From: Ovis canadensis
Taxonomy: Eukaryota > Chordata > Mammalia > Artiodactyla > Bovidae
Direction of reading: 5' to 3'
DNA: 64,000 nt
NCBI RefSeq assembly: GCF_042477335.2
Contig: NC_091727.1
Location: forward strand, 129,503,501-129,567,500
The notes under the pieces are model-generated. The model worked only from the letters and a program-made list of their open reading frames with translations, made no database searches and was not told the DNA's origin. This document shows positions 1-64,000 of the stretch, one piece after another; position 1 is the stretch's first letter; each line of letters opens with the position of its first letter. The position numbers were made by a program, and so were the translations under genes.

Positions 1-182
1 GGACACAAAAACAAGACCCCTATATACGTTGTCTACAAGAGACCCAGCTCAAAACAGGGGACACATACAGACTGAAAGTGAAGGGCTGGAAAAAGATATT
101 CCATGCAAATAGAGACCAAAAGAAAGCAGGAGTAGCAACACTCATATCAGATAAAATAGACTTTAAAACAAAGGCTGTGAAA
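1..182 (+). mobile_element. L1 ORF2 fragment, 5' side of a nested insertion
   Basis: The sequence matches the endonuclease/early ORF2 region of mammalian L1 in plus orientation. It continues at 363 after an interruption by another L1 3' end. The last 17 bases (166-182) are the left copy of a target-site duplication. The element runs off the left edge of the window. Confidence 0.8.
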
Positions 183-362
183 TAGCATGCTTGGGGCTGG
201 TGTACGGTGATGACCCAGAGAGATGTTATGGGGAGGGAGGTGGGAGGGGGGTTCATGTTTGGGAACGCATGTACACCCGTGGTGGAGTCATGTCAATGTA
301 TGGCAAAACCAATAATTTTTTTTTAGTTTAGAAATCAAAAAAAAAAATAAAAATAAAAAAAT
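183..362 (+). mobile_element. L1 3'-end insertion with A-rich tail
   Basis: This is the typical ruminant L1 3' UTR end (GGGGCTGGTG, GATGACCCAGAG, GGGAGGTGGGAGGGG, TATGGCAAAACCAAT), followed by a T-run and an A-rich tail. It is a heavily 5'-truncated copy flanked by the perfect 17-base duplication aaacaaaggctgtgaaa at 166-182 and 363-379. It therefore inserted into an older L1. Confidence 0.88.
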
Positions 363-1986
363 AAACAAAGGCTGTGAAAAGAGACAAAGAAGGATACTAC
401 ATACTGATCAAAGGATCAATTCAAGAAGAAGATATAACGGTTATAAATATATATGCACACAATATGAGAACCACAATATGTAAGACAAATGTTAACAATA
501 TAGATCAATGTAACAAAATAGAAATTCCAGAGATACATCCACACACCTATGGACACCTTATCATTGAGAAAGGAGGCAAGAATATACAATGGATTAAAGA
601 CAATCTCTTTAACAAGTGGTGCTGGGAAAACTGGTCAACCACTTGTAAAAGAATGAAACTAGAACACTTTCTAACACCATACACAAAAATAAACTCAAAA
701 TGGATTGAAGATCTACAGATAAGACCAGACTATAAAACTCCTAGAGGAGAACATAAGCAAAACATTCTCCGACATAAATCACAGCAGGATCCTCTATGAT
801 CCACCTCTCAGAATATTGGAAATTAAAGCAAAAATAAACAAATGGGATGTAATTAAAATTAAAAGATTTTGCACAACAAAGGAAACTATAAGCAAGGTGA
901 AAAGACAGCCTTCAGAATGGGAGAAAATAATAGCAAATGAAGCAACTGACAAACAACTAATCTCAAAAATATACAAGCAACTCCTGCAGCTCAATTCCAG
1001 AAAAATAAAAGACCCAATCAAAAAATGGGCCAAGGAATTAAATAGACATTTCTCCAAAGAAGACATACAGATGGCTAACAAACACATGAAAAGATGCTCA
1101 ACATCACTCATGATCAGAGAAATGCAAATCAAAACTACAATGAGGTACCATTTCACGCCAGTCAGAATAGCTGCGATCTAAAAGTCTACAAGCAATAAAT
1201 GCTGGAGAGGGTGTGGAGAAAAGGGAACCCTCTTACACTGTTGGTGGGAATGCAAACTATGTATGGAGAACAGTGTGGAGATTCCTTAAAAACTGGAAAT
1301 AGAACTGCCTTATGACCCAGCAATCCCACTGCTGGGCATACACACTGAGGAAACCAGAATTGAAAGAGACACATGTACCCCAATGTCCATCACAGCACTG
1401 TTTATAATAGCCAGGACATGGAAGCAACCTAGATGTCCATCAGCAGATGAATGGATAAGAAAGCTGTGGTACATATACACAATGGAGTATTACTCAGCCA
1501 TTAAAAAGAATACATTTGAATCAGTTCCAATGAGGTGGATAAAACTGGAACTTATTATAGAGTGAAGTAAGCCAGAAAGAAAAACACCAATACAGTATAC
1601 TAATGCATATATATGGAATTTAGAAAGATGGTAACGATAATCCTGTATGGGAGACAGCAAAAGAGACACAGATGTATAGAACAGTCTTTTGGACTCTGCG
1701 GGAGAGGGGGAGGGTGGGATGATTTAGGATAACGGCATTGAAACATGCATAATATCATACGTGAAATGAATCGCCAATCCAGGTTCAATGCAGGATACAG
1801 GATGCTTGAGGCTGGTGCACTGGGATGACCCAGAGGGATGGTATGGGAAGGGAGGTGGGAGGGGGGTTCAGGATGGGGAACACATGTACACCCGTGGCAG
1901 ATTCATGTTGATGTATGGCAAAACCAATACAATATTGTAAAGTAATTAGCCTCCAATTAAAATAAATAAATTTAAATTTAAAAAAG
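363..1986 (+). mobile_element. Internally deleted L1 (ORF2 fragments and 3' UTR)
   Basis: The region continues the L1 of 1-182. Fragments of ORF2 protein are readable. An endonuclease piece ([20 protein letters not shown]) is followed abruptly by the C-terminal region ([76 protein letters not shown]), so most of the reverse transcriptase is missing. Stops and frameshifts break the frame. The end is the bovine L1 3' UTR and an AATAAA-rich tail at about 1940-1986. Confidence 0.88.
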
Positions 1987-2671
1987 ACTAATCATGTGAA
2001 TGAAAATAAAACTTAAATATAATTTACACACATATAAATAAATGTAAATATTAAATGATATAAATCATCACTTGTTTAGTTCAAACATGAATGTGAAGAA
2101 CATTTCCTGGGATCAACTGCTGTGCATAATAAGGGTCTCTATGACTTCATTAAAAGTAAAACTGGAGATGACTCTTCCCCAGTTTAATAGGTTACTTTAT
2201 TTGTATTATTGCACAAAACATCAATTCTTCCTACTGCTGGGTCCATAAATAGAAGAATAAATGAAATGCCTTTATGCATTCTCCACAGTGTGGTGGATAT
2301 ATTCATACATGTTTCCTGAATCACTTTTTATAACAACCTGTGAGGTAGACACTATTGTTCTTGCTTGATTAGAGGAAACAAAGATGGAAGCTACAAAGAA
2401 ATGTACCCCAGATCAAGAAGTTGCAAGTAGGGGAAAACAAGATTCTTTCTGATTCTCAAGACAACATACTTAACCACTGGGATTGTGATTCCAGTGGTCT
2501 TTCTGATTCTCCAGACAACATACTTAACCACTGGGATTGTGATTTTCAACATTTTGCAGAAGAATCTGTGAGATTATATTTTATAGGGAAATTGGAGAGA
2601 GAACAAAAAGGCTAAGGAAACACAAAAATAAAATGGATCTACAAAGAAAGCAAAAAAAAAACCTGTGTTGT
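1987..2671. other. AT-rich DNA without a recognised gene
   Basis: No gene or confident repeat was recognised. The only clear structure is a 54-base tandem duplication, listed separately. Short reading frames here lack any family resemblance. Confidence 0.5.
2445..2552. repeat. 54-base tandem duplication (two copies)
   Basis: A segment starting ctttctgattctc at 2445 recurs at 2499, followed in both copies by acaacatacttaaccactgg and gattgtgatt. Only a few bases differ (caag versus ccag), so the duplication is recent relative to its surroundings. It makes an 18-residue repeat in a short plus-strand frame, which is probably meaningless. Confidence 0.85.
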
Positions 2672-2872
2672 TGTTGTCTTTGTCACTGTGTCTGCCTCTT
2701 TGTGACCCCATGGACTATAGCCCAGCATGCTCCTCTGTCCATGGGATTTCCCAGGCAATATTGGAATGGGTCACCGTTTCCTCCAAGGGATCTTCTCGAC
2801 TGAGGGATCAAACCCAAGTCTCCTGCATTGGGAGGCAGATTTTTTACCACTGAGCCACCAGGGAAGCCCACA
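2672..2872 (-). mobile_element. Bov-tA-type SINE
   Basis: The reverse complement carries the ruminant SINE from its tRNA-like head (gggcttccctggtggctcag at the high-coordinate end) to the Bov-A body with the CCATGGGAT and CCATGGACTATAG blocks. Confidence 0.85.
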
Positions 2873-3060
2873 ACTATGAACGTTCAATTGCTCAAACACC
2901 ATTTGTTGAAAAGGTTATCCTTCCTCCAATGAACTGCTTTTAAAAGAAGCTGGGTGTGTTTGTGTATGTCTATTTTTAGTTCTCTATTCTGTTTCAATGA
3001 TGCATGTCTATCCCTCTTCTAATGCCATACTGCCTTGATTACTATAGCTGTGTAGTAAAC
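2873..3060 (-). mobile_element. L1 ORF2 fragment (antisense)
   Basis: The segment resembles reverse-complemented L1 ORF2 (caaacaccatttgttgaaaa, tgccttgattactatagctg). It ends exactly where the BovB insertion begins. Confidence 0.7.
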
Positions 3061-3067
3061 CTTAATA
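3059..3067. repeat. Target-site duplication, left copy (accttaata)
   Basis: This 9-base string is repeated directly after the BovB tail at 4800-4808. It marks the outer limits of the rearranged BovB insertion. Confidence 0.65.
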
Positions 3068-3482
3068 GTTCTCTGATTCCTAGAATGCTGACATTCACTC
3101 TTGCCATCTCCTGTTTGACCACTTCTAATTTGTCTTGATACATGGACCTGACATTCCAGGTTCCTATGCAATATTGCTCTTTACAGCATTGGACCTTGCT
3201 TCTATCACCAGTCACATCCACAACTGGGTATTGTTTTTGCTTTGACTCCATCCCTTCATTCTTTCTGGAGTTATTTCTCCACTGATCTCCAGTAGCATAC
3301 TGGGCACCTACCAACCTGGGGAGTTCCTCTTTCAGTATCCTATCATTTTGCCTTTTCGTACTGTTCATGGGGTTCTCAACGCAAGAATACTGAAGTGGTT
3401 CGCCATTCCCTTCTCCAGTGGACCACATTCTGTCAGACCTCTCCACCATGACCCGCCCGTCTTGGGTGGCCCCACACGGCAT
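3068..3482 (-). pseudogene. BovB leader and endonuclease N-terminus (fragment)
   Basis: The minus-strand reading frame contains RVMVERSDRMWSTGEGNG, NDRILKEELPRLVGAQYATG, GTWNVRSMYQDKLEVVKQ and ARVNVSILGI. GTWNVRS with the following segment is the start of an RTE-type apurinic endonuclease domain. The frame is cut at the insertion boundary, so no catalytic region remains. Confidence 0.8.
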
Positions 3483-3624
3483 GGCTTAGTTTCATTAAGT
3501 TAGACATGGCTGTGGTCCGAGTGGTTAGATTCACTAGTTTTCTGTGATTATGGTTTCAGTGTGTCTGCCCTCTCATGCCCTCTCGCAACACCTACCGCCC
3601 TACTTGTGTTTCGCTTACCTTGGA

Positions 3625-4250
3625 TGTGGGGTATCTCTTCACGGCTGCTCCAGCAAAGCGCAGCCGTGGCTCCTTACCTTGGATGAAGGGCATCTCCTCA
3701 CCACCGCCCCTCCTGACCTTGATCTCGGAGTAGCTCCTCTTGGCCCTCCTGCACCCGTGCAGCCACTGCTCTTGGATGTGGGGTTGCTTCTCCCGGCCGC
3801 GGCCCCTGTCCTCAGGCGTGGGGTGGCTCCTCCTGGCCGTCGCCCCTGGCCTCGGGCTGGGAGTAGCTCCTCTCGGCCGCTCCTGCGCCATTGCAGCCTG
3901 GCACTCTCAGCTGCCGCCCCTGACCTCGGGCGTGGGATAGCTCCTCCCGGCCGCCCCTGACCTTGAACGTGGGGTTGCTCCTCCCTGCTGCCGCCCCTGA
4001 CCTCGAGCGTGAGGTAGCTCCTCCCGGCCGCCGACCCTGGCCTCGGTCGTGGGATAGCTCCTCTCGGCTGCTCCTGTGCCATCGCAGCCTGGCACTCTCG
4101 GCTGCTGCCTCTGACTTAGACGTGGGGTAGCTCCTCACGGCTGCTCCTGCACCATCACAGCCTGGCACTCTGCCGCTCCTGCGCTGTCACAGCCTGGCAC
4201 TCTCGGCCCCTGCCCCTGACCTCGGGCAAGAGGTAGCTCCTCTCGGCCAT
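3625..4250 (-). repeat. 40-base GC-rich monomer array in BovB 5' region (about 16 units)
   Basis: Degenerate units carry CTCCTCCCGGC, CCGCCCCTGACCTCGGGC and GGGGTAG blocks, read on the plus strand. They are the same monomers as in the large array at 55.5-58.4 kb. Copies here are more variable, and some spacings depart from 40 bases. The array ends at the shared terminal motif atgcttctgcacggtccgtc. Confidence 0.85.
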
Positions 4251-4277
4251 GCTTCTGCACGGTCCGTCGCAGCTGGC

Positions 4278-4799
4278 GAAACTTATGACCAACCTAGATA
4301 GCATATTCAAAAGCAGAGACATTACTTTGCCAACAAAGATCTGTCTAGTCAAAGCTATGATTTTTCCAGTAGTCATGTATGGATGTGAGTTGGACTGTGA
4401 AGAAAGCTGAGCACCAAAGAATTAATGCTTTTGAACTGTGGTGTTGGAGAAGACTCTCGAGAGTTCCTTGGACTGCAAGGAGATCCAACCAGTCCATTCT
4501 AAAGGAGATCAGTCCCGGGTGTTCTTTGGAAGGACTGATGCTAAAGCTGAAGCTCCAATACTTTGGCCACCTCATGCGAAGAGTTGACTCATTGGAAAAG
4601 ACTCTGATGCTGGGAGGGATTGGGGGCAGGAGAAGGGGATGACAGAGAATGAGATGGCTGGATGGCATCACCGACTCAATGGATGTGAGTCTGAGTGACT
4701 CCGGGAGATGGTGATGGACAGGGAGGCATGGCGTGCTGCGATTCTTGGGGTCACAAAGAGTTGGACCCGACTGAGCAACTGAACTGAACTGAACTGAAC
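4278..4799 (+). pseudogene. BovB 3' coding remnant and 3' end
   Basis: C-terminal BovB protein pieces are visible: [46 protein letters not shown] and [20 protein letters not shown]. The frame is broken and ends in the (ACTGA)n tail. This is the forward half of the twin-primed copy. Confidence 0.88.
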
Positions 4800-4808
4800 A
4801 CCTTAATA
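4800..4808. repeat. Target-site duplication, right copy (accttaata)
   Basis: This is a perfect match to 3059-3067 and directly follows the BovB tail. Confidence 0.65.
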
Positions 4809-5164
4809 AATGCTGTCTATTTTATTCACCACTCAGCTCCTTGAACAGTGTCTTGAGAATTGTAGATACACATTCTGAGGTAGAGCAGTTCTGAGTGAGG
4901 ATGATGTCACAAGCTATGTTATTTAATAAGGTTTCTTCAATGATGAACATTTTCCCTATTTCCATTATTTAATAAGCCTGCCACTAGCCATATGTGGCTA
5001 TTAAGCCCTTGAAACGTGGCTAGTGCAACTGAGAAGCTGATTTTTAATTTTTATTTAATTGTAGTTATTTAAAATTTAAATGGCCAGTAGCTAGAGGCTA
5101 ATGTATTGGGCTGTACAGGTCTAGAGATCAGCCATGAAAGAGCATGACTAAAAAGGAGGCAGGT
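4809..5164. other. No gene; possible old DNA-transposon fragment
   Basis: About 4975-5125 (catatgtggctattaagccc, ggctagtgcaactgag, gccagtagctagaggctaat) looks like a common ancient mammalian DNA-transposon MITE. I cannot name the family with certainty. Nothing coding is supported. Confidence 0.4.
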
Positions 5165-5955
5165 TTAAACCCTAAAAATAGAGCTATCATGTGGTCCAGC
5201 AATCCCACTACTGGACATATATCTAGAGATAACTATAATTTGAAAAGATACATGAACCCCAATATTCATTTCAGCACCACTGACAATAGCCAGAACATGG
5301 AAGCAACCTAAATATCCATCAACAGATGAATGAATAAAGATGTGGTATGTATACACAATGGAATATTACTCAGCCGTAAAAAAGAATGAAATCATGCCAT
5401 TTGCTCAACATGGATGAACCTAGAGATTGTCATACTAAGTGAAGTAAGTCAGACAGAGAATGACAAATATCATATGATATCACTTACATGTGGAACCTAA
5501 AAAATAATACAAATGAACTTATTTACAAAACTGAAACAGACTCATAGACTTTGAAAAGAAACTTCTGGTTACCAAAGGGGAAAGGAAGGGAGGGATAAAT
5601 TAGGAGATTGGAATTAACATGTATACACTACTATATACAAGCAACAAGGACCTACTGTATAGCACAGGGAACTCTACTCAATATTCTGTAATAACTTATA
5701 TGGGAAAAGAATCTGAAAATGGATGCATATATGTATATTACATATATATATATATATAAAACTGAATCACTTTGCTGTACCCCTGAAACTGAAAAAATTG
5801 CAAATCAACTATATTCCAATAAAGATTAAAAAAAAGAAAAGAATCTGAAAAAGAATGGTTATACGTATAACTGAATCACTTTGCTGTACACCTGAACTGA
5901 ACACACCATTGTAAATCAACTATACTCTAGTTGAAATTGAAAAAAAAAAAAACCC
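5165..5955 (+). mobile_element. L1 3' end (ORF2 C-terminus and 3' UTR)
   Basis: The region is L1-like from the ccagcaatcccactactgg block through gaatattactcagcc, agtgaagtaagtcagacaga and actgaatcactttgctgtac. It ends in an A-run near 5953. It is more diverged than the L1 at the left edge, so it is older. Near the end, the 3' UTR segment appears twice (5757-5830 and 5867-5950). Confidence 0.85.
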
Positions 5956-5964
5956 ACAAAACCT

Positions 5965-6077
5965 TTTGGCTGTGCCATGTAGAATGTGAGATCTTAGTTC
6001 CCTGACAAGGGATGGAATTCATGTCCCCTGCATTGCAAGGCAGATTCTTAACCACTGGACAACCAGGGAAGTTCAAA
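5965..6077 (-). mobile_element. CHR-type SINE fragment
   Basis: The block ggctgtgccatgtagaatgt ... gaccaccaggg-like ending (cttaaccactggacaaccag) is typical of the older cetartiodactyl tRNA-derived CHR SINEs in reverse orientation. Confidence 0.75.
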
Positions 6078-6311
6078 AATTTTTTAATAGATAGAATGGA
6101 GGTAGGTCAAAGTCCTTAAGTTTTAAGAAGTCAAGAACTGCTAGGCCTACATTTTGGATGAATAAAACAGGTGAACAATGACAGCCCGTTGAAGACAATG
6201 ACAAGATACTGGTAAAGAAGGCTGTGTGTTAAAAGCTAAAATCCCTGATTTACTTTGAGAACATGACCAGTGTCTATGCATTAGAATATATACATACATA
6301 CACACATATCT

Positions 6312-6534
6312 GGGCTTCCCAGGTGGTGCTAGTGGCAAAGAGCCTGCCTGCCAATGCAGGAGACATAAGAGGCACAGGTTCAGTCCCCGAGTTGGGAAGA
6401 TCCCCTGGAGGAGGGCATGGCAACCCACTCCAGTATTCTTGCCTGGAGAATCCCATGGACACATTAGCCTGGAGGGCTACAGTCCATAGGATTTCAAAGA
6501 GTCAGACACGACTGAAGCGACTTAGCACACAAGC
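6312..6534 (+). mobile_element. Bov-tA SINE
   Basis: The complete forward copy runs from gggcttcccaggtggtgcta through the body (tccagtattcttgcctggag) to gactgaagcgacttagcac. Confidence 0.9.
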
Positions 6535-6659
6535 ACAAGTCCCAACAGTGGGAAACCATGTTGTAAACAAATGTACTGTCATCTAGGCTTTGTTGCTGCA
6601 TTTTCAGAGCACAGGCAGGGTAGATTTACCATTATTGTTATGGGCTCTAGGATTTTTGG

Positions 6660-7455
6660 TGATGGTTTAGTCGCTAGTCATGTCTGACTCTTGCAACTCC
6701 ATGGATCGTAGCCTGCCAGGCTCCTCTGTCCATGGGATTCTCTAGGCAAGAATACTGGAGTGGGTTGCCATTACCTTCTATAGGGGATCTTACTGACCCC
6801 AAAATTGAACCTGGGTCTCCTGCAAAATCACTGCAGATGGTGACTGCAGCCATGAAACTAAAAGACACTTACTCTTTGGGAGAAAAGTTATGACAAACCT
6901 TGACAGCATATTAAAAAGCAGAGACATTACTTTGTCAACAAAGGTCCATCTAGTCAAAGCTATGGTTTTTCCAGTGGTCATGTATGGATGTGAGAGTTGG
7001 ACTATAAAGAAAGCTGAGCACTGAAGAATTGATGCTTTTGAACTGTGGTGTTGGAGAAGACTCTTGAGAGTCCCTTGGACTGCAAGGAGATCCAAACAGT
7101 CCATCCTAAAGGAAATCAGTCTTGAATGTTCATTGGAAGGACTGATGTTGAAGCTGAAACTCCAATGCTTTGGCCACCTGATGCAAAGAGTTGACTCATT
7201 GGAAAAGATCCTGATGCTGGGAAAGATTGAAGGTGGGAGGAGAAGGAGATAACAGAGGATGAGATAGTTGGATGGCATCACTGACTCCATCGGCATGAGT
7301 TTGAGTAAACTCTGGGAGCTGGTGATGGACAGGGAGGCCTGGTGTGCTGCAGTCCATGGGGTTGCAAAGAGTGGGACAAGACTGAGTGACTGAACTGAAC
7401 TGAACTCCTGCATTACAGGCAGATTCTTTATCGACTGAGCTATGAGGGAAGCCTA
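6660..7455 (-). mobile_element. Bov-tA SINE split by a BovB insertion
   Basis: The SINE occupies 6660-6824 and resumes at 7405-7455 (attacaggcagattctttatcgactgagc). The gap holds a BovB 3' end. The 8-base string ctcctgca at 6817-6824 and 7405-7412 is the target-site duplication, so the SINE is older than the BovB. Confidence 0.82.
6825..7404 (+). mobile_element. 5'-truncated BovB inserted into a SINE
   Basis: The 3' 580 bases of BovB start in the [12 protein letters not shown] region (cactgcagatggtgactgca) and end in tgaactgaactgaact. Protein remnants include [17 protein letters not shown] and LKLKLQCFGHLMQRVDSLEK. Several substitutions and stops show it is inactive. Confidence 0.88.
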
Positions 7456-7456
7456 A

Positions 7457-7768
7457 GGTGAAAGTCACTCAGTTATGTCCAAATCTTTGTAACCCCCTGG
7501 ACTATACAGTCCATAGAATTCTCCAGGCCAGAATACTGAAGTGGGTAGCCTTTCCCTTCTCCAGGGAATCTTCCCAACCCAAGGATCAAACTCAGGTGTC
7601 CTGCATTGCAGGTGGATTCTGCACCACAAGAAAATCCCAAGAATACTGGAGTGGATTGCCATGCCTTCCTCCAGAGGATCTTCCCGACCCAGAAATCGAA
7701 CCTGTGTCTCTTGCATCTCCTGCGTTGCAGGCAGATTCTTTACCAACTGAGCTATGAGGGAAGCCCTC
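7457..7768 (-). mobile_element. Two adjoining Bov-tA SINE units
   Basis: One reverse copy (gtgaaagtcactcagttatg ... gcattgcaggtggattctgc) runs into the middle of a second (agaatactggagtggattgc ... accaactgagctatgaggga). The second lacks its distal body, suggesting insertion or recombination between SINEs. Confidence 0.8.
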
Positions 7769-7889
7769 AGGATTTTTGGAATCCTAAAATGAGCATTGGC
7801 TTCAGCTTAAAGCCACCAACTGCACTAGCCCCTAATAGGAGTCAGACTGTTCTTTGAAGATTTGAAGCCAGGTATTGACTTCTCCTTTC

Positions 7890-8934
7890 TAGCTATGAAA
7901 ATCCTACATGGTGTCTTCTATCAATAGAAGGCTGTTTCATCTACATTTAAAATATATTGTCTTAAAAAATATATATATTGTCTTGTATAGCCAGTTTCAT
8001 TAATTTTCGTAGCTAGATTATCTGGATAACCTGCTGCAGGTTCTATATCAGGACTTGTAGCAGCATCTTGCACTTTGATGTTATGGAAACAGCTTCTTTC
8101 CCTAAAATTTATGAACCAACCTCTACTAGCTTGAAACTCTTCTGCAGATTCCCCACCTCTCTCAGCCTTCATAGAGTTGAAGAGAGTTAGAGCCTTGCTG
8201 GGGATTAGACTTTGGCTTAAGTTAATATTGTGGCTGTTTAGATCTTCTATCTAGACCACCAAAACTTTCTCCACATCAGTAATAGAGCTGTTTTACTTTC
8301 TTATCATTCATGTGTGCATTGGAGTAGCACTTTGTATTCTCTCCAAGAACATTTCCTTTGCATTCGTTACTTGGCTAACTGGTGCAAGAGGCTGAGCTTT
8401 CAGTTTTTCTCAGCTTTTGACATGTCTCCCTCACTAAGCTTAACTGTTTCTAGTTTTTGATTTAAAGTGAAAGGCATGCGACTCTTCCTTTCACTTGTAC
8501 ACTTAGAGGACATTGTTAAGTTATTAATTAGCCTAATTTCAAAATTGTTTTGTCTCAGTGAATAGACAGGCTCAAGGAGAGGAAGAGAGGAAGAGAGATG
8601 GGTAAATGGCTGGGCAGTGGAGCAGTCAGAACACACACAACGTTAATTGGTTAACTTTGCCATCTTATATGGGCACAGTTCATGGCACCTCAAAACAATT
8701 ACAGTAGTAACATCAAAGATCATTGATCACAGATCACCATAACAAATACTGGAAAAGTGTGAAATTTTGTGAGAATTACCAAAAGTGTGACATAAAGACA
8801 CAAAGTGAGCAAATGTACAAAGACATAAAGTTAGCAAAATGATACCAACAGAAGACTCAACACAGGGTCTCGATAAAGTTTCCATTTGTAAAAAATGCAA
8901 TATCTGAGAAGTACAATAAAATGAGGTATGACTA
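7890..8934. mobile_element. Tigger1-like DNA transposon, one end lost
   Basis: The right terminus (gaagtacaataaaatgaggtatg) is near 8934. The interior carries a decayed pogo/Tigger transposase on the minus strand. The left part is missing from about 7890. Ancient and inactive. Confidence 0.78.
7921..8525 (-). pseudogene. Tigger transposase remnant
   Basis: N-terminal helix-turn-helix-like sequence (MSSKCTSERKSRMPFTLNQK, LETVKLSEGDMSKAEKN) lies around 8400-8525. CENP-B/pogo-type sequence ([20 protein letters not shown]) and the start of the DDE domain ([10 protein letters not shown]) follow at 7921-8172. Frames are interrupted between the two parts and the rest of the DDE domain is gone. Confidence 0.75.
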
Positions 8935-9389
8935 TATGAGAACATGAGATATGATTGCAGTAAGGCTGCTCTCCCAAACTGCTGAGGTGGTGACAGAGCT
9001 GGCCTCTTGGGAAAAGTTTCTGTTGTCCTGATTATGAACTCTATAATATTTAGCTTTTGAACTTTTTTTATTTTGCAAGAAAGTGACTTTCTCTAAACCT
9101 GCAATGTATCTTAAGCTTTGTATAAAAGTTAATATTTTGTGTAATAATTTTTTATTGTGGTAAATTACACATAGCATAAAGTATACCATTTTATCTATTT
9201 GAAAGTGTATAATCTGGTGGTGCTGAGCACAATCATAATGAATGAATGGCTTTAAACAAACAAAGGCTGGTGGGGCATATTTGTGGTGGTGGCAAAATAT
9301 AGTGTCAAGGTGCTTCAGACCAAGTACTAGATCTTGAAGCAGCTGGTGGCTCCAGTGTATGTTCTGAGGTGGGTGTAGCTACCTTTGTG
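8935..9389. other. No gene; weak antisense L1 trace
   Basis: About 9140-9200 resembles the reverse complement of an old L1 3' region (ttattgtggtaaattacaca). Nothing else was recognised. Confidence 0.4.
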
Positions 9390-9600
9390 CTCAGTTGCTC
9401 AGTCGTGTCCGACTCTTCAACCCTGTGGACTGTAGCCCACCAGGCTCCTCTGTGCATGGGATTCTCCAGGCAAGAATACTGAAGTGGGTTGCCCTTTCCT
9501 TTTCCAGGGGATCTTCCCGGCCCAGGGATCGAACTCAAGTCTCCTACATCTCCTGCATTGGCAGGCGGGTTCTTTACCATTAGCGCCACCTGGGAAACCT
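9390..9600 (-). mobile_element. Bov-tA SINE
   Basis: Near-complete reverse copy, from tgctcagttgctcagtcgtg to the tRNA-like head ending accattagcgccacctggga. Confidence 0.9.
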
Positions 9601-9734
9601 AGTATTATTATCTATTTTTTTCAGAAAAGGGGGCATGCCTCCTCCCACCCACCATTCTGATGGGGATTAAGGAGTGGCTTGTTGAAAGAGAGTGTGATAC
9701 ATTCACACTAGGGAGTGAACTTTTTTGGGTGGAG

Positions 9735-9830
9735 GTGGCTAACCATGCAGCTTACAGAATCTTAATTCCCCAGCCATGGCAGGGAAAGCACTGAGTCTTA
9801 ACCACTGGACCTCCAGAGAAGTCCTGGGAA
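9735..9830 (-). mobile_element. CHR-type SINE fragment
   Basis: The blocks ccatgcagcttacagaatct and gagtcttaaccactggacct are typical of reversed CHR SINEs. Confidence 0.6.
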
Positions 9831-10409
9831 TGAAACTTTTTCAAGGAAGATTTCCTGGATTGGAAAAGCAAGAAAGAGACAAGTGAGCAAGAGAAACTGA
9901 AACCACCATAAACGAAACTGACAAATGGGTGACATCTGCTTGTGGTGACCCCCTTTCAAGCCCAAGTCATTACTTCTCTAATTTAGGGTTTTACTGATCC
10001 ACACACACAGGCACCCATATTGTCTGCCAGTGCTCTAGAACCTTCCCCTCTCTTGTTCTCATCACTAAAACTCACTTGTTCTATATGTTCTAGACTCTTG
10101 GAAACCAATCGGGCCCTAATTTACTAACCTGGGGCGAGATGTTAACAGTCTGCTAATAGTTTCTTGTTTTCTCCCTGCACAGCACTTTTGTGCACCTTAA
10201 CTTACAAGAGAGGCTGGCTTGTAAAAACTACCGGTCTGGGTGGAAGGGAGGGGGCAGAAGCAGGAAAGTGTTTGGGCAAAGAAAACTTTCCCATTTTGCA
10301 CAGGCAACTGCTTACTTAGCCCTTGGATGGAGTGAATCTTGAACAGAAGAAAAGGAAAATGAAGTGAAATAGGCAGGTCCTTCCCAATAAACAACTTTGA
10401 TGCCCTCAA
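9831..10409. other. No gene recognised
   Basis: Single-copy-looking DNA. No exon, repeat or regulatory element can be supported. Confidence 0.4.
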
Positions 10410-10622
10410 AGTGCTAGTGAAAGTGAAAGTGTTAGTGGCTTAGTGAGTACAACTCTTTGCAACCCCATGGACTGGAGCCCACCAGCTCCTCTGTCCATGG
10501 GATTTCCCAGGCAAGAATACTGGAGTCAGTCGCCATTCCCTTCTCCAGGGGATCTTCCTGACCCAGGGACTGAACCTGCATGTCCTGCTTTGAAGATAGA
10601 TTCTTTATTCTCTGCGCCACCA
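10410..10622 (-). mobile_element. Bov-tA SINE
   Basis: Reverse copy beginning with the agtgaaagtgaaagtgttag head block and ending near ttctctgcgccaccac. Confidence 0.85.
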
Positions 10623-10743
10623 CAACCACAGTATACACCTCAAAGTTGCAGCCATCTCCTTTCCAATTCACACTCATTATCACTCTCACTGACATTACCT
10701 TTTCTGATCCTCTATCTTTTTAGGCTTTCCCAACCCTTGCTTG

Positions 10744-10955
10744 GGCTTTCTGGGTAGCTCAGCTGGTAAAGAATCTGCCTGCAATGCAGGAGACCTGGGT
10801 TCAGTCCCTGGGTTGGGAAGATCCCCTGGAGGAGGGCATGGCAAGCCACTCCAGTATTCCTCCCTGGAGAATTCCCATGGACAGAGGAGCCTGGTGGATT
10901 ACAGTTCATGGGGTCACAAAGAGTCAGACATGACTGAGCGACTAAGCACAAAACA
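10744..10955 (+). mobile_element. Bov-tA SINE
   Basis: Forward copy from gggctttctgggtagctcag to gactgagcgactaagcac. It is the first of two forward copies in 600 bases. Confidence 0.9.
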
Positions 10956-11149
10956 GCGGCGAGCCCTGCTTGCCTCAGATCCAGAGTCTGTTGCCACCTG
11001 CATTTGCCACCTACTTGTTTTTAGATAAAAGAACTGCCCACTGCTTATCTAGCATGACGTTAGGTACTGATGGGTTGCTTTCCAGGCCAGCCTTAAATGA
11101 ATGGCAGGGAAAATGGTGTGCTAAGGCAGAAATGTGTTGGTAAAGTTTT

Positions 11150-11349
11150 AACTGATGGCTTAGATGGTCAAGAATCCACCTGCAATGCAGGAGACCCAGG
11201 TTTGATACCTGCGTTGGGAAAATCCCCTGGAGAAGAAATGGCTGCCCACTCCAGTATTCTTGCCTGGAGAATTCCATGGGAAGAGGTGTCTGGCAGGCTA
11301 CAGTCCATGGGGTCCCACAGAATCGGACATGACTGGGCACTAACACTCT
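11150..11349 (+). mobile_element. Bov-tA SINE
   Basis: Forward copy with a degraded tRNA-like head (gatggcttagatggtcaaga) and an intact body up to gactgggcactaacactc. Confidence 0.85.
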
Positions 11350-12035
11350 AAAGTTTTAACAATCAGCTCTCTGAGGGAGGGGGAGGAGAGGAGGGCGATC
11401 CTTAATTTGTAGCATTTGCCTATTTCTATGTTGTAAACACACCCACTATGACCAATTTTAAGTTACCAAGGGGATGCAGAACAGAACACCATCATTTAAC
11501 ATTTCCACTCTACAAATACAACAGATGTGAATTACCTCAAGAGCACAGATGATGATGTGATAAAAATAATTAGGAAGTCATGTTCTACAATATTTATCTT
11601 TATTAAATTTTATTTAATTGCAGCTTTATATCATGGGGTTTTTTAAAAATGGCTTTAACAACTGACTTGAAAAATTCCTGAAAATGTAACCATCAACTTT
11701 CACCAGTATGAGCCAATTCTGGCACATCAGTGAAAGAACCCCGGAAGTCACTCCTTTTCATCATGCACATGTCTCCTTCCCACTTGTCTACCACAAAGGA
11801 CTGGAAACAAACCGTTTGCAATGTACTCCTTTGATCTGAACTCTGCCTTTAGTGTACTAAAATGAGCAAGACCAGGAATAAGGACACAAGTTCTAATCCC
11901 AGTCTTAACATGAATTGGCTGTGACCTTGACCTCTTTGGATTCCAAGCTCCTTATCCATAGAATAAGGGGCTTAGACAATTGGTGTTCTTAAATGACTCT
12001 TTCAGACACATTTGTGTGTGTGTGTGAGAGAGAGT
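11350..12035. other. No gene; probable MIR trace
   Basis: About 11870-11990 resembles a MIR SINE (ggctgtgaccttgacctctt, gaataaggggcttagacaat). A short (TG)n/(AG)n run lies at 12012-12034. No coding feature is supported. Confidence 0.45.
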
Positions 12036-12039
12036 GTTT

Positions 12040-13880
12040 ACAACTCTATTGAGGTGCAATTCATATACAATAAACTAGATATATTTTAAAGTATAATTTG
12101 ATGAGTTTTGTCTGAAATAATCACCACAAATAAGAGAAAGAGAACATCCATCACACCCAGCTGTTCTCTTGTGCACCTTTATGAATCCCTGCCTCTCAAC
12201 CATCACTAGGTACCAGTAATCTTTTGTCACTATAGAATACTTTGAATTTTCTATAATTTTATAAAAATGGAATCATACAGTATATATGTATTATGCTCTT
12301 TATTTTTTTTTCTGCTTACTTTGGATTAAATTTGATCTTCTTTTTCTAGTTGTTACAGAATCTGAGGTTATTGATTTAAGAGCTTTTCTAAAATAATGGT
12401 TCAGTGCTATAAACTTCCTTCTAAGTACTGCATTAGCTATATCCCACAAATTTGTATGTCTGTTTTCACTTTCATTCTTTTTAAAACACTAACTTCCCTT
12501 GAGACTCACTCTTGAGCCATGGATTATTTACAAGTGTGTAAATTTTTCCAAATATTTGGAAGATTTTCCATACATCTTGCTTTACTGATTTTTAATTTAA
12601 CTCCATTGTGGTCAGAGAATACATTTTATATGACTTAAATCCTTTAATATTGAGAGTTGTTATATGCTCCAGATATGGTAAATATTCAATGTGCATTTAG
12701 AAAGAATGTTTTCTATTGCTGTTGGGTTGAGTGTTGTACAGGTGTCAATTAAGTCAAATATATCGCTATTCAAATTTTCTATTTTCTTTTTAGTCTATTC
12801 ATTATTGATAATGGCACCCCACTCCAGTACTCTTGCCTGGAAAATCCCATGGACGGAGGAGCCTGGTAGGCTGCAGTCCATGGGGTTGCTAAGAGTCGGA
12901 CACAGCTGAGCAACTTCACTTTCACTTTTCACTTTGATGCATTGGAGAAGGAAATGGCAAACCACTCCAGTGTTCTTGCCTGGAGAATCCCAGGGATGGG
13001 GGAGCCTGGTGGGCTGCCATCTATGGGGTTGCACAGAGTCGGAAATGACTGAAGTGACTCAGCAGCATTATTCATAAAATTATGGATTTGTCTCTCCTTA
13101 TTAAGTCAGTTTTTCTTCATGTATTTTGAATTTGTTATTAAAATGCACATATATTTAGGGTTATTATGTTCTTATGATCAATTAGCCACTTTATTATGAA
13201 ATAGCCCTCTTTATCTCTTTACATTCTTTCCTTTGCAATCTTTCTCTGATAATGTCATTCTAGCTTTTTAAAAATTAGAATTAACATAGTGTATCTTACT
13301 CTAGCTTGTATGTTTAACCTATTTGTGTTTTTATATTTAAAGTGGACTATCTATGAGCAGCATATGTCTGAGTCTTTTTTTCCATTCTACCAGTCTCAGC
13401 CTTTAAATTGGGTTGCTATAAAACCAGACTTTAATATGACTCCTGATACAGTTCTGTTCAAAACTGCCATCTTGCTACTTTTTATTTGTCCCAACTCTGC
13501 CAGTTATCCAATGTGTAGAAATGGTTGTTTCCCATAATTTGCCCACTTTTGGAGTTGTTCATGTGAGAGAGCAAATCCATTCATTGTTACTTCATTATTG
13601 CTGGAAGTCAAAGTCCTCTATGTTATGTTTTTCATACTGATTTGTTATTTATATTTGGGTATTTGTTATTATATATGGATATTAATCTTATCTTTGTATG
13701 TGTGCCAAATATGTTCCTCCAGTTTATCAATATTCTTTTAACTCTCTTTATGGTGATTTTTCCATGAAGCAATTTTTAATTTTGATATTATCAAATATTT
13801 ATCTTCCTTTGGGTTTTTATGTCATGTTTATAGATGCCCTATATTATCTTCTAAATTGTCACAGTTTAAAAGGAGAAAAA
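12040..13880 (-). mobile_element. Old antisense L1, interrupted by a SINE
   Basis: Read in reverse this is diverged L1 ORF2/3' sequence (ctccattgtggtcagagaat, aatttttccaaatatttgga, attatgaaatagccctcttt). A Bov-A2 copy splits it at about 12811-13072. Open frames are short, so it is long dead. Confidence 0.72.
12811..13072 (+). mobile_element. Bov-A2 (dimeric) SINE
   Basis: Two Bov-A monomers in tandem (tccagtactcttgcctggaa and tccagtgttcttgcctggag), separated by the cactttcacttttcactttg linker, and inserted in the antisense L1. Confidence 0.88.
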
Positions 13881-14705
13881 TAACTTCTCAGTATGAATGA
13901 GTTTTATTTTTAACACCAAGTTTATTAATTATAAAAGTAATACATGCACATAGTAAAAATCTAGTAAAACAGACTACTAAAGATGAAAACGAAAAGTTCC
14001 TTTCCTATTCTCCCAATGCCCCTGCTTGCCAACTTCCTCTTGCCAGAAGTAACTCTTTTTAGAAATTTCTCATATATATCCTTCCTTACACATTCTGGAC
14101 ACATACATACATACGTATATCTATCCTTTTTGTACACAAACAGGATACACACGTTAGTGCATGTGCACACACACACAGGATTGTGCAAATTTTTCATTTA
14201 ACATTATATTTTTGAGTTCGTAATGTGACTGAGATTTATCAGATATTCGCCAGACTGACAGCGGGACCAGCGCAATCACAGAACATGGTAGGGAAGGCGC
14301 ACGGTAAAAGGCAGATTCATCTCTGCAAACCCAACACTCAGCAAAAAACGCCTGACACATAATAAATCCTCAATAAATGTGTTAAACAACCGAAAGGAAA
14401 GAAGAACTTGAGAAAACTGGAAACAAATTACTATCTTGACCATTCTCAGGCCAGACTGGGTCTCGTAACTGAGAGTTACCACCTCCAAGGGCAGCAGGGA
14501 ACAGTACCCAATGACAGATGAGAACACGGAGTGGCTAGACCTCTTGTCTGCAATCACTTTCCACTGTGTGTCTCTCTCCCCACTAGATTTACCACCTTCA
14601 GCACACACATTTAGTTCGAACGCACAGTTCACACTAACTACACAGCAAGAAAATCTGGGAGCTCAAAGACTACACATGTCAGCTATATTACAGGTACAGG
14701 CTCAT
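13881..14705. other. No gene recognised
   Basis: Old repeat-like AT-rich DNA near 13900-14200 with a short (CA) run at 14166-14177. Overlapping short frames on both strands share no family resemblance. Confidence 0.4.
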
Positions 14706-14709
14706 ACAA

Positions 14710-14885
14710 ACAGCTACCATTAATCAGTACCTACTGTGGGGTAGGTACTAGGCTGGAAACAACAGCGCTGCAAGGTTAATGTCAATCTACTCCCATTTTA
14801 TAGATTAGAAAGCTTAAGGCTCCAAGAATCCCAGTGACTTATTCAGGGTCACACAGCTAGCAAGCAGCCTCCAGAGACAGCTCTA
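14710..14885. repeat. Probable MIR SINE
   Basis: Contains the MIR-like blocks ctactgtggggtaggtacta, ccattttatagattagaaag and cagggtcacacagctagcaa. Confidence 0.6.
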
Positions 14886-16650
14886 CACCTTAATCAGGTA
14901 AGCCTACTTTTCTGTCAGTCTCACAGACTCTGTGATATTTTCCTTGCCTGGCATTCCCTTTCTCCATTTGTCTCATCTGGTGTTTTGTGGAAGCCAGGCA
15001 GAGATAGAAACATGTGGTTGTGGATCCATCCTAGGCTATGGAATATGTTGTGAAGGATGAGAGGTGTCAGTCGTAAGCAACCATGAAGAAGGACACACAT
15101 GTGGGGTAGGTCTTGAAAGTTCAGAAGGAGGATGGAAACTGGGTACTGGAGAACACCTTCAGAAGCCTAAGATATGAATATCATGGCAGCGCAAGAAACT
15201 CTAACACAAATATTCTCCTCTTCCTAAGTGCTTTTGGTGAGCTACTCATGAACATGGCCCTTTTGTCTGCAGTCTCACAGCTGCCGGTCAGTATAATCCT
15301 TTCATTCTCAAGGCCCACATTAAGTCTTACCACCATGAAGCCTTTCCCTATTAATCCACTCATTCCTCTTACTTTCTTTTGTGAATTACAGTTTTACTTA
15401 AAATCAGCACCATAATATATAACATGTGTGTGTTTGTACACCCTCTTGTCCTTGAATCATTTCAGGTATTTTGTCTCTTTCGGTGGACTCCTTCATGGTT
15501 TTTTTTTTTTTTTTCTATTGTTTCCCTGTCTGGTGTAAGTTTTGGGAATCCTGGTTGAAGGCTAGTCCCAACTCTCCCACTAATGAGCTGTGTGACTTGG
15601 AGCTCATCACACCCTCTCTGAGCCTTATTTTCCCACCTGAGGTTTTTGTAAAAACAGTAAATATTGTAACACAATATACTGATGTAAGGAATTATTGCTG
15701 AAGAGATTTCAACTAAGGTGCTTCCTTTCATCTGTTACATTCTATTTAGTGGATGGTTCTACATAAGGAATAGCAATCACTACTGCTTGTTTCACACTAG
15801 CATCCTCAGCAAAGGTTCCAAGCAAGAATACTGCACACCTGTTACAGATGGTGCCAGAGAGAGAGGAGGTCTCTATGCAGCTGATTCAGGGACTCTCCTT
15901 GGAAACTACCAGGTGATTCCAGGCTTGCTCACGTTTAAAGCTCCTATTTTTCTGAATGTTTCTTCGTGTAAATGATCTGTGTCAACGCTATGAAAAACAA
16001 AAAGAATCTTGTGTCAAGTCAAGCCGACAGACGCCTTTAGTACCTTTCTTAGTCTTTTAAGGATAAGATTCCCACTCACACTTGTGGCACATCACCACTC
16101 AGTCACTTCGCCCACCCTGGTATCTGCCTCCTCCCTTAGTCTTAACTCCTTTTCTTAGACTGAGAAAAGAAAATTCTTAACTTCCTCCTGAACTCGCACT
16201 TCTATCCCTCGCTTGCCTTTGCTGAAGGTCCTGTATCTATAACCTCTCTATGAGCTCTTTTCTCTCAGCCTACAAACTGGCCTATCCTTTAAAAAAAAAA
16301 AAAGAGACAAAAAGGAGAACTACTCCACCCTCCGCCAGCAGCTATGACCCGACATTTCCTCTCCTACTCACAAAAATCTTGAGAAACCAGTCTCCACTCC
16401 TTCTCTACTTCCTTATCTCCCATCTTCTCAAGGCACTGCAAGCTGATTTCCAACCCCATCACAGCACTAAAATAGCCCTTAACAAGGTCATCTATGGCCT
16501 CTTAATTGCTAAATCCAAAGGACACTTTTCAGTACTCATCATTTTGCATTTGATACTGCTGAGCAATTCTTCCTTGAAACTCACTTTTACCAAAGCTTCC
16601 AGGACACCTTTCTCTCTTGGTTTTCTCTATGGGTTTTCCTTTCCAAGTGG
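14886..16650. other. Gene-poor; faint CR1/L2-type LINE resemblance near 16.45-16.63 kb
   Basis: No exon is supported. The plus-strand stretch coding SKGHFSVLII with neighbouring frames is reminiscent of the reverse-transcriptase motif of CR1/L2 LINEs, but the match is too weak for a call. An A-run lies at 16291-16303. Confidence 0.3.
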
Positions 16651-16702
16651 TGGTTGCTTAGTCACTAAGTCATGTCCGACTCTTTCGACCCCATGGACTG
16701 AG
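16651..16702 (-). mobile_element. Bov SINE end fragment
   Basis: Only the last 50 bases of the SINE body (gcttagtcactaagtcatgt, ccatggactg) are present. Confidence 0.65.
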
Positions 16703-18127
16703 TGTTTCCTTTCCATACTCACCTCTTAGAAGTTGGTACTGTCCAGGGCTAATTCCCCAGGGATGTTTCTCAGCAGTGCTTCTCTTCTCAATGTCTCTAG
16801 AGGAATCTCATCCACTGATATGGCTTCAGCTGTCACCTCCAGGGAACAATCCTATACCCAACTGCCTACCTACTAGAAAACTCCCCACGATATCCTACAG
16901 GTAATTCAAACTCCACAGGTGTATCCCCGATCAAAACCTACTGACTGTAAAAGAAGGTATAAACTCTTTCAAGTGTGTAGTGAGTTACAGATTTTAGTTT
17001 TTAATGGATAGAAGCTAATTTTTATCTAGCAAAGGCAAATGAGTAGCTCTGCTAGTTATGCAATTGTAGGGTAAGTAAACATTTAATGCCATGAAGTATA
17101 ACAAGATGTTTAGAATTTTTTGAATGACTTAGCAAAAGCTGTCTTACCTCCTGACATGTACAACTCACTGCTGGAGGAGAAGTAGGCCAATATGCTTAGG
17201 AATCCTGGAGGTCTCCTGAGACTAATGAGACCACCTACTCCGAACCCCTTCTTTCCAAATTTAGAATTAAGAACATGTGTCAGGGTGATTTGGGGGGCCT
17301 TTATCCAAGGCCCAGTGCCTAGGAAAGGCACCAAGACACCAAAAATAAAATATCTTGAAGAAAGAAGAGGGCGTAAGTGAGGCTCCTGCCTCAACTCATG
17401 GGCTTACATTTTTGCTAGCAAGGACTGGCTTCACACATACATACCTGTGGCTGATGCAAGGAGCTCTTCTAGACCCAGACCTTCTGACACATATGGTATT
17501 TTAGAGAACAATGACTGCACATTTGGGTGAAGACTAAAATATATGTAAGCTAGGAGTCCAGATATATAACATTGCAGGGCTGGGAGGGATCCACATCAGT
17601 CAGAGCATCACTGTCCAGTCACCAAGCTTCTGTGGGATTGGGAAGATCAGTCCTCAAGATGAGCGCCATGTGGCAGTAAGAAAGAGAACCAGAAGTGGAC
17701 TGATTTTCCAACCAGCTTTGGGAGCAAAAGTGGCTCCATTTTCAGGACCAGTTTTGGAAAGGTGAGGGAAGGCCCTTAAATGTACTACACTCAGATATGT
17801 GAGAAAGAAGAGTGACAGCTGAATCTGTACTCAGAATCCTGTAAACACATCTTACTAATCACACATGGAATACAAAGCCTTGCTTATACCCTCAGTTTCA
17901 TTTCTTGACACATTCTGCTTTGCACTTTATGTTCCCATAATAGCAAACTTCCTAGACATTTCCCACCTGTATTCCTATCAAGTACTATAAAATATGTTGT
18001 TTATTCTCCGCCTTTGCTCATGCTAGCTCCTGAGTATAGACTTACCCTTCTCCAAAGTTACCCCCATTTCCCTGGCTATAGTCCTGAGCCTCCTGAGCTG
18101 GGTGAGTTGTCCCCCACCACGGTTCCC
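16703..18127. other. No gene recognised
   Basis: No clear repeat or exon. Two complementary short frames at 17110-17394 and 17192-17380 are shadows of each other without recognisable domains. Confidence 0.4.
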
Positions 18128-19015
18128 TTCAGTTCAGTTCAGTTCAGTCGCTCAGTCGTGTCCGACTCTTTGCGACCCCATGAATCGCAGCATGCCAGGC
18201 CTCCCTGTCCATCACCATCTCCCGGAGTTCACCCAGATCCACGTCCATCGAGTCTGTGATGCCATCCAGCCATCTCATCCTGGGTTGTCCCCTTCTCCTC
18301 CTGCCCCCAATCTCTCCCAGCATCACAGTCTTTTCCAATGAGTCAACTCTTCGCATGAGGTGGCCAAAGTACTGGAGCTTCAGCTTTAGCATCATTCCTT
18401 CCAAAGAAATTCCAGGGCTGATCTCCTTCAGAACGGACTGGTTGGATCTCCTTGCAGTCCAAGGGACTCTCAAGAGTCTTCTCCAACACCACAATTCAAA
18501 AGCATCAATTCTTCGGCACTCAGCCTTCTTCACAGTCCAACTCTCACATCCATACATGACCACAGGAAAACCCATAGCCTTGACTAGACGGACCTTAGTG
18601 GGCAAAGTAATGTCTCTGCTTTTGCATATGCTATCTAGGTTGGTCATAACTTCTCTTCTAAGGAGTAAGCATCTTTTAATTTCATGGCTGCAGTCACCAT
18701 CTGCAGTGATTTTGGAGCCCCCCCAAAATAAAGTCTGACACTGTTTCTACTGTTTCCCGGTCTATTTCCCATGAAGTGATGGGACCAGATGCCATGATCT
18801 CCGTTTTCTGAATGTTGAGCTTTAAACCAACTTTTTCACTCTCCTCTTTCACTTGCATCAAGAGGCTTTTTAGCTCCTCTTCACTTTCTGCCATAAGGGT
18901 GGTGTCATCTGCATATCTGAGGTTATTGATATTTCTCCCGGCAATCTTGATTCCAGCTTGTGTTTCTTCCAGTCCAGCATTTCTCATGATGTACTCTGCA
19001 TAGAAGTTAAATAAG
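18128..19015 (-). mobile_element. 5'-truncated BovB
   Basis: The tail (ttcagttcagttcagttcag) is at the low-coordinate end. The copy reaches back to the YAEYIMRNAG region of the reverse transcriptase. Readable pieces are RYADDTTLMAESEEELKSLL with the YADD catalytic motif, [40 protein letters not shown] and [19 protein letters not shown]. Two long frames joined by one frameshift mark it as fairly young. Confidence 0.9.
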
Positions 19016-20933
19016 ATCTTGTAATTACCCTATTGCATTCATCACTTCATGTGTCTGTCTCTACCACTAAGTCTACGGTCCCAGAAGAGTACAAATCGAG
19101 TCTCAAGTTATTCATTCTTGTCTCCTAGCACCTGGCACATTTGCCTAGCACATAGTAGATATTCAGCAAATGCTTGCAGAATGAGTGAAGGTAAGCATGG
19201 TAACTCTGAGGCCACAACCTCTTTTTTTCCCCTCGATCTTCTGAATGTCTAGACACCTAGTCTATATTGAACACATCATTAACTGTTTCCTTGCCTTGCC
19301 CTCAGATGCTCAAAATTAATAACTGGCTTCCTGTATGTTTTTACTAAATGCAAAGGACTGAGCTAAAAATGTTTACAGGGGAAAATACAATGAGAAATAA
19401 ATTCAGACCTCACACTCAAGCAGTTCTTAGAAAGCAAACTGCTTCATTCAGCTTTTACCATTTCCAGACAGGACTCCCCTTTAAAGAGGCTCTCCTGGAC
19501 TTATCCCCTATCTAGCCTACCACATTAAATGATCAAGTTTTCCTCTCACCTTACTTGGGTAAGTATATATTTCTACTGATTTCAGTGTTGTCTGTCTATA
19601 TACACTCTAATGTTTAAAATTTGAGGTCAGTGTATGGTGTCTATTCTGTGAACGTGTATCCTTTCTTTTGTATTTTGAGCTATTACTGCACACTGCTATC
19701 AACTTATAATAGATTGACAAGTTATAAGGGTTTGAAGGTTGGCCTGAAAACACAGTGGAAGTAGATTGGTTAAGACAAAGGGTGAGAGAGACAGGAAACA
19801 GTGCAATAATCTACAATTAAAAAAATAAATAATAGCATGTACCATCTCAAAATAATTTATCCATGATATCATTTAGGACCTTTGCTGAAGCTTACATACT
19901 ATAGAGTGCTACCACATTAAATTACTTTAAAGAAACATTAAGATTGATTGTTGAGTTTATTTCAAATTGCTGACAATATAGACTCCAGTCACCTTTTTTT
20001 CAGAGAAAGACATCATGGAGGTCCCTAAACCCCTCAGGTTTATTATGTTGTGAATAAATACTCTGGAGTCAAATAGACTTCACTTTGCTAGTAGAGAACT
20101 AGCTTCTGTTTCAGCCAAACTTGCAATCAGGGTTTTATGCTGTTTTCATTTATGTTTCAATCCATCAAATTGGCTTTGGAATGTGGAATTTTTGCACTCA
20201 GCCGTTATTTTCCATTATGTGTTCCAGTTCTGAATGACAGAAATAAATGGCCATTTGGCCACTGGTTAGCTGCCAAAAGAGAATAGCTATATCCTAATTA
20301 AGAATTACTTTGTGTGTTATGCCAGCCTGCTGAGCTGGCAGATGGACACTGACCTGAAAGGGTGATGACCTCCACTTTCTATAATTATAATTCTGTAATA
20401 GCTTCATATCCCTGCATCTTAAAGGCTCTCAACATGTAAACCACAAGCCCTCTATCAGGTATTAGAAGAAGGGAAAGGGTCTAATATTTATGGAGTACCT
20501 CCTATGTGCCAGGGTTGCACATTCATAATTAATGTCTTGCTTCATCCAATCTCCATGCTAACACCAGGTAGTCAGGTACTACTCATGTTGGCCCCATTTT
20601 ATAGATAAGGATGCTAAAGCTCAGGAAGGTAAAGTAATAATGGTCACATAGCTAGTAGATGCCAGATCTAGTACATAAGCCAGACCTAGCAGAATGTGGA
20701 TTTGCTGCTCTTTTTCCTACACTCTGTTTCTTTTCTTAGCAATGACATCTAGGACTATCTGTTCTTTACCTCTCTCCTTGCCTGTGTCCAGGGAAAAGGC
20801 CTATTTCACTTACCTCGATATTTTGCCTAGGCATGGTCTGTCCTTAGTTCTTTTCTCACTGCAACGGCTATGACCAAACCAGAACGCCTGTCCTGACCCC
20901 CTCTCTCCCACTTCCCCCACCACTATAACTTAC
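19016..20933. other. Gene-poor; probable MIRs
   Basis: MIR/L2-like blocks lie near 19120-19190 (ggcacatttgcctagcacat) and 20480-20660 (tatttatggagtacctccta, gttggccccattttatagat, ggtcacatagctagtag). A terminal NLRP exon would be expected downstream (lower coordinates) of the LRR exon ending at 20934, but I could not find one here. Confidence 0.45.
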
Positions 20934-21104
20934 TCGAATGTTTGTAGTTTACATATGGGATGAAGCAGTGCATCACACAGCATTTGAACTCCAAAACCTT
21001 TAAGGTGATTTCCACTGAAGTCTAGCAATGTTAGGTTCTCATTTCTGCTGAGGACAGAGGTGAGGGCTCCACAGCATGCACCTGTGAAATGGCATTCTGC
21101 TAGC
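20934..21104 (-). pseudogene. NLRP LRR exon (171 bases, open)
   Basis: The acceptor ccatag and donor gtaagt bound exactly 171 bases. The translation is an intact LRR unit: LAECHFTGACCGALTSVLSR, NENLTLLDFSGNHLKGFG, VQMLCDALLHPICKLQTF. It ends in a splice donor, so at least one more exon was once downstream. Confidence 0.85.
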
Positions 21105-21222
21105 CTATGGGGAATTGGGGATTCAAGAAAGAAATCTGTTTACCCCAAGTTTCATAATGACCTTCCATTTCATACACAGCTGGAACAAGAGCCCAGCGAA
21201 CAAGGAGTCTCTGTGAACTTAC

Positions 21223-21393
21223 CACAACGTCTGTAGCTTGCAGGAGGGGTGTTTCAGCCCTTCACAGAGCAGCTGCATGCTTTCATCCCCTAAGGCACTG
21301 GCACTGAGTTCAAGGACTCTCAGGTGTCCACTGGTGTACAGTGAATTGCATGAATGCTGACAACACTCTCCAGTTAGGTGACAAGTCCACAGT
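21223..21393 (-). pseudogene. NLRP LRR exon (171 bases, open)
   Basis: The acceptor tggcag and donor gtaagt bound exactly 171 bases. The translation reads LWTCHLTGECCQHSCNSLYT, SGHLRVLELSASALGDES, MQLLCEGLKHPSCKLQTL. The consensus asparagine of the LRR (xLxxN) is replaced by serine (ELSASAL), a mild deviation. No stop. Confidence 0.88.
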
Positions 21394-21694
21394 CTGCCAG
21401 GAAGTAAGATAGATAAGGCTGGCATAATTTCATCAGGATTGGGTTACTTTAGATATTGGGTTTACCCGCTAGAAAAATACATTAGAAAATCAGTTTGTCA
21501 CGTAAAAAAAAAAAATCCGTTGGGCCAGGGCCAAGCAGAGATTGTGGAGAGAGGAAGATTTATTCCCCCTAAATTATCGAGTCATCATGTTTCGTTGGAG
21601 ATTGTATCACCAGGCCAGAAAAAAAATCATTTAATTTGGGGAGCTGCTCAAACATCAAGGAACTCTGCCTGTGTCCCTTGTCCACAATACTTAC

Positions 21695-21865
21695 ACCAGA
21701 TCCTTTAACTGACAGTCAGGCTGTTTTAATCCTTCACACAGCAATTTCAGTCCCAAATCTTCAATTTTGTTATTAATTAGAAGCAGCCTTGTCAGGCTCC
21801 AGGTAGAGCTTAGGACTTGGGTGAGGGACTCACAACAAAGTGGAGAGAGGGAACATTCAGAAAGC
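21695..21865 (-). pseudogene. NLRP LRR exon (171 bases, open)
   Basis: The acceptor ctgcag and donor gtaagt bound exactly 171 bases. The translation reads LSECSLSPLCCESLTQVLSS, TWSLTRLLLINNKIEDLG, LKLLCEGLKQPDCQLKDL. It is a complete LRR unit without stop or frameshift. Confidence 0.88.
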
Positions 21866-21968
21866 CTGCAGGTATGGGGACGCCAACGTTGCTGTTACCC
21901 ATGGCAGGAGTCCTGCTGAACCTCAAATGCAATGCCCATGAGAAGGACAAGGATGAGCAGACACTTAC

Positions 21969-22138
21969 ACAAGATTCTTGGTTATACCATTCACATGACA
22001 CAGACCTTCACAGAGATGCTGTACTCCTGTGTCCTCAGGGAATTAGCAAACACAAACAGCTCTTTTAAAGTCTGACTCACTTGCAAGAAAGAAAAGAGAT
22101 AGACACAGCTTCCATCTGTCAGGTAACATGTGTTCAAG
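21969..22138 (-). pseudogene. NLRP LRR exon with one-base deletion (170 bases)
   Basis: The acceptor gggtag and donor gtaagt bound 170 bases, one short of the 171-base norm. The first half reads LNTCYLTDGSCVYLFSFLQV, SQTLKELFVFANSL. The second half is in another frame, DTGVQHLCEGLCHVNGITKN. The frameshift therefore falls at the junction of the two LRR halves, near 22040. Confidence 0.83.
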
Positions 22139-22611
22139 CTACCCAGAGACAAAAAAGAAAAATCAGCCACTGCTGTCATTGAACTTCCTGGGAATGTTTT
22201 CCCAGCCTTCTCATTTAGCTAAGTCCTAGTTATCCTTCAAGTTCTAGCTCCTGGCCCACCACCTACACAGTGTCCTCCTGAGGGCTCCAGCCCACAGTGA
22301 CCTTCTCTCTTTCCCTGGGCTCATCTGACATTTCTGAATGATTCTACAGCGTTAGGCACTTGATTACACATTCAACTGTGTTGCTCTTTGTTTCATATCT
22401 ATGTGTCTTTAAGGGCAGTCTTGTCACTTGCTATCCTCTTGATAAATCCATTCACGTCTAGCCCAGTGTTGGACACATAGTAGTATTCTTTATAGAGTTA
22501 ATGTTTAATTAGCATCACTCCTGTAAACACACAGGATGGTTGTATACTGGAGAGAGCATGGGATATGGATAAGATAGATTCTGGAGTCACATCTTGACTA
22601 TACCACTTTTG
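22139..22611. other. Intron, no recognised element
   Basis: Intron of the NLRP pseudogene. No repeat could be named with confidence before the L1 3' end at 22612. Confidence 0.4.
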
Positions 22612-22918
22612 TACAGAACAGTCTTTTGGACTCTGTGGGAGAGGGCAAGGGTGGGATGATTTGGGAGAATGGCATTGAAACATGTATAATATTGTATATG
22701 AAACGAATCACCAGTCCAGGTTCAATGCATGATACAGGATGTTTGGGGCTGGTGCACTGGGATGACCCAGAGGGGTGGAATGGGGAGGGAGGTGGGAGGG
22801 AGGTTCAGGATGGGGAACACGTGTACCCCTGTGGCGGATTCATGTTGATGTATGGCAAAACCAATATAATACTGTGAGGTAATTAGCCTCCAATTAAAAT
22901 AAATAAATTTATATTTTA
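22612..22918 (+). mobile_element. L1 3' UTR, 5'-truncated
   Basis: Ruminant L1 3' end from gtacagaacagtcttttgga through gatgacccagaggggtggaa to the AATAAATAAATTT tail. It is the same family as the copies at 183-362 and 1640-1986, and lies in an NLRP intron. Confidence 0.88.
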
Positions 22919-23208
22919 AAATATTTATTTATTTATTTTTGGCTGTGCTGGGTCTTTGTTGCTGCATGAGGGCTTTCTCTAGTTGCAGACAGTAGGGGGA
23001 TACTCTCTAGTTGCAGTGCACGGGCTTCTCATTGTAGTAACTTCTCTTGTTGTGGAGCATGGGCTCTAGAGCACTCGGGTTTCAGTAGCTGTGGCACACA
23101 GGCTTAGTTTCCCACTGTATGTGGGATCTTCCTGGACCAGGGATAGAACCTGTGTCCCTGCATTGCAAGGCGGATTCTTAACCACTGGACCAACCAAGGA
23201 AGTCCCTG
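22919..23208 (-). mobile_element. CHR-type SINE, near complete
   Basis: A long copy with ggctgtgctgggtctttgtt, ggagcatgggctctagagca, tgtgggatcttcctggacca and cttaaccactggaccaacca blocks, typical of full CHR SINEs in reverse orientation. Confidence 0.82.
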
Positions 23209-23439
23209 ACTACACTAATTTTTAGTGGTGTGATGTTGGACAAGTTACTTTCCCCCCCAATCCTCAAAGTTTCCTCATCTGTACAATGAGGCTAAGAAAA
23301 CCCACCTTATATAGTTATTTCAAGGAATGAATTATGTGAAATAACTTCTGGCAAGCACCAAGCATAGATCCTGCCACAGAACAGGCATTCAAAAACTTCA
23401 GTAGTTGTAAGATGATAGCAGATAGTTCTAAAAACTTAC

Positions 23440-23619
23440 TCTTGCTTCTCTACCTTATAGTTTGAATGTCTGAGACCCTCACAGAGAAACTTCACCCCTG
23501 TGTCCCCCAGGAGATTTTCACTCAGGTCCAGCTCAGTGAAGTTTGGATTGCAAATGAGAACAGAGGCAAGATATCTGCCAATAGTCTCTGAGCTTCCAAG
23601 GAGAAAACTAACAGACAAC
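23440..23619 (-). pseudogene. NLRP LRR exon (180 bases, open)
   Basis: The acceptor ttccag and donor gtaagt bound 180 bases, three codons more than the norm but in frame. The translation reads LSVSFLLGSSETIGRYLASV, LICNPNFTELDLSENLLGDT, GVKFLCEGLRHSNYKVEKQ. The LxxLxLSxNxLGDxGVxxLCEGL signature is textbook NLRP. One consensus Cys near the end is Tyr (SNYKVEK). Confidence 0.9.
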
Positions 23620-24389
23620 CTGGAAAAAAAGAAAGACACAGAATTGGCCACTCATTCTCTACCTGCAAAACATCATGAGAAAAGATAATAAGGTCCACCT
23701 ATATGAGACCCCATCCTTGAATATGTCACAGCCCCCTTTTACCTATGACAGGGATTTGTACATTGACCCCACAACACTGTATGCCCCAGTGAGAACTCAA
23801 TAAATGTTGACTGCCACCAAAAAGAAAAGAATTGGAAGGAAATAGCAAATGACCTAATCTCATTTTAATTCCCAGCATGAATTTTATCACTCTCATATCT
23901 TCTTTCAAATTACAGCAGAAAGTGCTATAATCATCCTTAATACAGTCAAAAGATCTTTCCTTTCCTCTTATCTATAAGTTCATTACTAATTAATAATTTG
24001 CCATCCTTAGAGAGACATCAGCATCATCCATATAATATTTCTTCTTGGACACAAAAAGTGGTTTTTACTGACTTTCCTGTGTTCTCGATCTTTGTCTCTC
24101 CATATTAAGCAGTCCAATTCCTTAAACTGTTTCCCATCAACTTTCTCTGCTATCACTTTCAAGAATTTCTATGATATACACTACAACATCTGAGTCCTCA
24201 ATTTTTCTCTTGAGTTACCAGGCTCCAAACACAATCTTGAAGAGGGCTCATAAAGACATCATGTATACATATTTTCCCAATTTAGAAATTTTAAATAGAA
24301 GTATTTTAAATAAAAAATTAATTTCAAAGTGGATTTAGAAAGGTTTAATGCTTAAGAGCTTTTACAATAGAAAACGCCAAATATACATT
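23620..24389. other. Intron, no recognised element
   Basis: NLRP intron. AT-rich, no coding feature. Confidence 0.4.
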
Positions 24390-24510
24390 GTGATTGTTAA
24401 TTTTATGTTATCAAGTTGCCTGTCAAGGTACCCAGATTTTTGGCCAAACATTATTCTGAAAGTTTCTGTGAAGGTACTTTTTAAATGAGATTAACATTCA
24501 AATCAAGATT

Positions 24511-24520
24511 AACATTTAAA
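24511..24520. repeat. Target-site duplication, left copy (aacatttaaa)
   Basis: Repeated at 26687-26696, at the end of the BovB tail. Confidence 0.7.
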
Positions 24521-26677
24521 ACACGACCAGGAGCTGCCTGTGGCTCAGATCATGAACACCTTATTACCAAATTCAGACTTAAATTGAAGAAAGTAGGGAA
24601 AACCTCTAGACCATTCAGGTATGACCTAAATCAAATCCCTTATGATTATACAGTGGAAGTGAGAAATAGATTTAAGGGCCTAGATCTGATAGACAGAGTG
24701 CCTGATGAACTATGGAATGAGGTTCATGACCTTGTACAGGAGACAGGGATCAAGACCATCCCCATGGAAAAGAAATGTAAAAAAGCAAAATGGCTGTCTG
24801 GGGAGGCCTTACAAATAGCTGTGAAAAGGAGAGAAGTGAAAAGAAAAGGAGAAAAGGAAAGATGCAAGCATCTGAATGCAGAGTTCCAAAGAATATCAAG
24901 GAGAGATGAGAAAGCCTTCTTCAGCGATCAATGCAAAGAAACAGAGGAAAGCAACAGAATGGGAAAGACTAGAGATCTCTTCAAGAAAATTAGAGATACC
25001 AAGGGAACATTTCATGCAAAGATGGACTCGATAAAGGACAGAAATGGTCTGGACCTAACAGAAGCAGAAGATATAAAGAAGAGGTGGCAAGAATACACAG
25101 AAGAACTGTACAAGAAAGATCTTCACGACCCAGATGATCACGATGGTGTGATCACTCATCTAGAGCCAGACATCCTGGAATGTGAAGTCAAGTGGGCGTT
25201 AGAAAACATCACTATGAACAAAGCTTGTGGAGGTGATGAAATTCCAGTTGAGCTATTTCAAATCCTGAAAGATGATGCTGTGAAAATGCTGCACTCAATA
25301 TGCCAGCAAATTTCGAAAACTCAGCAGTGGCCACAGGACTGGAAAAGGTCAGTTTTCATTCCAATCCCAAAGAAAGGCCATGCAAAAGAATGCTCAAACA
25401 CCACACAGTTGCACTCATCTCACACGCTAGTAAAGTAATGCTCAAAATTCTCCAAGCCAGGCTTCAGCAATAGGTGAACCGTGAACTTCCTGATGTTCAA
25501 GCTGGTTTTAGAAAAGGCAGAGGAACCAGAGATCACATTGCCAACATCTGCTGGATCATGGAAAAAGCAAGAGAGTTCCAGAAAAACATCTATTTCTGCT
25601 TTATTGACTATGCCAAAGCCTTTGACTGTGTGGATTACAATAAACTGTGGAAAATTCTGAGAGAGATGGGAATACCAGACCACCTGACCTGCCTCTTGAG
25701 AAATCTGTATGCAGGTCAGGAAGCAACAGTTAGAACTGGACATGGAACAACAGACTGGTTCCAAATAGGAAAAGGAGTGCGTCAAGGCTGTATATTGTCA
25801 CCCTGCTTATTTAACTTCTATGCAGAGTACATCATGAGAAATGCTGGACTGGAAGAAACACAAGCTGGAATCAAGATTGCCGGGAGAAATATCAATAACC
25901 TCAGATATGCAGATGACACTACCCTTATGGCAGAAAGTGAAGAGGAACTAAGAAGCCTCTTGAAGAAAGTGAAAGAGGAGAGTGAAAAAGTTGGTTTAAA
26001 GCTCAACATTCAGAAAACGAAGATCATGGCATCTGGTCCCACCACTTCATGGGAAATAGATGGGGAAACAGTGGAAACAGTGTCAGACTTTATGTTTTGG
26101 GGCTCCAAAATCACTGCAGATGGTGACTGCAGCCATGAAATTAAAAGACGCTTACTCCTTGGAAGAAAAGTTATGACCAACCTAGATAGCATATTCAAAA
26201 GCAGAGATATTACTTTGCCGACTAAGGTCTGTCTAGTCAAGGCTATGGTTTTTCCAGTAGTCATGTATGGATGTGAGAGTTGGACTGTGAAGAAGGCTGA
26301 GCGCCGAAGAATTGATGCTTTTGAACTGTGGTGTTGGAGAAGACTCTTGAGAGTCCCTTGGACTGCAAGGAGATCCAACTAGTCCATTCTGAAGGAGATC
26401 AGCCCTGGGACTTCTTTGGAGAGAATGATGCTAAAGCTGAAGCTCCAGTACTTTGGCCACCTCATGTGAAGTGTTGACTCATTGGAAAAGACTCCTGATG
26501 CTGGGAGGGAATGGGGGCAGGAGGAGAAGGGGACGCCAGAGGATGAGATGGCTGGATGGCATCACTGACTCGATGGACATGAGTCTGAGTGAACTCCAGG
26601 AGATGGTGATGGACAGGGAGGCCTGGCATGCTGCGATTCATGGGGTCACAAAGAGTCGGACACGACTGAGCAACTGA
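24521..26677 (+). pseudogene. BovB ORF2 remnant (linker, reverse transcriptase, C-terminus)
   Basis: Two long frames carry most of the protein. The first (to 25438) holds the linker and RT start (TIEVRNRF-like, KKWAKWLSGEA-like, NKACGGDEIPVELFQILKDD, WPQDWKRSVFIPIPKKG). The second (25474-26382) holds QAGFRKGRGTRDHIANICWI, YAKAFDCVDYNKLWKILREM, RQGCILSPCLFNFYAEYIMR and the catalytic RYADDTTLMAESEEE. A frameshift plus a stop near 25440-25474 separates them, and a TAG near 26380 ends the second before the C-terminal part. It lacks the N-terminal endonuclease and cannot be autonomous. Confidence 0.88.
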
Positions 26678-26686
26678 ACTGAACTG
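24521..26686 (+). mobile_element. BovB, 5'-truncated, 2.2 kb
   Basis: The plus-strand copy starts within the endonuclease/linker region and ends in the gaactgaactgaaca tail. A 10-base target duplication flanks it. It sits in an NLRP intron, antisense to that gene. Confidence 0.92.
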
Positions 26687-26696
26687 AACATTTAAA
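26687..26696. repeat. Target-site duplication, right copy (aacatttaaa)
   Basis: Matches 24511-24520. It overlaps the last bases of the tail, so its exact left edge is ambiguous by a few bases. Confidence 0.7.
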
Positions 26697-27034
26697 TCAG
26701 CACACTTTGAGCAATTTACCCTCCATAATGTGGGTGAGGCTCATCCAATCAGTTGAAAGTTTAATAGAAAAGACTGACCTCCTCGGAAGAGAAAATTCTG
26801 CCAGGAGACAGCACTAGCTCTCCTGTGTCTCCAGTCTGCTGGCCTAGCCTGCAGATACTGAACCTGCCAGCTGCCATAATCTGAGAGAGCACAAATTCCT
26901 TAAAATAAATCTCTCTATATGTTTATTCACATTTTACCTCTCTGTTTCTTTGAAGAACCCTAATTAGTCAGGGTTCTTCAGAAAAGAAGATATATATACG
27001 GTAAATCTTTTACCAGAGTCATTACATGGACTTT

Positions 27035-27246
27035 GGGCTTCCCAGGTGGCACTAGTGGTAAAGAATGTACTTGCCAATGCAGGAGATATAAGACATGGGT
27101 TTGATCCCTAGGTTGGGAAGATCACCTGGAGAAGGTCATGGCAACCCATTCTAGTATTCTTGCCTGGAGAATCCCACGGACAGAGGAGCTTGGTGGGCTA
27201 CAGTCCACAGGGTTGCAAAGAGTCGGACATTACAGAGGTGACTTAC
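27035..27246 (+). mobile_element. Bov-tA SINE
   Basis: Forward copy from gggcttcccaggtggcacta to cattacagaggtgacttacc, in an NLRP intron. Confidence 0.9.
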
Positions 27247-27606
27247 CACACATGCATGTGGACTGCGAGGTCAGACACATCTGGGTTTCCTATTGTGTCT
27301 CTGTCATGTTATTTAGCCTTATACTGTTGGGTTTCTTTTGGGTTTCTCATCTGCTAAAATGAGGACAGTAACCTGAATCTTGCAAAGCTGTTGTACACAT
27401 TAAAGGAAATCAAAGCACTCAGCACAATGCTTAGCACAAAGGAATTGCTCAGTGAGTTTTCATTATTGACATTAACGTTATTGCTACTTTCACTGTTCTT
27501 CCTCTCCATGACTCCTTGAAATGTGTTTTGATTATACAACATCCATCTTGAGCTGCATCTTTATAAATTTTTTCTTGCAGTATGAAAACTAATAGTGACA
27601 ACTTAC

Positions 27607-27777
27607 TTGAGCTTCTGTACTTTGCAATTTGGATCTTTTAAGCGTTCACGGAGCAATTTCAAAGCCAATGCTTCCAGTTTTGCTTCACTAAATTCCAGCT
27701 CAGTGAGCCACTGATTGGTGCTGTGAACAGTTGCTAGTGTACCACAAGAAGCAGGTACAACCTTTAGAGAACATAAT
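27607..27777 (-). pseudogene. NLRP LRR exon with weak acceptor
   Basis: The donor gtaagt (27606-27601) is good. The translation reads VVPASCGTLATVHSTNQWLT, ELEFSEAKLEALALKLLRER, LKDPNCKVQKLK. It is a recognisable LRR unit but the usual LSxNxLGDxG is eroded to FSEAKLEALA. A 171-base exon would begin near 27777, where no clear AG acceptor exists; an AG at 27762-27763 would give a 155-base, out-of-phase exon. The start is therefore approximate. Confidence 0.75.
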
Positions 27778-27877
27778 AATGACCTCATTACTTTATTCAT
27801 GCTCTCCCCCAAAACAAAAGAAACTGACCAAAAAATTTACATGAACACAAACAACAAATTCTCCTGCTCTCAGTTAC

Positions 27878-28048
27878 CTCAATGTCTATAAGATACAGTT
27901 TGGCTGTTTTAATCCTTCACGCAGAAACTTCATTCCAGAATCTTCCAGGGTGTTTTTTACAAATCCCAAATCTGTCAGATACCGGTTGGTTTCAAACACT
28001 AAGGCGAGGTCTCTTCCATAAGAGGCTGTGAGGTGGCAGAAAATCAGT
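27878..28048 (-). pseudogene. NLRP LRR exon with in-frame TAG (171 bases)
   Basis: The acceptor cacacag and a gtaact donor bound exactly 171 bases. The translation reads LIFCHLTASYGRDLALVFET, NRYLTDLGFVKNTLEDSG, MKFLREGLKQPNCIL, then a TAG stop (27886-27888) where the family has glutamine, then TL. The stop is a single C-to-T type change from CAG. Confidence 0.83.
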
Positions 28049-29051
28049 CTGTGTGGAGAAAAAGCATTTCAGAGGAGAAAATAGAACTCTCTATGAAGGT
28101 ACTTGTTTGCCTCATTACTGACGTAATGAATTATTTCAATTCATTCAGCAATTAATTTATTAGGTGCTAACCACTGTGCAAGATGTGAAAACACAGAAAT
28201 AATTAAGATGCAGCCTAGATTCTGCCCTCAAGGAATGCCCAGTTAATAGGGAAAATTTTTAGAAAATCATGAATTATAATACAGTGTGGAAAGTACTGCA
28301 TGTGGTACGCACAAGGCACCATGGAGACACAGAAAAGTGGCACAATCCAGCCTAGCCTGTGGGAAGGGGTTGGAGGATCAAGAAATACTTATAAGAGGCA
28401 CGAACACTTTAGTTCTGCTTGAAAGGGTAATAAAGACTGAACAGGAATTAGGTGGATGAGGAGAATGGGAGTGGGGAGAGCAGGCGACGCTGAGGAACAA
28501 CCTGTTCATAAAGCAGCCTGTGCAAAAGCCAGGAGGCAAGAGAGGGGAGGCTTCAGTTGAGAAACTGTCAGTTACTTGCTATGGGCTACTTTATAACACT
28601 GGAAGATAATATCAAACTGTTAACAATGGTTATCTTCCAGGTAGGAGGGAAGGGTTGGATTATATAGGGAAACATTTACTTTCTAGTATTTAAATGATCA
28701 GAAATTATCAGAAATAAACAGTTTAAGAAATGTGAAAAACATAATACGTTTATTATAAATAAATTTTACAACAGAGAAAAATAGAGAATAAAATTTTTTG
28801 AGAAAGTACTGTATCCTTACCACCCAAAAATAACCACTGTTAAAACTTTGGTATGTAACTTTGCAGACTTTAAATGCATGCATACATATAAGACACTTGC
28901 TCGGACATGACTGAGTGACTTCACTTTCACTTTCTATATGCTTCCACTCCTTTCTCCAAGATCATAGAAACATATGCATGCGCACACGCTCCTGCGCATG
29001 TGTGCGCACGCTCCCGCGCACACAGAGGATTTGCACATTTTACAAAAATAT
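28049..29051. other. NLRP intron; no gene
   Basis: A MIR/L2-like stretch may lie at 28140-28260. 28971-29030 is an alternating purine-pyrimidine run (cgcacacgctcctgcgcatg and following). Nothing coding. Confidence 0.4.
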
Positions 29052-29256
29052 AGTGAAGTCGCTTAGTCATGTCCAACTCTTTGCAACCCCATGTACTGTA
29101 GCCTACCAGGCTCCTCTGTCCATGGGATTTTCCAGGCAAGAGTACTGGAGTGGGTTGCCATTTCCTTCTCCAGAGGATCTTCCCGACCCAGGGATCGTAC
29201 CTGGGTCTCCCGCATTGCAGGCAGATGCTTTGCTGTCTGAGCCACTGGGGAAGTAC
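29052..29256 (-). mobile_element. Bov-tA SINE
   Basis: Reverse copy from gtgaagtcgcttagtcatgt to gctgtctgagccactgggga. Confidence 0.9.
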
Positions 29257-29620
29257 CTATTTACAAAAATGGGACCAGAGAAAACATTACTACTTTACAT
29301 ACATTTTGTCATTCAGTCCTCAGGCCGATAGATAAAAACTGAGACAGTCACAGCACATTATATAGTAAGTGGTAAAGTAGTACTCAACCTGAGAGCTGGC
29401 AAGTTTATCTTGTAGGCTTGGAAATACCAAGAAGCTAACAGAGACAGAGTCGGGTCCTTATGACAGGGTACGGCAAGAGACAAACCTGGTGCACAATGGC
29501 TGCAAGCAGGGCCGGGGGGAGGGGGTGGGGGAACGGTGGTGGTGGCAGTGGTGGCAGAGGTGGTACACGCTGGACGTAAACAAATTTAAGACACGAGCAT
29601 GTTTTGGGAATGGATATGGC

Positions 29621-30110
29621 CAGAGACATTACTTTGCCAACAAAGGTCCATCTAGTCAAGGCTGTGGTTTTTCCAGTGGTCATGTGTGGATGTGAGAGTT
29701 GGACTGTGAAGAAAGCTGAGCACCGAAGAACTGATGCTTTTGAACTGTGGTGTTGGAGAAGACTCTTGAGAGACCCTTGGACTGCAAGGAGATCCAACCA
29801 GTCCATTCTGAAGGAGATCAGCCCTGGGATTTCTTTGGAAGGAATGATGCTAAAGCTGAAACTCCAGTACTTTGGCCACCTCATGTGAAGAGTTGACTCA
29901 CTGGAAAAGACTCTGACGCTGGGAGGGAATGAGGGCAGGAGGAGAAGGGGACGCCAGAGGATGAGATGGCTGGATGGCATCACGGACTCGATGGACGTGA
30001 GTCTGAGTGAACTCCGGGAGATGGTGATGGACAGGGAGGCCTGGCGTGCTGCGATTCATGGGGTCCCAAAGAATCGGACACGACTGAGCGACTGAACTGA
30101 ATTGAACTGA
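29621..30110 (+). mobile_element. BovB 3' end, 5'-truncated
   Basis: The last 490 bases of BovB with protein remnants [40 protein letters not shown] and [20 protein letters not shown], ending in actgaactgaattgaactga. It is well preserved, with few differences from the other copies in the window. Confidence 0.9.
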
Positions 30111-30737
30111 GGCGATGGGGAATGAGGCGGTAGTCAGGTTCCACTTCCTGCCTCCAGGGGGCAACCAAGGCCACTGAGAGATGGGGGCTATTTCCTGTTC
30201 CAGAATATTCCATCTCTAGAAGGGTCCGGCCCCTGAGTGGGACAAACCATTATGATGGGGGGTTGAGAATTTTGGTATTTGATTACAAGCGCTTCATGTT
30301 CTTGGTTCTGAGTCTTTTCTGACCACTCCTATTTCTTCCCACCTTCAAACACTTGCAATACTGCAGGAGGTTCCCTTATGTCTGGGGGAGGGGAGAAAAT
30401 CTTCTACACGCACCCCCCTCACCCTCGCAGTTTCCAGGAGTTGGAACATTCCCGAGGTAAAAACCTCGAAGGGTAGGCCGGAGCTTTTCTTTCCTTGGTG
30501 CCTTCGAGGAGCGAGAGGTACCTTTTGGGTGTGGTAGACGGTTTTGTTTGGCCTGTACTCTCACTGGTCAGGAGGTGAGGTTTGGTGGGAGGCGTCCTGG
30601 GGCAGGGCAAAGGGTCTTTAGGAGGGTGTACCATGTTGGGGGAGGCAAGCGGAGAAGAGGAGATTCATGGGGTGGGGGAGGGGAGGAGATTCATGGGGTG
30701 GGGGAGGGGAGGGGGATTGATTCATTCATCCCCACAG
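30111..30737 (+). promoter_or_regulatory. Upstream region of the TEX13-family gene, G-rich
   Basis: This should hold the promoter and a 5' untranslated exon. It becomes G-rich toward the gene. A tandem repeat of gagattcatggggtggggga (30659-30715) with G-runs could form G-quadruplexes. Near 30731-30737 a ccccacag acceptor-like string precedes the coding exon. I see no convincing TATA box. Confidence 0.4.
30659..30715. repeat. G-rich tandem repeat upstream of the TEX13-family gene
   Basis: Two copies of a unit containing gagattcatggggtggggga and ggggagg, about 30 bases apart, lie less than 60 bases before the start codon. Confidence 0.75.
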
Positions 30738-30769
30738 AGCCAGCCAAGCCCCAAAGGCACTCAGTCGTC

Positions 30770-32377
30770 ATGGCCTTGAAATCTGAGGACGTCAGTAGTG
30801 GGTTCCGGCATGGCAAAGTGATGGCTTTCATCAATGAGAGGATGTCCAGGCACGCGAAAGGCCCTGAGTTCTACCTTGAGAATCTTTCTCTGTCCTGGGA
30901 GAAGGTGGAAGACAAGCTCAGGGCCATCCTGGAGGACCGCCTGGTGCCCAGCCAGGCCAAAGAGGCCTGTGCCTGGAGCAGCCTGGCCCTGGGCGTGCGC
31001 TTCGCCTACAAGCAGAGCCAGTTACACAGGCATAGGGTGCAGTGGCTGCATGACTTCGCCGGACTGCACAGGTCGGCAGCTCAGGCGTTGGCCTCAGACC
31101 TGACGTTGCTCGCGGCACAGCATGAGGTGGAACGCAAGGAGGCGGCCTTCCGGCTGCAGTTGACCCAGGCCAGCCTAGCGGAAGTGCAGAAAGAGCGGGA
31201 CCTCCTGAAGTGGAAGATCTTCAAGGCCGTGAGATTATCTTCGCCTGCCCCGCGCGCCCCTGCCCCCCCCCCGCGCGCCCCTGCCCCCCCCGCGTGCCCC
31301 TGCCCCCCCCCGCGCACCCCTGCCCCCCCCCGCGCGCCCCTGCCCCCCCCCCGCGCGCCCCTGCCCCCCCCCCGCGCGCCCCTGCCCCCCCCCGCGCGCC
31401 CCTGCCCCCCCCCGCGCGCCCCTGCCCCCCCCCGCGCGCCCCTGCCCGACCCCGCCCCCCCGCGCCGCCCCCCCCGCGCCCCCCCCCTCTGCGCGCCCCC
31501 CGCCCCCCCGCGCCCCGCCCCCGCCCATTCCGTCCTGCTGCCCCGCCCCCCGCTCCACCCTCCCCCCCCGCCCCCCGCTCCACCCTCCCCCCCCCCAGCT
31601 CCACCCTCCCCCCCCCCCCGCCCCCCGCAGCCCCGCCCCATGTCAGGGCAGGTCGCAACTCTGCTCACTTCCTTCCAGGAGCTGCGGTCTTCCCAGGCGG
31701 CACCAGTCACAGAGGGGCCAAGCCGGGCCCCTGCCGGTGGGGCTGGAACAGAAGGAACAAGTGAAGAGGAGGAAGAGACAGGGGCCACTGCTACTACTGC
31801 TGCAGCTTCTGAAGCCACAGGAGGAGGAAGACAGGATGATGCAGAGGGGGCGGAAGCTGCCAAGGGGGCAGAAGATCTGAGTGCAGACCTTATGCAGCTT
31901 CTTGGAGTTGTAGACCAGAAAAATTACACTTCTGGCGGGCAGAGGGAGGGAGATTTTGGGTCAGTGGAAACAGCCATGTATTCTTTCTCTGGGATGCTCA
32001 AGCCCGAGGCAACAGTCTCACCTGAACCCCTTCCTGTCCAGCTCCCTGCCTCATTCTCATACTCATACTCATGCCCCTTATCCCCCTTCCCGGATGCACC
32101 AACACCATCCCCACACACATCTCCACCACAAGCACTGTTCAGAGCAGGAGCTTCATCTCAGACGTCTCCCCACTGGGGGTCCTCTGATTTTAGCTTGTGG
32201 TCTGATGGAGGGATCCAGGGAATAGACCCTCAAGGAGGAGACAGGAACGACTCTGATCCCCTTCAGCAGCTTAGACTTCCAGTATTTCACAGGCCTGGGA
32301 ATTGGGATTGCCCTTGGTGTAAATCTGTTAATTTTTCACTGAGGGGAAATTGTTTCCACTGTGGAAAGTGTATCTGA
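30770..32377 (+). CDS. TEX13B: TEX13-family testis-expressed protein, two coding exons (probably TEX13B)
   Basis: The model is join(30770-31228, 31679-32377), giving 385 residues. The start MALKSEDVSSGFRHGKVMAF is the conserved TEX13 N-terminus and has G at -3 and +4. The first exon continues through HAKGPEFYLENLSLSWEKVE, DKLRAILEDRLVPSQ and a helical, likely coiled-coil stretch (RKEAAFRLQLTQASLAEVQK, ERDLLKWKIFKA). The second exon starts ELRSSQAAPV, has an acidic/low-complexity part (residues about 170-210), then LMQLLG, SVETAMYSFSGM, and a C-terminal RanBP2-type zinc finger with Cys364, 367, 378 and 381 (WDCPWC ... NCFHCGK), ending shortly after. Such fingers bind single-stranded RNA in known proteins; testis expression and nuclear/cytoplasmic RNA-related function are family knowledge, not visible here. 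TEX13A is the main alternative: N-terminal residues favour TEX13B but are not decisive. No coding lesion was seen. Confidence 0.82.
   Translation: MALKSEDVSSGFRHGKVMAFINERMSRHAKGPEFYLENLSLSWEKVEDKLRAILEDRLVPSQAKEACAWSSLALGVRFAYKQSQLHRHRVQWLHDFAGLHRSAAQALASDLTLLAAQHEVERKEAAFRLQLTQASLAEVQKERDLLKWKIFKAVRLSSPAPRAPAPPPRAPAPPACPCPPPRTPAPPRAPLPPPRAPLPPPRAPLPPPARPCPPPRAPAPPRAPLPDPAPPRRPPRAPPLCAPPAPPRPAPAHSVLLPRPPLHPPPPPPAPPSPPPAPPSPPPRPPQPRPMSGQVATLLTSFQELRSSQAAPVTEGPSRAPAGGAGTEGTSEEEEETGATATTAAASEATGGGRQDDAEGAEAAKGAEDLSADLMQLLGVVDQKNYTSGGQREGDFGSVETAMYSFSGMLKPEATVSPEPLPVQLPASFSYSYSCPLSPFPDAPTPSPHTSPPQALFRAGASSQTSPHWGSSDFSLWSDGGIQGIDPQGGDRNDSDPLQQLRLPVFHRPGNWDCPWCKSVNFSLRGNCFHCGKCI
31229..31678 (+). 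other. C-rich intron of the TEX13-family gene
   Basis: GT at 31229-31230 directly follows KIFKA, and AG at 31677-31678 (cacttccttccag) precedes ELRSS. Both flanks agree with the TEX13 family, where this join gives continuous protein. The interior is an irregular repeat of about 19-20 bases (ccccgcgcgcccctgcccc) and nearly pure C/G. It is 450 bases, divisible by three, with no plus-strand stops, so a 609-residue proline/alanine-rich frame reads straight through it. Confidence 0.78.
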
Positions 32378-32589
32378 CTACAGAGCCCTCAAGTGAATTC
32401 AGAAATGTGAAACAAAAATATATTCAGTGGGGGGAAAGGTGGGGGAGGGGACTGTGTGGTGTGGAGTCAGGGGAAGAGAGGGAGAATGAGGTTAGGGGAG
32501 GAGGGTAGGAGTTGAGGAGGGTGTAGACAGTCTACACCCTCCCCAACTCCTACCCCATTTCCCACCCTCGTTGACCCCCTTTGTGTTCC
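32378..32589. other. Downstream of the TEX13-family gene
   Basis: Probable 3' untranslated region. No canonical AATAAA was found. A short inverted repeat (gggtgtagacag and ctgtctacaccc-like) surrounds about 32519-32541. Confidence 0.4.
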
Positions 32590-32800
32590 AGGGGCTTCCC
32601 TGGTGGTGCAGACAGGAAGGAATCTGCCTGCAATGCAGGAGACCCTGGATCAATCCCCTGGGTCAGGAAGATCCTCTGGAGAAGGAAATGGCAATCTACT
32701 CCAGTATTCTTGCCTAGAGAATTCTTTGGACAGAGGAGCCTGGCAGGCTACAGTCCATAGAGTCACAAAAAAGTCACACACGACTGAGCAAGTATCCACA
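32590..32800 (+). mobile_element. Bov-tA SINE
   Basis: Forward copy from ggggcttccctggtggtgca to cacacgactgagcaagtatc, 210 bases after the TEX13-family stop codon. Confidence 0.9.
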
Positions 32801-34009
32801 CCGCAGAACTGCTGCAGCTTCTGTTTGTATTTCTTTTCCCAACCCGAGTATCTGTTGGACCTGGGCAGCCAGTATATAACACTCCCACTCCCTACCCCCA
32901 CCCCCACACTAAGCTGTAGATGATTGGACCAGGAATGGACATTTGACCAATCCTGAGCCAAACAGTTTCACATGGGACATGTGACCCATCCTGAACCAAA
33001 TATTCTGAGAATCTGAACAGAGGCAGATTCCATAGTCCAGATGATGTTGGGAAGTGAAGCAGTGGGTCACTGGGAGTTGGGGTCAAGGTCAGAGTCATGA
33101 ACACCAAGGCCACAGCTGAGACCTGGCCCTGGCTGTGGGGGAACAGAACTGTGCTTTACAGAGGCCAGGTGTCTTAGAGAATGACACTGTGAGGGCCCAG
33201 GAAGCAGAGAGGCACAGACAAGCAGAGAAGAGTTGATCCTGTGACCCCAGAGATGGAGAGTGACAGCCTGACCACTTTTCCACTTCCTGCAGTTTTGCTG
33301 AGTGAAAATCCACAGCAATCCTCTGTTCTTTAAGCTAACTTGAACAAATTCTTGTTCTGGGCAACCAGATTTTTGCCAAGCCAGAAATTTATACCAGAAG
33401 AGAAGTTGCCAATTGTAAACCATCAAAGATGTTGGAACTGACTGGTGAGGTGCATCAGGGAGTGATGGGTAGTGGGGCTTCCTGCATCCCAAGGCTCCAG
33501 GAATTAATTGGACAAGCAGCTCATTCATGTTCTGAGAGAGTTACATGAGAAACAATTAAAGCTGGCCTGAGGTTAACCCTGGGCTTACAACAGGGCAGAG
33601 ATTCACCTCCTAAGGGAATCCCTCAGGGCTTTGTACAGAGGACGCCAGCACCAGCTGCAAACAAGGACAGTTCTCGTTGTTCAGCCTCATGACAGGAGAA
33701 TCCTCCCCAGTCCCCACTTGGGGACAGGCAGATCTGAACAGGGAACTTGTACCACTTCCAAGGTGAGTCAGCAACTGATAGTACCTGGAGGGTTTGCTGG
33801 TCTAGACCACTGAACAAAGGATGCCATCCTGAGATTTTTCTCCCCCCATCACCAGATTACAGTGGGAGGGGAGTCTGGCTACAAAGCTCCTAGTAAATTC
33901 AGAAATGCGTAATAGAACATACCTGATGGGAAATCAGTTTCCAGAGGGAGGGGGTAGAAGGGGGAGGATGGTGTGCATCTCCCCATCTGATGCCTATAAG
34001 CTGTGTTAC
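32801..34009. other. No gene recognised
   Basis: Long overlapping minus-strand frames at 33067-33528 lack domains or splice context. Possibly an old LTR or unique DNA. Confidence 0.35.
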
Positions 34010-34290
34010 TGCTACTGCTAAGTCATTTCAGTCCTGTCCGACACTGTGCGACCCCATAGACGGCAGCCCACCAGGCTCCCCCATCCCTGGGATTCTCCAG
34101 GCAAGAATGCTGGAGTGGGTTGCCATTTCCTTCTCCAATGCATCAAAGTGAAAAGTGAAAGTGAAGTCGCTCAGTTGTATCTGACTCTTAGTGACCCCAT
34201 GTACTGCAGCCTACCAGGTTCCTCCATCCATGGGATTTTCCAGGCAAGAGCACTGGAGTGGGGTGCCATTGCCTTCTCCAATAAGCTGTG
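34010..34290 (-). mobile_element. Bov-A2 (dimeric) SINE
   Basis: Two reversed monomers (34023-34130 and 34165-34285) are joined by the cattagtgaaaagtgaaagtg-like linker, with a gctactgctaagtcattt head. Confidence 0.88.
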
Positions 34291-34292
34291 TT

Positions 34293-35986
34293 GAGGGGAG
34301 CTAAATGTATGTTTTAGCCCACAGATGGAAGGATGGATCGAACTGAGACAAATGGACATCGCCTTGGACATCGCCTGGGGACTGTTGACCTAGATACTGA
34401 AGCTGTGGTAACCTGGGACACCCCTGCAGTAACTGGATGTGACTTTGGGCTATATCTGGTTAGAGCACATGTTAACAGTCATCAGGATTAGAGGCAAGAT
34501 CTCTATCTTCCACTTGTCAGAAATTTCTCTGGGCTTGTTTATATCTTAGGCACTGTTTCCAAACCTCAGAACTCTTTGACATTTGAAGTTAGATAATTCT
34601 TGTTTCAAGAGGCTGTCCAATATACTAGGATGTTTGGCACAATATTTGGCACAATCCCTGGCCTCTACCTACTAGATGTCAGTAGCACCTCACCCCCACC
34701 AAAACAACTCTTGACAACCAAAAATATCTTTATATGTTGCCACATGTCCACTGGACGGCAAAACTGCACTGATTGGGAACCATGGAGGCAATGAAATACT
34801 TGGGAGTAGTTGAAACAGGGGGAAGACAGTTGCAAGGGGTGGGACGCTAAGAGAGGAAAAGTGTTCATTGGGTCTGGCCACGTCTGATCTTTAAGCCAGT
34901 CTGGCTGGGGGGTGGGCAGAAGCCCAACTGCAAGGACTGAGGAGTGAGCAGAAGTGAGGAAGTGCAGTTACTGAGGGGGGGGGGTGGTTCTTCAAGGACC
35001 CTTGACTGTGAGGTAGATCCTGCATACTGTATTGGAGGCATGTCCACTGTACTATTCAATGAAAAAATGAGTGCCATTGTGTTTTTGTGTGTGAAATAAA
35101 ACTTCCGTTAACTTCTGTGTGTGTGTATGCTATGTATATTACAGATTTATGTGTGCCTTATGCTATAGATTTATATTTGAATATGCAAAAGAAAGATGTC
35201 TGGGAAGACATTTAGCAAACAAGCTATTAACTAGGGAGGGTGGTAGGATCAGGATTAGAAGATGGGAAGCAGAAGTAGGTATATGGAGTTGGGTGGGGTA
35301 TGGGGCAGTAGGGTGAAGAGCCTTTATATTTTTATATACTTTTGTGTTGTATGAAGTAAAATAAATGCTCACAAAAGTACAAAAAATAAAAAGTGAATTT
35401 ACTGGCTTGGGTGGGTTTGGAAAGGCCACCTCTTCCTCTGGGACAAGAGGGAAGGAAAGCAGACACTAATCTGTGTGGGGGGTAGGTGGGGAACCCAAGT
35501 GGCTCCTATTTGTGTGTTTACGATGTGGACAGACTAGACAAGGGGACCTGAGAGTGAATAAGAACATAAGGGCAGGGTGTGGGGTGGGTGCTTCTGAGCA
35601 ACTGCACTTGGGGAATAACTGAGGAGGAGGGTGGGAGTGAGGAATGGAGGGAGAGAAAAGGACCAAAGGGAAGACTGGGAGTCTGGAAGGAAAAGGCAGG
35701 GGATGGAGTAAGGCAGGTCCAGAAGGGGCACCAGACACAAACCTCTAGGTATTACAGCCTGACACCCACTTGCTACAGCAAAAAGCAACACATACAAAAG
35801 GGGAAGAGGCAGGAACGGTTGGCAGAGATCTCTGCCTGACTCCCTACCCCTTCTAGGCTTGTAGCGTATCTTTTCATTTGCTGCTGTGCTATGAAGAAGC
35901 TCAATGCCAGTTATACTTTGTTTTCAAGTCCAGTCAGATGGGAGTACCTGCAAATACCTAAGAGTTTAAAGCAAGGTCCAACTTAC
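34293..35986. other. No gene; possible hAT MITE near 34.6-34.8 kb
   Basis: 34603-34790 (ggctgtccaatatactagga, gcctctacctactagatgtc, acaaccaaaaatatctttat) resembles a common hAT-Charlie type MITE. 34970-34985 is a G-run. No exon was recognised. Confidence 0.45.
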
Positions 35987-36076
35987 TTCAGGTCTTTGAT
36001 TTTACAGTATGGATTATGCAGTGGTTGGCAAAGCAAGTGTAGTGGACAGATTGGCAAATTGTACAGCTGGAAGGTC
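35987..36076 (-). pseudogene. Shrunken NLRP LRR exon
   Basis: A good donor (gtaagt, 35986-35981) follows LHNPYCKIKDL, the typical end of an NLRP LRR exon. An AG at 36077-36078 gives only 90 bases. The first part reads AVQFANLSTTLALPTTA in one frame and the end is in another, so the middle of the 171-base exon has been deleted out of frame. Confidence 0.6.
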
Positions 36077-36506
36077 CTAAAAGATGCGAAAGCAAAAATA
36101 ACTTAAAATTATTAAAGCAAAATTTTAAGTAACAGGCTTATTTTGGCATGTCATCTTAGTACTAACTTACAAAAACCTTAGGAATTAATACCCCATTTTG
36201 CAGATGAGGAATCAAGGCACAAAAAGTAATTTGCCCAAAGTCAAATAGGAACAGAATGAAGTTAAGTATTCAGGTTTGTCTGACTCCAAAGTCATGGTGC
36301 TGTGTCCCAGGCACTGAGGTAAGCACTTTACGCACAGTTTATTTTATCTTGTCCTTAATCCAATGACAGGTATTGTAAGCAGCATTTTGCAGATGCTCCG
36401 AGAGGTCAAGTGACTTGCTTAAGCTATCTGTACACTATTACTGATTCTTGGCTGTCAGTACTCAGAAGAATTCATGACAATAATTGAGAGCTAGGAACGT
36501 TTGATA
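36077..36506. other. No gene; probable MIR
   Basis: MIR-like blocks near 36180-36300 (ccattttgcagatgaggaat, cccaaagtcaaata) and 36360-36420 (cagatgctccgagaggtcaa). Confidence 0.45.
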
Positions 36507-36708
36507 CAGTTGACCATTGAACAATGTGGAGATCAAGGGCACCACACCCCTGCAGCTGAAAATCCACATAAAACTTTCCAGTGAGCCCTTCTTATCCCTC
36601 CATATTGGAGGTTCTGCATCTGAGAATTCAACCAGCCTCAATCCTGTAGTACACATTTATTGAGAAAAATCTGTGCAGTTCAAATCTTTGTTGTTCAAGG
36701 ACCAACTG
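36507..36708. mobile_element. Tc1/mariner-Tigger type MITE
   Basis: Terminal inverted repeats are visible: cagttgaccattgaacaa at the left and, reversed, cagttggtccttgaacaa at the right. A TA (36505-36506) precedes and CA (a mutated TA) follows, as expected for a TA-inserting transposon. About 200 bases, non-coding. Confidence 0.72.
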
Positions 36709-38025
36709 CAGTACACTCTCACTTAGTCAACATGCCTTGAAGAAGAGGTTTTTGTGGGCTTTTGGTGTTTTATTTGATTAAATTTTGGAAAGAATTTAAG
36801 CCCTCTGATAAAGGTAATGGGTTGAGGGGTGGGGACTCCATCTAAGGCTGATTTTCTGGAAACATCAAATGAACAAAACCCCCTTTTTGTTTCCATCAGT
36901 GCTTACTGTATACTGTGTGTATTGTGCTCAGTGTATATTGTCCATTATTTTACTTTATAATAGTTGGATTGAAGCTGTCATGAATTCATGAAGACACGGT
37001 AGCCAAGGTCTTTCATAATTCCAAGTCCAGGTAACTTCTCCTACCCCTTCCTTTCTGGTCCCAAACACAAACTCTTGCTGCACCTCCCTTCCCCCCTCAC
37101 TTCCCACTAACACACATACCCCATGCTCAATTCCATCTCTATGCTACTGCCCACTGAGGAACTAACAATTAGCAAAAAAAAGACTCAGGTTAACTCATTT
37201 TTCAAGTTGAGCCTTCTGCCCACTGTCATCCTTCTCAACGTCCCCTACCCTTCACCTGATCCCACAACTAGAAGAGAGGCACTGTCCATATTAACCTGAG
37301 TATTGAAAACAGACTTGATCAGTGGCATTTTTCTTGAGTCAGTCAGTAGAGCTGTACTTTGCAGTATACAGAGTACATATTGTGTAAGTGGTTTACCTAA
37401 GCCTCTTTGAACTCCAGCTCTCAACTCTCCACATAGGTGTCCGTTTGGCAGAAAGAACTCAGGCTTCATAGCAATATACACAGGAGTGCCTTATAGCAAT
37501 ATATACAGAGTAAGCTCTGTCCCTTACCAACCTGGAGCTCTTTGAGGCCTCAGTGATGAAATACATGTAGAGAAGAGTGAGGACCAATTCAACTTTAAGT
37601 TTACAACCTTTTCCAAAATAGTCATCAACACCAAAATAGCAGAGTACTCAATTATAATCTTAATGATTTATATGCTCATAACCTTTTATAATTATATAAC
37701 ACCTTCACAAAGAGACAGTGAAGACTAATAGACACACACTTACAGTGGCTAGCCCAGTGCCTGGCACGTAGTAAGTACTCAAAAATGTCAGCTTTCCCTC
37801 AGTGTCTGCCTAGGCCAGTGTTCAATATGCGATACTCAATAAATCCTAAAAATAAATAAATAAATAAATCCTTATTGACTGACATACAGTATGAAAAGCA
37901 AAGATAATTCATTTTATTTATTGACAATGCTAGAAACGATCATGTGCCTGAATACTTGAAATAAACAAGAAGGCCAATCATTTCTGTAGGCCAAGACACT
38001 GGTGAAAAGACAGTAATATACTCAC
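36709..38025. other. NLRP intron; no gene
   Basis: A MIR-like fragment may lie at 37740-37800 (cccagtgcctggcacgtagt). A (TAAA)n run lies at 37849-37868. The short minus-strand frame at 37245-37481 shows no LRR pattern. Confidence 0.4.
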
Positions 38026-39625
38026 TGATTGTCAACATTGGTGGCATGAACGCTAGGCTCAACCTTCCTCTTCAAATCCAAGTAGGTGCTGACACTTCAG
38101 AGACACTGACAGGTGACTATGACTGCTTTTCACACTGAATGACACAGCCAGAACGTCCATTTTTGTATACATAAGTTGAAGCAATATAATTGACCTTAAA
38201 TCATTAATTATCCTTTTTGCATATTCTTGAGTCTCATACAGTGAAACAAGTCTATCGGCTCAATCTGTAACCTATAAGGTTTATCTTTTATTTCTTTCTC
38301 AGTCCACTTCAGTAACTCTTCTCAAAGTCCTGGAGACACTTTTTTCCCAAAAGTTGTTTGCACAGCCTTTTCCTTTCCTTTATGTAAGAGGCCAAATAAG
38401 AATTGTATTGTTAATGATGAAAACCCTTTTTCATCCTGTTGGAAGATTTCTTGCCATGTTTTCCCCGATCAAAAAACATCCAGCTGCTGTCATTCTTCAG
38501 GGTGTAGAACACAGAAGTCAGGAATTCTTGGAGACTGAAGTGAAGGAAAGTGTAAACACTGACAACTCCTTCAACTTTTTTTCAAAAAGTGATTGAGAAA
38601 AGTGCAATTGGTATCATATACTCCTAGCCTATGTCTTCTGAGGTCACTGACTTCAAATAGGACCTGCTGGTTCTGTAGTCCTTCTGCAGCCAAAGAGCAA
38701 AGGCCCCACCGGCAAATTTGTCCCTTCCACACCGAGATACCTGTAAGGGTGTTGAGACACTTGGAAAAGTCAAACAAGATACGTATCAGTCATGGTCTGA
38801 CGTGACCTCGTAAGAGTCCTGCCTCCATCTTCCTGTGTCTCATCCAGGAGGTGATGGGACGAGAAGACATAATGTCAAGGCCTTCATTTTCTCGCAGATC
38901 ATAAAGGACTCTCGTAGCTGAAAACTGACTCAAGAAATATGCTCTTTTTTCAACATCTGTAAACCACAGGATCTCTGGATAGGTTGCTTTAACAGAGAGT
39001 GAAGCTTCTTCATGGTCGTAGGCCAGGCAGTTATCAGGAGGGAGGATTCAGGGAACAGTTTTGTCTTCATGATACTGTGTAAGAGAGTCTCTACTGGCTT
39101 CCTTTCCAGGGGATTGGTACTAAGATCCTCTTCCTGGTCACTGACAGAGTACTGAAGCTCAGGAAATCCGTCAAGAATGAACAAACTTCTGTGGATATAT
39201 GAGAATAATGTCCATGATTGGTCCACCTGTATCTTGAAAAGTGTTATTGATCAGGTCAGTACCACTAAGGTTAGCCATCTCTCTGCAGTTGACATAAATG
39301 AGATAGTCAAATCTGCCTGGAGTAACCACTCCACTGCCCAGTCAAACATGAACTTATGTACCACAGCTGTTTTCCCAATCCCAGCACATCCCCAAAGCAC
39401 CACAGTCTGGGATGAGATAGAACCCTCTTCATCAAGATCAAACACATGTTCCATCTCAATAAACTTACCATGTTGAAGAATTTCGCATGGTGGCTTTTCT
39501 GTTATATAGTGTTTTTCTTACAACAAGCAGTCCTGTCTCTATATGTTTACCACGATGATAACATCTATCAACTCCTATTTTTAGGTATTTTTCTTTTAGA
39601 TGTTTTCTAAGTACTTCCCGGTAAT
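38026..39625 (-). pseudogene. NLRP NACHT exon (1.6 kb), multiply disabled
   Basis: Acceptor AG at 39626-39627, donor gtgagt at 38025-38020; 1600 bases is normal for the NACHT exon of NLRPs. It starts YREVLRKHLKEKYLK. Walker A GCAGIGKT is at 39368-39391. Walker B LFILDGFPEL is at 39155-39184, with proline where the family has the second aspartate (DGFDE). Winged-helix/tail parts follow: RWGLCSLAAEGL, VLFEVSDLRRH, SLQEFLTSVFYTLKND. Lesions include a frameshift near 39510, a TGA at 39251-39253, two compensating frame changes before Walker B, and further stops below 38930. No functional ATPase can be made. Confidence 0.88.
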
Positions 39626-40297
39626 CTAATAAGGTGACACCAAGAGTTAGTAATCACAGAATCCTAGACAATAATACAAATAACAACTATAACTAATACT
39701 ACCATCACCTCCATCTCCACTCAGATGTTTCAAAAGCTCCTCAAACTTCATGCATCTGAGCTCTTGATTTCCATTCCACTTCCCACTACCCCATCTCCAG
39801 AAAAAACAACAACAACAACAACAACAACAAACCTCCTCAGACATCTCGTCTTGGTTAAATGGTGCCACCCAATTTCTCATAAAAATGTCAGGAGTCATTT
39901 CTTTTTTCCTCTTGAATCCTCCATATCCAATAAGCAAGGCCTAGCATTCATATCTCCAAAACAAGCCTCCAACCCATTTATTTATCACCACATCCTCAAA
40001 TACCACCCAAGTACAAGGCACTATATCAACTCTTTTCTAAACCAGTGAAACAGCCTCCTACTCATCTACTGTTGCCTTTAAGAGCGCCTCTCCACACAAG
40101 CAGCCAACATGATCTAAAAATATCAATCACATCATGCCCTGGCCCAAAACTTTTAAAGAGCTTTTCATTGCACTTGATATTAAACCCAAAATCCTTACCT
40201 TATACGACAGCCTGGGCCCTATCTATCTTTGTTCCCTAGCTTTGTTTTATATCACTCTCATTCTCAGTTTCTATACTAAAGCCATACTGACTTACTT
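39626..40297. other. No gene; (ACA)n microsatellite
   Basis: A run of aac/aca triplets occupies 39808-39833. The upstream NLRP pyrin exon was not found in this interval. Confidence 0.5.
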
Positions 40298-40505
40298 TTG
40301 AGTGAAGTGAAGTCGCTCAGTCATGTCCAACTCTTTGTGACCCCATGGACTGTAGCCTCCCAGGCTCCTCTGTCCATGGGATTTTCCAGGCAAGAATACT
40401 GGAGTGGGTTGCCATTTCCTTCTCCAGGGGATCTTCCCAACCCACGGATTGAACCCGGGTCTCCTGCACTGCAGGCAGACGCTTTCCCGTCTGAGCCACC
40501 AGGGA
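40298..40505 (-). mobile_element. Bov-tA SINE
   Basis: A complete reverse copy with a well-preserved tRNA-like head (cccgtctgagccaccaggga). It abuts an opposite-orientation fragment. Confidence 0.92.
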
Positions 40506-40570
40506 AGGAAGCCCTGATGGCTCAGAGGGTAAAGCGTCTGTCTGCAATGCAGGAGACCTGGGTCTCCTGG
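40506..40570 (+). mobile_element. Bov-tA head fragment in inverted orientation
   Basis: ccctgatggctcagagggta and tctgcaatgcaggagacctg are the forward tRNA-like head, placed head to head with the preceding SINE. The pair could form a hairpin of about 55 base pairs. Confidence 0.75.
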
Positions 40571-41879
40571 CTTACTTTTAGTTTCTCATAAATGCCATGT
40601 TCTTTCCCACTTCAGGGCCTTTCCACCAGCTATTCTCTCCACCTGGAAAATACTTTTTTCTACTCTTCCCATGGAGATCCCCTTCTCATCCTTCAGATCT
40701 TAAACATTACTTGCTAGGAGAGGACTTCTCTGACCACCCAGTTTAAAGCAGATCCTCTCTACTATACCCTTTCCCAAGACTCTGTTTTCCCTTTGTAGCA
40801 CTTATCACAATTTACAATTGTTTTGTTTCCTTTTTTTTTGTTATCTGTCCTTCCCACTAATCTACATGAAAACAGGGATCTTATCTGTCTTCTTCATCAT
40901 AGTATCCTAAGTACCTAGCTGGTACCTGGAACATGGTAGACACTAAATTAATATTTATTGAAAATGGCTATAAATGCTTGCTTTTGAATTATAAAACAAG
41001 CTGTTTATTATGCCTAACCTGTGTCAGATACTACACTAGGCCCTTTACATATATTTTAAATTTAATTATCATAATAATCCCATGAATTAGATATTATCCA
41101 CATTTTACAGTTGAAGAAACTGAAAACTTATAACCAGGGTTATACGTTCATGGGTGTGCAATCAGTGCTTAGGCTTTGTGCTCAGAGGATCCATACTTTC
41201 TGTAATGCACTGCTGTTCCTATCTTGAAATTTTAAATAATTTTTGAACAAGGAATCCTGCCTTTTCATTTTGCACCATACCCCACAAATATGTATCCAGT
41301 TCTGCTTATAGCACTGGGTAACTTGTCCAAGATTCATAAGCAAGTAAATGGCAGAGACTTAAATTAAGACTCAGGTTTGTCTGAGGCCATGGCCTATGTG
41401 CTTAAATACTATACCACACAGCTTTTAACTTTCTGCAACTAAAAATAAATAACCCAAGGAGTCAGTTATCAAGCTCTAACTTCTATTAAGTAAATATCCA
41501 AGCTAGCATTTTCCAAATAAGCTTTTCATGGAACATTTGCAAGATATTAATAGGAGAGCTATGAAAAAGTTGTCCTGTGGTCAAATAAGGTAAGGCAAAT
41601 GCACCTTCTATTCCATTTTTTAGTTTCTCAATGCATATTAGCATATGAAAGGCTCTGAGCAAATCAATGGTTAAAAAAAGTAGGCTGTTTGACTTTTGTT
41701 TAATCCATATTTTCTAGACTTAAATGACTATGGAACCCTTTTTTAAAAGCAAAATTATTAACTTCTGGAGAATAGTGTTCTGTAGATTTCAGGTTGGGGA
41801 ATACTGATCTAAAGTGTTCTCAAACTTTTCCTATAAAATTTCATAAATAGATTAGGCTTTTAGGTCTCTGCTGCAATTA
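40571..41879. other. No gene; probable MIRs
   Basis: MIR-like blocks near 41010-41200 (gtcagatactacactaggcc, cacattttacagttgaagaa) and 41330-41420. No exon. Confidence 0.45.
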
Positions 41880-42329
41880 CAAGCATACCTTGGAGATATT
41901 GTGGGTTTAGTTCCAGACCACTGCAGTAAAGTGCATATTGCAATAAAGCAAGTCACACAAATTTTTTGGTTTCCCAGAGCATATAAAAGTCATACTAACT
42001 ATACTGTAGCCTATTAGGTGCACAATAGCATTATATCTAAAAATAATGTACATACCTTAATTAAAAAATACCTTATTGCAAAAAATGCTAATTATCATCT
42101 GACAATACAGGGTTGCCACAAATCTTCAGTTTGTAAAGAACCATAATATCTGTGAAGTACTGCTACTGCTAAGTCGCTTCCATCGTGTCCGACTCTTTGC
42201 GACCCCATGGACTGCAGCCTACCAGGCTCCTCCATCCATGGGATTTTCCAGGCAAGAGTACTGAAGTGGGGTGCCATTGCCTTCTCTGAAGTACAATAAA
42301 GTGAAATGCAATAAAACAAAGGATGCCTT
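41880..42329 (+). mobile_element. Tigger1-derived MITE carrying a SINE
   Basis: The left end caagcataccttggagatat and right end ataaaacaaaggatgcctt are Tigger1 termini flanked by TA (41878-41879 and 42330-42331). The interior keeps only end-proximal sequence (aaattttttggtttcccaga, gcacaatagcattatatcta), so it is non-autonomous. A Bov SINE at 42161-42286 is flanked by tgaagtac duplications. Confidence 0.85.
42161..42286 (-). mobile_element. Bov-A monomer SINE within a MITE
   Basis: A single reversed monomer (tgctactgctaagtcgcttc ... gtgccattgccttctc). The 8-base repeat tgaagtac at 42153-42160 and 42287-42294 is its target duplication. Confidence 0.88.
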
Positions 42330-43262
42330 TATTCAACTCTGGCATCCTAGTATGAAAGCAGCCATAGGCAATATGTAAATGAACGAGCATGGCTGGCTCC
42401 AGTAAAACCTTACTTATAAAGCAGGCAGCTAGCTGGATTTGGCCCACTAGCTGTAATTTGTTTACTCTATCTAGATCATTCCAGAAGCAGACTGGTTTAT
42501 TCTATCCATAAAGTCCCGTATATCTGTTGCTTTGGCCATCATCAGAGGTCTTCCTAGGATTTGAATACTTATTCTAGAGGATATAAAAGTCCTATTTGCT
42601 ATGACAGTTTGGGACTTCATGAACATTATATATATATAAAAAAAAAAAAACTGTTTGTTGCCCAGCGAATATGGGGGAAGATATGGAGGAGAAGTAAGGA
42701 TGAGTGGGGTTCACAGGAGGCACTATTCCCCAAACAGTAAAAAGTGAAACAGAACAGACATCTACCTGTAAGCTTCTTCCATGAAAATGAAGCCAGAGAA
42801 CTTGAAGCAGCTGTGGGAAGAAGAGTTGGGGTTAACAGTATCCCAAATACACCTTCATACAAAAACATGAAATACACACAAATTTAGCCACACCGTTATA
42901 GCCATTCATGCTGTTCCCCAACTAGAAATACAACAAAGCCACCTCATGTCTATTCTAACTGATTAAAAAGCTATTTTATAGCTAATGTCCAACATAAAGT
43001 AAACCTAAGATCTTTCCACACAATCATGAATATACTTAGGGTGTAAACATTTCTATTTATATGACAAATAAGGAAATCTTTAGGTGTGAACTTAAAGGGG
43101 CATTCATTATTTGAAGTGACTGTTTCTGGTGTTTTGTTTTCCATTGAACATTAACTTATTGCTTCTGTTGGAACTCTTGTTGAGCTTAACTTGTTAACGA
43201 GAAAGAATAAGGCATTGCTGATATTAGTTCAACAGAAATATACAACAACCTACATTCAAAGG

Positions 43263-43299
<37 letters not shown>

Positions 43300-44649
43300 T
43301 CCTATGGGCTTTTAGTATTTGCACACCTTTGTAGGTAAGGGTGAGACACAGATGGGAGGTGTGACTAGGTGGGTGGGAGGAAGTGGAGTCTGGAGAGGCA
43401 GATATTAGAATGTCACAGAACTGGGCATCAAGTGAGTGGTCTGTTGAAGATAACAAGTTTCTATTCACCATAACTAAACATTTCTTGGAGTTCAGGAATC
43501 AGCCACAAGGGGAAGGACTTCAGCAATCTTCACTCTTTACTCTTTTGTGCTCTCTCCTGTGAAAATCTGTGATTACAGTAAAAGGAGAGACTTAGAGTCT
43601 TTTATGATTATAAATGCTTTGGGGACTAAGGAAAACAGTATAAACAACAAAAACTTTCTGGGTTTTTTTCCCCTCATTTTGGGAAACACAAAAATTGCAG
43701 AGAGATTATAATGGGTAAATTCTATATCCATGTAATAACTTAAATACACATACCTCTACACATACAACACAATTTTAAAGATTCAGAAAAATCCCAAAGT
43801 CCATGAGAAGAAGTAGGGGGAAGAGAATGAAGATTATACCCTCTCTCACCTCATTTGGTTATTCACCTTTCTGTTCATACAATAAACTCCAGGTGCAAGC
43901 AGGTCCCATATCTTTTCATTTCTTTCAACAGTACATCCTGGCAAATCAAGAAAACTGGAACCCAAAACAGAAATGATAACTGTAAGGCCTGATGGAAGCC
44001 CAGAGTACAAAAGTAACTCAAGAAAGACTACTCAAAGCATTACAGAGCTGGGGAAATGAGAAGGCCTAATAAACAAGTAGAGAGCTAGGGTGGGATTAGG
44101 AGATCACATGAAGACAGACCAAAATTAACAGTCTTCAATTTGAAGACAAAAAAAAAAAAAAAAACACTAAACAGAAGATAGACTGTCTACACACTTTTGA
44201 AGAGTACAAAAATGAGGAATGTCAAATTGAGCTCTAAAATACATTACCAAGGGAAGGATATGGTTTAGGGAGTATACCTCTGATGTCTGTGGTCAAGATA
44301 AGGATGACTATGTCCTTCTATAACACAGCCAACTTGGTACCATTGGTAAAGGGAGAATTCTAAGACCACAGATTAGAATACTGTGATATAAGAGAAACAC
44401 TCCAGAGAGTTAGGAGATCCAAGCCCTAGTTTCATTTCTGTAACTACCTACCTCTATGGTCCTTAAGATTCTTCTACTTTCTGAATCTATTTTTTTCAAT
44501 ATGGTGGAGAGAATGTTAGCCCAGGTTTCTTTCCAGGTTGAACACTGCAAGATCAGTTGTCTAAATCCCAGTTGCACGTTAGAATTACCTTCACACCACC
44601 TTCCTGAAATTTTTTGTTGCAATGTTACTTACCCATTTCTAATTCACTT
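42330..44649. other. No gene; (CA)n microsatellite
   Basis: A (CA)n run occupies 43264-43299. A-runs are at 42639-42650 and 44149-44164. Frames here lack any recognisable domain. Confidence 0.45.
43264..43299. repeat. (CA)n microsatellite
   Basis: About 18 uninterrupted CA dinucleotides; likely length-polymorphic. Confidence 0.95.
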
Positions 44650-45185
44650 GATGGTTTTCTCATGTATTAGGCTTATTGTTCATTTGCAGTCTTTCCCCTT
44701 TGAATTGAATTATTGGCCCCAATTCTCAGCCTTTGCCATGAATTCGGCAGGTCTGCACAAAAGAAGTGAAACATTTTCCCACCTCTTATCTTTGAGCTCA
44801 GCTCTGAAACTTGCTTTGGGTAATAGCTTGTACACAGATGTGACTCAAGTAGGGGCTTGGAATATGCTTGCACAGCTGTACATGCTCTCTCTTGTGATTC
44901 TGCCACTGGCATGATACAAGCCATGAGAGAAACAAACCATTGGCCTAAGAATGAGAAATACATGCAGTACAGCCACCCTAGTTTACTCACAGTCCTGCAG
45001 CAAGACAGACAGTTAGCTTAGCCCAAATCAGAGATGCCCAACAGAACTCTGCCTAATCAGCTAAATTCCAGCTGACCTCCAGAACGGTAAGAATAAATGC
45101 TTAATAAATTCTTAACTTTTCATGCCACAGAGATTTTGTGGTTATTGTTATATATTGTTGCGGCAATGGCTGACTGATATACATC
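44650..45185 (+). mobile_element. Possible MLT1-like LTR fragment
   Basis: The end region (taattcagctaaattccagc-like, aataaatgcttaataaattc, gccacagagattttgtggtt, ggcaatggctgactgatata) recalls the 3' part of old MaLR/MLT1 LTRs. Boundaries are uncertain and there is no internal coding part. Confidence 0.45.
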
Positions 45186-45861
45186 TTGTTAGAAAGTAAA
45201 TGCCTAGAAAGTGTTTGGCATACAGAAAACATCCATTACATGGTTATTGAATAAATGAGTAAAATCTTAAAAACAAACAAACAAACAAACAAGCACACAG
45301 GTAGTGTGCTTACCTGATCAATTAAATCAGAATCTTTGATGATGAGGTTTGGCATCAATTTTTTTAAGTTCCCAAGGTGAATCTAACACATAACCAGGGA
45401 AGAGAGCCACTTTTTTAAGATTTAGTTATTTTTGATACAGTATATTTGTGAAACACATAGGATTTGGAATCAAATAGATGTTTTCAGGCCCTGACTCTAC
45501 CACCTACTATGTGACCACCATGGAATTAACATTTCTAAATCCCAGATTCTCAACTATTAAACAGAGATAACGACAGTTTATAACAACATGCGACCACAAC
45601 CTTTCTTAAAAGGCTATTATGAGGATTAAATGAAGTTTGTATATGAAGTATTCAGTATATGACATGGTACATAGTAAGGGCTCAATAATTCTAAACTATA
45701 GCTAATGATGGTATTGCTGTATCATTTGATAGAGAGTAAAAATGTCTGAACTCTGACAGGCTTTACTTAAATTCCATTTCCATTGCTTTCTAGCAACATG
45801 ACTTTGAGTAAAATTACTTAAACACCTGAGACTACAGTAACCTACCTGTAAAACGACGGTG
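45186..45861. other. No gene; MIR trace
   Basis: An (AAAC)n run lies at 45270-45292. A MIR-like segment lies near 45480-45700 (ctgactctaccacctactat, gaggattaaatgaagtttgt). Confidence 0.45.
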
Positions 45862-46088
45862 GTGGTTTAGTTGCTAAGTCGTGTCCGACTCTTGTGACCC
45901 CATGGACTGTAGCCTGCCAGGCTCCTCTGTCCGTGGGATTTTCCAGGCAAGAATACTGGAATGAGGTGCCATTTTCTTCTCCCGGGGGATCTTCCCAACC
46001 CAGGGATTGAACCCAGGCCTCGTGTGCTGCAGGTGGTCTTCTGCATGTCAGGCAGATTCTTTACTGATTGAGCCACCAGGGAAGCCAT
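45862..46088 (-). mobile_element. Bov-tA SINE
   Basis: Reverse copy from ggtttagttgctaagtcgtg to ctgattgagccaccagggaa. It contains an 18-base internal insertion (ctgcaggtggtcttctgcat region) relative to its siblings. Confidence 0.88.
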
Positions 46089-46974
46089 CTGTAAAATATG
46101 GTGATAATAATAACTACTTCATTGTTTTGTTGTGAGAATTAAATAAGGTGACACACATAATATTCTTAGAACAGGACCAAGTGCAACATAAATAGTAAAT
46201 GTTAGAGAAAGGTAAGTTGGCATTTATTATAACTGACATAAAGAAGTTTAACCCTTTAACCTCTGAGCCACCAGGGAAGCATAAAGAAGTTACATTCTAT
46301 TAAAACCTCCACATAACTAGTTCTTATGAGACAGAATGTTTCCAGCACAGTTACATTCCCACATTCTGGATTCAGTTCTCAGTCACTGGGAATACCATGT
46401 CCTCTAAAAAGCAGAAAAAAATTCTCTAGTTAAAATTACTCCAGTAAGCACCCCTGCCCTCAGATAATGGAACTGGAGAGGTACATGGTCACTCACTTTC
46501 ATTTTAGGCAATCTCTAAGATGCCCATGACTTCAATTATCCTTACAACTCCTAACTTGTTCATTCCAGTCCAGCTTTCTTCTCTCGGATCCAGATTTATT
46601 CACCTTTAAAGGCCTAATCAAGCCACTTGGATGTTGACACCTCTCTCTGTCTTATCTCTTTTGGTAACTACTGCTTGGTTTGTCCAGCATTCTTTCACTG
46701 ACCTTGGTTTTGAAAAGATATCCCATATCTCTTAATGGAATAATCAGATTCTCTGTGCCTGAATTTTAAAACCTGAATGGGGACTATACAGATTGAGTTT
46801 CCACTACCCAAATGCCCCAAGCTTCCTCAGTTCCTGACCCTCCCTGAGGCATCATTTTGGAACACTTCATGTAGTTTGAAGCAACTCCAGTATCTTTCCC
46901 AAAATCCCTATTTTTGCTCAAGTTAAGTTATTCAGAATCAATTTCTGTTGCCTCCAACTAAAGAACTCTGACAT
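46089..46974. other. No gene recognised
   Basis: A 20-base SINE head scrap (ctctgagccaccagggaagc) sits at 46261-46280. No other feature. Confidence 0.4.
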
Positions 46975-48565
46975 AGAAATTATACCAGAGACATGAACAA
47001 CAAATGATCAGAAAGAGAAATTAAGAAAACAATCCCATTCACAGTCACATCAGAAAGAATAAAATGCCTGGACAGAAAAGGACAGAAAAGACCTGTACTC
47101 AGAAAATTATATACACTAATGAAAGAAACTGAAGATGACACAAAGAGATGGAAAGACATACTGTGCTCACTGATTGGAAAAATTTATATTGTTAAAATGA
47201 CCATATTATCCAAGGCAATCTACAGATTCAGTGCAATCTCTATCAAAATACCAATGGCATTTTTACAGAAAAAAATTCTAAAATTTGTGTGGAAACACAA
47301 AAGATCCCAAATAACTAAAATAATCTTGAGAAAGAAGAACAAAACATAAACTATCATGCTTCTTGATCTGAAACTATACTACAAAGCCACAGTAATCAAA
47401 ATGGTATAGTACTGGCACAAAAACAGACATATACATCAATGGAACAACATAGAGTACCTAGAAATGAACCCTCATTTATATGGGGTATATACAACAAAAG
47501 GAGGCAAGAACATACAATGGGGCAAAGATAGCCTCTTTGATAAATGGTGTTGGGAAAACTGGACAACTAATGCAAAAGAATCAAACTGGACTATTTCCTC
47601 ACACCATATTAAAAAATGACTCAAAATGGACTGAAGACTTAAATGTAAGACCTGAAGCCATAAAATTTCTAGAAGAAAACATTGGCAGTATACTCTTTGA
47701 CATCAGTCTTACCAATATTTTTTCTGGATAGGTCTAGTAAGGCAAAAGAAATAAATGCAAGAATAAACAAATGGGACTATATCAAACTAAAAAGCTTTTG
47801 CACAGCAAAGGAAGCTATTAAGAAAAAGAAAGGCCATCTGATGAATAGGAGAATTTATTTGCAAACAGTATATGTTATAGGGGGTTAATATTCAAAATAT
47901 ACAAAGAACTCATAAAATTCAACATCAAAATCAAACAACCCAATTAAAAAATTGGCAGAAGACCTGAATAAACATTTTCCCAAAGAAGACATATGGATGG
48001 CCAATAGGAACATGAAAAGAACATGAAAAGATGATTAGAATTGCTAATCATCAGAGAAATGCAAATAAAAGCCACAATGAGATACCACCTCACACCTGTC
48101 AGAATGGCTATTATCAAAAAGAGGAACAAGTGTTGGCAAGAATATGGAGAAAAGGGAAATGTTTAGAAACATCAAATCACTCTGTTGGATACAAGGAACT
48201 GATATAGTGTTGTAGGTTAATTATATTTCAAAAACAAACAAACTCCTAGAAAAGAGATCAGATTTATGACCAGATTTGTCGGGAGAGGGTATTAGATGAA
48301 GGCAGTCAAAATGTACAAACTCCCAGTTATAAATTAAGTACTAGGGACGTAATATACATCATGGTGAAGATAATTAATATTGCTGTGTGAAAGTTGTTAA
48401 GAGTAAATCCTAAGAGTTCTCATTACCAAGAAAAAATTTTTTTCTATTTCTTTTATGTTGTACTGATATGAGACAATGTATTTATTTCATGATGTATGTA
48501 AGTCAAATCACTATGATATGTCAATTATATCACAATAAAACTGGAAAAAACAAAGTTGAAAAAAG
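46975..48565 (+). mobile_element. L1 ORF2 and 3' end (old)
   Basis: Plus-strand L1 with readable ORF2 C-terminal pieces: [97 protein letters not shown]. Many stops. A 3' region ending with tatcacaataaaactgg marks the tail. Confidence 0.85.
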
Positions 48566-49064
48566 AGAAATTATACCAGAGAGTGAGTTACAGTCAACAG
48601 TCCTGTAGGGAACTATGGGAGTGTTTTGTAACTGGTTATTAGATTCAGTTAGAGTGAAACGCTGTGAGATGGCCCAAATTCCATGATCAGTGGAACGGAA
48701 TGGAAAGTAGTATCCATTGTACTAGGGGCTTCACAAGAATATATGGAATCTTTATTCTAAGTACCAAAATGTGCCCTCTTCAAGAAGACAAATCAAAGTA
48801 AGATGTCTCCTTCAGGCAACTGAGTTACAAAATGGTAAAATGGTGCTGCTTCCTTTGAGATGGAGGAGCACCAAGCTAGGGAACAAAAGTTAGATAGCAG
48901 GGTATGGACTAATTTCAGTCCCCCACCACACCCTTGGTTGTGTGCCTTTTCAGTCAACAAACTGAGGCTTTTCATGGTGATTTGACATGTTATGCATGCT
49001 ACCAAAAAATAGGAGAAAGAAATGCTACAAATTTAAATCTCACCTCCAGGCTTAAAATGAGTCT
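48566..49064. other. No gene recognised
   Basis: Spacer between two L1 remnants. No recognised element. Confidence 0.4.
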
Positions 49065-49470
49065 CTGTGGATTTCTTTTATTGAGATAGAATTCATATAT
49101 CATAAAATTCACCCTTTTAAAGTATACAATTCAATGCTTTGCAGTACATTCACAAAGTTCTGTAACCATCACCATTATCCAATTCCAGAACATTTTCATG
49201 ACCCCAAAAAGAAATGCTGTACCCATTAAGCAGACACTTCCCATTCTCCCTTCTCCCTGCCCCTGGGAACCACAATTCTATTTTATGTCTCTAAGGATCT
49301 GCCTATGATGGACATTTCATATAAATGGACTCATACAATACATGACCTTTTGTGTCTGGTTTCCTTTACTTAGCATAATGTTTTCAAGGTTCATCCATGT
49401 TGCAACATGTATCAGTCCTTCATTCCTTTTTTTATGACTGAATAATCATCTATTGCACATCCATTGGAAT
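49065..49470 (-). mobile_element. Old antisense L1 3' region
   Basis: Blocks such as caaagttctgtaaccatcac, gcataatgttttcaaggttc and catccatgttgcaacatgta are those of diverged L1M-type elements in reverse. Confidence 0.7.
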
Positions 49471-50495
49471 GGTAATACTTAAAAAAATGAAAACTGGCAA
49501 GGATGTGGAAAAAATTAGAACCCTCTTACATTGCCAGTGGGAATGTAAAATGGTGCAGCCACTATGGAAAAGTTCAGCAGTTCCTCAATAAGTTAAAGAT
49601 AGCATTACCATGTGACCCAGCAATTCTACTCCTGTGTGTGCTAAGTTGCTTCAGTCATGTCTGACTCTTTGTGATCCTATGGACTGTAGCCTGCCAGGCT
49701 TCTCTGTCCATGGGATTCTCCAGGCAAGAATACTGGAAGAAGTTGCCATGCCCACCTCCAGGGGATCTTCTTGACCCAGGAATCAAACCCACATCTCTTA
49801 CGTCTCCTGCATTGGCAGGCAGATTCTTTAGTACTAGCACCACCTGGGAATTAATACATAAGCAAAACAACTGAAAACAGGTATTTAAACAAAAAGTTCT
49901 ACAAGAATATTCACAACACCACTATACATAATAGCAAAAAGATGGAAGCAACACCAATCCCCATCAACTGATGAACTGAATGAACAAAATGTGATACAAT
50001 GGAATACTATCCAGTCATAAAAAGGAACAAAGTACTGATATGTGCTACAACATGGATTAGTTTTGAAAACATTATGCTATGTGAAGGAAGTCAGACATAA
50101 TATGGCGCATATTTCATGACACCATTTATAAGAAATGTACATAATAGGCAAATTCATACAGACAAAGCAAATTAGTGGTTGCCAAGGGTTTAGGGAAAAG
50201 AGGAAGCGGTAAGGGTTAGGAATTTCTGTCTGAAGTGTTGGAAACATTCTGCAATTAGATAGTGGTGATGGTTACAGAGCTTTGTGAGTATACCAAAAAT
50301 AGCTAAATTGTACACTTTAAAATAAAAGAGTGGATTTTATGATATGTGGATAAAATCAATCAATATCAATTTAATAAAATCAATAAACTAAACATGTGGT
50401 AATCATTTTTTAATACACCCACTATGTTGTACACCTAAAACTAAAACAGTGTTGTATGTCAATTATACCTCAATTAAAATAGAAAAAAAAAACAA
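49471..50495 (+). mobile_element. L1 3' end split by a SINE
   Basis: The gtgacccagcaattctactc block breaks at 49632 and resumes at about 49858 with aaaacaggtatttaaac, followed by ggaatactatccagtcataa and agttgtatgtcaattatacc-like end sequence. Confidence 0.8.
49633..49857 (-). mobile_element. Bov-tA SINE
   Basis: Complete reverse copy (gtgtgctaagttgcttcagt ... ctagcaccacctgggaatta) inserted into L1. Confidence 0.9.
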
Positions 50496-50990
50496 TTGTA
50501 AAAGTAGAAAAAGTCATTTAAAAATGCAATTATAGAAGAAAAATGAGAAAGTAGAAACAACACAAATGTCCATCAAAGGATGAGTAGATAAACAAAATGT
50601 GATATATACATACAACAGATTATTCAGCTTTTAAAGGGAAGGAAATTCTAAAACATGCTACATGGATAAAATCTGAATACATTATGCAAAGTGAAATAAG
50701 CAACACACAAAAGAGAAAATATTGTATGATTCTATTTACATGAAGCACATAGAACAGTCAAATTCATAGAGTCAGAAAGTATAATAATGATCACCAGGGT
50801 CTGGGGGGAGAGGGAATAGGGAGTTATTGTTTAATGGGTATAGAGTTTCAGTTTAGGAAGATGCAAAAATTTTGAAGATGGCTAGTGGTGATGGTTGGAT
50901 AACAATGTAATGTACTTAATGCCACTGAATTGCACTTAAAAGTGACTAAAGTGACAAATTTTATGTTATGTATACTTTACAACAATAAAA
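50496..50990 (+). mobile_element. L1 3' end, second copy
   Basis: L1-like gaaacaacacaaatgtccat through tactttacaacaataaaaaa. It is a separate truncated copy directly after the previous one. Confidence 0.7.
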
Positions 50991-51770
50991 AAAGAAAATG
51001 GGCAAAATATTTAACAGAGCTTTCACAAAGGAAGATATACAAATGATCAATAGCACATGAAAAGATGCTCAACATCCTTAGTCACTAAGGAAATACAAAT
51101 AAAAATATAAATATAAATAAACACTACAGTGAGGTTCATACTCACCATAATGGTTAGTATTTAAAAAACTGACACTACCAAATGCTACTGAGGATGTTGG
51201 TAGGACAGTAAAATGGTACAAACAAATGGCAGTTTCACATAAAACAAAATATATCCCTATTTTCAGTCATAAAAAAACATGAAATCTTGCTATTTGTGAC
51301 AACACACATGGAACTTGAGGGCATTATGTTAACTGAAATAAGCCAGACAGGGAAAGACAAATACCATATGACTCACTTATACACGGAGTCTTAAAAAAGA
51401 AAAGCAACTCAAAGACAGAAAACAGATGGGTGGTTTCCAGAGGCTGAAAGTGGGGAGTGGGCAAAGTGGGTGAAGGGAGTGAAAAGATACAAACTGCTAG
51501 TTATAAAACAGCTAAGTCATTGGAATCATGGGAAGGTAATAACAGCATGGTGACTATAGTTAGTATTATATGTTTAAAAGTTGCTAACAGAGTAGATCTT
51601 AAAAGTTCTCATCATAAGAAAAAAAATTCTGTAACCATGTAGGGTGATGGATATTAACTAGACTTATTGTGATAATCAATTAACAATATGCACAAATATC
51701 AAACAGTTACTTTGTATGTCTGAAATTAATATAATATTATATATCAGTTATACTGCAATTTAAAAATAAT
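50991..51770 (+). mobile_element. L1 3' end, third copy
   Basis: Starts in an ORF2 segment (ttcacaaaggaagatataca, gaaaagatgctcaacatcct) and runs to a 3' end at about 51765. Three L1 3' ends thus lie head to tail over 2.3 kb. Confidence 0.7.
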
Positions 51771-52254
51771 TATTGATACAGAAAGCAAATAACAAACAAG
51801 AGTAGATCAATAAAAGGAAGTGATAGTTCTTTGAAAAAACAAGAGTGAACAAATTTTTAGCAAGTGTGATTTCAAAAATAAAGCCATTTAAATTAACATA
51901 AAAATGAAAGAGAACCAAACTACAAAAACGAGAAATTAAAAAATTATCCAAAAACTACTATGTATAATCCTTCTAGCAATTCTAAAAATCTAGGTTAAAT
52001 GGATAATTTACAAGAAAATAAACAACCAAAATTGGCCTAAGAAATAGAAAACATGAAAAGGCCAATTGATCATGGAAGAATGTGAAATGATAATACTCTA
52101 CCTCAAAAGTCACTGGCTCTAAAAACTTTTGTGAACTGGCTCCAAAAAGTTCTGTGATAGAGTCTGACCACACCAGCAAGGAACAGATTAACCAAACGTT
52201 ATACAAAATTTTCCATAGCAAAGTAAAAGAAGGGAAATGACACCATACAGCTAT
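51771..52254 (+). mobile_element. L1 ORF2 fragment, left of the big BovB
   Basis: L1 ORF2-like (gtgatagttctttgaaaaaa, aatttttagcaag). Its continuation appears after the BovB at 58446 (cttgataccaaaaactgaca), so BovB landed inside it. Confidence 0.65.
52243..52254. repeat. Target-site duplication, left copy (ccatacagctat)
   Basis: Matches ccatacaactat at 58446-58457 with one mismatch in 12. Confidence 0.7.
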
Positions 52255-52268
52255 CAATTCAGTTCAGT

Positions 52269-55200
52269 TCAGTCGCTCAGTCGTGTCCGACTCTTTGCGA
52301 CCCCATGAATCGCATCACGCAAGGCCTCCCTGTCCATCACCAACTCCCGGAGTTCACTCAGACTCACGTCCATCGAGTCGGTGATGCCATCCAGCCATCT
52401 CATCCTTGGTCGTCCCCTTCTCCTCCTGCCCTCAATCCCTCCCAGCATCAGAGTCTTTTCCAATGAGTCAACCCTTCACATGAGGTGACCAAAGTATTGG
52501 AGTTTCAGCTTTAGCATCATTCCTTCCAATGAACACCCAGGAACTGATCGCCTTCAGAATGGACTGGTTGGATCTCCTTGCAGTCCAAGGGACTCTCAAG
52601 AGTCTTCTCCAACACCACAGTTCAAAAGCATCAATTCTTTGGCACTCAGCTTTCTTCACAGTTCAACTCTCACATCCATACATGACTACTGGAAAAACCA
52701 TAGCCTTGACTAGATGGACCTTTGTTGGCAAAGGAATGCCTCTGCTTTTGAATATGCTATCTAGGTTGGTCATAACTTTCCTTCCAAAGAGTAAGTCTTT
52801 TAATTTCATGGCTGTAATCACCTTCTGCAGTGATTTTGGAGCCTCCAAAAATAAAGTCTGGCATTGTTTCCAATGTTTCTCCACCTATTTCCCATGAAGT
52901 GATGGGACCAGATGCCATGATCTTCGTTTTCTGAATGTTGAGCTTTAAGTCAACTTTTTCACTCCCCTCTTTCACTTTCATCAAGGAGCTTTTTAGTTCC
53001 TCTTCACTTTCTGCCATAAGGGTGGTATCATCTGAATATCTGAGGTTATTATTGATATCTCTCCCAGCAATCTTGATTCCACCTTGTGTTTCTTCCAGCC
53101 TAGCATTTCTCATGATGTACTCTGCATATAAGTTCAATAAGCAGGGTGACAATAGACAACCTTGACGTACTCCTCTTCCTATTTGGAACCACTCTGTTCT
53201 TCCATGTCCAGTTCTGACTGTTGCTTCCTGACCTACATACAGATTTCTCAAGAGGCAGGTCAGGTGGTCTGGTATTCCCATCTCTTTCAGAATTTTCCAC
53301 AGTTTATTGTGATCCACACAGTCAAAGGCTTTGGCATGGTTAATAAAGCAGATTTTTCTCTGAAACTCTCTTGCTTTTTCCATGATCCAGCAGATGTTGG
53401 CAATTTGATCTCTGGTTCCTCTGCCTTTTCTAAAACCAGCTTGAACATCAGGAAGTTCATGGTTCACATATTGCTGTAGCCTGGTTTGGAGAATTTTTAG
53501 CATTACTTTACTAGCATGTGAGATGAGTGTAATTGCGCAGTAGTTTGAGAATTTTTTGACATTGCCTTTCTTTGGGATTGGAATGAAAACGGACTTTTTC
53601 CAGTCCTGTGGCCACTGCTGACTTTTCTAAATTTGCTGGCATACTGAGTGCAGCACTTTCACAGCATCATCTTTCAGGATTTGAAACAGCTCAACTGGAA
53701 TTTCATCACCTCCACTAGCTTTGTTCATAGTGATGCTTTCTAAGGCCCACTTGACTTCACATTCCAGGATGTCTGGATCTAGGTGAGTAATCACACCATC
53801 GTGATTATCTGGGTTGTGAAGATCTTTTTGTACATTTCTTCTGTGTATTCTTGCCACCTCTTCTTACTATCTTCTGCTTCTGTTAGGTCCAGACCATTTC
53901 TGTCCTTTATCGAGCCCATCTTTGCATGAAATGTTCCCTTGGTATCTCTAATTTTCTTGAAGAGATCTCTGGTCTTTCCCATTCTGTTGTTTTCCTCTAT
54001 TTCTTTGCATTGATCACTAAAGAAGGCTTTCTTATCTCTCCTTGCTATTCTTTGGATCTCTGCACTCAGATGCTTATATCTTTCCTTTTCTCCTTTGCTT
54101 TTCATTTCTCTTCTCAGCTATTTGTAAGGCCTCCCCAGACAGCCATTTTGCTTTTTTGCATTTCTTTTCCATGGGGATGGTCTTGATCCCTGTCTCCTGT
54201 ACAATGTCACAAACCTCAGTCCATAGTTTATCAGGCACTCTATCTATCAGATCTAGGCCCTGTAATTTATTTCTCACTTCCACTGTATAATCATAAAGGA
54301 TTTGATTTAGGTTATATCTGAATGGTCTAGTGGTTTTCCCCACTATCTTCAATTTAAGTCTGAATTTGGCAATAAGGAGTTCATGATCTGACCCACAGTC
54401 AGCTCCTGGTCTTGTTTTTGCTGGCTGTATAGAGCTTCTCCATCTTTGGCTGCAAAGAATATAATCAATCAGATTTCAGTGTCAACCATCTGGTGATGTC
54501 CATGTGTAAGAGTCTTCTCTTGTGTTGTTGGAAGAGGGTGTTTTCTATGACCAGTGCTTTCTCTTGGCAAAACTCTTGCCCTGCTTCATTTCGTACTCCA
54601 AGACCAAATTTGCCTGTTACTCCAGGTGTTTCTTGACTTCCTACTTTTGCATTCCAGTCCCTTAGAATGAAAAGGACATCTTTTCTGGGTGTTAGTTCTA
54701 AAAGGTCTTGTAGGTCTTCATAGAACCGTTCAACTTCAGCTTCTTCAGTGTTACTGGTTGGGGCATAGACTTGGATTACTGTGATATTGAATGGTTTGCC
54801 TTGGAAACGGACAGAGATCATTCTGTCATTTTTGAGATTGCATCCAAGTACTGCATCAGACTCTTGTTGACCATGATGGTTACTCCATTTCTTCTAAGGG
54901 ATTCCTGCCTACAGTAGTAGCTATAATGGTCATCTGAGTTCATCAAATTCATCCATTCCAGTCCATTTTTGTTCACTGATTCCTAGACTGTCAATGTTCA
55001 CTCTTGCCATCTCCTGTTTGACCACTTCCAATTTCCCTTGATTCATGGACCTGACATTCCAGGTTCCTATGCAACGCTACTCTTTACAGCATCGGACCTT
55101 GCTTCTATCACCAGTCACACCCACAACTGGGTACTGTTTTTGCTTTGACTCCATCCCTTCATTTTCTGGAGTCATTTCTCCACTAATCTCCAGTAGCATA

Positions 55201-55400
55201 TTGGGCACCTACCGACCTGGGGCGTTCCTCTTTCAGTGTCCTATCATCTTGCCTTTTCATACTGTTCATGGCGTTCTCAAGGCAAGAATACTGAAGTGGT
55301 TTGCCATTCCCTTCTCCAGTGGACTACATTCTGTCAGACCTCTCCACCATGACCCACCCATCTTGAGTGGCCCCACACGGCATGGCTTAGTTTCACTGAG
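52269..55400 (-). pseudogene. BovB endonuclease-reverse transcriptase, broken
   Basis: Pieces in order on the minus strand: endonuclease (FNITVIQVYAPTSNTEEAEV, RDWNAKVGSQETPGVTGKFG), linker (RNKLQGLDLIDRVPDKLWTE, DQCKEIEENNRMGKTRDLFK), RT (KASGGDEIPVELFQILKDDA, QAGFRKGRGTRDQIANICWI, RQGCLLSPCLLNLYAEYIMR), and C-terminus ([40 protein letters not shown]). At least six frame breaks occur. The catalytic box reads RYSDDTTLMAE, serine replacing the alanine of YADD in sister copies. The copy is not autonomous now. Confidence 0.9.
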
Positions 55401-55529
55401 TTAGACAATGGCTGTAGTCCTAGTGTGATTAGATTCACTAGTTTTCTGTGATTATGGTTTCAGTGTGTCTGCCCTCTCATGGTCTCTTGCAACACCTACC
55501 GTCTTATTTGCGTTTCTCTTACCTTGGAT

Positions 55530-58415
55530 GTGGAGTATCTCGTCACGGCTGCTCCAGAAAGCGCAGGTGCTGCTCCTGACCTTGAATGTGGAGTAGCTCC
55601 TCTCGGCCCTCCCGTGCCCGCCCAGCCACTGCTCCTTGGACCTGGGGTAGCTCCTCCCGGCTGACCGTGATTTCCGGCAGGGCGTAGCTCCTCCCGGGTG
55701 CCGCCCCTGGCCTCGGACATGGGATAGCTTCTCCCGGCCTCCGCCCCTAGCCTCGGGCGGGGGGTAGCTCCTCCCGGCCACTGCCCCTGACCTCGGGCGG
55801 GGGGTAGCTCCTCCCGGCTGACCCTGAACTGCAGTGCAGGGTAGCTCCTCCTGGCTGCCTCCAGACCTTGGGCGGGGGTTAGCTCCTCCCGGTACCACCC
55901 CTGACCTGCAGCGTGGGGTAGCCCTCCTGGCCGCCACCCCTGGCCTCGGGCGGGGGGTAACTCCTCTCGGCCGCAGCCCCTGACCTCGGGTGTGGGGTAG
56001 CTCCTCCCGGTCTCCGCCCCTGACCTCGGGCAGGGGGTAGCTCCTCCCAGGTACCCGAGACTTTGAGCGTGGCGTAGCTCCTCCCGGCCATCGCCCCTGG
56101 GCTCAGATGTGGGGTAGCTCCTCCTGGTACCACCACTGACCTGTGGCGTGGAGTAGCTCCTCCCAGCCACTGCCCCTAATCTCGGGCAGGGGGTAGCTCC
56201 TCCCGGCCTCCGCCCCTGACCTCGGGCGGGGGGCAGCTCCTCCCGGTACCACCCCTGACCTGCGGCGTGGGGTAGCTCCTCCCGGCCATCTCCCCTGACC
56301 TTGGACATGGGGTAGCTCCTCCCGGCTACCACCTCTGACCTGCCATGTTGGGGAGCTCCTCCCGGCTACCACCCCTGACCTTGGGTGTGGGGTAGCTCCT
56401 CCCGGCTACCACCCCTGACCTCGGGCAGGTGGTAGCTCCTCCTGAGCACTGCCCCTAACCTCGGGCAGGGGGTAGCTCCTCACGGACGCCACCCCTGACC
56501 TCGAGCAGGGGGTAGTTCCTCCCAGCCGCCTACCCTGACCTCGGATGTGGGGTAGCTCCTCCCGGCCTCCGCCCCTGACCTCCGGCAGGGGGTAGATCCT
56601 CCGGGCTACCCAAGACTTCAGGCGTGGCGTGGCTCCTCCCGGCCACTGCCCCTAGCCTCGGACAGGGGGTAGCTCCTCCCAGCCGCCGCCCCTGGCCTCA
56701 GACGTGGGGTAGCTCCTCCTGGTATCACCCCTGACCTGCAGAGTGGGGTGGCTCATCCCGGCCACCCCCCAACCTCGGGCATGGGGTAGCTCCTCCCAGC
56801 GGCTGCCCCTGACCTCAGGTAGGGGGTAGCTCCTCCCGGGCACTGCCCCTGACCTCGGGCATGGGGTAGCTCCTCCCGGCCACCGCCCCTAGCCTCGGGC
56901 AGAGGGTAGCTCCTCCCAGCTACCACCCCTGACCTGCGGCGGGGGGTAGCTCCTCCCGGCCGCTGCCCCTAACCTCGGGCATGGGGTAGCACCTCCTGGC
57001 CGCCGCCCTGGCCTCGGACGTGGGATAGCTCCTCTCGGGCGCCACTCCTGGCCTCGGGCTGGGGGTAGCTCCTCTCGGCCGCCGCCCCTGGCCTCAGGCG
57101 GGGGGCAGCTCCTCCAGGCAGCCCCTGAGCTCAGGCGTAGGGTGGCTCGTCCCAGCCGGCCGCACCTGGCCTCGGGCATGGGGTAGCTCCTCCCAGCCGC
57201 GCCTGACCTCGGGGGTAGGGTAGCTCCTCCCGGCTACCACCCCTGACCTGTGGTGGGGGGAGCTCCTCCCAGCCACTGCCCCAAACCTCAGGCGTGGGGT
57301 ATCTCCTCCCGGCTGCTGCCCCTGACCTCGGGCGGGTTGTAGCTCCTCCCGGCTACAACCCCTGACCTCGGGCGTGGGGTAGCTCCTCCCAGCCACCTCC
57401 CGTGACCTTGGACGTGGGGTAGCTCCTCCCGGCTACCACCTCTGACCTGCGGTGTGGGGGAGCTCCTCCCGGCTACCAACCCTGACCTCAGGTGTGGGGT
57501 AGCTCCTCTCGGCCGCCCTTGACCTCGGGCGTAGGGTAGCTCCTCCCGGACGCCGCCCCTGGCCTCGGACATGGGGTAGCTCCTCCCAGCCGCTGCCCCT
57601 GACCTGGGGCGGGGGGTAGCTCCTCCTGGCCGCCGCCCCTGACCTCGGGCGGTGGTTAGATCCTCCCGGCTACCCGAGACTTTCAGCGTGGCATAGCTCC
57701 TCCCGGCTGCCACCCCTGGGCTTGGACGTGGGGTAGCTCCTCCCGGCCGCCGCCCCTAACCTCGGGCGGGGGGTAGCTCCTCCAGGCCGCCTCACCTGAC
57801 CTCGGATGTGGGGTAGCTCCTCCCGGCCTCTGCCCCTGACCTCGGGCGGGGGATAGCTCCTCCCAGCCGCTGCCCCTGACCTCGGGCAGGGCGTAGGTCC
57901 TCCCGGCCGCCACCCCTGACCTCGGGCAGGGGGTAGCTCCTCCAGGCCGCCTCCCCTGACCTCAGATGTGGGGTAGCTCCTCCCGGCCGCCACCTCTGGC
58001 CTCGGGCATGGGGTAGCTCCTCCTGGCTGCCCCTGACCTCGGGCGTAGGGTGGCTCCTGTTGGCTGCCCCTGACCTCGGGTGTAGGGTAGCTCCACCTGG
58101 CCGCAGCCCCTGGGTTCGAACGTGGGGTAGCTCCTCCCGGTACCACCCCTGACCTGCGGTGTGGGGTAGCTCCTCCCGGCCGCCGCCCCTGGCCTCGGGC
58201 ACTGGGTAGCTCCTTCTGGCTGCCGCCCCTGACCTCGGGCAGGGTTAGCTCCTTCCGGCCGCCGCCCATGACCTCGGACATGGGGTAGCTCCTCCTGGCT
58301 ACCACTCCTGACCTCGGGCAGTCGGTAGCTCCTCCCGGCCGCCCCTGACCTCAGGCCGGGGGTAGCTCTTACTGGCCACCACCCGTGATCTCAGGCGAGG
58401 GATAGCTCCTCTCGT
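55530..58415 (-). repeat. 40-base GC-rich monomer array, about 72 units
   Basis: The GGGTAGCTCC core recurs at exact 40-base steps, for example 57731, 57771, 57811, 57851, 57891 and 57931. Plus-strand units contain CTCCTCCCGGCCGCC, GCCCCTGACCTCGGGC and GGGGTAG, are CpG-rich, and include GGGCGGGG boxes like Sp1/GC boxes. Because 40 is not divisible by three, successive units rotate through three frames on the minus strand and produce long alternating peptides (EELPHARGQGR, PGGATPRPRSG, AGRSYPTPEVRG). These frames are a by-product of the repeat, not evidence for a protein. Confidence 0.95.
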
Positions 58416-58445
58416 CTATGCTTCTGCGCGGTCCATTGCAGCTGC
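58395..58445 (-). promoter_or_regulatory. Shared BovB 5' terminus
   Basis: The array ends with atgcttctgcgcggtccatt followed by gcagctg, then unrelated flank. The same string with three differences closes the array at 4247-4277. It is probably the RNA 5' end or close to it, making the adjacent array the candidate promoter. Confidence 0.55.
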
Positions 58446-59310
58446 CCATACAACTATAGACTAGTATAATCTTGATACCAAAAACTGACAAAGGTAAAGG
58501 AAAGAGATAACAAGGTAAGGGAAAGAAATTATAGGTCCATCTCACTTATGAACCTAGATATAAAAATACATAACCTTAATACCATAATCAAGGTCATTAT
58601 TTTTACAGAGGTCATTATTTTTTACAGAGATGCTGATCACATTTTTGCTAGAACAATTCTTCATTTAGTATCCCTGATCCCTATTGACTAAATGCCAGCA
58701 GGAGTCCTCACACACATACATTAATAAACTATAAAAACTGAAAACACGTCTAGACATTTCCAAATGTCCCCTAAAGCAGTGGTTCAGCTTCAGGCTGAGG
58801 ATCAATACTATAGGCAATCTCACTTATGAACACAGATACAAAACCGCTAATACAAGATTAGTCCCTCAAACCCCACAGTACATTAAAAAGAAAAAAAAAA
58901 CCACACACACATCATGCTCTCATCTAAGTTAATACTAGGAAAGCAGGAAGTATAACCTTTATAGATCTGTCACTGTGGAACAGGACACCAACTCCTTACT
59001 TGGAAAATTGGCAATTACAGGGAGAATTAAGCATTTATCTTGTCTTTCATATAGGAACTGTATTTTAGGCTCACCAAATAGCCCCAGTAGAGAAGGGATA
59101 GTTCTTCTTACAGAGGTATACTAGCTAATACATTCAGAAAGAATAATAGAAATAGAAAATCATCATTATGAAATCTTTTACAAAATAATTGACTTAGATA
59201 GCAGTTATGGATGGTAAAACCATTAGGTAAAAGGATGATGGAGAACTTTACAATGACGGGATCAGATTAACACCACTTCAATTTACCATCCAAGTTATCT
59301 TATATACCCT
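58446..59310 (+). mobile_element. L1 ORF2 fragment, right of the big BovB
   Basis: Begins with the right target duplication ccatacaactat, then L1 ORF2-like cttgataccaaaaactgaca and ggtccatctcacttatgaac. A second L1-like block (caatctcacttatgaacaca) at 58815 suggests a duplication or second copy. 58740-58800 may hold a hAT MITE scrap. Confidence 0.6.
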
Positions 59311-59314
59311 TAAC

Positions 59315-59513
59315 TAGCTCAACAGTAAATAATCCACCTACAGTGCAAGAGACCCAGGTTCAACCCTGGATTGGGAAGATCCCCTGAAGGAGGGCATGAC
59401 AACCCACTCCAGTATTCTTGCCTTGAGAATTCCCTGGACAGAGGAGCCTAGTGGGCTATAATCCATAGGGTCGCACAGAGTCAGACACAACTGAAGCGAC
59501 TTAGCACAGCACA
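59315..59513 (+). mobile_element. Bov-tA SINE
   Basis: Forward copy from ttaactagctcaacagtaaa to gactgaagcgacttagcaca, directly abutting a BovB tail. Confidence 0.88.
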
Positions 59514-60476
59514 GTTCAGTTCAGTTCAGTCACTCAGTCATGTCTGACTCTTTGCGACCCCATGAATCGCAGCACGCCAGGCCTCCCTGTCCATCACCAA
59601 CTCCCAGAGTTCACTCAGACTCACGTCCATCGAGTCCGTGATGCCATCCAGCCATCTCATCCTCTGTCATCCCCTTCTCCTCCTGCCCCCAATCCCTCCC
59701 AGCATCAGAGTCTTTTCCAATGAGTCAACTCTTCACATGAGGTGGCCAAAGTACTGGAGTTTCAGCTTTAGCACCATTCCTTCCAAAGAAATCCCAGGGC
59801 TGATCTCCTTCAGAATGGACTGGTTGGATCTCCTTGCAGTCCAAGGGACTCTCAAGAGTCTTCTCCAACACCACAGTTCAAAAGCATCAATTCTTCGGTG
59901 CTCAGCTTTCTTCACAGTCCAACTCTCACATCCATACATGACTACTGGAAAAACCATAGCCTTGACTAGATGGACCTTAGTCAGCAAAGTAATGTCTCTG
60001 CTTTTGAATATGCTCTCTAGGTTGGTCATAACTTTTCTTCCAAGGAGTAAGCGTCTTTTAATTTCATGGCTGCAGTCACCATCTGCAGTGATTTTGGAGC
60101 CCCCCAAAATAAAGTCTGACACTGTTTCCACTGTTTAAAGCATCGGACCTTGCTTCTATCACCAGTCACATCCACAGCTGGGTATTGTTTTTGCTTTGGC
60201 TCCAACCCTTCATTCTTTCTGGAGTTATTTCTCCACTGATCTCCAGTAGCATATTGGGCACCTACCGACCTGGGGAGTTCCTCTTTCAGTATCCTATCAT
60301 TTTGCCTTTTCCTACTGTTCATGGGGTTCTCAAGGCAAGAATACTGAAGTGGTTTGCCATTCCCTTCTCCAGTGGACCACATTCTGTCAGACCTCTCCAC
60401 CATGACCCGCCCGTCTTGGGTTGCCCCGCGGGCATGGCTTAGTTTCATTGAGTTAGACAAGGCTGTGGTCCTACCC
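59514..60476 (-). mobile_element. Internally deleted BovB
   Basis: 59514-60137 is the 3' end (tail, [60 protein letters not shown]). At 60137-60140 it jumps, in the same orientation, to the 5' leader (SVGAQYATGDQWRNNSRKNE, MWSTGEGNGKPLQYSCLEN). The endonuclease and most of the RT are missing. The joint has an AAA that could be microhomology. The fused frame stays open across the joint. Confidence 0.85.
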
Positions 60477-61250
60477 TTAATTACAAAATGAAAGAAGAAA
60501 ATTCTATTAATAGTAGTAACAAAAGCTATAAAGTATCTAGAAATAGCACAAACAAGATATGTTCAAGACATTTATGGAGAAAATGATACATTATTAAAGA
60601 ATTTAAAAATCTGAATAAATAGAAAGCCACGCCATTTTTATTCATATCTCATTAATGTAAAGATGCCAATTCTCCCCAGCTAAAGCTGGAAATTCAATAA
60701 ACGCCAATAAAATTCTTTATGGGTATGATAATCTGACTCTAAAACTCATTAAAATGTAAATATGCAAGAATAACACAAAATTGGATAACAAAGATGACTT
60801 TCCATGTCAGACGTCAAACATTATAAAACTACAGAAATTTAAACTGTGACATGAACGCAACTATAAATAAATGGATCAGCAGAATCAAATAAAGAATCCT
60901 GAAAGAAACTTAAATATACATAAGAATCTAGTATTGATTAAAGGCAGCATTTAAAAGTAAGTAGAGAAAGAAAAGAGGGAGGCGGGTGGAAGGATATAGA
61001 TTGCAGCACATTTTGTATTAGCACAAAGCTTGGAAATAACCATGTCAATGGGGAAATGGCTACACGAATTATAGCATATCTATTCTGTGGAATACTCTGA
61101 AACTGTAAAAAAGAACAAGTTAGATTTACATGTAATAAAATGAAAAGTTCTCACACATAATGGTGGGTGAAAAGTAGCAAGTAGCAGAACAATACATATA
61201 AGCATGATATAATTTGTATTTTTAAATAATAACACTAAATAATACTATAT
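60477..61250 (+). mobile_element. Old L1 ORF2 fragment
   Basis: L1-like (tacagaaatttaaactgtga-type and gatgccaattctccccagct, ggaatactctgaaactgtaa) with many changes. Confidence 0.6.
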
Positions 61251-61256
61251 ATTCTC

Positions 61257-61257
<1 letters not shown>

Positions 61258-61287
<30 letters not shown>

Positions 61288-61288
61288 A
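61258..61288. repeat. (TG)n microsatellite
   Basis: About 14 TG dinucleotides; likely polymorphic. Confidence 0.95.
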
Positions 61289-61862
61289 GCAGAGAAACAG
61301 AAAGAGGTCTGGAAGAAGTTAAGTCCAACAGTAAATAGGGACAGGGAGAATCAGGGAGGAAATCAAAGACGACCAAAGGAGGCTTTAGCCTTCCCTGTAA
61401 CATTCTAATCCACTAAAAGAAAAAATGTGTTTGTGTATTGTGTAATTAAGTCAATAAATAAGAGATTTAAAAGCTATATATGTGATATCAATGAATTATA
61501 TATGGTATAAGGACTTATTTATTCATATAATTGCATAGAAAGGTGATTGTAAGGATACTCACCAAACTGTTGACAGTTTTCTGTTTGTTTCATTTTTTAT
61601 GGTGGGGGGGGATGACAACTATAAAGGGAGCAGAAAAAGCAAGTTTCAAGATTTACCATCTCTATACTTGTGTACTGTTTTAATCTTTTACCTTGAAAAT
61701 AAATATTATTGAGTAATTAAAAAATAAAGACATGGAAATAATTAAAGACACACTGTTAGGTGGGAAAAGCTAATTGCTATATTATATATATATAATATTA
61801 TATATATATAATTTTATATATGGAATAATGTATACTTCTATTGTATTATATATGTATACATG
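61289..61862. other. AT-rich DNA without a gene
   Basis: A (TA)n-rich tract lies at 61781-61855. No coding feature. Confidence 0.5.
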
Positions 61863-62082
61863 TGTGCTAAGTCAATTCAGTCATGTCCAACTCTTTGCAA
61901 CCCTATGGACTGTAGCCCATCAGGCTCCCCTGCCGTGGGGTTCTCCAGGCAAGAATACTGGATTGGGTTGCCATGCCCTCTTCCAGGGGATCTTCCTGAT
62001 CTGGGGATCAAAACCATATCTCTTATGTCTCCTACATTGGAAGGTGGGTTCTTTACCTTTACACCACCAGGCAAGCCCATAA
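61863..62082 (-). mobile_element. Bov-tA SINE
   Basis: Reverse copy from gtgctaagtcaattcagtca to ctttacaccaccaggcaagc. Confidence 0.9.
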
Positions 62083-62349
62083 ATGTGTATCTATATATTC
62101 TAATGCACAAAAACAAAAATTGCACTTTCACAATTTATATAATTGTGCTGTTTATTTTATTACAATGAGCATATGGTTATGCATTATTTAAGAAACACTA
62201 TGGTAATCATTTCTCAAAATATGCATATATCAAATTAACATGTTGTACATCTTAAACTGTACAATGTTACGTATTAATTATATCTCAGTAAAACTGAGGT
62301 GTGGAAGAAACAGAAATATAGATAAATCTAACCATGCCATTAACCTAAT
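62083..62349. other. AT-rich DNA, possible L1 trace
   Basis: catgttgtacatcttaaact and ttaattatatctcagtaaaa look like an L1 3' end. No gene. Confidence 0.45.
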
Positions 62350-62360
62350 CAAAACCCTTT

Positions 62361-62627
62361 GCTGCTGCTGCTGCTGAGTCCTTTCAGTCGTGTCTGACTC
62401 TGTGCGACCCCAGAGACGGCAGCCCACCAGGCTCCCCCATCCCTGGGATTCTCCAGGCAAGAACACTGGAGTGGGTTGCCATTTCCTTCTCCAATGCATG
62501 AAAGTGAAAAGTGAAAGTGAAGATGCTCAATCCTATCCGACTCTTAGCGACCCCATGGACTGCAGCCTACCAGGCTCCTCTGTCCATGGGATTTTCCAGG
62601 CAAGAGTACTGGAGTGGGTTGCCATTA
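62361..62627 (-). mobile_element. Bov-A2 (dimeric) SINE with target duplication
   Basis: Two reversed monomers with the gctgctgctgctgctgagtc head. The 11-base repeat caaaacccttt at 62350-62360 and 62628-62638 is the target duplication, identical in both copies. Confidence 0.92.
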
Positions 62628-62638
62628 CAAAACCCTTT

Positions 62639-64000
62639 AAGTAGGAGTATTCCCACGGTTCCTAAGATAAAGTTCAAAATAATTAAGGAAGCTTGTCATC
62701 CAGCCTCAGTTCCCAATACTCTACCCCTTGCTTAATATGCTCTAATCACAGGAGACACCGTTCAGTACTTCAAGTCCCTTGTACATGTTCTAGTTTCAGG
62801 TCTCTGCACATGTTATTTCTTCTACGTGGAACACTTCCTCCATTCATCCCTCCTCTACCTCCTTCTACTTCGGCTGATCCTTTAGTTCTCATCACTTCTT
62901 CAGGAGAACCTTCTCTGACATTCAAGTCAGAGTCAGGTCCTCCTATCATAATTACTTATAGAACCCTTATTTTTCCTTCCCAGCTCTTATCTTAATTTGC
63001 AGTTTTCTACTTATAGATGAGATTTTTAATGTCAGTTATCACTACCAGACTGAAGCTTCATGAGAGCAGGACTCTTGTCTGTCTTGTTGTATCTTAACAT
63101 TTAGTAAGAGCTCAGTAAATATTTGTGAAATAAGTGACTCCTCCCTGTTAATCAAGGTGGACTTTAGCTTGGCATTAGTTCCATTTTCCTCTCCATTCCA
63201 AAGTATGTCATCAGATAAGCAACTTCAGTGACTATAGATGACTCACCCAACACCCTGGCCTCACTGTCCATCGATCTCCTCTACTTCTGCAACCTCTGAC
63301 TACATGCCACTTCACCTGCCATTTCTAGCCATTACTGCCTTAGACCACCTAAAAAACATGGAGCTGCCTAACTTCAGAATTCCTGAACTCCACTAACCCA
63401 ATCTCTAGCTACAACCCTTTACCTCTACTACTTCTTGGTTCTCAAAATATTTAGTCCTCATTCTCATCAAGATCTCCCATCCTTTGATTTCTCCTGTTCT
63501 TCAGCTCATTACCACCTCATTGCTTAACTCCCTATTCAGTCTAGATGCCATGGTACCTCACTTTAAACACTCTTCTTAGCAGCCTTACTGCTCTAATCCA
63601 CTTTAATCTGCCATTTCCCAAGCTACTGAGTTACTAAGGGCCACTCTACATACATTACTTTTGGAACTTCTCAAAACATCAGTGTGAGGTAGAGACCACA
63701 ATTATCTCCTTTTACAGATAAGGAAAAGGATTCTTAAAGAAGTGAAGCATTAGTAACTTGTCAAAGGTCACACAAGAAGTGACGGGAGCAGATTGGAGTT
63801 GGGATCTGAAGGAGATCTGTCTGACACCAAAGTTTGTGCTCCCAAGCAGTAGGTTCCTTTGTTGCTCAGAGGGAATGATAACTCTGAGTGCAACAAGGAG
63901 AAAGAACAGGAGGGAAGCAGGCCAAGAGAGAAAGCCTGGAGACCAAGCCAGCAATCCAAGTGATAGTTCACAGTGGACTAAGGCTTATCTCTCAGAACAC
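62639..64000. other. No gene; probable MIR near the end
   Basis: A MIR-like segment lies near 63670-63800 (tcagtgtgaggtagagacca, ctccttttacagataagg, caaaggtcacacaag). The remainder is C/T-rich single-copy-looking DNA with no recognisable exon. Confidence 0.4.

What the first reader, a model, noticed from the sequence alone, without database searches (positions are those of the whole stretch)
52255..58445. BovB copy of about 6.2 kb whose 5' half is a 40-base GC-rich monomer array
Sequence shows a complete insertion: 3' tail, coding region, leader, about 72 monomers, a defined 5' end, and 12-base flanking duplications with one mismatch. Known BovB consensus sequences are about 3.2 kb and are not described, to my knowledge, with such an array. 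By analogy to mouse L1 monomers, the array may be an internal promoter whose length varies by copy. This is my best candidate for an undescribed system in the window.
Basis: partly seen in the sequence, partly recalled or inferred. Interest (0 to 1): 0.8.

Follow-up and report, generated by a model that had tools for sequence, protein, structure and literature searches.

The report
BovB LINE with monomer-array 5' leader
A sheep-like genome's BovB jumping genes carry, ahead of their coding part, a short run of a GC-rich 40-base repeat that varies from copy to copy; in this X-chromosome copy it has grown to about 70 repeats, much like the repeat-built promoters of mouse L1 elements, although promoter activity here is untested.

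Summary
Window 52255-58445 (minus strand) is one BovB insertion: 3' tail, broken coding region, leader, a 40-base array (TRF 69.2 copies, 55684-58411), a 29-base 5' unit, and 12-base flanking duplications with one mismatch. The contig is the X chromosome (Xist exon 4) of a 2.97-Gb, sheep-like genome. The array belongs to BovB. A second BovB in the window carries the same unit and 5' end. The 5'-end motif has 78 matches genome-wide, control 0; 29 of 30 loci read have monomers beside it. Of 20 copies read over 8 kb, 18 have 2-9 unit cores, so this one is a hyperexpanded outlier. Two array queries each rank the same four longest arrays first, all on X. Six of seven other long arrays checked lead into BovB leader and body. 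Monomers resemble their own array most, so arrays grow locus by locus; a simple model suggests this copy landed with about 25 units. Best reading: a monomeric 5' UTR, probably an internal promoter, behaving as a minisatellite. Promoter activity and other ruminants were not tested.

The parts
52243..52254 (+). target-site duplication, 3' side of the element (CCATACAGCTAT)
   Evidence: 11 of 12 match to 58446-58457; 4 of 600 random pairs score as high
52255..55540 (-). BovB body as used here for alignments: 3' tail of CTGAACTGAA type, broken coding region and the ORF-side part of the leader
   Evidence: 6 of 20 fetched genome copies align over its whole length in one piece at 87-90% identity
52757..53626 (-). 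reverse transcriptase segment of the broken coding region
   Evidence: Pfam RVT_1, E 2.5e-30
55381..55683 (-). leader ('tether'-like) between ORF start and array, with degenerate units spaced 54, 58 and 23 (copy L067 has 54, 40, 59, 23); ATG equivalent at 55383-55381. Overlaps the body as defined above
   Evidence: ATG position inferred from the ORF start seen in L067
55684..58411 (-). array of about 70 GC-rich 40-base monomers, consensus GGGAGGAGCTACCCCACGCCCGAGGTCAGGGGCGGCGGCC in BovB sense
   Evidence: TRF; monomer split and consensus
58417..58445 (-). 29-base 5' unit at the element's 5' end (module A)
   Evidence: one of 78 genome matches to the 5'-end motif, control 0
58446..58457 (+). 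target-site duplication, 5' side (CCATACAACTAT)
3068..4275 (-). second BovB in the window: inverted 5' part with ORF start, leader, about 11 cores (TRF array 3778-4068) and the same 29-base 5' unit (4248-4275)
4276..4799 (+). second BovB: 3' part in the opposite orientation (twin-priming-type 5' inversion); ACCTTAATA at 3059-3067 and 4800-4808 on the two sides
   Evidence: read directly from the sequence; no control was run on this duplication

Best explanation
The array is the expanded 5' untranslated region of a BovB (RTE-clade) LINE. Shown: BovB copies of this genome that keep their 5' end share one plan, namely a terminal module (29-base type A, or a second type around GGCGCACTRAGCG), a few 40-base monomers, a degenerate leader, then the ORF. 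Shown: monomer number differs between copies, and a few copies carry arrays of about 1-5.7 kb, the four longest found being on X. Inferred: the monomers are an internal RNA polymerase II promoter or enhancer block that travels with the transcript. Having several units lets a daughter copy keep a promoter when transcription starts inside the array or reverse transcription stops short. The same tandem structure makes the array a minisatellite that grows by block duplication. This copy probably landed with a few tens of units and gained more at about that time. The low-recombining X may keep such long arrays better than autosomes do.
For: Array joined to BovB repeatedly: 78 motif matches, control 0; 29 of 30 loci read, both window copies included, have at least one monomer core just downstream; 6 of 20 copies read over 8 kb run from 5' unit to 3' end with the body in one aligned piece. 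Of 7 copies fetched only for coding similarity (of 39 non-window matches), 5 begin to align only at body positions 146-244; the 2 that reach further both carry monomer cores, 8 and 3. Of 7 other long arrays whose flanks were read, 6 continue into leader and body in sense. A second 5' module precedes the same monomer: 328 matches, control 0. Locus-wise growth: with groups of equal size, 82% of this array's monomers and 94% of the X:24.7 Mb array's have their nearest relative in their own array, against 33% expected. X:24.7 Mb holds a block 14 monomers apart with 0% difference over 12 monomers, while its body has about 4.7% own-branch divergence over some 610 bases. A growth model fits this copy best with about 25 founding monomers. 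Promoter hint: the recalled NR5A/ESRR-type site YCAAGGYCA is in 15 of 17 short 5' UTRs (21 sites; shuffle mean 0.35, maximum 3); GGGGCGG occurs 15 times in this array against 3.9 in shuffles. CpG observed/expected is 0.49 in the array and 0.20 in the body.
Against: No transcription data. The copies share ancestry, so 15 of 17 motif-bearing copies is not 15 independent events; 3 of the 20 copies were left out of that count (L060, L069, L070); seven motif patterns were tried, and YY1, E-box, CRE and TATA were absent. Of 280 consensus CpG places in the 70 monomers only 109 are still CG and 106 read TG or CA, which points to germline methylation, that is silencing, of this copy. 5' ends do not pile up at one position, so no fixed start site is shown. 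Of the 20 copies, L069 has no core and L060 one. The X:103.4 Mb array ends in foreign sequence without a leader, and at X:65.2 Mb only 72 bases of body follow before another, inverted BovB piece. X share among the 40 array loci (9 of 40) is no higher than among 5'-motif matches (14 of 78; p 0.28), so only the extreme lengths are X-biased, on four loci, and both array queries came from X arrays. In the growth model no gradual-growth run fitted both measures, and its mean pairwise difference is above the observed one in the fitting runs.
Confidence: 0.66

Rival explanations
1. Passive minisatellite: the units are a non-functional tandem repeat caught at the 5' end of BovB, replicated with it, and expanded by slippage and unequal exchange; the promoter lies elsewhere (leader or flanking DNA).
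For: Locus-wise homogenisation and a very recent block duplication in an old copy; CpG decay; no fixed 5' start.
Against: 18 of 20 copies read keep 2-9 cores at the same place, with the GGAGGAGCTACCCC stretch among the least variable columns of the array; two different 5' modules sit on the same monomer.
Confidence: 0.27
2. A pre-existing GC-rich satellite at this locus into which an ordinary BovB of about 3.2 kb happened to insert.
For: Published BovB sizes are far below 6 kb (about 3.5 kb in PMC13295347, passage); the TSD match is short, with one mismatch, and not decisive in a wider search.
Against: The same unit and the same 5' end occur at many unrelated BovB copies, the flanking duplications bracket array and body together, and the second BovB in the window carries it too.
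Confidence: 0.02
3. The long array was generated in the source element and copied whole; long-array copies descend from one long-array BovB lineage, active mostly on X.
For: The growth model needs about 25 founding monomers in this copy, more than the 2-9 cores of 18 of 20 copies read; the four longest arrays are on X.
Against: Against this array, other long arrays are 69-79% alike over matches of 700 bases or more, no closer than distant parts of this array (77-79%), and monomers cluster by locus. Only one other long array (L074) was read in full.
Confidence: 0.2

Closest known systems
Mouse L1 (L1Md A, Gf, Tf) monomeric 5' UTR
   Same: Tandem monomers at the 5' end, separated from the ORF by a non-monomeric stretch (tether); unit number varies by copy; alternative monomer types.
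   Different: Different LINE clade (RTE, not L1), unit 40 bases instead of about 200, arrays of up to about 140 units, a separate 29-base terminal unit, promoter activity not shown. (PMC6454616, PMC9022269: passages seen.)
Ruminant BovB / RTE-1_Gir
   Same: Same family by coding part, 3' tail type and ORF start (name partly recalled).
   Different: The giraffe consensus is 3,872 bp (PMC8620236, passages) and a recent survey gives about 3.5 kb full length (PMC13295347, passages); the passages seen mention neither monomers nor a 3-kb 5' UTR.
SVA-type VNTR inside a retrotransposon
   Same: VNTR of 35-50-base units carried by a retrotransposon.
   Different: SVA is a non-autonomous composite (recalled); here the VNTR is the 5' UTR of an autonomous-type LINE. 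(PMC5753468, passage seen.)

Membership tests
BovB (RTE-clade LINE) | reverse transcriptase of LINE type | tested here: met
   Pfam RVT_1 2.5e-30 in the window copy
BovB (RTE-clade LINE) | AP-type endonuclease domain upstream of RT | tested here: inconclusive
   Fragments 54465-54893, 54074-54475 and 53791-54117 gave no Pfam hit at 0.001; the frame is broken
BovB (RTE-clade LINE) | short 3' end with (CTGAA)n tail | tested here: met
   Sequence at 52255-52280; tail type as reported for cattle in PMC13295347 (passage)
BovB (RTE-clade LINE) | target-site duplications | tested here: met
   12 bp, one mismatch; 4 of 600 controls reach it; wider search not decisive for this copy
BovB (RTE-clade LINE) | sequence membership of the ruminant BovB family | tested here: inconclusive
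   Belongs to an abundant family of this genome (5669 first-look candidates, 40 scored, best others 92-93%); no reference BovB sequence was at hand, so the name rests on tail, size and recall
L1-like monomeric promoter | tandem units at the 5' end of many copies, number varying | tested here: met
L1-like monomeric promoter | units drive transcription | not testable with these tools
   no expression data
L1-like monomeric promoter | common 5' start inside the unit | tested here: inconclusive
   5' ends lie at many offsets in and upstream of the 29-base unit
L1-like monomeric promoter | sequence homology to mouse L1 monomers | not tested
   no L1 monomer sequence was compared; only the YY1 motif was sought, and was absent from the 17 short 5' UTRs and this array
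Local satellite | array independent of BovB | tested here: not met
   6 of 7 other long arrays checked run into BovB leader and body

The most novel reading that the evidence does not exclude
RTE-clade BovB elements independently evolved a modular, monomer-built internal promoter: 40-base units, possibly carrying nuclear-receptor (NR5A/ESRR-type) sites, with interchangeable 5' modules. On the X chromosome some of these promoters hyperexpanded into kilobase CpG-rich arrays that could act as multi-site regulatory or chromatin elements.
Probability: 0.35. Interest if true: 0.72.

Novelty: new variant of a known kind. Interest (0 to 1): 0.55.

Why it matters
RTE/BovB makes up around 25% of ruminant genomes (stated in PMC8620236, passage), yet the searches made here found no description of how the element is transcribed. 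A monomeric 5' UTR gives BovB a concrete candidate promoter, could explain why published full-length sizes differ, offers markers for subfamilies (5' modules), and makes convergence between RTE and L1 promoters testable. The X-linked giant arrays are likely polymorphic VNTRs.

Tried and rejected
Pre-existing satellite: rejected by recurrence in other BovB copies.

Contaminant ruminant contigs, to test other species: two-unit pattern scans of genome contigs (3 hits: two Bacillus records, one Frankia) and viral contigs (12 hits, no organism named) were listed only and not analysed. The tool says records of or near the window's own genome may be left out. Other species remain untested.

A wide TSD search over 9 copies: the best pair exceeded the highest of 40 controls in 2 (L055, L068) and not in 7, the window copy among them. 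The narrower test of the window copy is.

Pfam search for an endonuclease in the broken frames found nothing.

YY1, E-box, CRE and TATA motifs were absent from the 17 short 5' UTRs and this array.

Literature: searches listed no paper whose title or shown abstract describes BovB 5' tandem units (one search listed 12 of 723, one search listed 20 of 26). Only open-licence PMC papers are held, and supplements could not be opened. Papers were seen only as search listings and found passages; none was read whole.

Full report
What is there. The minus strand of window 52255-58445 reads, in BovB sense: a 29-base 5' unit, about 70 GC-rich 40-base units, a leader of degenerate units, a broken coding region with a reverse transcriptase segment (Pfam RVT_1, 2.5e-30) and a CTGAACTGAA-type 3' end. 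Flanking duplications of 12 bases with one mismatch lie exactly at both ends; 4 of 600 random pairs of flank positions score as high, while a wider search was not decisive (observed 8, highest of 40 controls 11). The ATG that opens the ORF in copy L067 corresponds to 55383-55381 here, so the 5' UTR of this copy is about 3.06 kb, against about 0.4 kb in L067, the one copy measured.

Where it is. The window is on contig C28 of a 2.97-Gb genome with contigs of 281, 256 and 232 Mb, a sheep-like karyotype (recalled). Rfam Xist_exon4 has a single match in the genome, on C28 (119 bits), so C28 is the X chromosome.

It belongs to BovB. The window holds a second copy, 3068-4799, whose 5' part is inverted against its 3' part (twin-priming type) between ACCTTAATA repeats; it carries the same monomers and the same 29-base 5' unit (read). 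Genome-wide the 5'-end motif has 78 matches with up to 2 mismatches and 0 in the reversed control; two pairs of matches are neighbouring units of one locus, so these are 76 loci, the two window copies included. Thirty loci were read over 3 kb: 29 of 30 have at least one monomer core just downstream; the 28 outside the window have 0-7 by that strict count. Twenty of them were read over 8 kb: by a looser count 18 of 20 have 2-9 cores, one has 1 and one has none; 6 of 20 have the whole body in one aligned piece behind the 5' unit; 9 of 20 have an inverted BovB piece directly upstream of the 5' end. The other 46 loci were not read. These samples were chosen by the 5' motif. A check without that choice: of 7 other copies fetched for coding similarity (of 39 non-window matches), 5 begin to align only at body positions 146-244, and the 2 that go further both carry cores, 8 and 3.

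Two 5' modules. Besides the 29-base unit (module A), arrays on C12 (two), C13 and C17 begin with variants of another sequence around GGCGCACTGAGCG, itself tandem in one case (L081). Joined to the first monomer this has 328 matches with up to 3 mismatches, control 0. So the same monomer block sits behind alternative 5' modules.

How long, and where. A 1001-base query from this array scored 40 loci, 9 of them on X, out of 4267 first-look candidates; the longest spans are X:24.74 Mb (about 5.5 kb; 5.7 kb when read in L074), X:65.23 Mb (3.4 kb), this copy (2.8 kb), X:103.4 Mb (1.3 kb), C17:16.74 Mb (1.28 kb) and C12:67.98 Mb (1.1 kb). A query from the X:24.74 Mb array gave the same four X loci first. 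Both queries come from X arrays and only 40 candidates were scored each time, so this is not a census. All four longest being on X has p 0.0014 given 9 of 40, and the top three p 0.0085; ranks 4 and 5 are nearly tied. X is also enriched in 5'-motif matches generally: 14 of 78, against 4.9% of the genome, p 2e-5. Flanks of 7 other long arrays were read: 6 lead into leader and body in sense (one, X:65.2 Mb, for only 72 bases of body before an inverted BovB piece); X:103.4 Mb does not.

How it grew. Monomers of this array differ by 26% on average and by 17% from their consensus. With groups of equal size (48), nearest relatives are in the same array for 82% (this copy) and 94% (X:24.7 Mb) of monomers, against 33% expected. 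X:24.7 Mb has 142 cores and a block 14 monomers apart with no difference over 12 monomers (559 bases, coordinates), although its body is about 4.7% diverged on its own branch: arrays keep changing after insertion. This copy's own branch is 4.6% and its best internal block match is 11.7% different over 6 monomers, so its growth is old. In a simple growth model with that branch length, the observed 16 monomer clusters and 8.5% nearest distance fall together inside the 5-95% ranges only for growth at insertion from about 25 founders; no gradual-growth run tested fits both, and the simulated mean pairwise difference is then above the observed one. The model assumes that array and body mutate at equal rates, which may be wrong.

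What it does. No expression data were available, so function is inferred. Position upstream of the ORF, retention of a few units in most copies read, variable number and alternative 5' modules are what mouse L1 monomer promoters show (PMC6454616, PMC9022269, passages). The array is CpG-rich (observed/expected 0.49 against 0.20 in the body), but of 280 consensus CpG places 109 remain CG and 106 read TG or CA, which suggests methylation in the germ line. A recalled NR5A/ESRR-type site is in 15 of 17 short 5' UTRs (three of the 20 copies left out); relatedness of copies makes this a lead only. The main rival is a passive minisatellite.

Novelty. Published sizes are 3,872 bp in giraffe (PMC8620236) and about 3.5 kb (PMC13295347); the passages seen mention no monomers. 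Searches showed no title or abstract on it; subscription papers, Repbase and supplements were not seen, so prior description cannot be excluded. I file it as a new variant of a known kind: an RTE element with an L1-style monomeric 5' UTR.

Noticed in passing
window 3068-4799: Second BovB copy with a 5' inversion (twin-priming type), ACCTTAATA on both sides, and the same array and 5' unit.
   Followed up: partly
L054, L057, L059, L061, L063, L066, L070, L071, L072: 9 of 20 copies with a 5' end have an inverted BovB piece directly upstream of that end: 5' inversion seems very common among BovB copies that keep the 5' end.
   Followed up: partly
L081, first 300 bases or so (C12:67978500 on): The second 5' module forms its own near-perfect tandem array of a unit of about 35 bases upstream of the 40-base monomers.
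   Followed up: no
L074 (X:24.74 Mb): A BovB 5' array of about 142 cores with a very recent block duplication at 559 bases, likely polymorphic.
   Followed up: partly
C28:67121535-67122265: A BovB-type array of about 0.7 kb lies about 0.27 Mb from the Xist exon 4 match; its flanks were not read.
   Followed up: no
leader of BovB copies, e.g. L059 and L067 5' UTR: CCAAGGTAAG sequences resembling splice donors recur in the leader.
   Followed up: no
window 31248-31628: C-rich minisatellite with units of about 20 bases; it looks unlike the BovB unit by eye, not compared by any tool.
   Followed up: no
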